From the NCBI GenBank assembly GCA_022616275.1, contig JAKEFB010000262.1, positions 1 to 44,435 of the forward strand: 44,435 nucleotides of DNA, written 5' to 3'. The notes below the pieces were generated by a model. That model was not told the origin of the DNA, searched no databases, and worked only from the letters and a program-made list of their open reading frames with translations. Made by a program: the position numbers and the translations under genes. Below are positions 1-44,435 of the stretch, piece by piece. The stretch is from Chloroflexota bacterium (GTDB taxonomy: Bacteria > Chloroflexota > Anaerolineae > Promineifilales > Promineifilaceae). Each line of letters begins with the position of its first letter. Position 1 is the first letter of the stretch.

Positions 1-44
1 AAAATGGTATAGTGCCTCGCTCCAACATGTTATATGGAAGGATC

Positions 45-2237
45 ATGGTTGCCGTGGTGAAACAACGTTTAACTCCTTTTACGCTGTTCCTGATTTGCTT
101 GTTTTTGGCGGCCGCGTTGGCCGGCCCGGTGTCCGCTCACGCCAGCCTGCTCCAGTCTGTGCCGGAGGCCAACGCTACTGTGGAACGTTCCCCGGTGCAA
201 ATCGAACTGTTCTTCAGCGAGCCGGTGGAGGAGTCCTTCAGTTCCATCCAGGTCCTGGACGGCACAGGCAAGCGGGTGGACAACGACGACCCCCGGGTAG
301 ACTCGGCCGATCCCACCCACCTGACCGTCTCGCTCCGCTCTCTGCCGGATGGAGTCTATACCGTTTCCTGGCGGGCGCTGTCGTCGGTGGACAGCCACAT
401 CACCGCCGGGGCCTTTCCCTTTGCCGTGGGGAACGTGGATGCAGCCGAGCTGGCGGCGGCGGCCCAGGCCAGCCGGCAGATTAAGCTCTCGCCTGGCGAG
501 ATGGTGGTCCGCTGGCTGACCTACCTGGCGGGTATGGTCCTGGCCGGCAACGCCCTCTTTGTCCTGCTGGTCTGGCAGCCGGCCGTGCGCCTCAGCGGCG
601 CCGGTGAGAACGTCCAACCAGCCTGGCCCTGGCTGGCCAGGCTATTCTTGGTCGTCCTGGCTGTGGCCAACATTTTCTGGTTATTGGTCCAGGCCGGCCA
701 GGCTTCCGGCGCGGAAATCGCCGCTCCCTGGCAAAAAGCTGTCACCCAAGTCTTGTTCACCACGCGCTTTGGCGCTTTGTGGCTCGGCCGGATTGCCCTG
801 GCCCTGGCCCTGGTCTGGCTGCTGCCCCAGACCCGCTCTTCACGAGAGCGCTGGTTGGTTTTTGCCGCGGCCCTGCTGCTGTTGCTGACAATCAGCCTGG
901 GCAGCCACGCCGCCGCCCAGCCGGAGGCTTTTCTGCCCGTCCTGGCCGACTGGCTGCACCTGGCGGCCGCCTCGGTCTGGGTGGGTGGCCTGGCCCACTT
1001 TTTGGCCGGGCTGTACGCTATCCGCTCTCTGGACCCGATCGGCCGCACCCGCCTGACGGCCGGGCTCATTCCCCGTTTTTCAGCCCTGGCCCTCGTCAGC
1101 GTCAGCGCGCTGATCTTGACCGGCCTGTACGCCGCCGTGCTGCACCTGGGCACGCTGGAGGCGCTGACCGGTACAATCTACGGCCGGACGCTGATCGTTA
1201 AACTGGCCCTGGTCCTGCCCATGCTCATGTTGGGGGCCATTAACCTGCTGGTGACCTCGCCGCGCATGAGGCTGGCTGCCGGCCAGGGTAGCGTATCGCT
1301 GGTGGACCGCTTCCGCCGGCTGGTGACCGGCGAAGTCACTCTGGGTGTGGCCGTGCTATTGAGCGTGGGGGTGTTGACAACCCTGCCGCCGGCCCGCGTG
1401 GCTACGGCTGCCCCGATGCTAAACGGGACCCAGGTGGTGGACGACCTGGAAATTACCCTGGACGTGACGCCTGGCCGGCCGGGTATCAACACCTTCCTGG
1501 TCACGCTCCGCTCTGGCGGGCAGCCGGTCAACAACGCCCGGGAAGTTTCTCTGCAGTTCACGCCGGCTACGGCCGATCTGCCACCCAGCGAGGCTCAGTT
1601 GACGGCCCGGGGAAACGGCGAATATCAGATTGAAGGCGGCTTCCTGGCCCTGCCTGACGCCTGGCAGCTCCAGGTGGCCGTGCGGCGAGAGAACGCTTTT
1701 GACGCCTTTGCCAACTTCAACTTTAGCCTGGGGACGACGGCCCCGATCCAGAGCTTCCCCTGGCACCGGGTGACCGGCGTGTTGCTGCTGGCGGCCGGGC
1801 TGGCCTACCTCTTTGCCCTGAAATCCCTGGTGAAGGGGCGCGGCCCGGCCGTGGCCTACGCCGGAGCCCCAGCCACGCTGCTCATTGCCGCCGGCGCCCT
1901 GGTCTTTTTCCGGCCGCCCATCCAGGATCAGGCGGCGCTGGTCAACCCTATTCCCCCTAACGCCGACTCTCTGGCCACCGGCCAGGCGCTGTATGAAGAG
2001 CGCTGCCTGCCCTGCCACGGCCCTACCGGCGCGGGGGATGGTCCTGTGGGCCGAACGCTCAACCCACCCCCGGCCGATCTGACCCGGCACACCGCACCCG
2101 GTGTCCACCCTGATAGCCGGTTGTATAACTGGATTACCAACGGCTTCCCGGATTCGGTCATGCCGGCTTTTAAGGACACGCTGAGCGACGAGGAGCGCTG
2201 GCACCTGGTTAATTACATTCGGACACTGGCTCAATAA
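45..2237 (+). CDS. CopC-CopD-YtkA-like-cytochrome c fusion protein
   Basis: Membrane-anchored copper/cytochrome protein, about 731 aa from this start. Seen in order: a signal peptide ending VSA, so that the mature protein would begin His-Ala-Ser, the N-terminal histidine being a CopC copper ligand; a CopC domain with a DSH motif; a multi-helix CopD domain (about residues 155-430); a soluble YtkA/FixH-like beta domain (about 455-560); two more membrane segments; and a C-terminal class I cytochrome c with CLPCH haem-binding motif (Cys codon at 2004) and a SVMPAF methionine ligand. The ATG at 45 is preceded by GGAAGG; an upstream in-frame GTG at 12 is possible. CopC and CopD domains are known for periplasmic copper handling and import; the haem domain suggests an electron-transfer role, which is inference. 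No copper regulator is adjacent. Confidence 0.85.
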   Translation: MVAVVKQRLTPFTLFLICLFLAAALAGPVSAHASLLQSVPEANATVERSPVQIELFFSEPVEESFSSIQVLDGTGKRVDNDDPRVDSADPTHLTVSLRSLPDGVYTVSWRALSSVDSHITAGAFPFAVGNVDAAELAAAAQASRQIKLSPGEMVVRWLTYLAGMVLAGNALFVLLVWQPAVRLSGAGENVQPAWPWLARLFLVVLAVANIFWLLVQAGQASGAEIAAPWQKAVTQVLFTTRFGALWLGRIALALALVWLLPQTRSSRERWLVFAAALLLLLTISLGSHAAAQPEAFLPVLADWLHLAAASVWVGGLAHFLAGLYAIRSLDPIGRTRLTAGLIPRFSALALVSVSALILTGLYAAVLHLGTLEALTGTIYGRTLIVKLALVLPMLMLGAINLLVTSPRMRLAAGQGSVSLVDRFRRLVTGEVTLGVAVLLSVGVLTTLPPARVATAAPMLNGTQVVDDLEITLDVTPGRPGINTFLVTLRSGGQPVNNAREVSLQFTPATADLPPSEAQLTARGNGEYQIEGGFLALPDAWQLQVAVRRENAFDAFANFNFSLGTTAPIQSFPWHRVTGVLLLAAGLAYLFALKSLVKGRGPAVAYAGAPATLLIAAGALVFFRPPIQDQAALVNPIPPNADSLATGQALYEERCLPCHGPTGAGDGPVGRTLNPPPADLTRHTAPGVHPDSRLYNWITNGFPDSVMPAFKDTLSDEERWHLVNYIRTLAQ

Positions 2238-2311
2238 AAAGGTAATTCAGCAATTGGGTAATTAGGGTTTCAAGAACCAATGACCAATACTATATCAAAA
2301 CGGTGATCCCC

Positions 2312-3487
2312 ATGAAGAAGAGATTTATCCTTTTGACATTTATCGCCCTGTTAGCGGCCTGCTCGATTGAGGTCTCGGATAGCCCGACGCCGACGGCGGT
2401 CCAACCGACCGAGAGCGCGCCTACGGAAGAGTCTTCTCCCATACCGGCCGATACCCCGGCCGGGGAGGGCGAAGAAGCGGAGACGCCCGCCGCTACCGGC
2501 CCCGCGACGGAAGAGGCCGTCGAGCCGACCGATACGCCGGCGGCTACGCTCGCCCCGCCGCCCTGGGCTGATTTCAATCTGAGCGGCACGCTGGTTTACA
2601 TTGCCTTTGTCGGCGAACAACAAAACCTGTTGCGGCTGGACCTGGTGACCGGCGAGGAAACAACGCTGTTTGATCCGCCGGACGAGGCCTGGCTGTCGGA
2701 CGTGGCCGTCTCGCCGGACGGCAACCAGTTAGTCCTGACTTATGCCCCGCCCCCGCCCGAAGGGCAGACCCAGTTTGGCTTTACCGATCTATATCTTATG
2801 CCGGCCGATGGCTCAGCCGAGCCCAGGCCACTGCTGTTGCGGAGCGCGCCGTCTGAAACCTACTTTAACGTCAGTTGGCCCACCGACGAGCATATCTACT
2901 ATGCCCACCTGACCCCCCGCACCCTGGACGATGGGACAATCATGTACGTCAGCCAGGTGGAGCGGGTACAGGTCGCTGAAAACGAGGTCGAGGTGATTGC
3001 TGAAGCGGCCGCCTGGCCTCGTGTCTCGTCCGATGGCTCCCGGCTGGCTTACGTCACCGACGAGAATGAACTGACGGTGGCCGACGCCGACGGGGCCGAC
3101 CCGCAGGTGATCCTGGATCCTGCCTTTTTCCCGGCCGTAGACGCCCCCGTTTTCTCGCCCGATAACAGCCTGCTTTACTTCAGTGCCATCGAGCCGGAGC
3201 CGGCATCCAGCTTCTCATTGTGGGACTGGTTGATGGGGGTCAAGGTGGCTTACGCCCACACAGTTCCTTCGGACTGGTGGCGCATCCCGGCCGATGGCAG
3301 TGGAACGCCGGAACGTCTAACCAACATTTACGAAATTGGCATGTACGGCGACTTTGGCCCCGAGGGCCGCTACCTGGCTTTTATCACTACCCAGGGCGTA
3401 CAGATCATGAACCCGGACGGTACGGGACTTTTCCGGCTGCGTAGTATTGCCGCCACCGGCACCCTCAATTGGGTCTACGACAGGTAA
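2312..3487 (+). CDS. TolB/WD40-like beta-propeller lipoprotein
   Basis: Predicted exported lipoprotein of about 391 aa. The N-terminus MKKRFILLTF is followed by the lipobox LLAAC, then an acidic Thr/Pro/Glu-rich linker of about 60 residues. The rest is built of repeats of the type VSPDGNQLVLTY, VSSDGSRLAYVT and FSPDNSLLYFSA, characteristic of TolB-type six-bladed beta-propellers (PD40). The ATG at 2312 is preferred over an in-frame GTG at 2303 because it gives a compact lysine-rich signal peptide. A hydrophobic insert near 3215-3260 (WDWLMGVKVAYAHT) interrupts one blade. Ligand unknown; such proteins usually act as extracytoplasmic binding or scaffold modules. Convergent with the next gene across a hairpin. 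Confidence 0.75.
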   Translation: MKKRFILLTFIALLAACSIEVSDSPTPTAVQPTESAPTEESSPIPADTPAGEGEEAETPAATGPATEEAVEPTDTPAATLAPPPWADFNLSGTLVYIAFVGEQQNLLRLDLVTGEETTLFDPPDEAWLSDVAVSPDGNQLVLTYAPPPPEGQTQFGFTDLYLMPADGSAEPRPLLLRSAPSETYFNVSWPTDEHIYYAHLTPRTLDDGTIMYVSQVERVQVAENEVEVIAEAAAWPRVSSDGSRLAYVTDENELTVADADGADPQVILDPAFFPAVDAPVFSPDNSLLYFSAIEPEPASSFSLWDWLMGVKVAYAHTVPSDWWRIPADGSGTPERLTNIYEIGMYGDFGPEGRYLAFITTQGVQIMNPDGTGLFRLRSIAATGTLNWVYDR

Positions 3488-3489
3488 CA

Positions 3490-3542
3490 GGGGACAGGGG
3501 GCAGGTAATCAGGTAGATTGCCAGAACCTGCCCCCTGGCCCC
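3490..3542. terminator. Bidirectional hairpin between convergent genes
   Basis: A 17-nt arm at 3490-3506 (GGGGACAGGGGGCAGGT) pairs with 3526-3542 with a single mismatch around a 19-nt loop. It fills the space between two convergent stop codons. There is no strong T-run, so termination is inferred from position and stability. Confidence 0.5.
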
Positions 3543-3543
3543 T

Positions 3544-5190
3544 TTAACTGCTTTCCAGGGTGGTAATAGCCGGCAGCAGGATATCGAGGGCCTCGGTAAT
3601 GCTGAAACGGGACAGCGCAAACATGATCCTGGTAATGTTTGTATTGGGGTCGTTCACATAAGCCCGGCAGGCGCCGGCCAGGTCTTGTGTACCCTCGATA
3701 AACCGGTTAATCGCCGCCTGCCAGTTCGCCCTGGCGTTTTGTGCAGCAGCGCCTGCCCCGGTCAGGTCAATCGCCGGTGGATTGGTGATGCGGTCGTAGG
3801 CGTTGGCCAGGTACTGGCAGTCCTCGACGCTATGAGCGCACTGCGGGTGCCGTTCTGGGCCCAGGGGTAAGGGGTCGCTGCTGGCAGCGGCAGGCCCGGC
3901 CGGCGCGATGCAACCGTTGGACGTCAGGTTGTCAATCACCCCGCCCAGGCTGCGCAGTTCTTGCTCCGTGACCCGCATGGCTTGCAGAAGCTGGGTTTTG
4001 GGATCGTTGGCCGGTGGTGGCGGAGCGGCCTCGGCCGTAGGAGCCACTACAATCACCTCTTCCGCCAGCAGGTCGCCGTTAAGCTGGCCGATGTAACGCT
4101 GCCCGGCTCGCACCACTGTCACGTCCACCACGTCGCCCGGCTGGTAGGCGCGCAGGACGCGGCAAAGGGCCGCCATCCCATCCTCGGCCGTAATTTCTTC
4201 CCGGCCGACTTCGGTGATAAAGTCGCCGATACGGATGCCGGCCTGCCCGGCCGGACCACGGAAGTCCACAGCGTAGACAAACAGCCCATCCTCGACTTCA
4301 ATGCCGGCTGCGGCCGCCACCTCGGCGGCCAGCGGCCCGGCATTGAGCCCAATCCAGTGCAGGCTTTGACCCGCTTCTAGTTGGGCCAGGAGGGGTTGGA
4401 TGGCCGCCGCCGGCAGGGCATAGCTCTCGGTCACCCCGGTAGCCACGACGACGCCGATCAGGAAGCCGTCTGTGGCGACGACCGGGCCGCCGTTCAGGCC
4501 AGGGTCGAGGACCACATCCAGGCGCAGTGTATCGGTCACACTGGCAAAGCTGGCCGGCAAAGCAGCGTTGATCTCACTAATAGTCGTCTCGGCCGTGACC
4601 AGCGCCGGTTCAGCCGACGTATAACCCAGAACGTACACGGGCGCGCCGGCGGCAACTTCCCCGGCCGGGCTTAGGGGAAGGCTGGGGTAATCGCTGCCTA
4701 AGAGGCGCAGCACGGCCACGTCGTCACAGGCGCTCCGGCCGACGACCTGGGCCTGAATCAATTCTTCCCGCCCTGCCACAGCCACCTGGATAAAGCCCGC
4801 CCCCTCTACCAGGTGGTTGCTGGTCAACACCAGCCCGCTGGCGTCATAGAGCACTCCCGAGCCTGCCCCGATAAGTTGCTCCAGATGAGGGGAGCCTTCA
4901 ACCAGAACGCGCACGGTGGCCGCCTGGGCTTTTTCTAGCGGGGTCAGGGTGGGCGTGGCCGTTGGCTCCGGCGTGGCTGTCGGCTCCGGCGTAGCTGTTG
5001 GCTCCAGGGTTGGCGTGAGTGTCGGCGTAGGCGTGTCTGGGATCGGGCTGGGCGTGGGCGTGTCCGGTAATTCGGCTATCCCGGCCGTAGGGCTGGGAAC
5101 TGGCGTTTCTTTGGCGGTATTGCAGGAAGCAACACTCAGTAAGAGCGCCAGGAAAAGAACAAAGCTCACACGACGATAATAACGGTTCAT
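3544..5190 (-). CDS. HtrA-like trypsin/PDZ lipoprotein, catalytic Ser replaced by Asn
   Basis: Exported lipoprotein of 548 aa. The start MNRYYRRVSF at 5190 gives a lipobox VASC (Cys23); an ORF extension to 5265 would bury the signal peptide and is rejected. Residues 28-85 are a Thr/Pro/Glu linker encoded by imperfect 18-bp tandem repeats. Residues about 88-275 match an S1C (DegP/HtrA) protease: His126 in LTSNHLVEG and Asp157 in CDDVAVLRL. The nucleophile motif, usually GNSGGP, reads GLNGGPVV, with Asn233 encoded by AAC at 4494-4492. A PDZ domain follows (about 285-390, GPAGQAGIRIGDFI), then about 130 residues of unassigned helical sequence. A catalytically dead, chaperone- or sensor-like role is inferred. 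Confidence 0.75.
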   Translation of the reverse strand: MNRYYRRVSFVLFLALLLSVASCNTAKETPVPSPTAGIAELPDTPTPSPIPDTPTPTLTPTLEPTATPEPTATPEPTATPTLTPLEKAQAATVRVLVEGSPHLEQLIGAGSGVLYDASGLVLTSNHLVEGAGFIQVAVAGREELIQAQVVGRSACDDVAVLRLLGSDYPSLPLSPAGEVAAGAPVYVLGYTSAEPALVTAETTISEINAALPASFASVTDTLRLDVVLDPGLNGGPVVATDGFLIGVVVATGVTESYALPAAAIQPLLAQLEAGQSLHWIGLNAGPLAAEVAAAAGIEVEDGLFVYAVDFRGPAGQAGIRIGDFITEVGREEITAEDGMAALCRVLRAYQPGDVVDVTVVRAGQRYIGQLNGDLLAEEVIVVAPTAEAAPPPPANDPKTQLLQAMRVTEQELRSLGGVIDNLTSNGCIAPAGPAAASSDPLPLGPERHPQCAHSVEDCQYLANAYDRITNPPAIDLTGAGAAAQNARANWQAAINRFIEGTQDLAGACRAYVNDPNTNITRIMFALSRFSITEALDILLPAITTLESS

Positions 5191-5325
5191 CGTTTGGTAA
5201 CCATTCAATCTGGCTGTGGCCATTCTTTGACCAAACCATCCAGGTAGCTTGAGAAAATACATCACTCATAAGTATAACGACTGGCTTAGAAAGAACCAAG
5301 AGCCTGCCGCGGGGCTATGGAAAGG

Positions 5326-5334
5326 TGTTATAAT
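5326..5334 (+). promoter_or_regulatory. Extended -10 promoter next to a start codon
   Basis: TG-T-TATAAT, a perfect -10 with TG extension, ends 6 nt before the ATG at 5341. No good -35 is seen, as is usual for extended -10 promoters. The predicted transcript start falls on or next to the start codon, implying a leaderless mRNA. Confidence 0.6.
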
Positions 5335-5340
5335 GTGATC

Positions 5341-5997
5341 ATGACCTTCGAATTACCACTCTTTCCGCTCCATACGGTCTTGTTTCCGGGGATGCCCCTG
5401 GCGCTTCACATCTTTGAGGAGCGCTACAAGCTCATGATCGGGCAGTGCATTGAAGAGCGCCAGCCGTTTGGGGTGGTGTTGGTTAAACAAGGTCTTGAGG
5501 CATTGGGCCCCCTGGCCAAGCCACACCCGGTGGGTTGCACAGCGCAAATTACCCAGGTCCAGCCCCTGGAAGAAGGACAGATGAACATTGGCGCCGTCGG
5601 CCGGGAGCGATTCCGTATCCTATCCCTGGATTACAGCCAGCCTTACTTGATCGGCCAGGTAGAGGCCTTTGCCCTGGCAGCCGCCGAACCGAGAGCGATG
5701 GTCGAGGCCAGCCGGCGGCTGCGGCCGTGGGTGCAACAATACATGGAACTGCTGTCCCAGTTAGAGGGGGTAGAGTTGGACCCCGAGCAAGTGCCTCGTG
5801 AGCCGGTGACCCTGGCTTATCTGGCCGCGATGCTCCTTCAGGTGCCGGCCGAGCAAAAGCAGGAACTCCTGGCGATTGAACAAGCTACCCGGCTCATGTC
5901 CGAGACGCGGACATTGTACCGTCGTGAAGTGGCCCTGGTGAAAGCCATGTTTGCCCAGCCGCCCGAAGAGGATGACCATGTTTTTTCGTTGAACTAG
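5341..5997 (+). CDS. LON peptidase substrate-binding domain protein
   Basis: Cytoplasmic protein of 218 aa, matching the stand-alone N-terminal domain of Lon proteases (LON_substr_bdg, PUA-like fold). The start MTFELPLFPLHTVLFPG and the following LALHIFEERYKLMI are the family signature. No ATPase or protease domain follows, so this is not Lon itself. Function of stand-alone members is poorly known; substrate or adaptor binding is assumed. The ATG at 5341 is preferred to the one at 5317, because 5317 would place the promoter inside the gene and add residues not found in the family. Confidence 0.85.
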   Translation: MTFELPLFPLHTVLFPGMPLALHIFEERYKLMIGQCIEERQPFGVVLVKQGLEALGPLAKPHPVGCTAQITQVQPLEEGQMNIGAVGRERFRILSLDYSQPYLIGQVEAFALAAAEPRAMVEASRRLRPWVQQYMELLSQLEGVELDPEQVPREPVTLAYLAAMLLQVPAEQKQELLAIEQATRLMSETRTLYRREVALVKAMFAQPPEEDDHVFSLN

Positions 5998-6101
5998 CCA
6001 GAGATTGGAGGCTTCATCCTGAGGGCCTCAAGCCCGAAGGATTGGAGATTCGAGATTAGTTACAACTCTAACTCTAACTCAAACCTTAAAAAGGCAGTTG
6101 G

Positions 6102-6623
6102 ATGAGTAACCAGGACGACGAGCACCGGCAGGAAGAGGGGCGGCGGGCTATTCCGCCGCCGGGGGAGTGGGCCACGGCGATGGACGAGATCATTGAAGAG
6201 GCCATGCGCCAGGGCGCTTTTGACAACCTGCCTGGCCAGGGCAAGCCGTTGAATTTGTCCCAAAACCTTTACGCCAGCGACCGGGAGCTGGCCTACCAGT
6301 TGCTCAAGGACAATGACTATACCCTGCCCTGGATTGCCGCCCGCAACCAGGTGCTGGCGCGGGTAGAGCTTTTTCGGGAGGAAGTGAGCCGGGTGGCGCG
6401 ACAATACCAGGCCGAGTACCGGGTGGCCCAAAGCGAGACCATTCGCCTGGGGCTGGCCGCCGGCTGGCAGCGCCACCTGGTCCAATGGCAGGAACGGATA
6501 GCGGACATCAACCAGGCTATCGCCAACGTGAACTTGAAACAGCCGGATACCCGCCTGGAAATTTTTAAACTGACGTTGGAGCGAGAGCTGGCTCGGGCGG
6601 GCGCGGCCGAAACGCTGGCTTGA
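6102..6623 (+). CDS. DUF1992 (DnaJC28-like) protein
   Basis: Soluble 173-aa protein. The block from MDEIIEEAMRQGAFDNLPGQ through GKPLNL and LLKDNDYTLPWI is the hallmark of the DUF1992/DnaJ homologue subfamily C member 28 conserved region. No J-domain (no HPD motif) is present, as in most bacterial members. The C-terminal half is charged and predicted helical. Molecular role unknown. It stands alone, preceded by a short AACTCT-type hexamer repeat (6062-6085) and followed by a hairpin. Confidence 0.85.
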   Translation: MSNQDDEHRQEEGRRAIPPPGEWATAMDEIIEEAMRQGAFDNLPGQGKPLNLSQNLYASDRELAYQLLKDNDYTLPWIAARNQVLARVELFREEVSRVARQYQAEYRVAQSETIRLGLAAGWQRHLVQWQERIADINQAIANVNLKQPDTRLEIFKLTLERELARAGAAETLA

Positions 6624-6643
6624 AGAAGCAAGTAGGCAAGAAG

Positions 6644-6679
6644 GCGACTCTGCGAGTAACGAGTGACTCGCAGAGTCGC
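6644..6679. terminator. Perfect hairpin between convergent genes
   Basis: Arms GCGACTCTGCGAGT (6644-6657) and ACTCGCAGAGTCGC (6666-6679) form a perfect 14-bp stem with an 8-nt loop. It lies between two convergent genes. No T-run follows, so it could also be a small dispersed repeat. Confidence 0.55.
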
Positions 6680-6700
6680 AAACTCACTCTTCAGTCCTCG

Positions 6701-7561
6701 TTACTCAGCACTGCTCTTGAGTAAAAAGCGAATCGCTTTGGGCAGGCGACGCCGCCAGGCCATTTCTTCGTGCCGTCCCCATTTCTCCTCCACGTAGAGG
6801 AGGGTGCGCCGTGGCTGGTATCCTTTGGCTACCAATAGCCGCTGCAGCCGCCGCACGCTGGCGTAGTAGCGGCGGGAACGGGTGGGCAGCTTGAAGGGAC
6901 CGCCATCACCATGCTCGCGGGTGCCCACATCGAGGTAGAGCCGGCCGAGGTTAAAAGGAGTATTTTCTACGTAATCGTAGATAGCGCTGTGGGCAAACCA
7001 CAGCGCGGGACTCATGATCCCGGCCAGGCCGAAAATGTCTGGCCGGTGAAAGAAGGCATACAGGCTGATCAACCCACCCATAGACGAGCCGAGGATAGCC
7101 GTATCTTCCCGGCCGGAACAGGTGCGGAAATCGGCGTCAATGATCGGCTTGACCGTCTCCACAATAAAAGCCAGATACTCCTCTCCCCGGCCACCACCCA
7201 GGCGTGACTCGCGAAAGGGACTATATTCGTCCAGCCGGTAGCGGCCGGTGTTGGGAATGCCGACGACGATGGCCTCAATACCCTCTGCCTGGCTCAACGC
7301 CTCCATTGTTTCGTCCACCTGCCATTCGCCGGCAAAACTGGTAGCGGCGTCAAAGAGGTTCTGGCCGTCTTGCATGTAAATGACAGGGTAATGGGCGCCG
7401 GCCTGGCCGGTCCTGGTTTCGTAAGAAGGCGGCAAGTAGACCACAATGTCCCGCCGGTTGTCCAGTTGCGGACTGTACAACTCCTTCAGAATTTTGACGT
7501 TGCCAACGACCGTGTGGCCCTGCCCGCCTTTAACGGCCAGGTATGGTTGCCACGTTGCCAT
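6701..7561 (-). CDS. Fes-like esterase / alpha-beta hydrolase
   Basis: Esterase of 286 aa in the enterochelin esterase (Fes)/esterase D family. Visible features are the strand YLPPSYETRTG, the oxyanion region VIYMQDGQNLFD, the nucleophile elbow ILGSSMGGLIS (GxSxG, second Ser of GSS), a likely acid in YLDVGTREHGDGG and a C-terminal KWGRHEEMAWRRRL carrying the catalytic His. No signal peptide, so cytoplasmic. Family members hydrolyse siderophore or simple esters; the substrate here cannot be told and no siderophore genes are adjacent. Confidence 0.8.
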   Translation of the reverse strand: MATWQPYLAVKGGQGHTVVGNVKILKELYSPQLDNRRDIVVYLPPSYETRTGQAGAHYPVIYMQDGQNLFDAATSFAGEWQVDETMEALSQAEGIEAIVVGIPNTGRYRLDEYSPFRESRLGGGRGEEYLAFIVETVKPIIDADFRTCSGREDTAILGSSMGGLISLYAFFHRPDIFGLAGIMSPALWFAHSAIYDYVENTPFNLGRLYLDVGTREHGDGGPFKLPTRSRRYYASVRRLQRLLVAKGYQPRRTLLYVEEKWGRHEEMAWRRRLPKAIRFLLKSSAE

Positions 7562-7636
7562 GAATAATCTTCTTTGTCTCCGTCTGACCGCCCCGGCCGG
7601 GGATTATGCCGGCCAGTCCGGGTGATAGATTGCCGG

Positions 7637-7664
7637 ATTATATGAGGGGGAGGGGAGTTTGCAA
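7637..7664 (-). promoter_or_regulatory. Sigma70-type promoter for the esterase gene
   Basis: On the minus strand, TTGCAA (7664-7659), a 16-nt spacer and a perfect TATAAT (7642-7637). The predicted transcript start is about 70 nt upstream of the ATG at 7561. Confidence 0.55.
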
Positions 7665-7739
7665 GGGGAAATGTGGGTATATATTCCACCAATCTGCTCC
7701 TAACTGCTAACTAGATTACACCTTTACTGTAGTGGAACG

Positions 7740-7748
7740 TGCTATGAT
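7740..7748 (+). promoter_or_regulatory. Extended -10 promoter of the sensor kinase gene
   Basis: TG-C-TATGAT, followed by a purine-rich Shine-Dalgarno GAGGGAGGG and the ATG at 7763. Unlike the gene at 5341, there is room here for a very short leader carrying a ribosome-binding site. Confidence 0.5.
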
Positions 7749-7762
7749 ATGAGGGAGGGACC

Positions 7763-9955
7763 ATGACCACACAGGAAGGCGATTCAGCTTTAACGATTCC
7801 GCTCCATCGCAGCTTGCGCGGCCGTTTGCTGGCCGCTTTTGTCTTCGTTGCCCTGGTTTCTGTGGGGGGCCTGGGTCTGGCTGCCTACGCCAATGAACGC
7901 GCCGCCCTCGAGGTCCGGCTGGTCATTGCCGGTGCGTCGCTGCTGGTAGCCGGGCTTATTTCCCTGGCCCTGGCCCGCACCCTCACCCGGCCGCTGGCCC
8001 AATTGGTCCAGGGAACACGCGCCGTGGCTGCCGGCGACTGGCAGGCGGAAATCAACGTCGTCCGGGAGGACGAAATTGGTATCCTGGCCGACTCCTTTCA
8101 GGCGATGGTCGCTTCGTTGGAGAAGCGCCAGCGGCAACTGGAAGAGGCCAACCAGGTGATCCGCCGCGCCGCCGAAGAGTTGTCCGTGGCCGGCGACGTG
8201 CTGCGCAGCCTCAACGCGACCCCCGACGTTATCCAGGCCTTCCCGGTGGTGGCCGCCGGCCTGCGGCCGACCCTGGGCTGCCAGGGGATGGAACTCAGCC
8301 TGCTTGAAGAGAACCAGGCCTGGTTCACCGTAGTGGCCCAGGACCCGGCTACCTCCGTCTTCCAGCCCGGCCGGCGTATCCTAGTTACGGATCTGGCTGC
8401 CGGCCGGAATGTGGTGGAGGGTCGCCTGCACCTGGCGCCCAACCTGGCCGACGAGAAGGTGCGGCCGATTGACCGATTGCTCTACGATGCTGGCTTTCGC
8501 TCCCGCGTTTACCTGCCCCTGCGCTTAGAAGGGCGAATCATTGGCATGTTGGGCGTAGGCTGGTTCCGGCCGGACGGTTGTAGCCAGCATCACCTCTCTC
8601 TGTTGGGCCAGATTGCCGGCGCCCTGGCCCTGGCTGTAGAGCGCAGCCGGTTGTTTGGCCAGGCGCGGCTGCGAGCCAATGAATTGGAAGCCCTGGCCGA
8701 GCTTTCGTCGGCCTTGCGCAAGGCCGGCAGCGTTAGTGAGATGCTGCCTGTTTTCCTGGAGAAAGCCATTGAGGTCGTCGGGGGGCGGTCCGGTATTATT
8801 TTCCTCCTGGAACCGGAGAGCGGGGAGCTGGTGGCCCGGGATTGCCTGCCGCGTGACCCCAACTCCCTGGGAATGCGTCACCGGCCGGGCGAAGGGATCA
8901 CCGGCCGGGTGGCGGCTACGGGCCGTATTCACGTTACCGAAGACGTCAACGAGGTGTCGCTGGTTGGCCTGCTGCCGGGCGAGGCCAAGCGTTTCAGTAT
9001 GTCCCGTAGCGCCATCTCCCTACCCTTGATCACCCAGGAACAAAACGTGGGGGTGATGCACCTGGAGCTGCCCGAACCACACAAATTTAGTGAAGAAGAG
9101 GTACGCTTGCTGACGGCGATGGCCGAGATGGCCGGCAGCGCTCTACATCGGGCCGGCATTCTGGAGACGCTGGAGCAACGCGTGGCCGAGCGGACGCGGG
9201 AATTGGCCGGGGCTAACCAACGGCTCCAGGAACTGGACCGGCTGAAGTCTCAGTTTGTCTCTAACGTGACCCACGAATTACGCGCTCCAGTGTCCAACAT
9301 GATCCTTTACCTGGACCTGCTGGCGCATGGCCAGCCAGAGCGGCGAGAAAAATACCAGGCTGTACTTCAGGAACAGGCCAGCCGGTTAGGCCAGTTGATT
9401 GAGGACATCTTGAATCTTTCCCGGCTGGAAACGGGGCAAGAAAAGGCCGGATTGGCACCCGTGAGTCTGAGCGAAGTGGTGGAGCAAGTGGTCATAACCC
9501 ACCTGCCCCGAGCAGAAAAGGCTCGATTAGCGTTGAATTATAAGTTGGACCCAGACGTGCCGCTCGTCGAAGGGGAACGCAGCCAACTGGCCCGGGTCGT
9601 TACCAACCTGGTGGCCAACGCCATTAATTACACACTCCGGGGCTCTATTGAGGTGCGCCTTATCTACGATCCTGAGCGAGGAGAAGCCCGCCTGGAAGTG
9701 GAAGATACAGGTATTGGCATTGATGCTGAAGACTGGCCTTACTTGTTTGATCGCTTCTACCGGGGCCAGCGGGCTCGCCAAATGGATATTCCCGGCACCG
9801 GCCTGGGCCTGGGCATCGTCAAGGAGATTGTCGAGCTTCACGGCGGCCGGATCGAGTTCCAGAGCGAAGTAGACGTTGGGACTACCTTCTGCGTTTTCTT
9901 CCCCGTCATTCTTTTCTCTCTACCGGCGGCCGAAAGCTTCGTCGCCGCCGATTGA
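7763..9955 (+). CDS. Membrane sensor histidine kinase with HAMP and GAF domains
   Basis: A 730-aa hybrid-free sensor kinase. Two hydrophobic segments (about residues 20-38 and 48-68) are separated by a very short loop, so there is almost no external sensor. HAMP follows (about 70-125, TRPLAQLVQGTRAVAAGDW), then two GAF-like domains (about 150-290 and 310-455), a coiled coil, HisKA with phospho-acceptor His504 in NVTHELRAPVSN, and HATPase_c with N box NLVANAINYT, G1 DTGIGI and G2 GTGLGLGI. The signal is probably sensed by the GAF domains. No response regulator gene is adjacent, so the partner lies elsewhere. Confidence 0.9.
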   Translation: MTTQEGDSALTIPLHRSLRGRLLAAFVFVALVSVGGLGLAAYANERAALEVRLVIAGASLLVAGLISLALARTLTRPLAQLVQGTRAVAAGDWQAEINVVREDEIGILADSFQAMVASLEKRQRQLEEANQVIRRAAEELSVAGDVLRSLNATPDVIQAFPVVAAGLRPTLGCQGMELSLLEENQAWFTVVAQDPATSVFQPGRRILVTDLAAGRNVVEGRLHLAPNLADEKVRPIDRLLYDAGFRSRVYLPLRLEGRIIGMLGVGWFRPDGCSQHHLSLLGQIAGALALAVERSRLFGQARLRANELEALAELSSALRKAGSVSEMLPVFLEKAIEVVGGRSGIIFLLEPESGELVARDCLPRDPNSLGMRHRPGEGITGRVAATGRIHVTEDVNEVSLVGLLPGEAKRFSMSRSAISLPLITQEQNVGVMHLELPEPHKFSEEEVRLLTAMAEMAGSALHRAGILETLEQRVAERTRELAGANQRLQELDRLKSQFVSNVTHELRAPVSNMILYLDLLAHGQPERREKYQAVLQEQASRLGQLIEDILNLSRLETGQEKAGLAPVSLSEVVEQVVITHLPRAEKARLALNYKLDPDVPLVEGERSQLARVVTNLVANAINYTLRGSIEVRLIYDPERGEARLEVEDTGIGIDAEDWPYLFDRFYRGQRARQMDIPGTGLGLGIVKEIVELHGGRIEFQSEVDVGTTFCVFFPVILFSLPAAESFVAAD

Positions 9956-9980
9956 CCATCCCTGCATTGGGCCAGCTATG

Positions 9981-9989
9981 TGGTAGAAT
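9981..9989 (+). promoter_or_regulatory. Extended -10 promoter for the DUF427 gene
   Basis: TG-G-TAGAAT about 50 nt before the ATG at 10039, in the only gap upstream of that gene. A Shine-Dalgarno-like GGAG precedes the ATG. Confidence 0.45.
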
Positions 9990-10038
9990 AGCGGCGCACA
10001 ATAAAAGCTAGTGCCGGTCACTTCCGCATGGAGATTTC

Positions 10039-10359
10039 ATGAGCGAGCGGATCATCACTATCAGGGATATCAAAACCGGGCAGGCCCTGGCCTCGGCCGA
10101 GAAAGGTAATGGCGTCCGGTTGTTTGAAGGGGCCTGGTACTTTGAACCCGGCTCAGTGGATATGACTCACCTGGTGGTGACTGAGCGCACCTATATCTGC
10201 TCTTACAAGGGTATCTGTTACTGGATTGACCTGGACGCGCCGGAGCACAAGGCCAGCGACGTGGCCTTTACCTATTTTGAGGTCAATCCAGGATATGAAT
10301 TTGTCAAGGACCGGATCGCCTTTTACGCCGGCCGCCACGCCGCTACAGTCGAGGAGTAG
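10039..10359 (+). CDS. DUF427 domain protein
   Basis: Soluble 106-aa protein of the DUF427 (NTP_transf_9) family. The conserved pieces are VRLFEGAWYFEPGSVDM, TYICSYKGICYWIDL and the C-terminal NPGYEFVKDRIAFYAGR. The fold is a small all-beta barrel and no biochemical function is established. It is followed 4 nt later by the beginning of a second DUF427-like reading frame that ends early. Confidence 0.85.
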   Translation: MSERIITIRDIKTGQALASAEKGNGVRLFEGAWYFEPGSVDMTHLVVTERTYICSYKGICYWIDLDAPEHKASDVAFTYFEVNPGYEFVKDRIAFYAGRHAATVEE

Positions 10360-10363
10360 GGGC

Positions 10364-10438
10364 ATGGCAAGCGGCAGTAAATTGCCCCGAGCTATCTGGA
10401 ACGGAGCCATTCTGGCCGAAAGCGATAAGATGGGCTGA
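10364..10438 (+). pseudogene. Truncated second DUF427 gene (N-terminal fragment)
   Basis: A 24-codon ORF with an AGG-rich ribosome-binding region. Its PRAIWNGAILAESDK matches the usual N-terminus of DUF427 proteins (RAxWNGxxLAESD). It ends at TGA 10436-10438 and the convergent nagA gene begins 10 nt later, so the remaining domain is missing. I read this as a deleted tandem paralogue. Confidence 0.5.
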
Positions 10439-10448
10439 AGGTGGAGAA

Positions 10449-11597
10449 CTAACTCGCCTGATAAACGACCCGCCCCTTAATGATTGTCATCCAGACCTTC
10501 AACCCCGGGTCCAGGATAACCAGGTCAGCCTGGTAACCGGGGGTCAACTGTCCTCTCCCCGGGGCCTGGAGCACCAGGGCAGGGGTGGCGCTGGCCATTT
10601 GCAGCGCCTCGGCCGGCGGCCGGCCGGCCAGGTGGACCATGTTGTAAACGGCCCGGTCGAGCATTATCATGCTGCCGGCCAGCGTCCCATTGTTCAGGCG
10701 GACAGAGTCAGCTTCGAAATGGATGGTTTGGGAACCCAGGGTATACTTACCCTGGGGCATCCCGGCCGCAGCCACGGCGTCCGAGATCAGCGTGACTCCC
10801 GAGGCGCCCTTGGCTGCCGCCACCAGGCGGAGAATGGCCGGGTGTACGTGAACGTTGTTGGCAATTAGCGCCAGCCGCAGCCGCTCGTCGGCCAGCAGCG
10901 CCCCGACAATCCCGGGGTGACGATGATGCAGCGGCCCCATGGCGTTGAACAAGTGCGTGCTCCAGCTTACCCCGGCGTCCGCAGCGGCCAGCGTCTGTTC
11001 GTAGGTGGCGGTGGAATGGCCAATCCCAACCTGGATTCCTCGTTCCCGCAACGAGCGAATGAACGGGAGCGCGCCGGGCAGCTCTGGAGCCAGGGTGACC
11101 AGCCGGATGACGCTGCTGTCGAAGTAAACCAGCTCTTCCAGGGCCGGCTGGCGCAGGAAGGGGATGGCGTGGGACCCGGCCTTGGCCCGGTTCAGGTAAG
11201 GCCCTTCTAAGTGTAGCCCCAGCACGGCCGCCATTTCCGGCTCGCGCTTCATCTCCTTGACGGCGGCAATGGCCGCCGAGTATTGCTCCAGGGGGGTGCT
11301 CACCAGGGTGGGTAGAAAAGCTGTTATGCCAAAGCGGGGGAGGGCGCGGGCTACAGAGGCAATTTGCCGGGGCTGGCCGGTGAAATCGTGACCAAAAGCG
11401 CCGTTGAGCTGTAAATCAATAAAGCCAGGCGCAGCCACACCCCCAGGGGGAACCTGGACGACCTGATAACCCGGCCCCTGGTGAGGTGGTTCCGTCTCGG
11501 ACAGGGCGACGATCTTTTCCCCTTCCACCGTCAGGAACCCCGGCCGGATCTGGCCGTCCGGCCAGAGGAGGTCACCTTGAACCAGGAATTCTACCAC
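10449..11597 (-). CDS. nagA: N-acetylglucosamine-6-phosphate deacetylase
   Basis: Amidohydrolase of 382 aa, normal for NagA, which removes acetate from GlcNAc-6-phosphate in amino-sugar catabolism and peptidoglycan recycling. Visible: GFIDLQLNGAFGHDFTG at the metal-binding strand, HLEGPYL with the catalytic-site Glu, GHSTATYEQ and HLFNAMGPLHHR with metal and substrate histidines, and LISDAVAAAG with the catalytic Asp. The start is GTG at 11597, only 3 nt after the stop of the upstream gene, without a strong Shine-Dalgarno, which suggests translational coupling. nagB and a sugar transporter are not in the window. Confidence 0.9.
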   Translation of the reverse strand: MVEFLVQGDLLWPDGQIRPGFLTVEGEKIVALSETEPPHQGPGYQVVQVPPGGVAAPGFIDLQLNGAFGHDFTGQPRQIASVARALPRFGITAFLPTLVSTPLEQYSAAIAAVKEMKREPEMAAVLGLHLEGPYLNRAKAGSHAIPFLRQPALEELVYFDSSVIRLVTLAPELPGALPFIRSLRERGIQVGIGHSTATYEQTLAAADAGVSWSTHLFNAMGPLHHRHPGIVGALLADERLRLALIANNVHVHPAILRLVAAAKGASGVTLISDAVAAAGMPQGKYTLGSQTIHFEADSVRLNNGTLAGSMIMLDRAVYNMVHLAGRPPAEALQMASATPALVLQAPGRGQLTPGYQADLVILDPGLKVWMTIIKGRVVYQAS

Positions 11598-11600
11598 CTT

Positions 11601-11909
11601 TCAGGTCCACAACGACGGCAGGCTGACAATACGCTTCCAGCCTCCGTTTCGGGAGACTCGCTCGACCCGGATCCGGTCAAAATAATGGTCCAGCACCACG
11701 GCACGTTCCATTTCCAGCGGGGGCGAGCAATAATCTTCTTCTTCCCAGACCGCCTCTTGCCGCTCGGCGTCCCAACGCGCGCCTTCCAGCGAGCGAGTGA
11801 GCGCCTGGCCAAAAGGCCGCAGCGCCAGGAACTCTTTGCGCTCCACCCGGCGGCGCAATTCCTGCGCCAGATCGGACTTTAACTTGGCTCTTACCAGGTA
11901 GTAAGCCAT
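11601..11909 (-). CDS. Small hypothetical protein upstream of nagA
   Basis: A 102-aa soluble protein, not recognised. It starts MAYYLVRAKLKSDLAQEL with a GGAG ribosome-binding site, is rich in Arg and Glu, and ends close to nagA (3-nt gap), so the two are almost certainly cotranscribed. The N-terminal strand-helix pattern recalls small ferredoxin-like (YciI/muconolactone isomerase type) folds, but this is only an impression. Codon use and GC match the neighbours. Confidence 0.65.
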   Translation of the reverse strand: MAYYLVRAKLKSDLAQELRRRVERKEFLALRPFGQALTRSLEGARWDAERQEAVWEEEDYCSPPLEMERAVVLDHYFDRIRVERVSRNGGWKRIVSLPSLWT

Positions 11910-11927
11910 AAGTGAACTCCTTAGTAA

Positions 11928-11958
11928 ATAGCTGTCAGCTATAAGCCATAAGCTTTTT
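11928..11958. repeat. Heptad-type AGCTNNN intergenic repeat
   Basis: The stretch reads as 7-nt units of the form AGCTGTC-AGCTATA-AGCCATA-AGCTTTT. A second, more degenerate run of CCAGCNN-like units is at about 12007-12050. The 195-nt gap 11910-12104 otherwise holds no gene. See the heptad finding. Confidence 0.45.
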
Positions 11959-12139
11959 CATTCGTTCGTGGCGGGCCTTAACCCATCATACGGTCTCCTG
12001 TAAAAGTAGCTGCCAGCCGCCAGCGATCAACTACCAGCTTTCGGCTAGTTACGGTTGGCGACCAGAATGTATGAACTACAATAGATGTCAAGCGATGAAC
12101 AAATGTGGCCACACAACTGAAACAACTGGTGCAAGAGAT

Positions 12140-12145
12140 TATAAT
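12140..12145 (+). promoter_or_regulatory. Candidate -10 (TATAAT) for the crotonase gene
   Basis: A perfect TATAAT with only a weak -35. It would give a leader of about 55 nt before the GTG at 12207. An alternative TACAAT at 12077-12082 lies further upstream. Confidence 0.35.
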
Positions 12146-12206
12146 GCACAATCGGGCGTTGACAATTGATAACAACCTACCCATGACTAAAGTAATAGGA
12201 GCAACT

Positions 12207-13004
12207 GTGGACTATTCCGATTACCAACACATCCTGTTTGAATTTCGCCAGCCGGGTGTTCTCTGGTTAACCCTCAACCGGCCGGAGGTGCTGAATGCAG
12301 CCGACGCCCGGCTGCATTCGGAATTGGTGGCGGTATGGGAGACCATTGACCGAGACCCTGGCGTCCGAGTGGTGGTAGTAACCGGGGCCGGCCGGGCCTT
12401 TTCGGCCGGCGGCGATCTGAAGATGGTGGAGGACGCCTACCAGGACTTTGGCGAGATTAGCCGTATCCTGGAGGAGGCGCGCGACCTGGTCTACAACATC
12501 CTGCGCTGCCGCACGCCCATCGTCTCGGCCATTAACGGCCCGGCCGTGGGGGCGGGGCTGGTGGTGGCCCTGCTGGCCGACATCAGCATTGCCGCCGAGA
12601 GCGCCCGGCTGGCCGACGGGCACGTTCGCATGGGCGTGGCCGCCGGCGACCACGCCGCCATCCTCTGGCCGCTGCTGTGTGGCATGGCCAAAGCCAAGTA
12701 TTACCTGATGACCAGCGACTTCGTCAGCGGCAAGGAGGCCGAGCGGATCGGCCTGGTGAGCCTCTGCGTGCCGGACGACCAACTGCTGGACAAGGCGGCC
12801 GAAGTAGCCACTACCCTGGCCAACGGCCCCCGCCACGCCATCCGCTTTACCAAGCGGGCGCTGAACCAGTGGCTGCTCCAGGCCGGGCCAATCTTTGACC
12901 ACTCCCTGGCCCTGGAAATGCTCGGCTTTTTTTCCGAGGACATGATGGCCGGAGTAGAAGGGTTGCGCGAGAAACGGCCGCCCCGTTTTCCTTCGGCCGG
13001 TTAA
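12207..13004 (+). CDS. Enoyl-CoA hydratase/isomerase (crotonase) family protein
   Basis: A 265-aa crotonase-fold enzyme. The GTG start at 12207 is preceded by AGGAG (12197-12201) at 5-nt spacing; in-frame starts at 12105 and 12183 lack such a site. Seen: [11 protein letters not shown], the first oxyanion-hole block [13 protein letters not shown] and the second block [19 protein letters not shown]. Aligned by eye to rat mitochondrial hydratase, the positions of catalytic Glu144 and Glu164 appear to be Val and His, and the region instead reads [17 protein letters not shown]. It therefore may not be a simple hydratase; isomerase, hydrolase or lyase chemistry is possible. The next gene starts 2 nt after its stop. 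Confidence 0.8.
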
Positions 13005-13006
13005 AC

Positions 13007-14386
13007 ATGGCATCACAACTCACGCCCCGTGCAGTGCCTGACGCCGGGCAAGCTGCCTGGTGGCATATTTTGTTTCCGGCAGGTCTTTACTTGCTTTTGG
13101 CTTCACTCTATTTTTTTGCCATCCCGATTGGGGAATCGCCAGACGAACCGGGGCATCTGGTATGCATTGAGCAGGTGGCACAATACAGCCGTCTACCGGT
13201 GATGGAACCCAAGCAGGAGGGGGATGTGTGGTGGGCACACGGCCGTATTATAGCCGGACACATGTGTTACCACATGCCGCTTTATTATCTGGTTGCAGGG
13301 TACGCGCTGAAGGGGGTGGCGATGGTAACAGACACGGCCGTGACGTACACCTTCCCGCCGACTAGTGAATATTTTATGTCTCAAAACGCCATGTTCAGGC
13401 ACGAGCCATATGCTTTTGGACAGACACCGGAGCCGATAACATTGTCCAGTTTGCGGCTTCTCTCAGTCACATTGGGGTTCTCGCTGGTTTGGGGAAGTTA
13501 TGTCCTGACACGGCGGTTAGCGCCGGAGTATCCCTTGTTTGCAGTTCTGGCGGCGGTGTTGGCGGCGGGCTGGCCGCAACTTGCCTACCTCAGCCGGGCG
13601 ATTACCAACGATGCCCTGGCCACGGCGCTGGCGGTGTTGATTTTGGTGATGCTGGCAAACGTGGCCCGGCCGTACCGGTTCATGTTCCTGGCGATACTGT
13701 CTTCATTGGCCGCCCTGAGCAAAATCTCAGTAGCTTTTGTGATTGGGGCCATTCTCATTGTGTGGCTGATTGAGTTTGTGCAATTTCAGAATGAGAAACG
13801 GGCTTACCTGAAAGCGCTTTTGATGAGTAGTGCCATCTGGCTATTCACTTTTTTGTTCCTCACCCATCATTCTTTGTTAAGCAAACACCTGACTATAAGT
13901 ATCGGGGCATTTTCGGCTGCCTCTCCACGCGCGGCGACGCTGGCGTATTGGCAAGAAGTTTTCATGCTCACGCTCAGTTCAGGGTGGGCCAGGCTGGGGT
14001 GGATGAATTTGCCGGCCCCCCTCTGGCACGCCTATGCCTGGTGGGGCGTATTATCCCTGGCCGTGGTGGCCGGTTTTACCCTGTGCTGGCGTCTGGCAAA
14101 GTCAAGGCAGCAGCGCACCCTGCTGCTTATTTGTCTGGTGTGGATAGCCATCGCCCTACTTTCTTATCTGCGCATTAACTTCAACCGGTTACAGCCACAA
14201 TTTCGCTTTATACTGGCGGTTGTACCGGTTCTCACGGCGGGCACGGCCGTGGGCTGTTTGTACGGGGTGCGGCAACGGCCGTTTCTCCAATGGGGAATCA
14301 TCGCTGGTGTGGCTGCTTTTTTGGTTGGGTATAACGTTTGGTTTATTTTCACGGCCGTGCAAGAAACTTATGGCTGGTATCTATAA
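13007..14386 (+). CDS. Multi-pass membrane protein, DUF2142/GT-C-like
   Basis: Integral membrane protein of 459 aa with roughly ten hydrophobic helices. The first loop carries IGESPDEPGHL, the SPDE-H motif of DUF2142 and related GT-C glycosyltransferase-like proteins, where the acidic pair lies at the membrane face and binds lipid-linked sugar. A polyprenyl-phosphate-sugar-dependent glycosyltransferase role is a family-level inference. Only 2 nt separates it from the crotonase gene. Its GC and GGCCGG density are lower than its neighbours, which may reflect membrane composition or transfer. Confidence 0.65.
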   Translation: MASQLTPRAVPDAGQAAWWHILFPAGLYLLLASLYFFAIPIGESPDEPGHLVCIEQVAQYSRLPVMEPKQEGDVWWAHGRIIAGHMCYHMPLYYLVAGYALKGVAMVTDTAVTYTFPPTSEYFMSQNAMFRHEPYAFGQTPEPITLSSLRLLSVTLGFSLVWGSYVLTRRLAPEYPLFAVLAAVLAAGWPQLAYLSRAITNDALATALAVLILVMLANVARPYRFMFLAILSSLAALSKISVAFVIGAILIVWLIEFVQFQNEKRAYLKALLMSSAIWLFTFLFLTHHSLLSKHLTISIGAFSAASPRAATLAYWQEVFMLTLSSGWARLGWMNLPAPLWHAYAWWGVLSLAVVAGFTLCWRLAKSRQQRTLLLICLVWIAIALLSYLRINFNRLQPQFRFILAVVPVLTAGTAVGCLYGVRQRPFLQWGIIAGVAAFLVGYNVWFIFTAVQETYGWYL

Positions 14387-14414
14387 CCAGGGCGCCAAGC
14401 TGTCGCCATGAACT

Positions 14415-14486
14415 TCCCGGAGGTCGGCGATAAATATCACGACGATATCCATCGCTTGAACCTCTGGAAGGTTGAACCTCCGGGAG
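14415..14486. repeat. Inverted repeat downstream of the membrane protein gene
   Basis: TCCCGGAGGT (14415-14424) pairs with ACCTCCGGGA (14476-14485). A smaller palindrome AACCTCTGGAAGGTT lies between them. It is a possible terminator for the preceding gene or a dispersed palindrome family; no T-run. Confidence 0.4.
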
Positions 14487-14489
14487 ATA

Positions 14490-14519
14490 TTGACAACGGC
14501 CGACCACTTGTGCTAAAGT
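14490..14519 (+). promoter_or_regulatory. Strong promoter of the leader-ORF/tRNA-Ile unit
   Basis: Perfect TTGACA (14490-14495), 18-nt spacer, TAAAGT (14514-14519) with a TG extension (TG-C). The predicted start is about 14526, followed by a leader with AGGAGG. Confidence 0.6.
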
Positions 14520-14552
14520 TTGCAACATGTAACCTGGTCAGGAGGATTGAAG

Positions 14553-14660
14553 TTGATAGGCGAGGACAGCAAGATAAAACTGAATGACCAGCGCCCCACT
14601 CTTGAATCGTTACTGACAAGATTTGGCGCTTTTGGTTTGCAGCCCGGCGAGGGGCGGTAG
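14553..14660 (+). CDS. 35-codon ORF, candidate attenuator leader peptide with AUA codons
   Basis: A short ORF starting with TTG, preceded by a perfect Shine-Dalgarno AGGAGG (14540-14545) at 7-nt spacing and driven by the promoter just upstream. The product begins MIGEDSKIKLNDQRP and ends GLQPGEGR. Both isoleucines (codons 2 and 8, 14556-14558 and 14574-14576) are ATA, the codon read by the tRNA-Ile(UAU) encoded 120 nt further down. The last codons contain GCCCGGCG (14642-14649), which can pair with the left arm of the first terminator. Interpretation as a regulatory leader peptide is inference; no homologue is recognised. Confidence 0.5.
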   Translation: MIGEDSKIKLNDQRPTLESLLTRFGAFGLQPGEGR

Positions 14661-14691
14661 ACGTTTCGTATCGTTTCCTTTGATCATCAGG

Positions 14692-14722
14692 CGCGGGCTG
14701 CAAGGCCCGCGTTTTTGTTTGT
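14692..14722 (+). terminator. Intrinsic terminator 1 upstream of tRNA-Ile
   Basis: Perfect 7-bp stem CGCGGGC (14692-14698)/GCCCGCG (14705-14711), 6-nt loop, then TTTTTGTTTGTT. It ends the transcript of the small ORF unless prevented. Confidence 0.75.
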
Positions 14723-14746
14723 TGACACACATCCAAAACAACAAGG

Positions 14747-14775
14747 CGCGGGCTGTAATGCTCGCGTTTTTTGTT
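14747..14775 (+). terminator. Intrinsic terminator 2, near copy of terminator 1
   Basis: CGCGGGC (14747-14753) pairs with GCTCGCG (14760-14766) including one G-U, loop 6 nt, followed by TTTTTTGTT. The left arm is identical to that of terminator 1, 55 nt upstream. It stops 5 nt before the tRNA, leaving no room for a separate tRNA promoter. Confidence 0.7.
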
Positions 14776-14779
14776 GGTC

Positions 14780-14852
14780 GGGCCGCTAGCTCAACGGTGA
14801 GAGCAGGCGTCTTATAAGCGCCAGGTTCCAGGTTCAATTCCTGGGCGGCCTA
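14780..14852 (+). tRNA. tRNA-Ile(UAU)
   Basis: A complete 73-nt cloverleaf: acceptor GGGCCGC/GCGGCCT (pair 1-72 is G-U), D arm GCTC/GAGC with an 8-nt loop containing GG, anticodon stem GGCGT/GCGCC with loop CTTATAA, and T arm CCAGG/CCTGG with loop TTCAATT. Anticodon TAT reads AUA. CCA is not encoded. Most bacteria read AUA with a lysidine-modified CAU tRNA; a UAU isoacceptor is uncommon. It lies directly behind two terminators and 20 nt before an HNH endonuclease gene. Confidence 0.9.
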
Positions 14853-14872
14853 TTTGTTGTTGGATTAAGAAG

Positions 14873-15397
14873 ATGGTTGATGTATTGTTGCTGAACGCAA
14901 GCTATGAGCCTCTGGCTGTGATCCCCTGGCGGCGCGCGCTGTCCTTGCTGGCGCGCGGCCGGGTAGACGCAGCCACCACCGATTCGGTCACCATCCACAG
15001 CGTGTCTCAGGCAATGCGGGTTCCCACCGTGTTGCGGCTGCGCCACTACGTCAATGTGCCCCGGCGCGGGGCAGGTTGGAGCCGCCAGGGCGTTTTCCAG
15101 CGCGACCGCTACCACTGCATTTACTGTGGCATCCAGCCTAGCGAGTGGCGGAGCGGCCGCCAGTTGACCCGGCGCGACTTCACCATTGATCACATCATTC
15201 CCCGTAGCCGGGGCGGCCGGAACACCTGGGGCAACACCGCCTGCGCCTGCTTTGCCTGTAACCACCGCAAAGGGGATCGGACGCCGCACGAGGCCGGTAT
15301 GGTCATGCGCTGGGAACCCAAGATCCCGCGCGTAGATTACCTGGTGGCTTATGGTGAGATTCCCGACTCCTGGAAGGTATACCTGGAGCTAGGCTAA
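14873..15397 (+). CDS. HNH endonuclease family protein
   Basis: A 174-aa HNH nuclease-like protein. The N-terminal NASYEPLAVIPWRRALSLL is typical of a widespread stand-alone HNH family. The nuclease core has Zn-binding CIYC (82, 85) and CFAC (126, 129), DH at 106-107 in TIDHIIPRSRGG, Asn121, and NHRKGDRTP. Family members are common in Chloroflexota, actinobacteria and cyanobacteria without assigned roles. It begins 20 nt after the tRNA with AAGAAG as ribosome-binding site, so it may be cotranscribed with it. Its stop codon is part of the hairpin below. Confidence 0.85.
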   Translation: MVDVLLLNASYEPLAVIPWRRALSLLARGRVDAATTDSVTIHSVSQAMRVPTVLRLRHYVNVPRRGAGWSRQGVFQRDRYHCIYCGIQPSEWRSGRQLTRRDFTIDHIIPRSRGGRNTWGNTACACFACNHRKGDRTPHEAGMVMRWEPKIPRVDYLVAYGEIPDSWKVYLELG

Positions 15398-15432
15398 TGT
15401 GCCAGGCACTTCCCAAAGTGCCTGGCACATTA
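15395..15432. terminator. Perfect 17-bp hairpin containing both convergent stop codons
   Basis: TAATGTGCCAGGCACTT (15395-15411) and AAGTGCCTGGCACATTA (15416-15432) form a perfect stem with a 4-nt loop. The outermost TAA is the stop of the HNH gene, and on the other strand the outermost TAA is the stop of the radical SAM gene. A bidirectional terminator is likely; a mobile REP-like palindrome is an alternative. Confidence 0.7.
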
Positions 15433-16923
15433 ATGATGAATAGACTGGCCGGCCGCCTGCAGCCCGGCCGCTACCCCCGGCAACTGCTGCAAGCTGCCGC
15501 GCGGCGCGAAGCGGGTCTGAAATAGGAACTCGGCTATCTCGGCCAGAACCACGCGGATGCCTACCGTCAGCGAGGCGCGCAAGATGCGGCGGACCCGCCG
15601 GTCGCTGCCCCAAAACAGCCGTATGAGCGCCCAGGGCCGCAGGTGGAACAACGCCTCTGTCGTCTTAACTCCCAAAAAGAGCACCCCCGGCGATAAGCGT
15701 GGTGCGGCAATGACCTGGTTGCGATAGGTCCAGCGGGTCAGGTCCAGTTGAATCACCTCGGCCGGATCCGTTGACCGGCCGTCTTTGGTCCAGAAGTGGG
15801 GCGTCAGGTAGACGGCGTTCAAAATGTCGGGGTCCAGGGCAAGAATCTTGCGGAATTTGCGGGCCAGCGTGCCGGCCGTCTCATCTTCCAGGCCGTAGAT
15901 AATATTGACCAGGCTGATAATCTTGTGCTGGCGCAGCCGCCGCATCGCCTCCCTGGAGACAGCAAAGGGGTTGTTCTTGCGTACGGCCGCCACGACCTCG
16001 TCTTCCAGGGACTCCACGCCCATGACGACGTAGTCCACCCCGGCCGCTTTGTACAGCGGCAGCAGGTCGGCGTCGCGGACCACGTCGGCCGCCGTCATAT
16101 TAATGTTAAGCGAAAGACCGAGATTGGCGGCCACAAGCCGTTCCAGCACGTCCCGCACAACCGCGCGGTCGGCGGCGAAGTTCTCGTCGGCCAGCCAGAC
16201 GATTTTGACGCCATACTCTCCGGCCAGGATGGCCAGTTGGTCAACGAGATTCTGCGGTGAGCGATGCCGCCATTTCTTCCAAAACATCCACTGGCCACAG
16301 TAGGTGCAGGTCAGCGGGCAGCCCCGGCTGAATTGCATTCCCGCCGACCGGCCGACGCCGAAGAGCTGGTAGCCCTGCCAGTCCACCAATTCCCAGCCCG
16401 GCCGGTAGGCATCCAGGTTGCCGATAGGCGGCCGCGGCGGGTTAAGTCGAACCTGGCTGCCGTCCCGCCAGACCAGGCCGGGTACGCCGGCCAGGGAAGC
16501 GCCTCCTTCCCAGGCCGCGACCAGCTCCAGCACGGTCTGCTCTCCTTCCCCCCGGATAATGGCGTCAATGGCCGGGCAGTCTCGTAAAGTGGTCTCGGCC
16601 GCGTAGCTGGGATAAACCCCACCGTAGCCGATTTTGACGTCGGGGAAAGCGTGGCGAAGGGTCTCGGCCGTCTCCAGGCAGACCGGGTGGGCGGCGGTGG
16701 AGCCGGTATGGCCCAGGAGGATGCAATCCGGCCGGAAAGCAGCGATTTCGGCGATAAGCCGCTGATGTCTCCAGCTATAGAGGTCGTTGTCAATCAGCCG
16801 CACCTGGTGTCCGGCGTCCACCAGCGGCCCACCGAGAAAAACCAGTCCCAGGGGAATCTGGTAGCCCAGGCCAAAACGATTGGCGATAAAACGGCGCGCT
16901 GGTGTTAACAAGACGACTCGCAT
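15430..16923 (-). CDS. B12-binding radical SAM protein (BchE-like superfamily)
   Basis: A 497-aa enzyme. Residues 1-140 form a cobalamin-binding-like Rossmann domain (LLGHTGSTAAHP, IGYGGVYPSYAAE), without the classical DxHxxG. The radical SAM core has Cys202, Cys206 and Cys209 in GCPLTCTYCGQW (CX3CX2C), followed by FWKKWRHRSPQNL and WLADENF, which resemble the BchE/P-methylase group. The C-terminal 130 residues are unassigned. The substrate is unknown. A strong promoter lies about 120 nt upstream; the leader shows no obvious cobalamin-riboswitch B12 box. Confidence 0.85.
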   Translation of the reverse strand: MRVVLLTPARRFIANRFGLGYQIPLGLVFLGGPLVDAGHQVRLIDNDLYSWRHQRLIAEIAAFRPDCILLGHTGSTAAHPVCLETAETLRHAFPDVKIGYGGVYPSYAAETTLRDCPAIDAIIRGEGEQTVLELVAAWEGGASLAGVPGLVWRDGSQVRLNPPRPPIGNLDAYRPGWELVDWQGYQLFGVGRSAGMQFSRGCPLTCTYCGQWMFWKKWRHRSPQNLVDQLAILAGEYGVKIVWLADENFAADRAVVRDVLERLVAANLGLSLNINMTAADVVRDADLLPLYKAAGVDYVVMGVESLEDEVVAAVRKNNPFAVSREAMRRLRQHKIISLVNIIYGLEDETAGTLARKFRKILALDPDILNAVYLTPHFWTKDGRSTDPAEVIQLDLTRWTYRNQVIAAPRLSPGVLFLGVKTTEALFHLRPWALIRLFWGSDRRVRRILRASLTVGIRVVLAEIAEFLFQTRFAPRGSLQQLPGVAAGLQAAGQSIHH

Positions 16924-17041
16924 TGTCCCACTTTCCTTTTACCGATGCAGGCTAAACCAGAACGCGTTAACGGCCGGTCGTATCCACCAGAAGAATGCAT
17001 AATGACCAATAAGTTCTGAGCTTTTAGAATATTTTGAAAGT

Positions 17042-17071
17042 ATTGTAGCAAATAATTAGCTGGCTTGTCAA
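17042..17071 (-). promoter_or_regulatory. Strong promoter of the radical SAM gene
   Basis: On the minus strand: TTGACA (17071-17066), 18-nt spacer and TACAAT (17047-17042) with TG-C extension. It gives a leader of about 115 nt to the ATG at 16923. The rest of the gap 16924-17117 shows no gene. Confidence 0.6.
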
Positions 17072-17117
17072 CGGCCGGCTAGTTATTAAGTAAGGATAGG
17101 GAAAGAGATGTAGAAGT

Positions 17118-18162
17118 TTACCTTACTCTGTAGTAACGCAGGTTCGTATTCTCAACCAGGTAGTCCAATGTTTGCGCCGTGAACACCTTTCCTTCCGTAG
17201 CTGCCAACAACTTGCGCATGTCCTCACGACGAACGCCAAAACCACGTCCATCTATACAGGCTACTACCTGGAAGCCTGGCTGCCCCTGTTGCTGATGTTT
17301 GTGGCTGATTTCGGCCAGGTGTTGAATGCGGGTTATTTTGTCCCTGGCTGTGCCGTCATCCTCGGTGATTTTGGCTTCAATAACAACCTGTGGGTTCCAT
17401 TCATCGGGAATGACAAAGTCCGGCGCCTGGTCGAAACCCTCGATACGTTCAGCTCGTTTCGTTTTGCGGAAGCTGATACCTGCCTGGCGTAGCTTGCCTT
17501 CAACGGCGTTTTCCATGATTGCGCCGACCAGCTCAGAAACAGCGTCTCGATGTCCAGCGAACGGCCGTCCCAAAAATCGCTCGTAGAGTAACATGGCGTA
17601 AGGGATACCTTCAGCAGCTACATGCCTTAAACTTACCAGGCCGCTACGGGTGGCTACCTGGTCAAGGCGATGAATCATACCTGTTGGCGTTTCTTCACGT
17701 TTTTCCTGAAGCAGATGGCAAGCTGTTTGGATGAGGGCATCCAAGCGTTTTTGACCCTCTGGCGGCAAGGGTTGTAGAAGGCGGCCGCGCTCCGTACGAA
17801 CGCGACGGTCAAGGATACGGGAGAAGGCCTTGTGGAATGGCTACACCGGTAGCATTGGCGCTCACGTAGGCCCATTCTGGCGGCGTGAAGCCCAGAATGG
17901 CTCGGAGGACAACCAGGGCTAGGGCATCTTCCCGAAAGGCGGCCATTACCTTCTCTGGCTCAACCGCGGCAAAGCCACCGGTGTGACGTTTGAGTACTTC
18001 GTAAGCTTGTTGGAAATTAGGGTAAGATACAAATCCGGAACCGCGCGGTAAAAGTAAGAAAGAGGATTGCAGGGAGGCAAAGACCATGTCTACGAATGAA
18101 TCCGCATTGTTCCCGAGTTCGGCCTGGGAAACTTCAAAAGGGAACCTGGTCTTCGGGGGCAT
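17118..18162 (-). pseudogene. Frameshifted PD-(D/E)XK restriction endonuclease
   Basis: Two reading frames join into one protein of about 348 aa. The first (MPPKTRFPFEVSQAELGNNA at 18162 to about 17840) ends in a stop at 17809. The second is open from about 17840 to 17118 and begins, without a start, as PFHKAFSRILDRRV. A one-base deletion near 17828-17844 would explain the break. The second half carries the nuclease motif: APDFVIP with Asp, then VVIEAK (PD...ExK). It overlaps the methylase stop by 29 nt, as expected for a translationally coupled partner. A type II-like restriction endonuclease is inferred from motif and context. Confidence 0.65.
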
Positions 18163-18777
18163 AGGCAGTTGTTTCCTCTTTGACACGGAAATTGGCCAGC
18201 AGATCTATCTCGGTTAGCGCTTCTAGGGCTTGGGCGGCCAGTTTATTCAGTAAGTCCAGAGGATAAATCTGTTGCAGGTCCTTTTTAACCTGCTCTAGCT
18301 TATCTTGTGTCGAATCAGCAACCGGCCATGCCGGCCGGAGTTTCCAAATAACCAGGCGAGTCGAATGGCCGTAAAGCAGACAGCGGGCATCGCCAATAGT
18401 CGGTTGTAAGCCAGCTTGTTGCAGCTTTTCCAGGTCTGCTTTAAGCATTTGTCTCAGATTTTCCGGTGCGGTCTGAAATTGCCGGCGTGAGATGTGGCCG
18501 GTGGCGCGGGCCACAAAAATGGTATCAACTACTGAGGACTTCGTGTTGCTGATGTGGATGGAGGCGCTCATTTCGGCCGGACAGGGAACGGTGGCCGTAC
18601 AGACAAGCCGGGCGTCAAGCATGGCCACGGCAACAGGTAGATAAGCCTCTACGTTGTTATGGTGATAGGTGAAGGCAAAGGGCCCGCCGGGTTTGAGGGC
18701 TTGAGTAAAATGGACAAAAATGCGACTGAGTCCTTCGGTGAAATGATTGATGTCGCGCCCTTCAGTTCGGTTGACTG

Positions 18778-18781
18778 TTAG
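18778..18781. repeat. IS target-site duplication, left copy
   Basis: TTAG, repeated at 20719-20722 on the other side of the element. The methylase frame is restored when one copy is removed. Confidence 0.75.
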
Positions 18782-18801
18782 CGTAACAATTGTGCAATCA
18801 G
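18782..18801 (+). repeat. IS left terminal inverted repeat
   Basis: CGTAACAATTGTGCAATCAG, 17/20 identical to the right end in inverted orientation. Confidence 0.8.
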
Positions 18802-20698
18802 CGGCCGAATCATCAAAAGCGGCCAAAAAACGAAAGATTTCGCACCTTACCAACTGAATCCAACCCGGTTATCCTCACCGCTATTTGCCTCAACAAGAAG
18901 AAAAAGGAGGAAGATGAGCGGCGAGGAAGTGCAGGTTCGTCATACGCAACATGCGCTGTTGGTTGCCTGGGGACGGTTCGCCCAAGCGATGGGCTTGAGC
19001 CAGGCGATTGCGCAGGTGGGTATTAAGCAAAAGAAGCATCAGCACAGCCCACAGAGTAAAGTCCTTGAGTTCCTGGTCGCCACGTTGGCTGGAGTGAAGT
19101 ACCTACAAGACATCAGTCTGGCCGCCCACCCGCTGGACAAAGACCAGGTAGTGGCCGAAGCGTGGGGCCAGCCTGGCTGGGCAGACTACAGCGGCGTCAG
19201 CCGGACATTGAGCGGTCTGAGTTGGGCCGAAGCAGAGCAGCTAGTTCAGGTCTTGGAGAAGGTTAGCCAACCGTACTTGGATAGAGAAGTGGCGGTCATC
19301 CGCTCGCGGGGTGAACGATTCCAACTGGATGGTGACTTGACGGGGATAGCCGTCTCTAGCACCAGCCACAGTTACCCCAACGCGGCCTTCGGCCATATGG
19401 ATGACAGCATTTGTTTGGGCTATCAAGCCGTCGTCGTTAGCCTAAAGAGTCCCACCTATGGCCGGTTCTGGTTATCAGGTGACCATCGTCCTGGCGACAC
19501 GGTGGCTTGTACCCAGACCGAAAGCATCGTTTGCGCCGCAGAAAGGCGGCTGGGCTTGCGACCACGACGCCGGACTGAACTGCTTCAGCAGCGGTTACAA
19601 CGCTTTGACGAACAATTGGCGACTATCCACCAGCGTCTTGCGGCACAACCAGCAGCGGTCAGTGAAAGGCAAAGCCAAGTAGCCGCCTTGTGTCAGCAGG
19701 AGAACGACCGTCAGTCCGAACTGTGCGCCCTGGAGCAAGCGTACCAGCTTCAACAACGGCTGGAGCGGCCCACCAGTCGTTTGAGCAAAGCTCGCCAGCG
19801 TTTGGCCGCCACGCAAGCGCAACGCCGTCGCGCTGAGAAGGCCGTTGAGGTTGTCCAAACGCGGTTAGCTAAAACACAAGCCCGGCTGGCCCAAGGACAG
19901 AACGAACGGACCGCCTTGCAGGAACGACTGCGCCAACTGGAGCAGGACAAGGCCACCAATCCGCATCCGATTGAAGCAGAATTCCGCCTGGACGCCGGCT
20001 TCGGCACCTACGACAACATCACCCTGCTCATCGAGTTGGGCTATGAAGTCTACACCAAGCCCTTCAGCCATCAGGTGGTTCGCTATCTCCGCCATCAAGT
20101 GACGGAGCAGACCCTCTGGACCCGTGTCGGCGCCAATGCTGAAATGGTCGCTTGGCCGAACATGAAGTTCAAAGGCTGCCCCTACCCGGTGGATGTCGCT
20201 CTGGAACGCTTCTACACTGGCAAGCGCCTCAAGCACAGCGCCTGACTGCATTATGGTTTTGACCCGGTGTCCGAAAACCTGCCGGCCTGGTTCGACCACT
20301 ACAACGGCCGCCAAACTATCGAGGCCGGTATCAAAGAGGGCAAACAGGTCTTTTACCTCCACCGACTCAAGGTCCGTTCCGAACCGGCCATTTATCTTCA
20401 GCAGGCCATGGTGCTTTTTGCTGCTAATTTCATCCGCCTGGCTACCTGCTGGCTGGCTCCTCATGCCCTGCCCCTGGAGAATGCCCTCGATGTCACCAAA
20501 TTGGGTGTCAAGAGACAGGTTCACGTCGCCGCCCACGTCTCAGCCGAGGTTGTCCGAGATTCAGTTAGTTGGTTGTTAACGTTCAGTGAGTGCAGTGCCT
20601 TTGCTGGCAAAGTGCTCGCTTTACCCAGCGGTGATTCTCCACCGCCTTTACAAAACCTGAAAAATGATGTTTTTGTGCCGTTTTTGATGAAATCGCAT

Positions 20699-20718
20699 CT
20701 GATTGCACAACCGTTAGG
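20699..20718 (-). repeat. IS right terminal inverted repeat
   Basis: Read on the minus strand: CCTAACGGTTGTGCAATCAG. It also encodes the last residues of the transposase. Confidence 0.8.
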
Positions 20719-20722
20719 TTAG
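20719..20722. repeat. IS target-site duplication, right copy
   Basis: TTAG; it completes the GGT codon and supplies the TAG stop of the transposase frame. Confidence 0.75.
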
Positions 20723-22281
20723 TTCTTCATCTGTACGCGTTGTTGTTTTCTCAAAACCAGACACAGAAGCTAACAGGTGCGGCCGCAACCAAGCGTAGCA
20801 AAAATCCATCAACTCCGCATATTGGACATTGGCATAGTAGGGTGGGTCGGTCAGAATGGCGTCTAAAGAGGCTGGTAGCAATTCAAGCTTCTCGGCCGAA
20901 GTGGATTGGATGTAAGCTGACTTTGGCGCTACTTCCTGGGGAAACGTAGAAATCAGTTGCGCGCCAATACGTTCTCCCGGTAAGAAAATGGTTTTTCGAG
21001 ATGAATGGAGCAGCTTTTCGAACGGTTTTTCGCAGTAAGCCTTGGCAGCGTCATACTTCTCAACAAAATGGCGAAAACCACCGCTACCGACATTAGGAAT
21101 GCCCAAGAGTGAGTTTTCACATTGAACGAGGCTGACCGGGAAACCGTGAACAGAAAAAATGTCAATGATTTTGAGGGCATAAGCGTCATAGCGGCAAAGC
21201 ATATTCTGATAACGCAAACTGTCGGAAAAGACGGTCAACAGAGCATGGCGTACTGTCTCGGCTGGCACGCCAGCGATGGCAGCCGCCAACAGGTTGAGAC
21301 TAAACAACTGTCGTGGATTAAATAGTTGCCGGTAAGTCTTATATCCCCAGCGGTGTAGGCGAGTGGTTTCATCGCCAGGTGGGATGTAATCGGCTGGGAT
21401 ATTATTCTGAGATGTGGTTTCCAGACACACTTCCGCCTGGGCCAGGCGAGTCAGGTCGGCCGCGTCCGGGGCCTTAAAAAAGCGGCCGCGATGATCTGGA
21501 GCACAGCTATAACAGTGATATTCCAGGGCAAAGAGGCGGTGCTCTGGGGGACCAAACTCTCCATTGGGATACTTGTTTTCATAACCACAATTAGGACACG
21601 AGCAGCGGTTTCCCGAGGCAGGACCCTTTTCCACAAGATGCTCTCGACAATGACTGCAACGCATAGCTCCCGGTGACCAATTTAACTTTTCCCGTTCATT
21701 GAGAACGCCACAGGAAGGGCAGACTAATACGTAGTTTGGATGGCGTTGATTTTTAGCGACCAGGTAGCTTGGAAACAGATCAATAAGTTGCCGGCAACGG
21801 GCACAAGGTTGTTGTTTGACCCATAAAAAGTATTTAACTGAGGCCAATTGGCCACATTGAACACAAGTCGTCCGATAAAGGTCACCGATCGTGGCTTCTA
21901 CATCGGCAATTACCTCGTCGGCCGTCTGGCGAAATATCCGCCGGTCGAGTTCGGCCAACTCTTGCCGGACAATCCAGTAGGCCATCGGGTTAATGTCGGC
22001 GCCGACGACATGGCAGCCTAGCCGGTTGGCTTCCAGCAGAGGTGTGCCACCACCCATAAATGGATCCCCAATTACCCGCAAGCCCAGATTATGACTTTGG
22101 AAGAAGCTAGTAGATAAGGGCTGGTCATTGGCAAATTCGGCCAACAACAGCGCCCGGAACAACGTACCCGGCCGGCGGGCAAACCACTTGTGTACACCAA
22201 TAACAGGGCGGTAGCTTTGCTGGATTTGTTTCTCGCGTTGGGCCAACTGGGCAACGAAGGATACGTCGAAGTCGGTTTCAA

Positions 22282-22563
22282 TCATGAGGTTATTGTAGCG
22301 GCATTGCCTGTATTTTTAAATTTCTGCACGAACTGGCCGCTTTCTGGTTCATTGCTGGCATTTTGGGCCGCCAGCTTGTCCGCCACCTGGCTCGTCGCAA
22401 CGGCAACGTCCATAACTTCGCCATGTTAACGCAGGTGGCCGGCCGTTTTGAAGCTTTGATGGTCATTGTCATAAAACTTTGTTTCACAATGAGAACAATG
22501 AAAATAATAAGCAATCTTGCGTTTGCGCGAATTATGGTAAAAAATCTGACAACCTGCCCCCAT
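22282..22563 (-). pseudogene. Small C2H2 zinc-finger gene with in-frame stop
   Basis: A 94-codon frame from ATG 22563 to TGA 22284-22282, interrupted by TAA at 22428-22426. Before the stop: FHCSHCETKFYDNDHQSFK and TAGHLR; directly after it: HGEVMDVAVATSQ. The TAA falls inside the second half of a classic C-x2-C...H-x3-H finger (HLR-stop-H), so a sense codon there originally is likely. The terminal TGA overlaps the methylase ATG as ATGA, the usual sign of translational coupling, so this is a real operon member. A re-start at ATG 22416 inside the frame could still make a finger-less 43-aa product. Function unknown. Confidence 0.6.
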
Positions 22564-22568
22564 TTTAA

Positions 22569-22577
22569 CCTATAACA
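22569..22577 (-). promoter_or_regulatory. Extended -10 promoter of the restriction cassette
   Basis: On the minus strand TG-T-TATAGG, ending 5 nt before the ATG at 22563; predicted leaderless. It is back-to-back with the next promoter. Confidence 0.5.
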
Positions 22578-22593
22578 GGACCAGCCAAAACCG

Positions 22594-22602
22594 TGATATG
22601 AT
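22594..22602 (+). promoter_or_regulatory. Extended -10 promoter of the rhomboid gene
   Basis: TG-A-TATGAT ends exactly 6 nt before the ATG at 22609, the same geometry as at 5326-5341. Predicted leaderless transcript. Confidence 0.55.
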
Positions 22603-22608
22603 TGAGGT

Positions 22609-23238
22609 ATGGACAGCTTACCAACTACAACCCCTCCCCAGGAGCGCGCCTGGAACTGGACGGCTGCTGGCCGCCTGTTGAAAGCCCAGGCGGTTATCCT
22701 CGGCTCTTTTGTTCTCTTCATTTGGTTTCTGGAAATTGTAGATGTACTCCTCTTCCGAGGGGCGCTGGACGTTTTGGGCGTCCGGCCGCGCACCCGTGAC
22801 GGGCTCCTGGGTATTCTCTTTATGCCTTTTCTCCACAATGGGCTGGGGCACGTCCTGGCCAACACGTTTCCGTTTCTGATTCTGGGCTGGCTGGTCATGT
22901 TGCGCCGAATTGGCGCTTTCCTGGTTGTTTCCACCCTGGCCATCCTCGTCAGCGGCCTGGGTGTCTGGCTGCTGGGGCCGGCCGGCTCCGTCCACCTCGG
23001 GGCCAGCGGTCTCATCTTTGGTTACTTTGGTTTTCTCCTCGTAGGGGGCTTGTTTGAGCGCAGCCTGCTTTCCATTCTGCTGGCGGTGGTCGTGGCTGTC
23101 TTTTACGGGGGGTTGATCTGGGGGGTGTTACCGCAAGGAGAGGGGGTTTCCTGGCAGGCCCACCTCTTCGGCTTTCTCGGCGGTGTTCTGGCAGCTTACC
23201 TGCTGACCAGCCGACGGGATGAGGTTTGGACGCCTTAA
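22609..23238 (+). CDS. Rhomboid family intramembrane serine protease
   Basis: A 209-aa membrane protein with about six helices. GLGHVLANTFPFL matches the rhomboid helix with conserved His/Asn. The catalytic Ser lies in GASGLIFGYFG (GxSG) and the catalytic His in QAHLFGFLGGVLAAYL, giving the Ser-His dyad. Rhomboids cleave transmembrane segments of client proteins; no client is evident here. Divergent from the restriction cassette, with a 45-bp shared promoter region. Confidence 0.9.
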   Translation: MDSLPTTTPPQERAWNWTAAGRLLKAQAVILGSFVLFIWFLEIVDVLLFRGALDVLGVRPRTRDGLLGILFMPFLHNGLGHVLANTFPFLILGWLVMLRRIGAFLVVSTLAILVSGLGVWLLGPAGSVHLGASGLIFGYFGFLLVGGLFERSLLSILLAVVVAVFYGGLIWGVLPQGEGVSWQAHLFGFLGGVLAAYLLTSRRDEVWTP

Positions 23239-23365
23239 TACGCTATTGGTCAATGTCTGTCCGATACGGTCTTTTTCGTGAAATTCGTGCCGAAAACCTT
23301 TTTCTGAGGGCGTGAAGCCAATTTGCCGTGAGCTTCAATCCAGCATAAAATGAGGCTTCGATTAA

Positions 23366-24475
<1,110 letters not shown>

Positions 24476-24531
24476 ACTTAGCCTGCGTGTACTCTCGGAA
24501 CAGTTGTTGTCACCCGAGTAGTTCGTTTCTG

Positions 24532-24690
24532 TATAGGTAAACATTGCAGTAGACATCTGCGCGGCGTGGCGAGTAATCCCCTTATCCCAATATGCGGGTG
24601 GTTGAGTAAGCCCATACAACAGGTATGGTTCATTTACCCGGAAGTGGCGGCCAGGCGGCCCTGGCCCGGTGGAAATGTGCCGCTTTTTTT
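24532..24690 (+). ncRNA. Candidate structured leader or small RNA with terminator
   Basis: In the 275-nt gap 24476-24750: a possible -10 TATAGG (24532-24537), then hairpins such as CCATAC-AACAG-GTATGG (near 24611-24627), then a compound stem AAGTGGC (24642-24648)/GCCGCTT (24679-24685) enclosing GGCCAGG/CCTGGCC (24649-24666) and running into seven Ts (24684-24690). The terminator lies 60 nt before the glycosyltransferase start, so an attenuator or riboswitch-like element is possible. No known riboswitch class was recognised. Confidence 0.35.
24642..24690 (+). terminator. Intrinsic terminator upstream of the glycosyltransferase gene
   Basis: A 7-bp outer stem, a perfect 7-bp inner stem and a run of seven T. 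It may terminate the preceding reductase transcript or act as an attenuator for the following gene. Confidence 0.6.
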
Positions 24691-24750
24691 GTCGTTCCCA
24701 GGCAATCTATTGATAGCTCGTGCCCTTATCTTTTGAATTGATGGCTACTA

Positions 24751-26331
24751 ATGATTAGAACAAAGACCCTTCTTCGCCATAACTGGCCGCTACTGATCGT
24801 TTGCCTGCTGGCCGCGCTATTGTTGCTGTGGCGGCTGGGTCGGGGCACGCTGCGGGACTGGGACGAGGCCATCTTCGCCCAGATTTCCAAGGAAATGGTC
24901 CAGAGCGGCAATTGGCTGGTGCCCTATTGGGGGTATGAGCTGCGCTTTCATAAGCCGCCGCTGTTCTACTGGACGACGGCCATCTTTTTCCGACTGTTTG
25001 GCGTGAGCGAGTTCTGGGCGCGGGCGGCATCAGCCTTTTCCGGCGTGGGCCTGGTGGCCCTGACTTACCTGGTGGGGAAGCGCGCCTATGACCGTTGGAC
25101 GGGCTTCCTGGCCGCCGTTATTTTGCTTACCAGCTATCAATTTATCTTTTCGGCCCGTTTCGGGACCAGCGACGTGATGCTAACATTGTGGATTTACGTG
25201 GCCGTCTATGCCTATTTCCGCCTACGCGATGGGCATAACCACAACTGGTGGTACGTCGCCGGCGCCGCCTTTGGCCTGGCTTTCATGGTCAAGTCGGCCG
25301 GGGCGCTGGTTGCCCCGGCGACTATCGGTCTGGCCTTGCTACTCGACCGGCGGATCACAGCGACCCTGAAGACCAGAGAGTTCTGGCTGGCCGGCCTGCT
25401 GGCCGTGATCATCGTTCTGCCCTGGCACGCCTTCATGGTCCTCCGTTATGGACAGGCGTTCCTGGGAGAATATGTCGGCCGCCACATTGTAGCGCGGGCG
25501 ACCACCGTGCTGGCCGGGCACGTAGGTTCTATTTTCTACTACCTGGGCATGCTCTACAACCGCTTCTTTCCCTGGTTTTACCTACTGCCGTTCGCCCTGG
25601 TTTTAGCGGTCAGAGAAAATATGGCCGGTGAGAAACGGTCACGCTTTCTTCTGGTCCTGATGGCGACCGTCTTTTTTGTCTACACGGCCGCCCAGACCAA
25701 ATTGTCCTGGTATATTTTTCCGCTTTACCCGGCTCTGGCTGTTTTAACGGCCAGCTTCGTCGTACAACCCTTCCGCATTTGTAGCGCGTGGCGCATGGTT
25801 GCGCCCTTTGCTGCGCGCCGCATGAATGCGCCGTATGCTGCCATGCGTCCGACGAGCGGCGTCTCGTCACCTGTCCTCCTGGTGTTGCCCTTTGCCGGGC
25901 TGGTGCTGCTGGTGGTTATTCCGGCGCTGCTGAGACGCCGCTCTTCGCTTTCTCTGGCGCTGGCGGCCGTGCTCGGCGTGTTTTTTCTGGTGGCTGGGCT
26001 GTACAGCATCCGGCCCTTGTACCAGAAGATGGCCCTACCGGCGGCCCGGCTTGCCTATACGGCGCGCAGCGCCGATCCAACCGACCGAGAGGTGCTCGTC
26101 CTCTATTCAGGCGTCGCCGAGCCTAGCGTGCTCTTTTATTCCGACCGGCCGATCCGGCAGGCTGCACACCTGGAGAAGCTGGATTTACTGACCAGCGCGG
26201 GCCGGCCGGTCAGGATTATCTTTGCCCGGAAAGACATGAACACGCTGGCGGCAGCCTACAGCCTGGAGGTGCAGGCCGAGGCTGGCCAACTAGTTTACGG
26301 GCTTATTCAGCGCCGGGCCGATGTTGAATGA
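24751..26331 (+). CDS. PMT/ArnT-like membrane glycosyltransferase
   Basis: A 526-aa GT-C protein with about eleven hydrophobic helices. The first loop has LRDWDEAIFAQISKEM, carrying the catalytic-type acidic pair (WDE), and HKPPLFYWTT, both standard in PMT_2/ArnT (GT39/GT83) enzymes that move sugars from polyprenyl phosphate to lipid or protein acceptors at the outer membrane face. Near codon 340-375 (25770-25860) an unusual Arg/Met/Ala-rich stretch interrupts the hydrophobic pattern and is rich in GCGC and small palindromes. The acceptor is unknown. Confidence 0.8.
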   Translation: MIRTKTLLRHNWPLLIVCLLAALLLLWRLGRGTLRDWDEAIFAQISKEMVQSGNWLVPYWGYELRFHKPPLFYWTTAIFFRLFGVSEFWARAASAFSGVGLVALTYLVGKRAYDRWTGFLAAVILLTSYQFIFSARFGTSDVMLTLWIYVAVYAYFRLRDGHNHNWWYVAGAAFGLAFMVKSAGALVAPATIGLALLLDRRITATLKTREFWLAGLLAVIIVLPWHAFMVLRYGQAFLGEYVGRHIVARATTVLAGHVGSIFYYLGMLYNRFFPWFYLLPFALVLAVRENMAGEKRSRFLLVLMATVFFVYTAAQTKLSWYIFPLYPALAVLTASFVVQPFRICSAWRMVAPFAARRMNAPYAAMRPTSGVSSPVLLVLPFAGLVLLVVIPALLRRRSSLSLALAAVLGVFFLVAGLYSIRPLYQKMALPAARLAYTARSADPTDREVLVLYSGVAEPSVLFYSDRPIRQAAHLEKLDLLTSAGRPVRIIFARKDMNTLAAAYSLEVQAEAGQLVYGLIQRRADVE

Positions 26332-26376
26332 CAACCCCTACCGTTAATGAATAGCTCCACTCATTGCTCATCAATT

Positions 26377-26646
26377 TGCCAGCTTGATATTCGCAGCCCC
26401 CACATGGCTGAGATTTTTGACCGGGAGCGGCCGGACGTAGTCAACCATCACGCCGCTCAGATGGACGTGCGCCGTTCCGTCGCCCAACCGCTATTTGACG
26501 CCGACGTGAACATCCTGGGCTCGCTCAATCTGATTGAGTGCGCCTTGAAGACCGGCGTCAGGCGCTTCGTCTATGTCTCGACGGGCGGCGCCGTCTACGG
26601 CGAGCCGGAATATCTGCCGTGTGACGAAGCGCATCCCATACCATAG
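26377..26646 (+). pseudogene. Internal fragment of a UDP-glucose 4-epimerase-like gene
   Basis: A frame that encodes only a middle slice of a GalE-type epimerase: DIRSPHMAEIFDRERPDVV, NHHAAQMDVRRSV, GSLNLIECALKTG and RRFVYVSTGGAVYGEP. The N-terminal GxxGxxG and the catalytic YxxxK are both absent, and the frame stops right after the equivalent of DEAHPIP. No transposon ends are visible at the borders. A remnant of gene loss is the simplest view. Confidence 0.65.
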
Positions 26647-26868
26647 TTACTCCTGACCGTCGCTCTCCTCCATTGCCCGGCGTAGGCTCAAGGGGCGCAT
26701 ATCGGTCCACACTTCCTCAATGTAGGCCAGGCACTCCGCTTTGGAGCCGCTTTTGCCTGCGTCGTTCCAGCCCAGCGGGTTTTCCCGGTCAACCGGCCAG
26801 ATCGAATATTGTTCTTCGTGGTTCACGACCACTTTGTAGATGGTGGTATCTTCGTCGTTTGTTGCCAT
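26647..26868 (-). CDS. MbtH-like protein
   Basis: A 73-aa protein matching MbtH throughout: [25 protein letters not shown], and [19 protein letters not shown], with all three characteristic tryptophans. MbtH proteins bind the adenylation domains of non-ribosomal peptide synthetases and are usually encoded beside them. No NRPS is in this window; the nearest neighbours are a SAM methyltransferase and a galE remnant. AGGAAG precedes the ATG and a TATAAT lies about 110 nt upstream. Confidence 0.9.
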
Positions 26869-26979
26869 TCTTCCTACCTTTTGAGAGCCTGCAACTAAAG
26901 AACCTGAACCAGGGCTTGGGCCTGCTCAAGGCTGGATGGTCAGTGTGCGAACGGTTACCCGCCTGCTTGGTTAAGCCGA

Positions 26980-26985
26980 ATTATA
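26980..26985 (-). promoter_or_regulatory. Candidate -10 for the MbtH gene
   Basis: A perfect TATAAT on the minus strand just past the 3' end of the methyltransferase gene. The -35 match is weak. Confidence 0.35.
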
Positions 26986-26994
26986 TCCTGTGGT

Positions 26995-27582
26995 CTATTC
27001 AAGTCTATAGGTCAGTTGCCACATGACTCCCAAAAACCACCGCTGTTTAACGGCGACGACGCTTAACCCCAATTGAGTAAACAGCGCCCGCCAGGCCTGG
27101 TCGCTTTTGTTGCTGTGGGGATGCCCCGAGAACTCCAGGTTGATCAGGCTATCCAGCCACCAGGTGGCGTGTTTGTGCAAGTTGTTCTTGTACACGTCTT
27201 CCATAACAATGATCTGGGTGGCGACGCGGGCCGCTTCGGCCAGGATACGGGCTACGTCAGGCGTATGGTGCAGGGTCGTCAGAATAATCGCCAGGTCAAA
27301 AGCTTGGTCTTCAAAGGGCATGGTCTGCCCATCATACAGCGTGGGCGTTATGCTGCCGACGAGACTGTAGTCGGTGACATCCAGCGGCATGACCTCATAA
27401 TTTTGTTCCCGGAGCAGCTCGGTGATATTGCAAGAGCCGCAGCCAACGTCCAGGATTTGCCGGGGGTTGTTGAAGAATGGGCTGATTTCAGCCACCATAG
27501 AGAGGCCGCGCCGCCGTAGAAGCGCGTAGAGCCGCCGCCTTACGAAGGCGGATTTTCGCATCAGTCGCAGGATAGGGTTCAA
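26995..27582 (-). CDS. Class I SAM-dependent methyltransferase
   Basis: A 195-aa methyltransferase of the methyltransf_11 type. It has a SAM motif I ILDVGCGSCNITELL, acidic residue in MPLDVTDY, motif FDLAIILTTLHHTPD and the post-core MEDVYKNN. The start is TTG at 27582, chosen because GAGGAG lies 6 nt upstream. It is short on the substrate-binding side, and the substrate is unknown. It shares orientation with the MbtH gene, 126 nt away. Confidence 0.8.
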   Translation of the reverse strand: MNPILRLMRKSAFVRRRLYALLRRRGLSMVAEISPFFNNPRQILDVGCGSCNITELLREQNYEVMPLDVTDYSLVGSITPTLYDGQTMPFEDQAFDLAIILTTLHHTPDVARILAEAARVATQIIVMEDVYKNNLHKHATWWLDSLINLEFSGHPHSNKSDQAWRALFTQLGLSVVAVKQRWFLGVMWQLTYRLE

Positions 27583-27775
27583 TGATAACTCCTCGTGAAT
27601 AGATAAATTTGGACCGGCGCACGACCACAGCGGCGTAGCCCAATATGAGAGGATGGCTACCCGTACCCTGGTTATGCCTCAGGGGTGCAGAGTAAAACAA
27701 CAACACGACTGTAGGCGCTCCCCAGTCTATCCCCTCAGCCCAGGTTGCGCAACATAAATCCAGAAGACGAGTTTC

Positions 27776-27808
27776 GTAGCCCCACCCCGGCGGCCGGCAG
27801 GGGGCTAC
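27776..27808 (-). terminator. Hairpin at the 3' end of the 123-aa gene
   Basis: GTAGCCCC (27776-27783) pairs with GGGGCTAC (27801-27808); the stop TAG of the gene lies within the stem. No T-run. The rest of the gap 27583-27775 shows nothing recognisable. Confidence 0.4.
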
Positions 27809-28176
27809 TCCTCTACCTCACGAAGCGTATCGCGGATACGGCGCTCCAGTTGGTTGAGGTCCCATTTGCCCTGTTCGCGGACGATGGTGCGCAGCATCGG
27901 ATCAATCTCCTGGATGGTTTCCAGAATGTCAACCAGCAACTGGCGCTGTTCCTGGGCTCGCGTCACCTCGACGGGCAGCTCGACCATATCGCGCAGGATA
28001 GTTCCTTCAGAGCGAGAGGCAGTAATTGGCTCGCTCTGACCCTGCACGTAGACGTGGGTACGCCGGCCGGGCCCGCGCCCGGCCTCGTCCTCAATAGGTT
28101 CTAACCCGATGATGCTATCAGAGCGGAAATATTTGCCATAGCCCAGGGCTACCATGAGTTCTTTTTCAATTCGCAT
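27805..28176 (-). CDS. Uncharacterised 123-aa protein
   Basis: Soluble protein, not assigned with confidence. The N-terminal part (MVALGYGKYFRSDSIIGLEP, then GRRTHVYVQ) recalls the small DUF370/RemA regulator family (GFGN...RIIAI...GRRTRAVI), but the match is weak. The C-terminal 55 residues are charged and helical. It has a clear sigma70 promoter and a GGGAG ribosome-binding site. A DNA- or RNA-binding regulator is possible but not shown. Confidence 0.65.
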   Translation of the reverse strand: MRIEKELMVALGYGKYFRSDSIIGLEPIEDEAGRGPGRRTHVYVQGQSEPITASRSEGTILRDMVELPVEVTRAQEQRQLLVDILETIQEIDPMLRTIVREQGKWDLNQLERRIRDTLREVEE

Positions 28177-28253
28177 GGGTTTCTCCCTTACACGAAAGGC
28201 GCAAGTTTATCGCCGTCCTTCCCTCGGCCGGCGCTGCTGCAACGCACCCTCTC

Positions 28254-28282
28254 AGTATAGGTTATCTTGCCGCCCCAATCAA
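28254..28282 (-). promoter_or_regulatory. Sigma70-type promoter for the 123-aa gene
   Basis: On the minus strand TTGATT (28282-28277), exact 17-nt spacer, TATACT (28259-28254). The leader is about 70 nt. Confidence 0.6.
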
Positions 28283-28323
28283 GCGATCACCATGATGGGT
28301 TTCTGGCCGTGCCAACCCTGTTA

Positions 28324-28527
28324 TCAGCCTACCCTTTTCCACTTCTCCCTGACTCTCTGCAGCCCTTCTTTGTCAACAATATAGGACTCGTAATAGCCGC
28401 AATCGGTGCAGATATAATCGTCTTGCTCTCCGGTCCGGCCGACGAGGCCACCCAAGATTTCGGCTTGTTTATACTGCTTGGTATAAACGTTTGGCGATCC
28501 ACATTTTGGGCATTTACCGCTTTTCAT
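28324..28527 (-). CDS. Small zinc-ribbon protein
   Basis: A 67-aa protein with two Cys pairs: CPKC near the N-terminus and CTDC after 31 residues, a zinc ribbon. The ATG at 28527 is chosen because GAGGAGGAGG lies just upstream; a longer frame to 28710 overlaps the decarboxylase gene and is rejected. Such ribbons occur in many transcription- or translation-associated proteins; no specific role can be given. It lies 25 nt after the decarboxylase and is likely cotranscribed. Confidence 0.75.
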   Translation of the reverse strand: MKSGKCPKCGSPNVYTKQYKQAEILGGLVGRTGEQDDYICTDCGYYESYIVDKEGLQRVREKWKRVG

Positions 28528-28552
28528 ATCTTCCTCCTCCTCGCAAGAAATA

Positions 28553-29902
28553 TCACCGAACATCTCTGGCAACGCGCAACATCGCCGCCAGGCACCGCTC
28601 CACGTCCGCCTCAGTCGTGGCCCAGGAAGAGACGCTGATCCGCAGCGCCACCCGGCCGTGCCAGACCGTCTCGCCGGCCCAGCAGGTCCCGTCGGCCTGG
28701 ATGGCGACAATGACCTGGCGGGTCGTTTCGTCGTCGTCGAACGAGACTAACACCTGGTTCAGGATGACCCTGTTGAGGATCTTGTAGCCGGCCGCCGCCA
28801 GCCCATTGGCCAGGCGGCGGGCGTGGCGGCAGGTCCGCTCCACCAGTTCGGCCAGCCCTTCGTGTCCCAGGGAGAGCAGCGCCGCCCAAACTTCCACCCC
28901 CCGCGCCCGGCGTGACAGCTCCGGCGAGTAGTGGGATGGTTCACGCCGGCCACCGGTCACCAGGTAAGCGGCCGTGACCGACATGGCCGCCCGTAGTGCG
29001 ACCGGGTCGCGGACAAAGACCAGCCCGTTGTCGTAGGGCACGTTGAGCCACTTGTGGGCGTCGGCCGCCCAGGAGTCGGCCAGCTCAAAGCCGGCCGCCA
29101 GGTGGGCGAAGGCCGGTGAGGCCGCCGCCCACAGGCCAAAAGCGCCGTCCACGTGGATCCAGGCCCCGGCGGCTTGGGCTGCCGGGCAAATCTCGGCCGC
29201 CGGGTCGAAAGCGCCCGTATTGACGTTGCCGGCCTGGAGGCAAACGATTGTCGGACCCGTTAACGGCGGCAGGGCCTTCGCCCGCATCCGGCCGTACCTG
29301 TCCGTCGGTACTCTGACCACCCGGTTGCGCCCCAGCCCCAACAGCCCCAGGGCCTTGAGCAGTGAGGCGTGGGCCTCGTCGCCCACAACTACAGTAATCG
29401 GCGGCGCGCCAAACAGCCCTTCGCCCTCCACGTCCCAGCCGGCCTTCTCCAGGACGGCGTGCCGGGCGGCAGCCAGGCCGGTGAAGTTGGCCATCGTCGC
29501 CCCGGTCACCAGCGCGCCGTCGCACTCGGGCGGCAGGTTGAGCACGTCAACCAGCCAGCGCAGGGCGATTTGCTCCAGCGCTGCGCCGGCCGGCGAGCCG
29601 GCCCACAAGACCGTGTTCTGGTCCCAGGCCCCGGCCAGCCAGTTGGCCGCCAGGGCCGCCGGCAGCGCGCCGCCGGTGACAAAGCCAAAGTAGCGGCCGC
29701 CGGCCGAAGCCACCGTCGCCGGCGAAGCGACCTCGTCCAGCAGGGCCAGGACCGTTTGGGCGTCCGTCGGCCGGTTCGGCAGAGGGCCGTCCAGCCGGCC
29801 GAGGGCGTCAATTGCGTCCGCTTCCGGCCACACCCGGCGCGTCTCAAGGCTATCCAGGTATCGGATGGCCCGTTCGGCGGCTTCCCTCAAGAGTTCTTCC
29901 AT
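28553..29902 (-). CDS. Group II PLP-dependent decarboxylase
   Basis: A PLP enzyme of about 449 aa. The PLP-lysine motif is DAHKWLNVPYDNG, and HVDGAFGLWAA provides the Asp contacting the pyridine nitrogen. Other matches: GGRYFGFVTGG, GALVTGATMANFTGL, and ARGVEVWAALLSLG. This places it with aromatic-L-amino-acid, glutamate and diaminobutyrate decarboxylases. The substrate cannot be read from sequence. ATG at 29902 is used, because AGGAGG sits 6-7 nt upstream; a frame extension to 29917 has no such site. Confidence 0.85.
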   Translation of the reverse strand: MEELLREAAERAIRYLDSLETRRVWPEADAIDALGRLDGPLPNRPTDAQTVLALLDEVASPATVASAGGRYFGFVTGGALPAALAANWLAGAWDQNTVLWAGSPAGAALEQIALRWLVDVLNLPPECDGALVTGATMANFTGLAAARHAVLEKAGWDVEGEGLFGAPPITVVVGDEAHASLLKALGLLGLGRNRVVRVPTDRYGRMRAKALPPLTGPTIVCLQAGNVNTGAFDPAAEICPAAQAAGAWIHVDGAFGLWAAASPAFAHLAAGFELADSWAADAHKWLNVPYDNGLVFVRDPVALRAAMSVTAAYLVTGGRREPSHYSPELSRRARGVEVWAALLSLGHEGLAELVERTCRHARRLANGLAAAGYKILNRVILNQVLVSFDDDETTRQVIVAIQADGTCWAGETVWHGRVALRISVSSWATTEADVERCLAAMLRVARDVR

Positions 29903-29950
29903 GCTTAACCTCCTCATATAGACTGGCCCTTTTGGAGCAGATGAGCGATG

Positions 29951-29967
29951 TGATAGGATAGCCTATC
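29951..29967 (+). promoter_or_regulatory. Extended -10 and palindrome before the CapA-like gene
   Basis: TG-A-TAGGAT (29951-29959) overlaps a 6-bp palindrome GATAGG-ATAG-CCTATC (29952-29967). It lies between divergent genes, so an operator for either is possible. Confidence 0.4.
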
Positions 29968-29996
29968 TATAACTGTTTCTGATAGTGGAACGAACC

Positions 29997-31661
29997 ATGG
30001 GAATCATACAGGGTAACGGACGAAACAGCCATGCCAGATGGGCGGCCGGCTGGCTATTCTTCTGGCTGCTCGCCTGCACCCTCACCTCCACCCCTGCGCC
30101 CACCCCAACCACCAGGGCTAAATTGACCATCACCCCTACACCCCCACACCTCTACACCCCCACACCCCTCCAAACCACCATCCCCTCTCCTCTCCACCTG
30201 TCGGCCGCCCCCGGCGTTCCGGCCGAACTGGTAGAGCCGTTCCAGGCGCTTACCAAGCGCCACCCCCGGCAATTTACCTGGACAACCGCTGACCCGGCCG
30301 GCGTGACGCTGGCCGTTGGAGAGGGCGAGCCGGTGGCGACCTGGATTTACGCCGTGGCCGCTCCCTTTCCCACCCTGGCCGGCGACATCAGCCTGGCCGA
30401 GTTACAGGCCGCCTGGCAGGCGGGAACCCTTTACCTGGACGAGGAAACAGCCGCCGCGCTGGCCGCCTGGTGGGGTAAGCCGGCCGCGCCGCCAACGATA
30501 GTCCCGGCCGCAGCGCTGGTTGAGAGGCTGTGGGCCGGGCGGCCGGCGCTGGCCGTCGTCCCCTTCCACCGCCTGGTCCCGGAATTGAAGGTGCTGCGGC
30601 TGGGTGGCCGGGCGCCAATTGACCTGGACTTTGACCCGGCCGGCTACCCCCTGGCCCTGCCGGTGGGGCTGCGCGGGCCGGCCGGGGCTGTAGCCCAGGT
30701 ATTGGCTTCTTGGGATGGGCCGGCCACCAACCGGGACGACGGCCGCATCACCCACCTGGCCATGACCGGCCCCTCCGGGCTGGGGCGGGCCGTCGGCCAC
30801 CGGATGGAGACGCGGGGCCTGACCTATCCCGGCGAGGCCGTCGCTCCCCTGTTGCAAGCCGTGGACATTGCCCACATGAGCAACGAAGTCCCCTTTGCTC
30901 CCGACTGCCCTTATCCTGAGCCGGTCGGCGGCACCAGCTTTTGCGCCCGCGACAGCTACCTGGAATTGATGACCTATATGGGCATTGACGTTAACGAGAT
31001 GACCGGCAACCACGTTAACGACTGGGGCGAGCCTAATTTGCAGCACACGCTGGATTTGTACGAAGCGGCCGGCATCCAATTCTTTGGCGGCGGCCGGGAG
31101 CTGGCCGGGGCGCAGCGGCCGTTGTTGATCGAGCATAACGGCAACCGGCTGGCCTTCACCGGCTGCAACCCGGTCGGCCCTTATTACGCCTGGGCCAGGG
31201 AGGAGTACGGCGGCTCGTTACCCTGCGACGATTACAGCTTCATCACCGGCCAGATTAGCGAGCTGGCGGCCGGGGGCTATCTGGTCATCGCCACGCTGCA
31301 ATACCTGGAGCATTACCAGTACGAAGCCTGGAGCAGGCAACAGCGGGACTTCAAGGCCCTGGCCGAAGCAGGGGCTATGGCCGTCAGCGGCAGCCAGGGG
31401 CACCACGCCCAGGGCTTTGCCTTCCACCAGGGCAGCTTCATCCACTTCGGGCTGGGCAACCTGATTTTCGACCAGATGCAGTTCAGGGGGACCCGCCAGA
31501 CGTTTATAGACGTCTATCTCATCTACGACGGCCGGCTGCTCAACGTGGACCTGTGGACCGGCCTCATCGAGAACTACGCCCGCCCCCGGCCGATGACGGC
31601 CGAGGAGCGAGAGCAACTGCTGGCGGCCGTCTTCGAGGCCAGCGGTTGGCCTATCCACTAA
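29997..31661 (+). CDS. CapA-family lipoprotein
   Basis: A 554-aa exported lipoprotein: a hydrophobic signal ending WLLAC, then a Thr/Pro linker of about 50 residues. Its coding DNA contains a G-free stretch of about 70 nt. Residues about 60-260 form a periplasmic-binding-like region of uncertain type. The C-terminal half matches the CapA/PGA_cap calcineurin-like fold: GTSFCARDSYLE, TGNHVNDWG with the metal-binding His, GSQGHHAQGFAFHQG and FGLGNLIFDQM. CapA is linked to poly-gamma-glutamate synthesis and to related surface functions. The start ATG at 29997 is favoured over GTG 29985. Confidence 0.8.
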   Translation: MGIIQGNGRNSHARWAAGWLFFWLLACTLTSTPAPTPTTRAKLTITPTPPHLYTPTPLQTTIPSPLHLSAAPGVPAELVEPFQALTKRHPRQFTWTTADPAGVTLAVGEGEPVATWIYAVAAPFPTLAGDISLAELQAAWQAGTLYLDEETAAALAAWWGKPAAPPTIVPAAALVERLWAGRPALAVVPFHRLVPELKVLRLGGRAPIDLDFDPAGYPLALPVGLRGPAGAVAQVLASWDGPATNRDDGRITHLAMTGPSGLGRAVGHRMETRGLTYPGEAVAPLLQAVDIAHMSNEVPFAPDCPYPEPVGGTSFCARDSYLELMTYMGIDVNEMTGNHVNDWGEPNLQHTLDLYEAAGIQFFGGGRELAGAQRPLLIEHNGNRLAFTGCNPVGPYYAWAREEYGGSLPCDDYSFITGQISELAAGGYLVIATLQYLEHYQYEAWSRQQRDFKALAEAGAMAVSGSQGHHAQGFAFHQGSFIHFGLGNLIFDQMQFRGTRQTFIDVYLIYDGRLLNVDLWTGLIENYARPRPMTAEEREQLLAAVFEASGWPIH

Positions 31662-31679
31662 GCACCAGACACTTTAGGA

Positions 31680-34436
31680 TTAACTTCGGAATATCACCGA
31701 CAGGTACTGCCGCCGGCCGACGAAGAGCTGTCCCTCGTCGGCGTTGTTGGCCGTTTCCAGCTCTGGTCCGGCCGGGGCGATGGTTACCGTGCTGGTCAGG
31801 GTCGTCAGCAGTGGGGCCGAAGGGGCGACTTGTACTCGGAGCAGAATGGTGAACGGCCCGCTGCCGGCCGGCAAGTTCCCCACATCCCAGACAGGCGGGT
31901 TAGTGGAGATTGGCGGCAGGCTGGCGCCGACGAAGTTGAGCCCGGCCGGTAGCGTTTGGGTGATGTGGACGCCAGCGGCCGGCACGCCACCCTGGTTGCC
32001 GTAGGTCAACGTCAGGGTAATCTCCTCGCCCGGCAGGCCGGCGCCGTCGCTAAGCGTTACCCACAAGTCCGGGTAGCCAGCGCCCAGCGAGACCTCGTCT
32101 ACCCTGGCCCAGGCGGTAGGTGCGTCGCCCCCCTGCTCCAGGGTGAAGGTAACCGTCACCGTCTGGCCGGTCCAGGCCGAAAGGTCGCTCCAGGCGTGGG
32201 CCCAACGTTCGCCGGTGGCCTCGTCCAGGGTCACGACAGGCGTCGTTGTCGAGCCGTCGTCTACCCGGACGACCAGCGTCGAGTCGCTGGCGTCGCCATA
32301 GGTCCCACCTACCTGGTACAAGAAGGACAACAATGGGGTGGTCATCGTCACCGGCACGGTGACAACCTGGGAGACGGCGGCCGTATCTGCGCTCGCACTT
32401 ATCACGGGGCCGTGGTATGCCACGGCGCCGTTGGGCCAGGTGGCGCCGGCGACGAAATAAGCTGTGTGCAGTAGCTTGCCCGTATCAATTACCAGCGAAG
32501 GGGCATGGAACCCAGAGTCGTTGGAAGCCAATTCCTGCGGTTCCGGCCAACTGCCGTCCGGCAACTGGTGCGAATAAAATACCTGGGACTGGTCTGAAAG
32601 CTCCAATATCTTCCAGACGATATGAGGCGAACCGCCGGCATCCAACGCCAGCGCCGCATCTACATATTCGACGGAGTCGGAGAGTTCCTGGACTTGTTGA
32701 TAGAGGGACCAAGTGCCCCGGGCGTCACGACGAGCGTAGTAAAGTCCCCATACTGGGTATCCTGGTGTCCACCAGAGTACGTGGAACGCTCCATTGTCAC
32801 CAACCGTCGTATCTAAAACGCTGCTTGGATAAACGGTGAGGCGTTGGGCATCGGACCAGCCCAGGTGTTCATCCCATTGGCGGAAGTAAACGCCGCCGAA
32901 GTATGAAGCCGCATACCGTTCCCACACCAGGTAGACACCGTCGTCTCCATCCGAGGTTATAAAAGGTGGGCCGATGTCATCGAAGGGCATGGCTGGACCT
33001 GGAAAGAGGATGACAGGAGTGCTCCAAAAGCCGTCGCCAGGGCTTTGCGCATAGGCCATTGATAATGACATTGGATAGGGTGGATAATAGGACCAGGCCA
33101 GGTGAACCCGCCCGTCCCCATCCACCGCCAGGGACGTGAACCAGGGATTGTCCGTAACACTATCGGATACGTAGGTTGGCGGGTCCCAAACTCCAGCGGC
33201 CAGGCGCCGGCTGGCGAAGAGAGCACCGGCCGTCACCCACGTCGCATGCACCCGGCCCTGGTCGTCCACGGCCAACCGCGGCAGCGCAATATGCGTGTAG
33301 CTCTGGGCGGCGATCTCCTTCTCTGACCAGGAACCATTGACGTTGCGGCGTGCATAATAAAGTCTATAGTCGGCCGTACTCCAGGCGACGTGGACTATCC
33401 CCTGCCTGTCCAGCACTACCGGGCCAAGGGCGACGGCGGCCGCGCTGCGAATCGTTTCTGTTGCCGACCAATCGCCGTTGATCGTTCGTGAGCGATAGTT
33501 GAGGCCCTCGTCGTTCACCCACAACACGTGAACTTGGCCGTCGGCCGTGGCTACAAGTTCTGGGTAGGGGTAGCTGGTGGTATTGGCCATCGTCTGCGGC
33601 GGGGTCCACTGCTGCGGCGGCGCGCCCAATTCCAGGTGGTACCGGCCGGTGTGGGCGGCGTCCAGGGCCAGGTCAACTATCAGCCCGCCGCTGGGAATCC
33701 AGGGAAAGCCGAGACCACCGCTCTCAAAGCCGCCGTCGGCTACTATGTTGTCGGCCGGCGGCAGAATCATATCAACGTTGGCGTCGTAAATGCCTGGGAA
33801 ATCCGTCGCCGGCAGCGCGCCGTAGCTACCTTTGGCCACGGAAAGGTTGTAGACGGCCGGCGGCGAACTCGGGACGGAGACGAAGGCGCTGAATAGTCCG
33901 TCCAGGTCGCTGGGGAAAGCGGCCAGCGCGGCCGGGTCGGTGGTGGCCGTGGCGCCAACCACCGGCGTGTGGGCGTTGTCGTAGACGGCGCCGCGAGCGG
34001 CCCAACGGTATAGAATCGTCTGGGTGTCGGCTCCGGCCGGCCAGCTTTCCACGTTGCCGGCATTGTCCGTAGCCCTGGAACGGAAGGAGAGGGTCTGGCC
34101 GCTGTTGCCGAGAGGAAAAATCCCGCTCAGACTGGTGGTGTTGGTCAACCAGTCTGTCCAGCTTCCGTTACCGAAGCGATATTGGATATGGTAGCCGGCA
34201 ATGCCCGATCCGCCGGGGTCATAGCCGTCCCAGCTTACGAGAAAGCCGCCGCTCTGGCGGGTGTAGGCTGGCAGCAGGTCCACGGCCGAGACCGGTGGAA
34301 GATTATCGTTCAGTGGCTGCGTCGGATTCAATCCGGCAGCGGCCGGACGCTGCCCGGCCCAGGAAGGCCCGACGGCCGACAAGATGATGGCCAGCCAAAA
34401 GCTAAAGGTTACTATCCTTGGGGTTTTCACCGGCAT
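31680..34436 (-). CDS. Large secreted beta-propeller protein with DUF11 domain
   Basis: A 918-aa exported protein with signal peptide (cleavage near SWAG). Seen in order: a fibronectin-III-like domain (about 45-145), a carboxypeptidase-regulatory-like segment, a short carbohydrate-binding-like stretch (ADGGFESGGLGFPW), about seven repeats of the type GRVHLAWSYYPP/GVYLVWERYA forming a propeller of the sialidase-like fold (about 285-660), a jelly-roll-like domain, and a DUF11 repeat (about 795-900). It ends in QYLSVIFRS, similar to the YLPL-type C-terminal tails of Chloroflexota exported proteins. No Asp-box catalytic set was found, so a binding role is more likely than sialidase. Confidence 0.75.
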   Translation of the reverse strand: MPVKTPRIVTFSFWLAIILSAVGPSWAGQRPAAAGLNPTQPLNDNLPPVSAVDLLPAYTRQSGGFLVSWDGYDPGGSGIAGYHIQYRFGNGSWTDWLTNTTSLSGIFPLGNSGQTLSFRSRATDNAGNVESWPAGADTQTILYRWAARGAVYDNAHTPVVGATATTDPAALAAFPSDLDGLFSAFVSVPSSPPAVYNLSVAKGSYGALPATDFPGIYDANVDMILPPADNIVADGGFESGGLGFPWIPSGGLIVDLALDAAHTGRYHLELGAPPQQWTPPQTMANTTSYPYPELVATADGQVHVLWVNDEGLNYRSRTINGDWSATETIRSAAAVALGPVVLDRQGIVHVAWSTADYRLYYARRNVNGSWSEKEIAAQSYTHIALPRLAVDDQGRVHATWVTAGALFASRRLAAGVWDPPTYVSDSVTDNPWFTSLAVDGDGRVHLAWSYYPPYPMSLSMAYAQSPGDGFWSTPVILFPGPAMPFDDIGPPFITSDGDDGVYLVWERYAASYFGGVYFRQWDEHLGWSDAQRLTVYPSSVLDTTVGDNGAFHVLWWTPGYPVWGLYYARRDARGTWSLYQQVQELSDSVEYVDAALALDAGGSPHIVWKILELSDQSQVFYSHQLPDGSWPEPQELASNDSGFHAPSLVIDTGKLLHTAYFVAGATWPNGAVAYHGPVISASADTAAVSQVVTVPVTMTTPLLSFLYQVGGTYGDASDSTLVVRVDDGSTTTPVVTLDEATGERWAHAWSDLSAWTGQTVTVTFTLEQGGDAPTAWARVDEVSLGAGYPDLWVTLSDGAGLPGEEITLTLTYGNQGGVPAAGVHITQTLPAGLNFVGASLPPISTNPPVWDVGNLPAGSGPFTILLRVQVAPSAPLLTTLTSTVTIAPAGPELETANNADEGQLFVGRRQYLSVIFRS

Positions 34437-34526
34437 GGTTCCTATCAGGGAGGCGCCCGATTGGCTTTGCTGCGAGGTGGCGACGCAGTGGCACCTATGC
34501 TGGCATCGCGAGTGCTGACTCTATCA

Positions 34527-34649
34527 TTAATTATAGCGTGGTAGGTAGGGGCTCGCAATAATCACGGCCATTCCAAACAAAAGGCCTCCCTTATCGTAGA
34601 CGCCGTCAGGGTTAGGTTCAAGATATAAGCGAATCCAGTAGAGAGACAT
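34527..34649 (-). CDS. Possible 40-aa small protein
   Basis: An ORF starting MSLYWIRLYLEPNPDG, 9 nt after GAGGAG. It is not recognised, and its last codons overlap the -10/-35 of the next gene, so it may be chance. It is the only plausible frame in the 399-nt gap 34437-34835. Confidence 0.25.
   Translation of the reverse strand: MSLYWIRLYLEPNPDGVYDKGGLLFGMAVIIASPYLPRYN
34530..34558 (-). promoter_or_regulatory. Sigma70-type promoter of the 918-aa gene
   Basis: On the minus strand TTGCGA (34558-34553), exact 17-nt spacer, TATAAT (34535-34530). The leader is about 87 nt. Confidence 0.6.
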
Positions 34650-34770
34650 GTTGTGGTTCTCCTCAGGAGTTTGGGCTTTGTCACTTTTGTAATGGCTGCG
34701 TTGAGTGCTCCAGGAGTAATCCCTGCTTCATAATGTTACCCGGCGCTCTTAGGAGCGCAAGAACTGGTTA

Positions 34771-34799
34771 TTGACGGCCGCCCCCGTTTGTTGTAATAT
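34771..34799 (+). promoter_or_regulatory. Promoter of the TetR regulator gene
   Basis: TTGACG (34771-34776), exact 17-nt spacer, TAATAT (34794-34799). The predicted start falls inside the operator palindrome that follows. Confidence 0.6.
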
Positions 34800-34800
34800 A

Positions 34801-34824
34801 AAATAAACAAACGTTCGTTTATTT
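34801..34824. promoter_or_regulatory. TetR-type operator palindrome
   Basis: AAATAAAC-A-AACGTT-C-GTTTATTT is a 24-bp palindrome broken only by the A/C pair flanking the AACGTT core. It overlaps the transcription start of the adjacent TetR gene, the usual position for autorepression. Confidence 0.65.
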
Positions 34825-34835
34825 TTAAAACATCT

Positions 34836-35435
34836 ATGACCGAATCCACATTGAGTAAAGGCGAGCGCACGCGGGCCGGCCTGATTGAGGCGGCTTTTGA
34901 GCTATTTGCCGGCCAGGGCTTCCACGGCACCTCCATGCGCCAGATAGCCGAGCGGGCGGGGCTGACGGTTGGCAGCATTTACAACCACTTTCCCAGCAAG
35001 GACGACATCTTCGTGGCCGTGGTCCAGGAATACCACCCGCTGACCAGGATCGCGCCCCTGTTGGCTGAGATCGAGGGCGACGACGTCGAGGAGTTAATCG
35101 GCCGCCTGGCCCGCCAGCTCATCGGCCCACTGGAGGAAACGCCTGGCCTGCTCAACCTGGCCCTGGTTGAATTTGTTGAGCTGGAAGGCAAACATCTGCC
35201 CAGGCTGATTGAAACCTTCCAGCCCCAGGTGATGGCCTTTGTCCAGCGGTTAGCCGTGGCCCAGGGGCAACTGCGGCCGGCCCCTCTCTTGGCCATATTC
35301 CGCGCCTTCGTCGGCCTGATCCTGGGTTATATCCTGACGGCCGAGGCGCTGAAAGCGTGGCCGGCCGGCCCGGACCAACTCGGCCGGCTGGACGACTTCA
35401 TTGACCTTTACCTGCGGGGCGTGTTGAAGATGTAG
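34836..35435 (+). CDS. TetR/AcrR family transcriptional regulator
   Basis: A 199-aa repressor. The helix-turn-helix spans about residues 10-55: RTRAGLIEAAFELFAGQGFH, MRQIAERAGLTVGSIYNHFPSKDDIF. The C-terminal ligand domain is all-helical and divergent. It lies behind a promoter with a clear palindromic operator and 98 nt before the PEP-utilising enzyme on the same strand, so that gene is a likely target. The inducer is unknown. Confidence 0.9.
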   Translation: MTESTLSKGERTRAGLIEAAFELFAGQGFHGTSMRQIAERAGLTVGSIYNHFPSKDDIFVAVVQEYHPLTRIAPLLAEIEGDDVEELIGRLARQLIGPLEETPGLLNLALVEFVELEGKHLPRLIETFQPQVMAFVQRLAVAQGQLRPAPLLAIFRAFVGLILGYILTAEALKAWPAGPDQLGRLDDFIDLYLRGVLKM

Positions 35436-35484
35436 TTGTGTGGGGCGACCTTCGGCCGCTCAGTGGTTATGTATGCGTATTGGC

Positions 35485-35520
35485 GATCTCTAATCTCTAA
35501 TCTCCAATCTCCAATCTCTA
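35485..35520. repeat. Heptad (AATCTCN) repeat
   Basis: Tandem units of the ATCTCTA/ATCTCCA kind immediately before the ribosome-binding site (AAGGAG) of the next gene. Same family as the arrays at 23388, 39113, 40109 and 41354. Confidence 0.65.
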
Positions 35521-35533
35521 CAAGGAGACGACC

Positions 35534-38176
35534 ATGTATATCCTGAACTTTAGAGAAATCTGTGCGGCCGATTTGCCTGTCGTCGGCGGCAAGGGGGCTA
35601 ACCTGGGCGAGATGGCCAGGGCCGGGTTTCCTGTGCCGCCTGGCTTTTGCCTGACCACCGCCGCCTTTGGCCGCTTCATCGCCCAGGCCGGCGCCGATTG
35701 GCTTTACGGCCGGCTGGACCAGGTCCAGGCCGATGACCTGGAAACAGTCCGGCAAATCGGCCAGGAGATTCGTGACCGTTTGCAGCAGATGGCCGTGCCC
35801 GGCGACGTGGCGGCGGCCGTTCTGGCCACCTGGCGCGGGCAGGGCGAGCAACACGCCTACGCCGTCCGTTCCAGCGCCACGGCCGAAGATTTGCCCGGCG
35901 CTTCCTTTGCCGGGCAACAGGATACTTACCTGAACGTCTGTGGCCAGGCGGCGCTCCTGGAGGCCGTACGTAACTGCTGGGCCTCCCTCTTCACCGACCG
36001 GGCTATTTTGTACCGCCTGCAAAACGGCTTTGCCCACCGGGACGTGCAGCTTGCCGTGGTCGTGCAGCGCATGGTCTTGCCCGACATTTCCGGCATCCTT
36101 TTTACGGCCGATCCGGTCACCAATCACCGGGGCCTGGCGACCATTGACGCCAGCTACGGCCTGGGCGAAGCGCTGGTCGCCGGGCTGGTGTCGGCCGATT
36201 TGTACAAGGTGGATAAACGGCGCTGGGAAGTCGTCGAGGTCCAGGTAAGAGATAAACAACTGGCCGTCCGCCCGGTTCCCGGCGGCGGCACCGTTCAAGA
36301 AGAGGTGCCCGGCGATCTGCGCCAGACCCGCGTCTTGCCTGACGAACAGGCCGTTGCCCTGGCTCAAATGGGCGCCCGGATTGAACAACATTACGGCCGC
36401 CCCCAGGACATCGAATGGGCCATTGAAGACGAGGCCATCACGATCCTCCAGACTCGCCCCATTACTTCCCTCTTTCCCTTGCCCGAACCCCGGCCGGAGG
36501 ATGACGCCCTCCACGTCTACGCCAGCTTTAACCACGCCCAGGTCATGACCGACCCGATGCCCCCTATGGCCCATTCGATCTGGCGGACGCTCTTCCCCTT
36601 TGGCAAAATCCCGCCGGACGGTTATAGCTCGGTGATGCTCCCGGCCGCCGGGCGGCTCTATATTGACATAACCTCCCTGTTGCACAACCCGCACATTGGC
36701 CGCCGGATTCCCCAGGTTTTCACCGTTGGCGACCCACTCATCGCTGATGGCTTACAACAGATCATTGGCCGGGCCGAATTCAAGGAGCGCGCCGCGAAAC
36801 CGGTTAAAACGCGGGCTATTGCCCGCTTCATGCTGCCTGTTCTGCTGCGAATAGGGGCGTTGCTCTGGCTCAGGCGGCCGGAAGGGGGTGTGCCGGCTGT
36901 GTCGGCCCTGATAGGCCGTATCGAGCAGGCAGCGCGGGCACAACTGGCGGCTGCCGCGCCCGGCCTGCCCCGCCTGCAAACCGGGCAACAACTGCTGGAT
37001 CGGGTGTTTTTGGGTTGGGTTGGCCACCTGATACCATACATTGCCACCGGGGTGATGGCCCGGGTGTTGCTGGCCCGGCTGACCAGGGGCTGCGCCGACC
37101 CGGCTGACCTGGCCAGCATTCAGCGTGGGCTGAGCGGCAACGTCACCACCGAAATGGATTTGCAGGTCGGCGACCTGGCCGACGTGGCCCGGCAATCGCC
37201 GTCAGTGGCCGCCTGGTTGTTGGCCCAGGATGGCGGGCCGGCCGCCCTGCCCGGCGGCCCTGAATTTTGGCAGGCCTGGCAACGCTTCCTGCAAACGTAT
37301 GGGATGCGCTGCCCCGGCGAGATTGACATCAGCCGCCCCCGCTGGCGCGACGACCCCCGTTCGCTACTGCAGGTCATCAGGGGCAACTTGCAGACCGGCG
37401 AAATGGGCGGGCATCGTCGCCACCACCAACAACTGGCGGCCGAGGGGCTGGCCGCCGGCGAGCGCTTGGTCCAGGTGGCGCGGCGTGGGTTCTTAGGGCC
37501 GATCCGCGCCCGGCTGGTCCAGCGGTTGGTCCGCGTCGCGCGCGGCTACCTGCCTGTGCGGGAGCATCCTAAATTTCTGTTCATCCGCCTGCTGGGCCAT
37601 ATCCGGGAGATCATTGTGGAGACGGCCGATAGCCTGGTAGCCGCCGGCCGCCTGGACCACCGCGACGACGTCTGGTACCTGGAACTCCCCGAACTCATCC
37701 AGGCCCTGGAAAACCCGGCCGAAGAACTCCGACCGCGCATCCGGCAACGCCAGGCTGAGATGGCCCGTTACCGGCGGTTGCGCCCGCCGCGCGTCATCAC
37801 CAGCGACGGCGAAATACCGGCCGTTGGTTACGCCGGGCGCGACGTGCCGGCCGGCGCGCTGCCGGGCAGCCCCGTCTCGGCCGGCGTGGTGGAGGGCCTG
37901 GCCCACGTGGTGCATGACCCCACTCAAGAGATTTTGGCCAAAGGGGAAATCCTGGTCGCGCCCTTCACCGACCCCGGCTGGACGCCCCTGTTCATCAACG
38001 CCGCCGGGCTGGTAATGGAAGTCGGCGGGCTGATGACCCACGGTTCCGTCGTCGCCCGCGAATATGGCATCCCGGCCGTCGTCGGCGTGGTCGAAGCCAC
38101 CAGCCACATCCACACCGGCCAGCGCATCCGTGTCCACGGCGACAAGGGCTACGTGGAATTACTGAAGGAAGGATAA
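35534..38176 (+). CDS. PEP-synthase-like phosphotransferase (rifampin phosphotransferase type)
   Basis: An 880-aa enzyme. The N-terminal ATP-grasp-type PPDK_N domain (about 1-315) has GGKGANLGEMARAGFPVPPG, VRSSATAEDLPGASFAGQQD and DIEWAIEDEAITILQTRPIT. The middle, about 320-780, lacks known motifs. The C-terminus is a phosphohistidine domain with His836 in GGLMTHGSVVAREYGIPAVV. There is no C-terminal TIM barrel, so it is not a genuine PpsA or PPDK. Size and domain order match rifampin phosphotransferase (RPH), which phosphorylates rifamycins with ATP. Whether the substrate here is a drug is unknown. Confidence 0.75.
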   Translation: MYILNFREICAADLPVVGGKGANLGEMARAGFPVPPGFCLTTAAFGRFIAQAGADWLYGRLDQVQADDLETVRQIGQEIRDRLQQMAVPGDVAAAVLATWRGQGEQHAYAVRSSATAEDLPGASFAGQQDTYLNVCGQAALLEAVRNCWASLFTDRAILYRLQNGFAHRDVQLAVVVQRMVLPDISGILFTADPVTNHRGLATIDASYGLGEALVAGLVSADLYKVDKRRWEVVEVQVRDKQLAVRPVPGGGTVQEEVPGDLRQTRVLPDEQAVALAQMGARIEQHYGRPQDIEWAIEDEAITILQTRPITSLFPLPEPRPEDDALHVYASFNHAQVMTDPMPPMAHSIWRTLFPFGKIPPDGYSSVMLPAAGRLYIDITSLLHNPHIGRRIPQVFTVGDPLIADGLQQIIGRAEFKERAAKPVKTRAIARFMLPVLLRIGALLWLRRPEGGVPAVSALIGRIEQAARAQLAAAAPGLPRLQTGQQLLDRVFLGWVGHLIPYIATGVMARVLLARLTRGCADPADLASIQRGLSGNVTTEMDLQVGDLADVARQSPSVAAWLLAQDGGPAALPGGPEFWQAWQRFLQTYGMRCPGEIDISRPRWRDDPRSLLQVIRGNLQTGEMGGHRRHHQQLAAEGLAAGERLVQVARRGFLGPIRARLVQRLVRVARGYLPVREHPKFLFIRLLGHIREIIVETADSLVAAGRLDHRDDVWYLELPELIQALENPAEELRPRIRQRQAEMARYRRLRPPRVITSDGEIPAVGYAGRDVPAGALPGSPVSAGVVEGLAHVVHDPTQEILAKGEILVAPFTDPGWTPLFINAAGLVMEVGGLMTHGSVVAREYGIPAVVGVVEATSHIHTGQRIRVHGDKGYVELLKEG

Positions 38177-38191
38177 CGGCCGTAGGAGCCT

Positions 38192-39112
38192 TTACCCCCC
38201 GGCCGCTGCCTTGTGCCCCGCCAGGTGAATGAAGACGTCCTCCAGAGACGGCTCGGCCGCTTCCACCCTCACATCGGCGAACCCCTGGGCCTCCAGGGCA
38301 CTGCGGAGGGAGACGGCCGTATACGCTCCCGGCGCAGTCACAGCTCGCACCCCATCTCCCGAAAGGGTGGCGCGGATTATGCCGGCCATGGCCTGTAAGG
38401 TCGCCAGGAGAGCCCCTTCGATGCGCCAGATAGCTCCGTCCAGGTAGCGTTCTTTTAAGGCCGGGAGGGTATCCATGGCTAGCAGGCGGCCGCGAAACAT
38501 GATTCCCAGCCGGCCGCAATACTCGGCCTCGTCCATGTAGTGCGTGGTCACGAAAATAGTCGTGCCGGCTTCGGCCAGTTCGTAAATCAGGTCCCAGAAG
38601 GTCCGGCGGGCATTGGGGTCTACACCGCTGGTCGGCTCGTCCAGGAAGATGAGGCTCGGCCGGTGCAGCAAGGCCGCAGCCAGGGCCAGGCGCTGCCGCC
38701 AGCCGGCCGCCAGCCCTCCCACCCGCTCCTGGCTGCGCTTGACTAACCCGACTAATTCCAGCACCTCAGCTACCCGCCGGCGCCTGTTGATCACGCCGTA
38801 GACCCCGGCGTAAAAGTCCAGGTTTTCGGCGGCCGTCAATTCGTTGTAGAGGGCAAACTTCTGCGACATGTAACCCACACGCGGCCGGATCGCCTCGGCC
38901 TGGGTGCGGATGTCCAGCCCCAGGACGTGGGCCACGCCGTCAGTTGGTTGCAGCAGCCCCAGCAACATGCGGATCGTCGTCGTCTTGCCGGAGCCGTTTG
39001 GTCCCAGGTAGCCGACAATTTCGCCTGGCTGAACGGTGAAGCTGACGTGGTCAACGGCGGTGAAATCGCCGAATTTCTTGGTTAAGTCATGAACGTAGAT
39101 AGCTGGATTCAT
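38192..39112 (-). CDS. ABC transporter ATP-binding protein (second of pair)
   Basis: A 306-aa ATPase. Walker A is GPNGSGKTTT and Walker B IFLDEPTSGVD. The signature sequence is degenerate (LAAGWRQRLALA in place of LSGGQ). A C-terminal extension of about 80 residues is typical of YbhF/DrrA-type exporters. It starts right after a heptad array separating it from the upstream ATPase. Together the two ATPases correspond to the two halves of the fused YbhF. Confidence 0.85.
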   Translation of the reverse strand: MNPAIYVHDLTKKFGDFTAVDHVSFTVQPGEIVGYLGPNGSGKTTTIRMLLGLLQPTDGVAHVLGLDIRTQAEAIRPRVGYMSQKFALYNELTAAENLDFYAGVYGVINRRRRVAEVLELVGLVKRSQERVGGLAAGWRQRLALAAALLHRPSLIFLDEPTSGVDPNARRTFWDLIYELAEAGTTIFVTTHYMDEAEYCGRLGIMFRGRLLAMDTLPALKERYLDGAIWRIEGALLATLQAMAGIIRATLSGDGVRAVTAPGAYTAVSLRSALEAQGFADVRVEAAEPSLEDVFIHLAGHKAAAGG

Positions 39113-39176
39113 GGATGGAGATTGGAGATTGGAGATTAGAGATTGATAGCAAATCTCTAATCTCCAATCTCTATTC
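39113..39176. repeat. Heptad repeat forming a perfect 17-bp hairpin
   Basis: ATTGGAGATTAGAGATT (39128-39144) and AATCTCTAATCTCCAAT (39152-39168) are perfectly complementary with a 7-nt loop; further AGATTGG units flank them. The array fills the whole space between the two ATPase genes. Confidence 0.75.
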
Positions 39177-40100
39177 TCTTGTCAATAATTCGATAAAAGC
39201 ATCTTCTAACGAAGGTGCAATCGGCCGTAGCCGCTCGACGGTGGCCCCGGCGGCCGCCAGTTGCTCAGGCAGGCGGGCCAGCACGGCTTCGGCCGCGCCC
39301 GGCCGGAGGCGCAGGTGCAGCTTGCTGCCGAAGGTGTGGGCCTCTTCCACGTCCAGGTCGGCCGTGGCTACCCGGCGCAGCACCTGGCGTGGCCCGCCCA
39401 CCAGTTCCAGGATGCGGCCGTTCAGCCGGCCCGCTACTTGCTGTGGTGTGCCCTCGGTGAGCAGGCGGCCGCCGCTGAGAAAACCAACGCGGCTGCAGCG
39501 GGCCGCCTCGTCCATGTAGGGTGTACTGATCACAACCGTGACCCCTTCTTCGACCACGATGCGGCCGATGAGTTGCCAGAAGTCCTGGCGCGTGACCGGG
39601 TCCACGCCGCCGGTCGGTTCGTCCAATAGCAGCAGGCGCGGCCGGTGAATGAGGGCCGTGGCCAGCCCCAGTTTTTGCTTCATACCGCCGGACAACTGAG
39701 CAGCGCGCCGGCCGGCAAACTCGGCCAGACCGACGAAGTCGAGCATCTGGTCGCGGCGTGGCCGCCATTCGGCGGCCGGGATGCCGTTCACTTCGGCAAA
39801 AAAGCGCAGGTTCTCGGCCACGGTCAGGTCGCCGTAGAGGCTGAAACGCTGCGGCAGGTAACCAATCTGCTCGCGGGCCCGGTCTATGTCTGCCAGCAGG
39901 TCGTGGCCGGCAATCACCCCCCGGCCGGCGTCCGGCCGCAGCGCGCCGACCAGCAGGCGAAAGGTGGTCGTCTTGCCCGCCCCATCCGGCCCCACCAGCC
40001 CGTAAATTTCGCCGGGCCGGATAGAGAGGGAGAGGTGGTTGACGGCCGTGACCTCGCCAAAGCGGCGGACCAGATTTTCGACGAGGATGATAGGTTCCAT
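39171..40100 (-). CDS. ABC transporter ATP-binding protein (first of pair)
   Basis: A 309-aa ATPase with canonical motifs: Walker A GPDGAGKTTT, signature LSGGMKQKLGLA, Walker B LLLLDEPTGGVD. It is similar to the N-terminal half of YbhF and to DrrA. The consensus signature here and the degenerate one in its partner suggest an asymmetric heterodimer with one fully canonical site. It lies in an operon with a membrane-fusion protein and a permease. Confidence 0.85.
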   Translation of the reverse strand: MEPIILVENLVRRFGEVTAVNHLSLSIRPGEIYGLVGPDGAGKTTTFRLLVGALRPDAGRGVIAGHDLLADIDRAREQIGYLPQRFSLYGDLTVAENLRFFAEVNGIPAAEWRPRRDQMLDFVGLAEFAGRRAAQLSGGMKQKLGLATALIHRPRLLLLDEPTGGVDPVTRQDFWQLIGRIVVEEGVTVVISTPYMDEAARCSRVGFLSGGRLLTEGTPQQVAGRLNGRILELVGGPRQVLRRVATADLDVEEAHTFGSKLHLRLRPGAAEAVLARLPEQLAAAGATVERLRPIAPSLEDAFIELLTRE

Positions 40101-40108
40101 AGGCGTGT

Positions 40109-40140
40109 AGAGATTGGAGATTGGAGATTAGAGATTGCCA
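40109..40140. repeat. Heptad (AGATTGG/AGATTAG) repeat
   Basis: Four consecutive AGATTNN units between the fusion-protein and ATPase genes. Confidence 0.65.
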
Positions 40141-40151
40141 GGCTTCAAGCG

Positions 40152-41339
40152 CTACTCTCCGAAATCCACGTCGGCCGGCATGCCTGGTTTGAGTTTGCCA
40201 TTGTCGTTGGCGACCGATAGCTCAATGGCAAAGACGGTAGAGGCCCGGCCTTCGGCCGTCTGCACGTTGCGCGGGGTAAATTCGGCCTGGTCAGCGATAC
40301 GGCCGACCGTCCCGGTGAACGTCTCGCCAGGGAAGGAGTCTACGGTAATGGCTGCTTCCTGGCCCAGGCGGATGCGGCCGTAACGGTCTTCGGGTACAAA
40401 CACGGTAATGGTCAATTCATCCAGCCGGCCCAGGATGAGCAAGGCCGCGCCTGGCGCCGCCACTTCGCCCGGCTCGACGGCCCGGGCCAGCACCACGCCA
40501 TCTAGTGGCGCAGTAAGCGTCTGCCGGCCGATTTGCGTCTCCATGAGGCCAACGGCCGCCTGGGCTGCCTCCACCTGGGCCTGGGCGGCGGCCAGTTGCT
40601 CCGGCCGGGCCCCTTCTTGCAGCAGCTCCAGTTGGGCCTGGGCGCTATCCAGGGTTGCCTCGGCCACGCTTACCTGGGAATTGAGCAGATTGACCTGGGC
40701 TGTCGCCGCAGCCTGCGCCTGTTGCGCCAAGGCTAATTGAGCGTTCACCCCGGCCAGGGCGTCCTGCGCCTGCGCCAGGGCGTCCTGCGCCGCCTCCCGT
40801 TCGTCAGTCGGGCGATTGGCCGGCAGCGACTCGAGTTGCTGACGGGCGGCAATCATCGCCGCCGTCACCTCGGCCGCTTGCTCCGTCAACAACTCAATTT
40901 GTCCGGCCGTGGCTTCCACCTGCTCTGAGGCCGCAACCAGTTGGTCGTTGACGGCATTTAGCCCGGCCTCGGCCCGCGCCACGCCCGCCTGGGCCGCCGC
41001 CAGTTGTCCAGCCGATGGCCCGGCCGCCAGCAGATCGTAACTGGCCTGGGCGGCGGCCAGACCGGCCTGGGCCTGGGCCAGTTGGGCCTCTAAGAGGGCG
41101 GTGTCAAAGCGAACCAGGGGTTGCCCGGCCGTCACCGGCTCGCCCACCTGGGCCAGCACCTCCACTACCCGGCCGCCCATCTCGGCGCTGACCGTCACTT
41201 CATAGGCTTCAATCGTGCCGGAAGCAGCCAGCCGGCCGTCGGCCTCGGCCTCGCGCAGGAAAAAGAACCAGTACGCGCCCAGGGCAAGTAGAACCAGGAT
41301 AACGATGACTCTGATGATGGGTGGGGGGCCGTGTCTCAT
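40152..41339 (-). CDS. HlyD-family membrane-fusion/periplasmic adaptor protein
   Basis: A 395-aa protein with a single N-terminal membrane anchor (VIVILVLLALGAYWFFFL). It has a biotinyl-lipoyl-like domain (SGTIEAYEVTVSAEMGGRV), a long Ala/Gln-rich coiled coil (about 75-265) of heptad character, the second lipoyl half (TAPLDGVVLARAVEPGEV) and a beta-barrel. It is the YbhG-like component coupling an ABC-2 exporter to further envelope layers. Adaptors of this length of coiled coil usually face an outer membrane factor, which is notable for a Chloroflexota-like organism. Confidence 0.9.
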   Translation of the reverse strand: MRHGPPPIIRVIVILVLLALGAYWFFFLREAEADGRLAASGTIEAYEVTVSAEMGGRVVEVLAQVGEPVTAGQPLVRFDTALLEAQLAQAQAGLAAAQASYDLLAAGPSAGQLAAAQAGVARAEAGLNAVNDQLVAASEQVEATAGQIELLTEQAAEVTAAMIAARQQLESLPANRPTDEREAAQDALAQAQDALAGVNAQLALAQQAQAAATAQVNLLNSQVSVAEATLDSAQAQLELLQEGARPEQLAAAQAQVEAAQAAVGLMETQIGRQTLTAPLDGVVLARAVEPGEVAAPGAALLILGRLDELTITVFVPEDRYGRIRLGQEAAITVDSFPGETFTGTVGRIADQAEFTPRNVQTAEGRASTVFAIELSVANDNGKLKPGMPADVDFGE

Positions 41340-41353
41340 TGCATATCTCCAAG

Positions 41354-41427
41354 GGATTGGAGATTAGAGATTAGAGATTGCGAGCAATCATAGATTGCCA
41401 ATCTCCAATCTCCATTCTCCAAGCTCC
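41354..41427. repeat. Heptad repeat with units in both orientations
   Basis: ATTGGAGATTAGAGATTAGA is followed, after a short spacer, by inverted ATTGCCAATCTCCAATCTCC units. It occupies the whole spacer between the permease and the fusion-protein genes. Confidence 0.7.
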
Positions 41428-41429
41428 GA

Positions 41430-42563
41430 TTAGTCGAGCCGCTTGCGGAAACGGCCGGTGGCCGCGGCCATAATGGCAATTCCGAACAGGGCCAGGGCGA
41501 AGACTTCTGGCCCCAGGGCTTCCAGGCCGGCCCCTTTCAGGACAATGCCACGAACGATGATGAGAAAGTAGCGCAGCGGGACGGCGTAGCTGATCCATTG
41601 CAAGACCCTGGGCATGGCCGCTAGGGGGAAGAAGAAGCCAGAGAGGAAGATGCTGGGCAGCAACGTGAACATCGTCAGCAGCATCGCTTCCTGCTGCGTA
41701 TTGGCCACAGTGGAAATGAAAATGCCCAGGCCCAGAGTGGTCAGGATAAAAAGCCCTGACAGGGCCAGCAGCAAGGGAATGCTGCCGTTAATGGGTACGC
41801 CAAAGAGGATCACTCCGGCGACGAGGATTTCAATAGCGTCGAAGAAAGCCAGTAAGACGTAGGGAATGACCTTGCCAGCGACCAGTTCCCAGGAACGAAT
41901 GGGGGTGACGATCAGTTGCTCAATCGTGCCGTGCTCTCGTTCGCGTACGATGGCAGTCGCCGTCAACATGACCGCCAGGACTTGCAGGATGATGCCAATG
42001 AGGGCCGGAATCATGTAGTAGGCGCTGACCAGGTCGGGGTTGTACCAGACCTGGGTGCGGGCCTCAACGGCCGGGGCGAAGGCCTGGCCCTGGCCCCGCG
42101 CCGCCAGCCGTTCCACCGCCAGGTCAATGGCCTGCGACTGGGCAATCAGGTTGGCCGTGGCCAGGGCCTGGTTGGCGACGGTCGGATCGGAGCCGTCAAT
42201 GATGAAGGCGATTTGGACCGGCGTGCCGGCCGTCACCCGTTCGCTGTACTCTGGTGGAATGATCATCCCTGCCCTGGCCGAGTTGTTTTCAATCAGGCGC
42301 TCAATTTCTTCCTCGGAATTGACGTCAAAAGCAATCTGGAAGTAGTCGGCCGCGCGGTAAGCATCCAGCAATTCACGAGAAGCGGCGCTCTTGTCCTGGT
42401 CGAAGACGGCCAGGGGCACGTTGCGCACGTCGTTGGTGGCGGCGTATCCCAGCAAAAATAGTTGGATTACCGGCAGTAAGAAGGTCAGGGCCAGCGTGCG
42501 CGGGTCGCGCCGGATTTGGATGAACTCTTTGCGAATGAGGGATAACAGCCGGGAGTTAAGCAT
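41430..42563 (-). CDS. ABC-2 type exporter permease (YbhS/YhhJ-like)
   Basis: A 377-aa permease: one N-terminal helix (TLALTFLLPVIQLFLLGYAA), a large external domain (about 45-180), then five helices with the ABC-2 motif REREHGTIEQLIVTPIRSWELVAGKVIPY. It overlaps the end of the TetR gene by 8 nt (GTG-ATG tandem start at 42566/42563). Only one permease is present, whereas ybhGFSR-type loci have two, so a homodimer is implied. Likely exports lipophilic or amphipathic compounds. Confidence 0.85.
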   Translation of the reverse strand: MLNSRLLSLIRKEFIQIRRDPRTLALTFLLPVIQLFLLGYAATNDVRNVPLAVFDQDKSAASRELLDAYRAADYFQIAFDVNSEEEIERLIENNSARAGMIIPPEYSERVTAGTPVQIAFIIDGSDPTVANQALATANLIAQSQAIDLAVERLAARGQGQAFAPAVEARTQVWYNPDLVSAYYMIPALIGIILQVLAVMLTATAIVREREHGTIEQLIVTPIRSWELVAGKVIPYVLLAFFDAIEILVAGVILFGVPINGSIPLLLALSGLFILTTLGLGIFISTVANTQQEAMLLTMFTLLPSIFLSGFFFPLAAMPRVLQWISYAVPLRYFLIIVRGIVLKGAGLEALGPEVFALALFGIAIMAAATGRFRKRLD

Positions 42564-43182
42564 CACTCTCTCCAGCAGCAGGTCTCAGACCATTCAGAAA
42601 AATTTCGACAGCCGTGGCAATGTGCTCTTCATTCGTGGGGCCGCCAGCATGGAGAGAAGGCAGAAGAATCATGCTAAAGGCCTGGGGGATCAACATGCCC
42701 ATAAAAGCCCGCGCCCCGGCCCGCGTATCGTGCGGCCGCAGCCGGCCTAACTCGACCTGCCGGGAAAAGTAGCTCTTGAGAAAGTCCAGCACACGCAAAA
42801 TAAACCGCTGGCCGAACATTTCGGCTACTTCCGGCCGACGCACCACTTCCGAGAACATCAGGCGGGCCATTCGTTGCATCAATGGATTATTCTCCAGCAT
42901 GCCGAGATAGCCTCGCGCCAGCGTAGGCAGGACTTCCTCCGGCGGCCGGTCCAGCAGCGGCGCAGGATCTACGACCATCTGGAAGAAGGGCGTCAATTCG
43001 CCGATGACGGCCTGAAAGAGGTCTTCTTTGGTCGGGAAATACCAGTAGATGAGGGAAGGGGATTGCAGGCCGGCCGCTTTGGCAATGCTCTTGATAGTTG
43101 CCCCCTTGAATCCCTTGCTGGCAAATTCGTCAAAGGCCGCCCGCAAAATCTGTGTTCGCCGCTCGATTTCTTCGTCGCCCAT
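42556..43182 (-). CDS. TetR family regulator of the efflux operon (CecR-like)
   Basis: A 208-aa regulator. Helix-turn-helix: RRTQILRAAFDEFASKGFKG, IKSIAKAAGLQSPSLIYWYFPTKEDLF. The C-terminal domain contains PEVAEMFGQRFILRVLDFL, similar to the TetR_C group found in CecR/YbiH regulators. ATG at 43182 is preferred, because the frame extension to 43242 would run through the promoter and operator. It is the first gene of the efflux operon and very likely autoregulated by the 20-bp palindrome upstream. Confidence 0.9.
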   Translation of the reverse strand: MGDEEIERRTQILRAAFDEFASKGFKGATIKSIAKAAGLQSPSLIYWYFPTKEDLFQAVIGELTPFFQMVVDPAPLLDRPPEEVLPTLARGYLGMLENNPLMQRMARLMFSEVVRRPEVAEMFGQRFILRVLDFLKSYFSRQVELGRLRPHDTRAGARAFMGMLIPQAFSMILLPSLHAGGPTNEEHIATAVEIFLNGLRPAAGESDA

Positions 43183-43192
43183 AGCTCTACAC

Positions 43193-43212
43193 TTGATTGA
43201 ACGTTCAATCAA
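43193..43212. promoter_or_regulatory. Perfect 20-bp operator palindrome
   Basis: TTGATTGAACGTTCAATCAA, fully self-complementary, lies between the divergent TetR-efflux and argS genes. Its core AACGTT is shared with the operator at 34801-34824. Confidence 0.75.
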
Positions 43213-43221
43213 GAATATATA
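43193..43221 (+). promoter_or_regulatory. Candidate argS promoter overlapping the operator
   Basis: TTGATT (43193-43198), exact 17-nt spacer, TATATA (43216-43221). The -35 hexamer is the left arm of the operator palindrome. Confidence 0.45.
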
Positions 43222-43242
43222 TGAATCTGAATAGAAAGTCAA
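43214..43242 (-). promoter_or_regulatory. Promoter of the TetR-efflux operon
   Basis: On the minus strand TTGACT (43242-43237), exact 17-nt spacer, TATATT (43219-43214). The operator palindrome begins directly downstream and covers the predicted start of transcription. Confidence 0.65.
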
Positions 43243-43277
43243 GTATCATTAAAGAAGGAACACAGAGAACACGGCTG

Positions 43278-44435
43278 ATGCAATCGCTCAAAGAACGACT
43301 GACCGATATGGTAGCTGATGCTTTTGAGGCCAACGGCCTGGATCGGGCCTATGGCCAGGTCGTGGTCTCCGGCCGGCCGGACCTGGGCCAGTTTCAATGT
43401 AACGGGGCGTTGGCGGCCGCTCGACGACTCCAGGCAAACCCGCGCCAGGTCGCCCAACGAGTGGTGGAGGCCCTGGCGCCCACCAGCGTTTTCCGAGAGG
43501 TCTCCATCGCCGGGCCGGGTTTTATCAACCTCGTCCTGGCCGACGACTTCCTGGCCACCCACGTCCAGCAGATGGCGGCCGACAAGCGGTTGGGCTGCGC
43601 CCTGGCGGCTGTTCGCCAGAAAATCATTGTGGATTACGGTGGGGCTAATATTGCCAAGCCCCTCCACGTCGGTCACCTGCGGGCCGCCATCATTGGCGAA
43701 AGTCTCAAGCGCCTGGCTCGTTTCCTGGGGCACGACGTCTTGGGCGACATTCACCTGGGAGACTGGGGCCTGCAAATGGGGATGGTCATCTCTGAGTTGG
43801 AGCGCCGCCACCCTGACTGGCCGTACTTTCATGCTGATCACCGGGGTCCTTTCCCGGCCGAATCGCCGGTAACCATTACCGATCTGGAGGAGATTTACCC
43901 CACTGTCAGCGGCCGGGCCAAAAAGGAGCCGGCTGTCATGGAAGCGGCCAGACAGGCAACCTACTTATTGCAGCAGGGACATCCCGGTTACCAGGCGCTC
44001 TGGCAACACATCCACGACGTCTCTGTGGCCGATTTGAGGGCCAATTATGATAGGTTGAACATCGAATTTGACTTGTGGTTGGGTGAAAGCGACACCCAGG
44101 CACGAATACCGGCCTTGATCGAGTGTTTGCGGGTGGAAGGTTGGGCCTACGAGAGCCAGGGCGCTCTCATCGTTGACGTGGCCGAGCCCGGCGACAAAAA
44201 AGAAGTTCCACCTTTGATGTTGGTCAAATCTGACGGGGCTGTACTGTATAGCACCACCGACCTGGCCACCATTGAGCAGCGGGTCCAGGATTTCAACCCG
44301 GATCTGATTCTATACGTGGTAGACAAACGGCAGACGGATCACTTTTACCAGGTAACCCGCGCCGCTTACAAAACAGGGGTGGCGCCCGCCTCGTTGAAGC
44401 TGGAGCACGTTGGCTTCGGCACGATGAACGGCAAA
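43278..44435 (+). CDS. argS: Arginyl-tRNA synthetase (partial, 3' end beyond window)
   Basis: The N-terminal 386 codons of a class I arginyl-tRNA synthetase, open to the end of the window. Seen: the N-terminal tRNA-D-loop-binding domain (FQCNGALAAARRLQ, IAGPGFINLVLAD), the start of the Rossmann domain VDYGGANIAKPLHVGHLR with the HIGH-type motif (HVGH), GDWGLQMGMVI, SDGAVLYSTTDLATI and VVDKRQTDHF, then GFGTMNGK. It charges tRNA-Arg with arginine. The ATG at 43278 has no strong Shine-Dalgarno nearby. It is divergent from the efflux regulator and shares the intergenic operator. Confidence 0.92.
   Translation, partial: MQSLKERLTDMVADAFEANGLDRAYGQVVVSGRPDLGQFQCNGALAAARRLQANPRQVAQRVVEALAPTSVFREVSIAGPGFINLVLADDFLATHVQQMAADKRLGCALAAVRQKIIVDYGGANIAKPLHVGHLRAAIIGESLKRLARFLGHDVLGDIHLGDWGLQMGMVISELERRHPDWPYFHADHRGPFPAESPVTITDLEEIYPTVSGRAKKEPAVMEAARQATYLLQQGHPGYQALWQHIHDVSVADLRANYDRLNIEFDLWLGESDTQARIPALIECLRVEGWAYESQGALIVDVAEPGDKKEVPPLMLVKSDGAVLYSTTDLATIEQRVQDFNPDLILYVVDKRQTDHFYQVTRAAYKTGVAPASLKLEHVGFGTMNGK

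Follow-up and report, generated by a model that had tools for sequence, protein, structure and literature searches.

The window, by which we mean the whole stretch of DNA that was analysed (44,435 nt, contig JAKEFB010000262.1), belongs to the genome of a Chloroflexota bacterium of the family Promineifilaceae (8.5 Mb, 98.25% complete and 5.5% contaminated). A 486-nt stretch separates an ORF of 459 aa that ends at 14386, for which no Pfam match is found, from an HNH endonuclease gene that starts at 14873, and it contains, in this order, a dispersed repeat, a promoter (P1), a Shine-Dalgarno sequence, a leader ORF with a TTG start, two terminators (T1 and T2) and a tRNA-Ile(UAU) gene. The features from P1 to the HNH gene are all on the + strand, and the parts listed in a first-pass annotation (promoter, AGGAGG, a TTG ORF of 35 codons, two terminators that share a left arm, and the tRNA) are all present. 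The repeat (14411-14486) lies directly 5' of P1 and has 41 further matches in the genome at E values up to 10, six of them with E of 1e-3 or below; its dispersal ties the contig to the rest of the genome. The locus is known from this one genome only, an assembly of 309 contigs.

P1 (14490-14519) is a sigma-70-like promoter in which TTGACA (14490-14495) and TAAAGT (14514-14519) are separated by an 18-nt spacer, with an extended -10 TG. A promoter scan yields one match in 4 kb against a shuffle mean of 1.2, which is not significant when taken alone; most of the other tRNAs that were examined in the genome have a promoter of the same type. The Shine-Dalgarno sequence AGGAGG (14540-14545) is located 7 nt 5' of the TTG at 14553, which opens the 35-codon leader ORF (14553-14660, stop codon TAG at 14658-14660). 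The in-frame codon log-odds of this ORF is 0.035 per codon, and 2.7% of shuffles score as high; real 35-codon chunks have a reference value of 0.138 (sd 0.140) and out-of-frame chunks a value of -0.263 (sd 0.127), and one reverse frame of the ORF scores 0.12. In 397 genomes of the class, the leader peptide has three matches outside the window's genome, with E values of 0.03-0.1, and none of them is convincing. The two isoleucine codons, at positions 2 and 8 of the 35 with five codons between them, are both AUA (ATA in the DNA) and show no clustering. The earlier statement that both are AUA is borne out; this codon, which was expected to be rare, makes up 16 of the 181 isoleucine codons of the 11 window ORFs taken as genes. 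By hand estimate, two AUA out of two would arise with a probability of approximately 0.008 under genic usage and approximately 0.1 for a leader without third-base bias.

T1 (14689-14714) consists of 11 bp, seven of them G-C, with a loop of 4 nt and a fold energy of -19.3 kcal/mol (14685-14720), and T2 (14743-14770) consists of 11 bp, six of them G-C, with a loop of 6 nt and a fold energy of -21.0 kcal/mol (14735-14779). Both share the left arm GGCGCGGGCTG, and the two look like a duplication. Near the end of the leader ORF, the sequence TTGCAGCCCG (14637-14646), referred to below as the antiterminator arm, is the exact complement of CGGGCTGCAA (14694-14703). The resulting helix of 10 bp takes up most of the T1 left arm together with the loop, and in silico this helix and T1 are mutually exclusive. 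A pairing of 8 nt with one bulge had previously been pointed out between the ORF end and the T1 left arm; the pairing exists, although its extent was understated, as it forms part of the exact 10-bp helix. Shuffling the leader produces an exact complement of 10 nt to the left arm and loop of T1 once in 2000 dinucleotide shuffles and never in 2000 mononucleotide shuffles, and 1 of 538 window segments contains one. When the duplex is judged by energy, the corresponding counts are 3 of 2000, 8 of 2000 and 35 of 538, so that in GC-rich DNA a duplex of this energy is no rarity by itself.

The tRNA-Ile(UAU) gene (14780-14852) is called by ARAGORN, matches Rfam RF00005 with 66.2 bits and has an intact cloverleaf with the anticodon UAU; it begins 4-7 nt past the tail of T2, a distance that varies with the T taken as the end of the tail. 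Residues A73, A37 and A38 and the pairs C4-G69 and C29-G41 appear to agree with the isoleucine identity elements. The HNH gene (14873-15397; Pfam HNH_5, 1.3e-13, and HNH, 2.5e-12) follows 20 nt 3' of the tRNA, and a terminator scan finds no terminator-like site in this gap; the two are probably co-transcribed. Relatives of the HNH protein are found in 110 phage records, all with less than 60% identity (39% in the best row). Farther downstream, two successive + strand ORFs of 443 and 151 aa (18914-20722) give the impression of one transposase in two frames.

Several origins and classes were considered and rejected. No viral contig carries the exact tRNA pattern or the terminator pattern, which speaks against a phage origin; 70 phage records match the query, and the best 5 of the 70 cover the tRNA part only, four of these being annotated as tRNA-Met or tRNA-Lys and one as a hypothetical protein. 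For a plasmid origin, no plasmid match was found. A T-box or another known leader was sought with Rfam over 14380-14900, and among the 13 matches with E up to 5 only the tRNA reaches its gathering score; the best sub-threshold matches are mir-7 (E 0.0093, an implausible family), L20_leader (0.41) and Leu_leader (2.6).

A tRNA with the anticodon UAU runs the risk of reading AUG. A modified cytidine is described as decoding AUA without misreading AUG, in the manner of lysidine (PMC11938285). TilS is encoded in the window's genome (one match above the cut-off, on contig 250) and 57 of 60 genomes have it at E 0.001; the window's genome has at least three CAU tRNAs. Judged by likeness to the E. coli tRNAs, three of these are presumably a tRNA-Ile2 (locus L055), the initiator (L057) and the elongator (L039). 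With TilS and the CAU tRNAs, the usual AUA decoder is likely present, and provided that the tRNA-Ile2 is what it appears to be, AUA decoding should not depend on tRNA-Ile(UAU), which is probably an extra that is redundant for AUA. This bears on the self-correcting loop put forward in the first-pass annotation, in which a shortage of AUA decoding would stall the ribosome at AUA-2 or AUA-8, the antiterminator would form, and more tRNA-Ile(UAU) would be made. The identity of both leader isoleucine codons and the rarity of AUA are in keeping with such a loop, but a sensor of its own scarcity built on AUA stalling would be blunt if the tRNA is redundant.

The other tRNAs of the genome provide a yardstick for the arrangement upstream of tRNA-Ile(UAU). 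The loci of the best 30 of 44 tRNA matches were examined, giving 34 distinct tRNAs, and promoters were scored as matches out of 12 with an addition of 0.5 for an extended -10. Tandem terminators are present upstream of 1 of the 34, namely tRNA-Ile(UAU), where two strong ones occupy -91..-65 and -37..-9; tRNA-Cys has one upstream terminator at -36..-13, within a tRNA array, and the Thr(ggt), Thr(cgt) and Asp tRNAs have single weaker terminators farther upstream. Within 130 nt, a promoter score of at least 9 is reached by 19 of the 24 other cluster-leading tRNAs, 15 of these 19 having the -35 element between -37 and -48; scores below 9 belong to the Trp, His, Ala(ggc), Gln(ttg) and Arg(cct) tRNAs, and four of the 24 remain below 8.5. 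The tRNA promoters of this genome are near the E. coli sigma-70 consensus, and their -10 element often ends approximately 8-19 nt before the tRNA (loci L031-L060). ARAGORN additionally predicts a selenocysteine tRNA in this genome (L037, 1844-1940), beside a Phe-Gly-Cys array.

For tRNA-Ile(UAU), the best promoter score within 130 nt is 8.0, which 16.5% of shuffles reach, whereas P1 scores 10.5 at -290, the top score and the only good promoter within 400 nt by the consensus scan. An independent tRNA promoter had been named among the findings that would refute the proposed attenuator; a good one is not seen within 130 nt, but a weak one, TCCAAA-16-TGTAAT, with 8 of 12 matches, lies inside T2 (TGTAAT at 14754-14759). 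If it were used, transcripts would start within T2 and escape both terminators, and the leader would be irrelevant. This candidate is poorer than most other tRNA promoters and has a G at the second -10 position, and we consider its use unlikely. Unless that poor promoter is used, the lack of a good promoter near the tRNA implies that its transcripts probably cross both T1 and T2, and a leader with two terminators and no obvious promoter of the tRNA's own suggests that the output of tRNA-Ile(UAU) is probably throttled. Expression by read-through from an upstream promoter would be shared with the tRNA-Trp of the same genome, which is preceded by an ORF that we take to be a ribosomal L33 gene; unlike tRNA-Ile(UAU), tRNA-Trp has no terminator found in the preceding 160 nt.

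Comparison with relatives raises a different explanation. Among 53 genomes of the family, the tRNA-Ile(UAU) pattern corresponds to a real tRNA in the window's genome alone (locus L064 also matched the pattern and was left out, as ARAGORN calls no tRNA there); the patterns were exact, so that tRNAs of another shape would be missed. The leader part of the query has no match in 59 other genomes. Ten loci that match the HNH gene, nine from the same family and one from the same order, have no tRNA within approximately 3 kb on either strand; L012-L014, which match part of the HNH gene, hold Val, His and Asn tRNAs, and none is Ile(UAU). These results are consistent with incidental neighbours: P1, the leader ORF and T1, with T2 as a duplicated back-up, would form a small independent gene or sRNA, next to which the tRNA and the HNH gene came to lie by chance rearrangement, without regulation, living on basal read-through or on a weak promoter of their own. 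The duplication-like relation of T1 and T2, the leader ORF without convincing relatives and the four other cluster-leading tRNAs with scores below 8.5 fit this explanation equally. However, it leaves an improbable antiterminator match (1 in 2000) to chance, at a site that would be contacted by a ribosome on the stop codon, and no second promoter of quality is seen. We regard incidental neighbours as a serious alternative that is, on balance, somewhat improbable.

Additional tRNA-Ile(UAU) genes were collected, again with exact patterns, from 397 genomes of the class and 400 of the phylum, two overlapping sets that yield 26 further loci with a tRNA-Ile(UAU) called by ARAGORN. These loci are not independent, several being from one family; L094 (contig edge, no UAU tRNA) was excluded, and L086 and L087 were not counted apart from L080 and L078, whose contigs are equal to theirs in length. 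None of the 26 has a terminator within 160 nt upstream (for L105, only approximately 105 nt are available), and in none do the 300 nt upstream contain an ORF that is led by a Shine-Dalgarno sequence and includes an AUA. The loop as first proposed would have the ORF accompany this tRNA in related loci, and the 26 without it argue against the loop; they are distant, with the nearest from the same order (L077, inside a tRNA array), six from the same class and the others from the same phylum, so that they include no true orthologue of the locus in the window. A promoter close to the consensus (10.5 at -38) precedes the tRNA of L104, and the two tRNAs closest in sequence (84% and 82%) have no recognised promoter within 130 nt and lie near the 3' side of ORFs that look protein-coding. 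Of 12 genomes searched in another family of the phylum, 8 carry a tRNA-Ile(UAU) gene that encodes the CCA and is almost constant in sequence (L091-L098, L110), in contrast with the window's family.

The effect of a translating ribosome on T1 was predicted by folding. Sequestration was measured as the pairing of the T1 left arm in a transcript cut just before the right arm, and the E. coli trp, thr and his leaders served as controls. The predicted sequestration is 0.86 without translation, 0.87 at AUA-2 and AUA-8, and 0.87 at each of nine other codons tested (5 to 25), and it decreases to 0.33-0.49 with the stop codon in the A site. The value for the trp control is 0.71 with the ribosome on the Trp codons and 0.01-0.17 with it at stop, and the thr control drops from 1.0 to 0-0.06 at stop; the his control shows no clear drop, with 0.76-0.77 at His 8-12 and 0.58-0.76 at stop. 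In the untranslated state, the window's value of 0.86 compares with 0.07 for trp, 0.60 for thr and 0.25 for his. A stall at AUA thus adds nothing over non-translation, because 0.87 and 0.86 are nearly the same and other codons give the same value, and the proposal that AUA stalling specifically frees the antiterminator is not supported, although the arm is indeed left free there. At a regulatory codon, the stall state should differ from both the untranslated and the fully translated state; this is not seen at the AUAs, with the exception of AUA-8 under Andronescu parameters at 25 C, nor is it seen in the his control. When pairing upstream of the ribosome is also allowed (Turner, 37 C), the sequestration is 0.70 at stop versus 0.85-0.87 at the AUAs, with 0.77 at codon 14 and 0.71 at codon 26.

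The complete terminator gives a mixed picture. With pairing on both sides, the Turner parameters favour complete T1 in each of the ten states and at each of three temperatures (at least 0.76), and at 37 C both AUAs reach 0.99-1.0. The Andronescu set at 25 C puts complete T1 at 0.06 for AUA-8, whereas codon 14, AUA-2, the untranslated state and stop have 0.16, 0.51, 0.69 and 1.0, respectively, and this one condition is in favour of the AUA loop; at 37 C, the five values, in the same order, are 0.81, 0.68, 0.81, 0.95 and 0.99. With downstream RNA only, the equilibrium fraction of T1 is 0.81 untranslated, 0.82 at AUA-2, 0.64-0.89 at AUA-8 (Turner parameters), 0.01-0.12 at codons 11-20 and 0.94 at stop, and a separate equilibrium prediction gives 0.99 at AUA-2, 0.69 at AUA-8 and 0.01-0.04 at codons 14-20. 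Equilibrium folding of this type has no power to recognise an attenuator, because the E. coli trp, thr and his terminators are at or above 0.96 in every state tested. A strict combined criterion, chosen after the window's values were known and including one equilibrium value (codon 14), is satisfied by 0 of 300 leader shuffles and 0 of 110 window segments, and a looser criterion is satisfied by 28% of shuffles, with 6.7% equalling or exceeding the observed pair of values. In sum, the ribosome-state predictions lend moderate support to a switch that would sense complete translation of the leader ORF, and hardly any to AUA sensing.

T2 behaves differently from T1 in these predictions. The sequestration of its left arm is 0.88-1.0 in every ribosome state, with no contrast by this measure. 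When the antiterminator is forced, a relay between the T1 right arm and the T2 left arm is predicted to be complete (1.0) once the transcript reaches the T2 loop, but at full length T2 beats the relay, at 0.78-0.999 for three starts. Forcing T1 gives T2 a value of 0.997-0.999 with two of the three starts and of 0.017 with the third (14607). Since T2 wins at full length, antitermination at T1 alone would not suffice. A two-step reading would have a leader ORF with the cognate codon attenuate its own tRNA gene: with the left arm of T1 held by the antiterminator, the right arm of T1 would be free to take the identical T2 left arm, and both terminators would be disabled together. The relay is an automatic consequence of the duplication and is therefore not independent evidence, and we believe this two-step reading to be most improbable. 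The AUA loop meets the same difficulty, as one arm cannot hold T1 and T2 together and the relay loses to T2 at full length. Taken with the unclustered AUAs, the equal sequestration in the untranslated state and at nine other codons, and the predicted AUA decoding supply, the loop is possible but has little in its favour, and we judge it very unlikely. The earlier interpretation as a whole is partly supported.

The reading that we prefer, and to which we assign about an even chance, is a throttled operon of the tRNA and the HNH gene, preceded by a leader that may respond to translation in general; the likelihoods given here to the rival readings overlap one another. P1 would start a leader RNA near 14526 that carries the short translated ORF. 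Most transcripts would stop at T1 or T2, and a read-through minority would yield tRNA-Ile(UAU) and the HNH mRNA. A ribosome at the ORF end would cover part of the antiterminator arm, and T1 could form; if the ORF were untranslated, or the ribosome halted early at any codon, the arm could capture the T1 left arm ahead of the synthesis of the right arm. For a tRNA whose role in reading AUA is probably redundant, a low dose would be fitting. Against the throttled operon, the cryptic promoter within T2 would bypass the leader and the terminators, the looser folding criterion is common among shuffles, T1 is favoured at full length under Turner parameters, T2 shows no contrast between ribosome states, and no relative of the leader was found.

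In terms of known systems, the locus resembles the E. coli trp, thr and his attenuators in its promoter, its short Shine-Dalgarno-led ORF, its antiterminator arm at the ORF end and its intrinsic terminator, and it resembles trp and thr in that the predicted left-arm sequestration drops when the ribosome reaches the stop codon. It differs from these attenuators in having no clustered regulatory codons, in the high sequestration of its untranslated state, in its two terminators, in a target that consists of a tRNA and an HNH gene, and in a leader for which no relative was found. T-box leaders link tRNA supply to the choice of a terminator, as the leader in the window would also do; unlike them, it has an ORF and no Rfam T-box match, either at the gathering score or with E up to 5. 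Among the matches listed in the titles and opening abstracts of open-licence papers, no single tRNA gene under leader-peptide attenuation appears. A bacterial tRNA-Ile(UAU) is reportedly found in Mycoplasma mobile; the anticodon is the same, whereas the genome studied here has TilS and no fewer than three CAU tRNAs. Were the dose of a redundant and potentially misreading tRNA set by translation of the leader, the locus would illustrate a way for bacteria to retain an additional tRNA-Ile(UAU) alongside the lysidine system. In E. coli, the spacer tRNAs of the rRNA operons are described as being transcribed from an internal promoter, and in the part of that paper considered here the term "leader peptide" is used only for ilvL (PMC5179076). 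Although the means would differ, the locus and the E. coli spacer tRNAs, as described in that part, are alike in that the output of the tRNA is separated from the surrounding transcript (PMC5179076).
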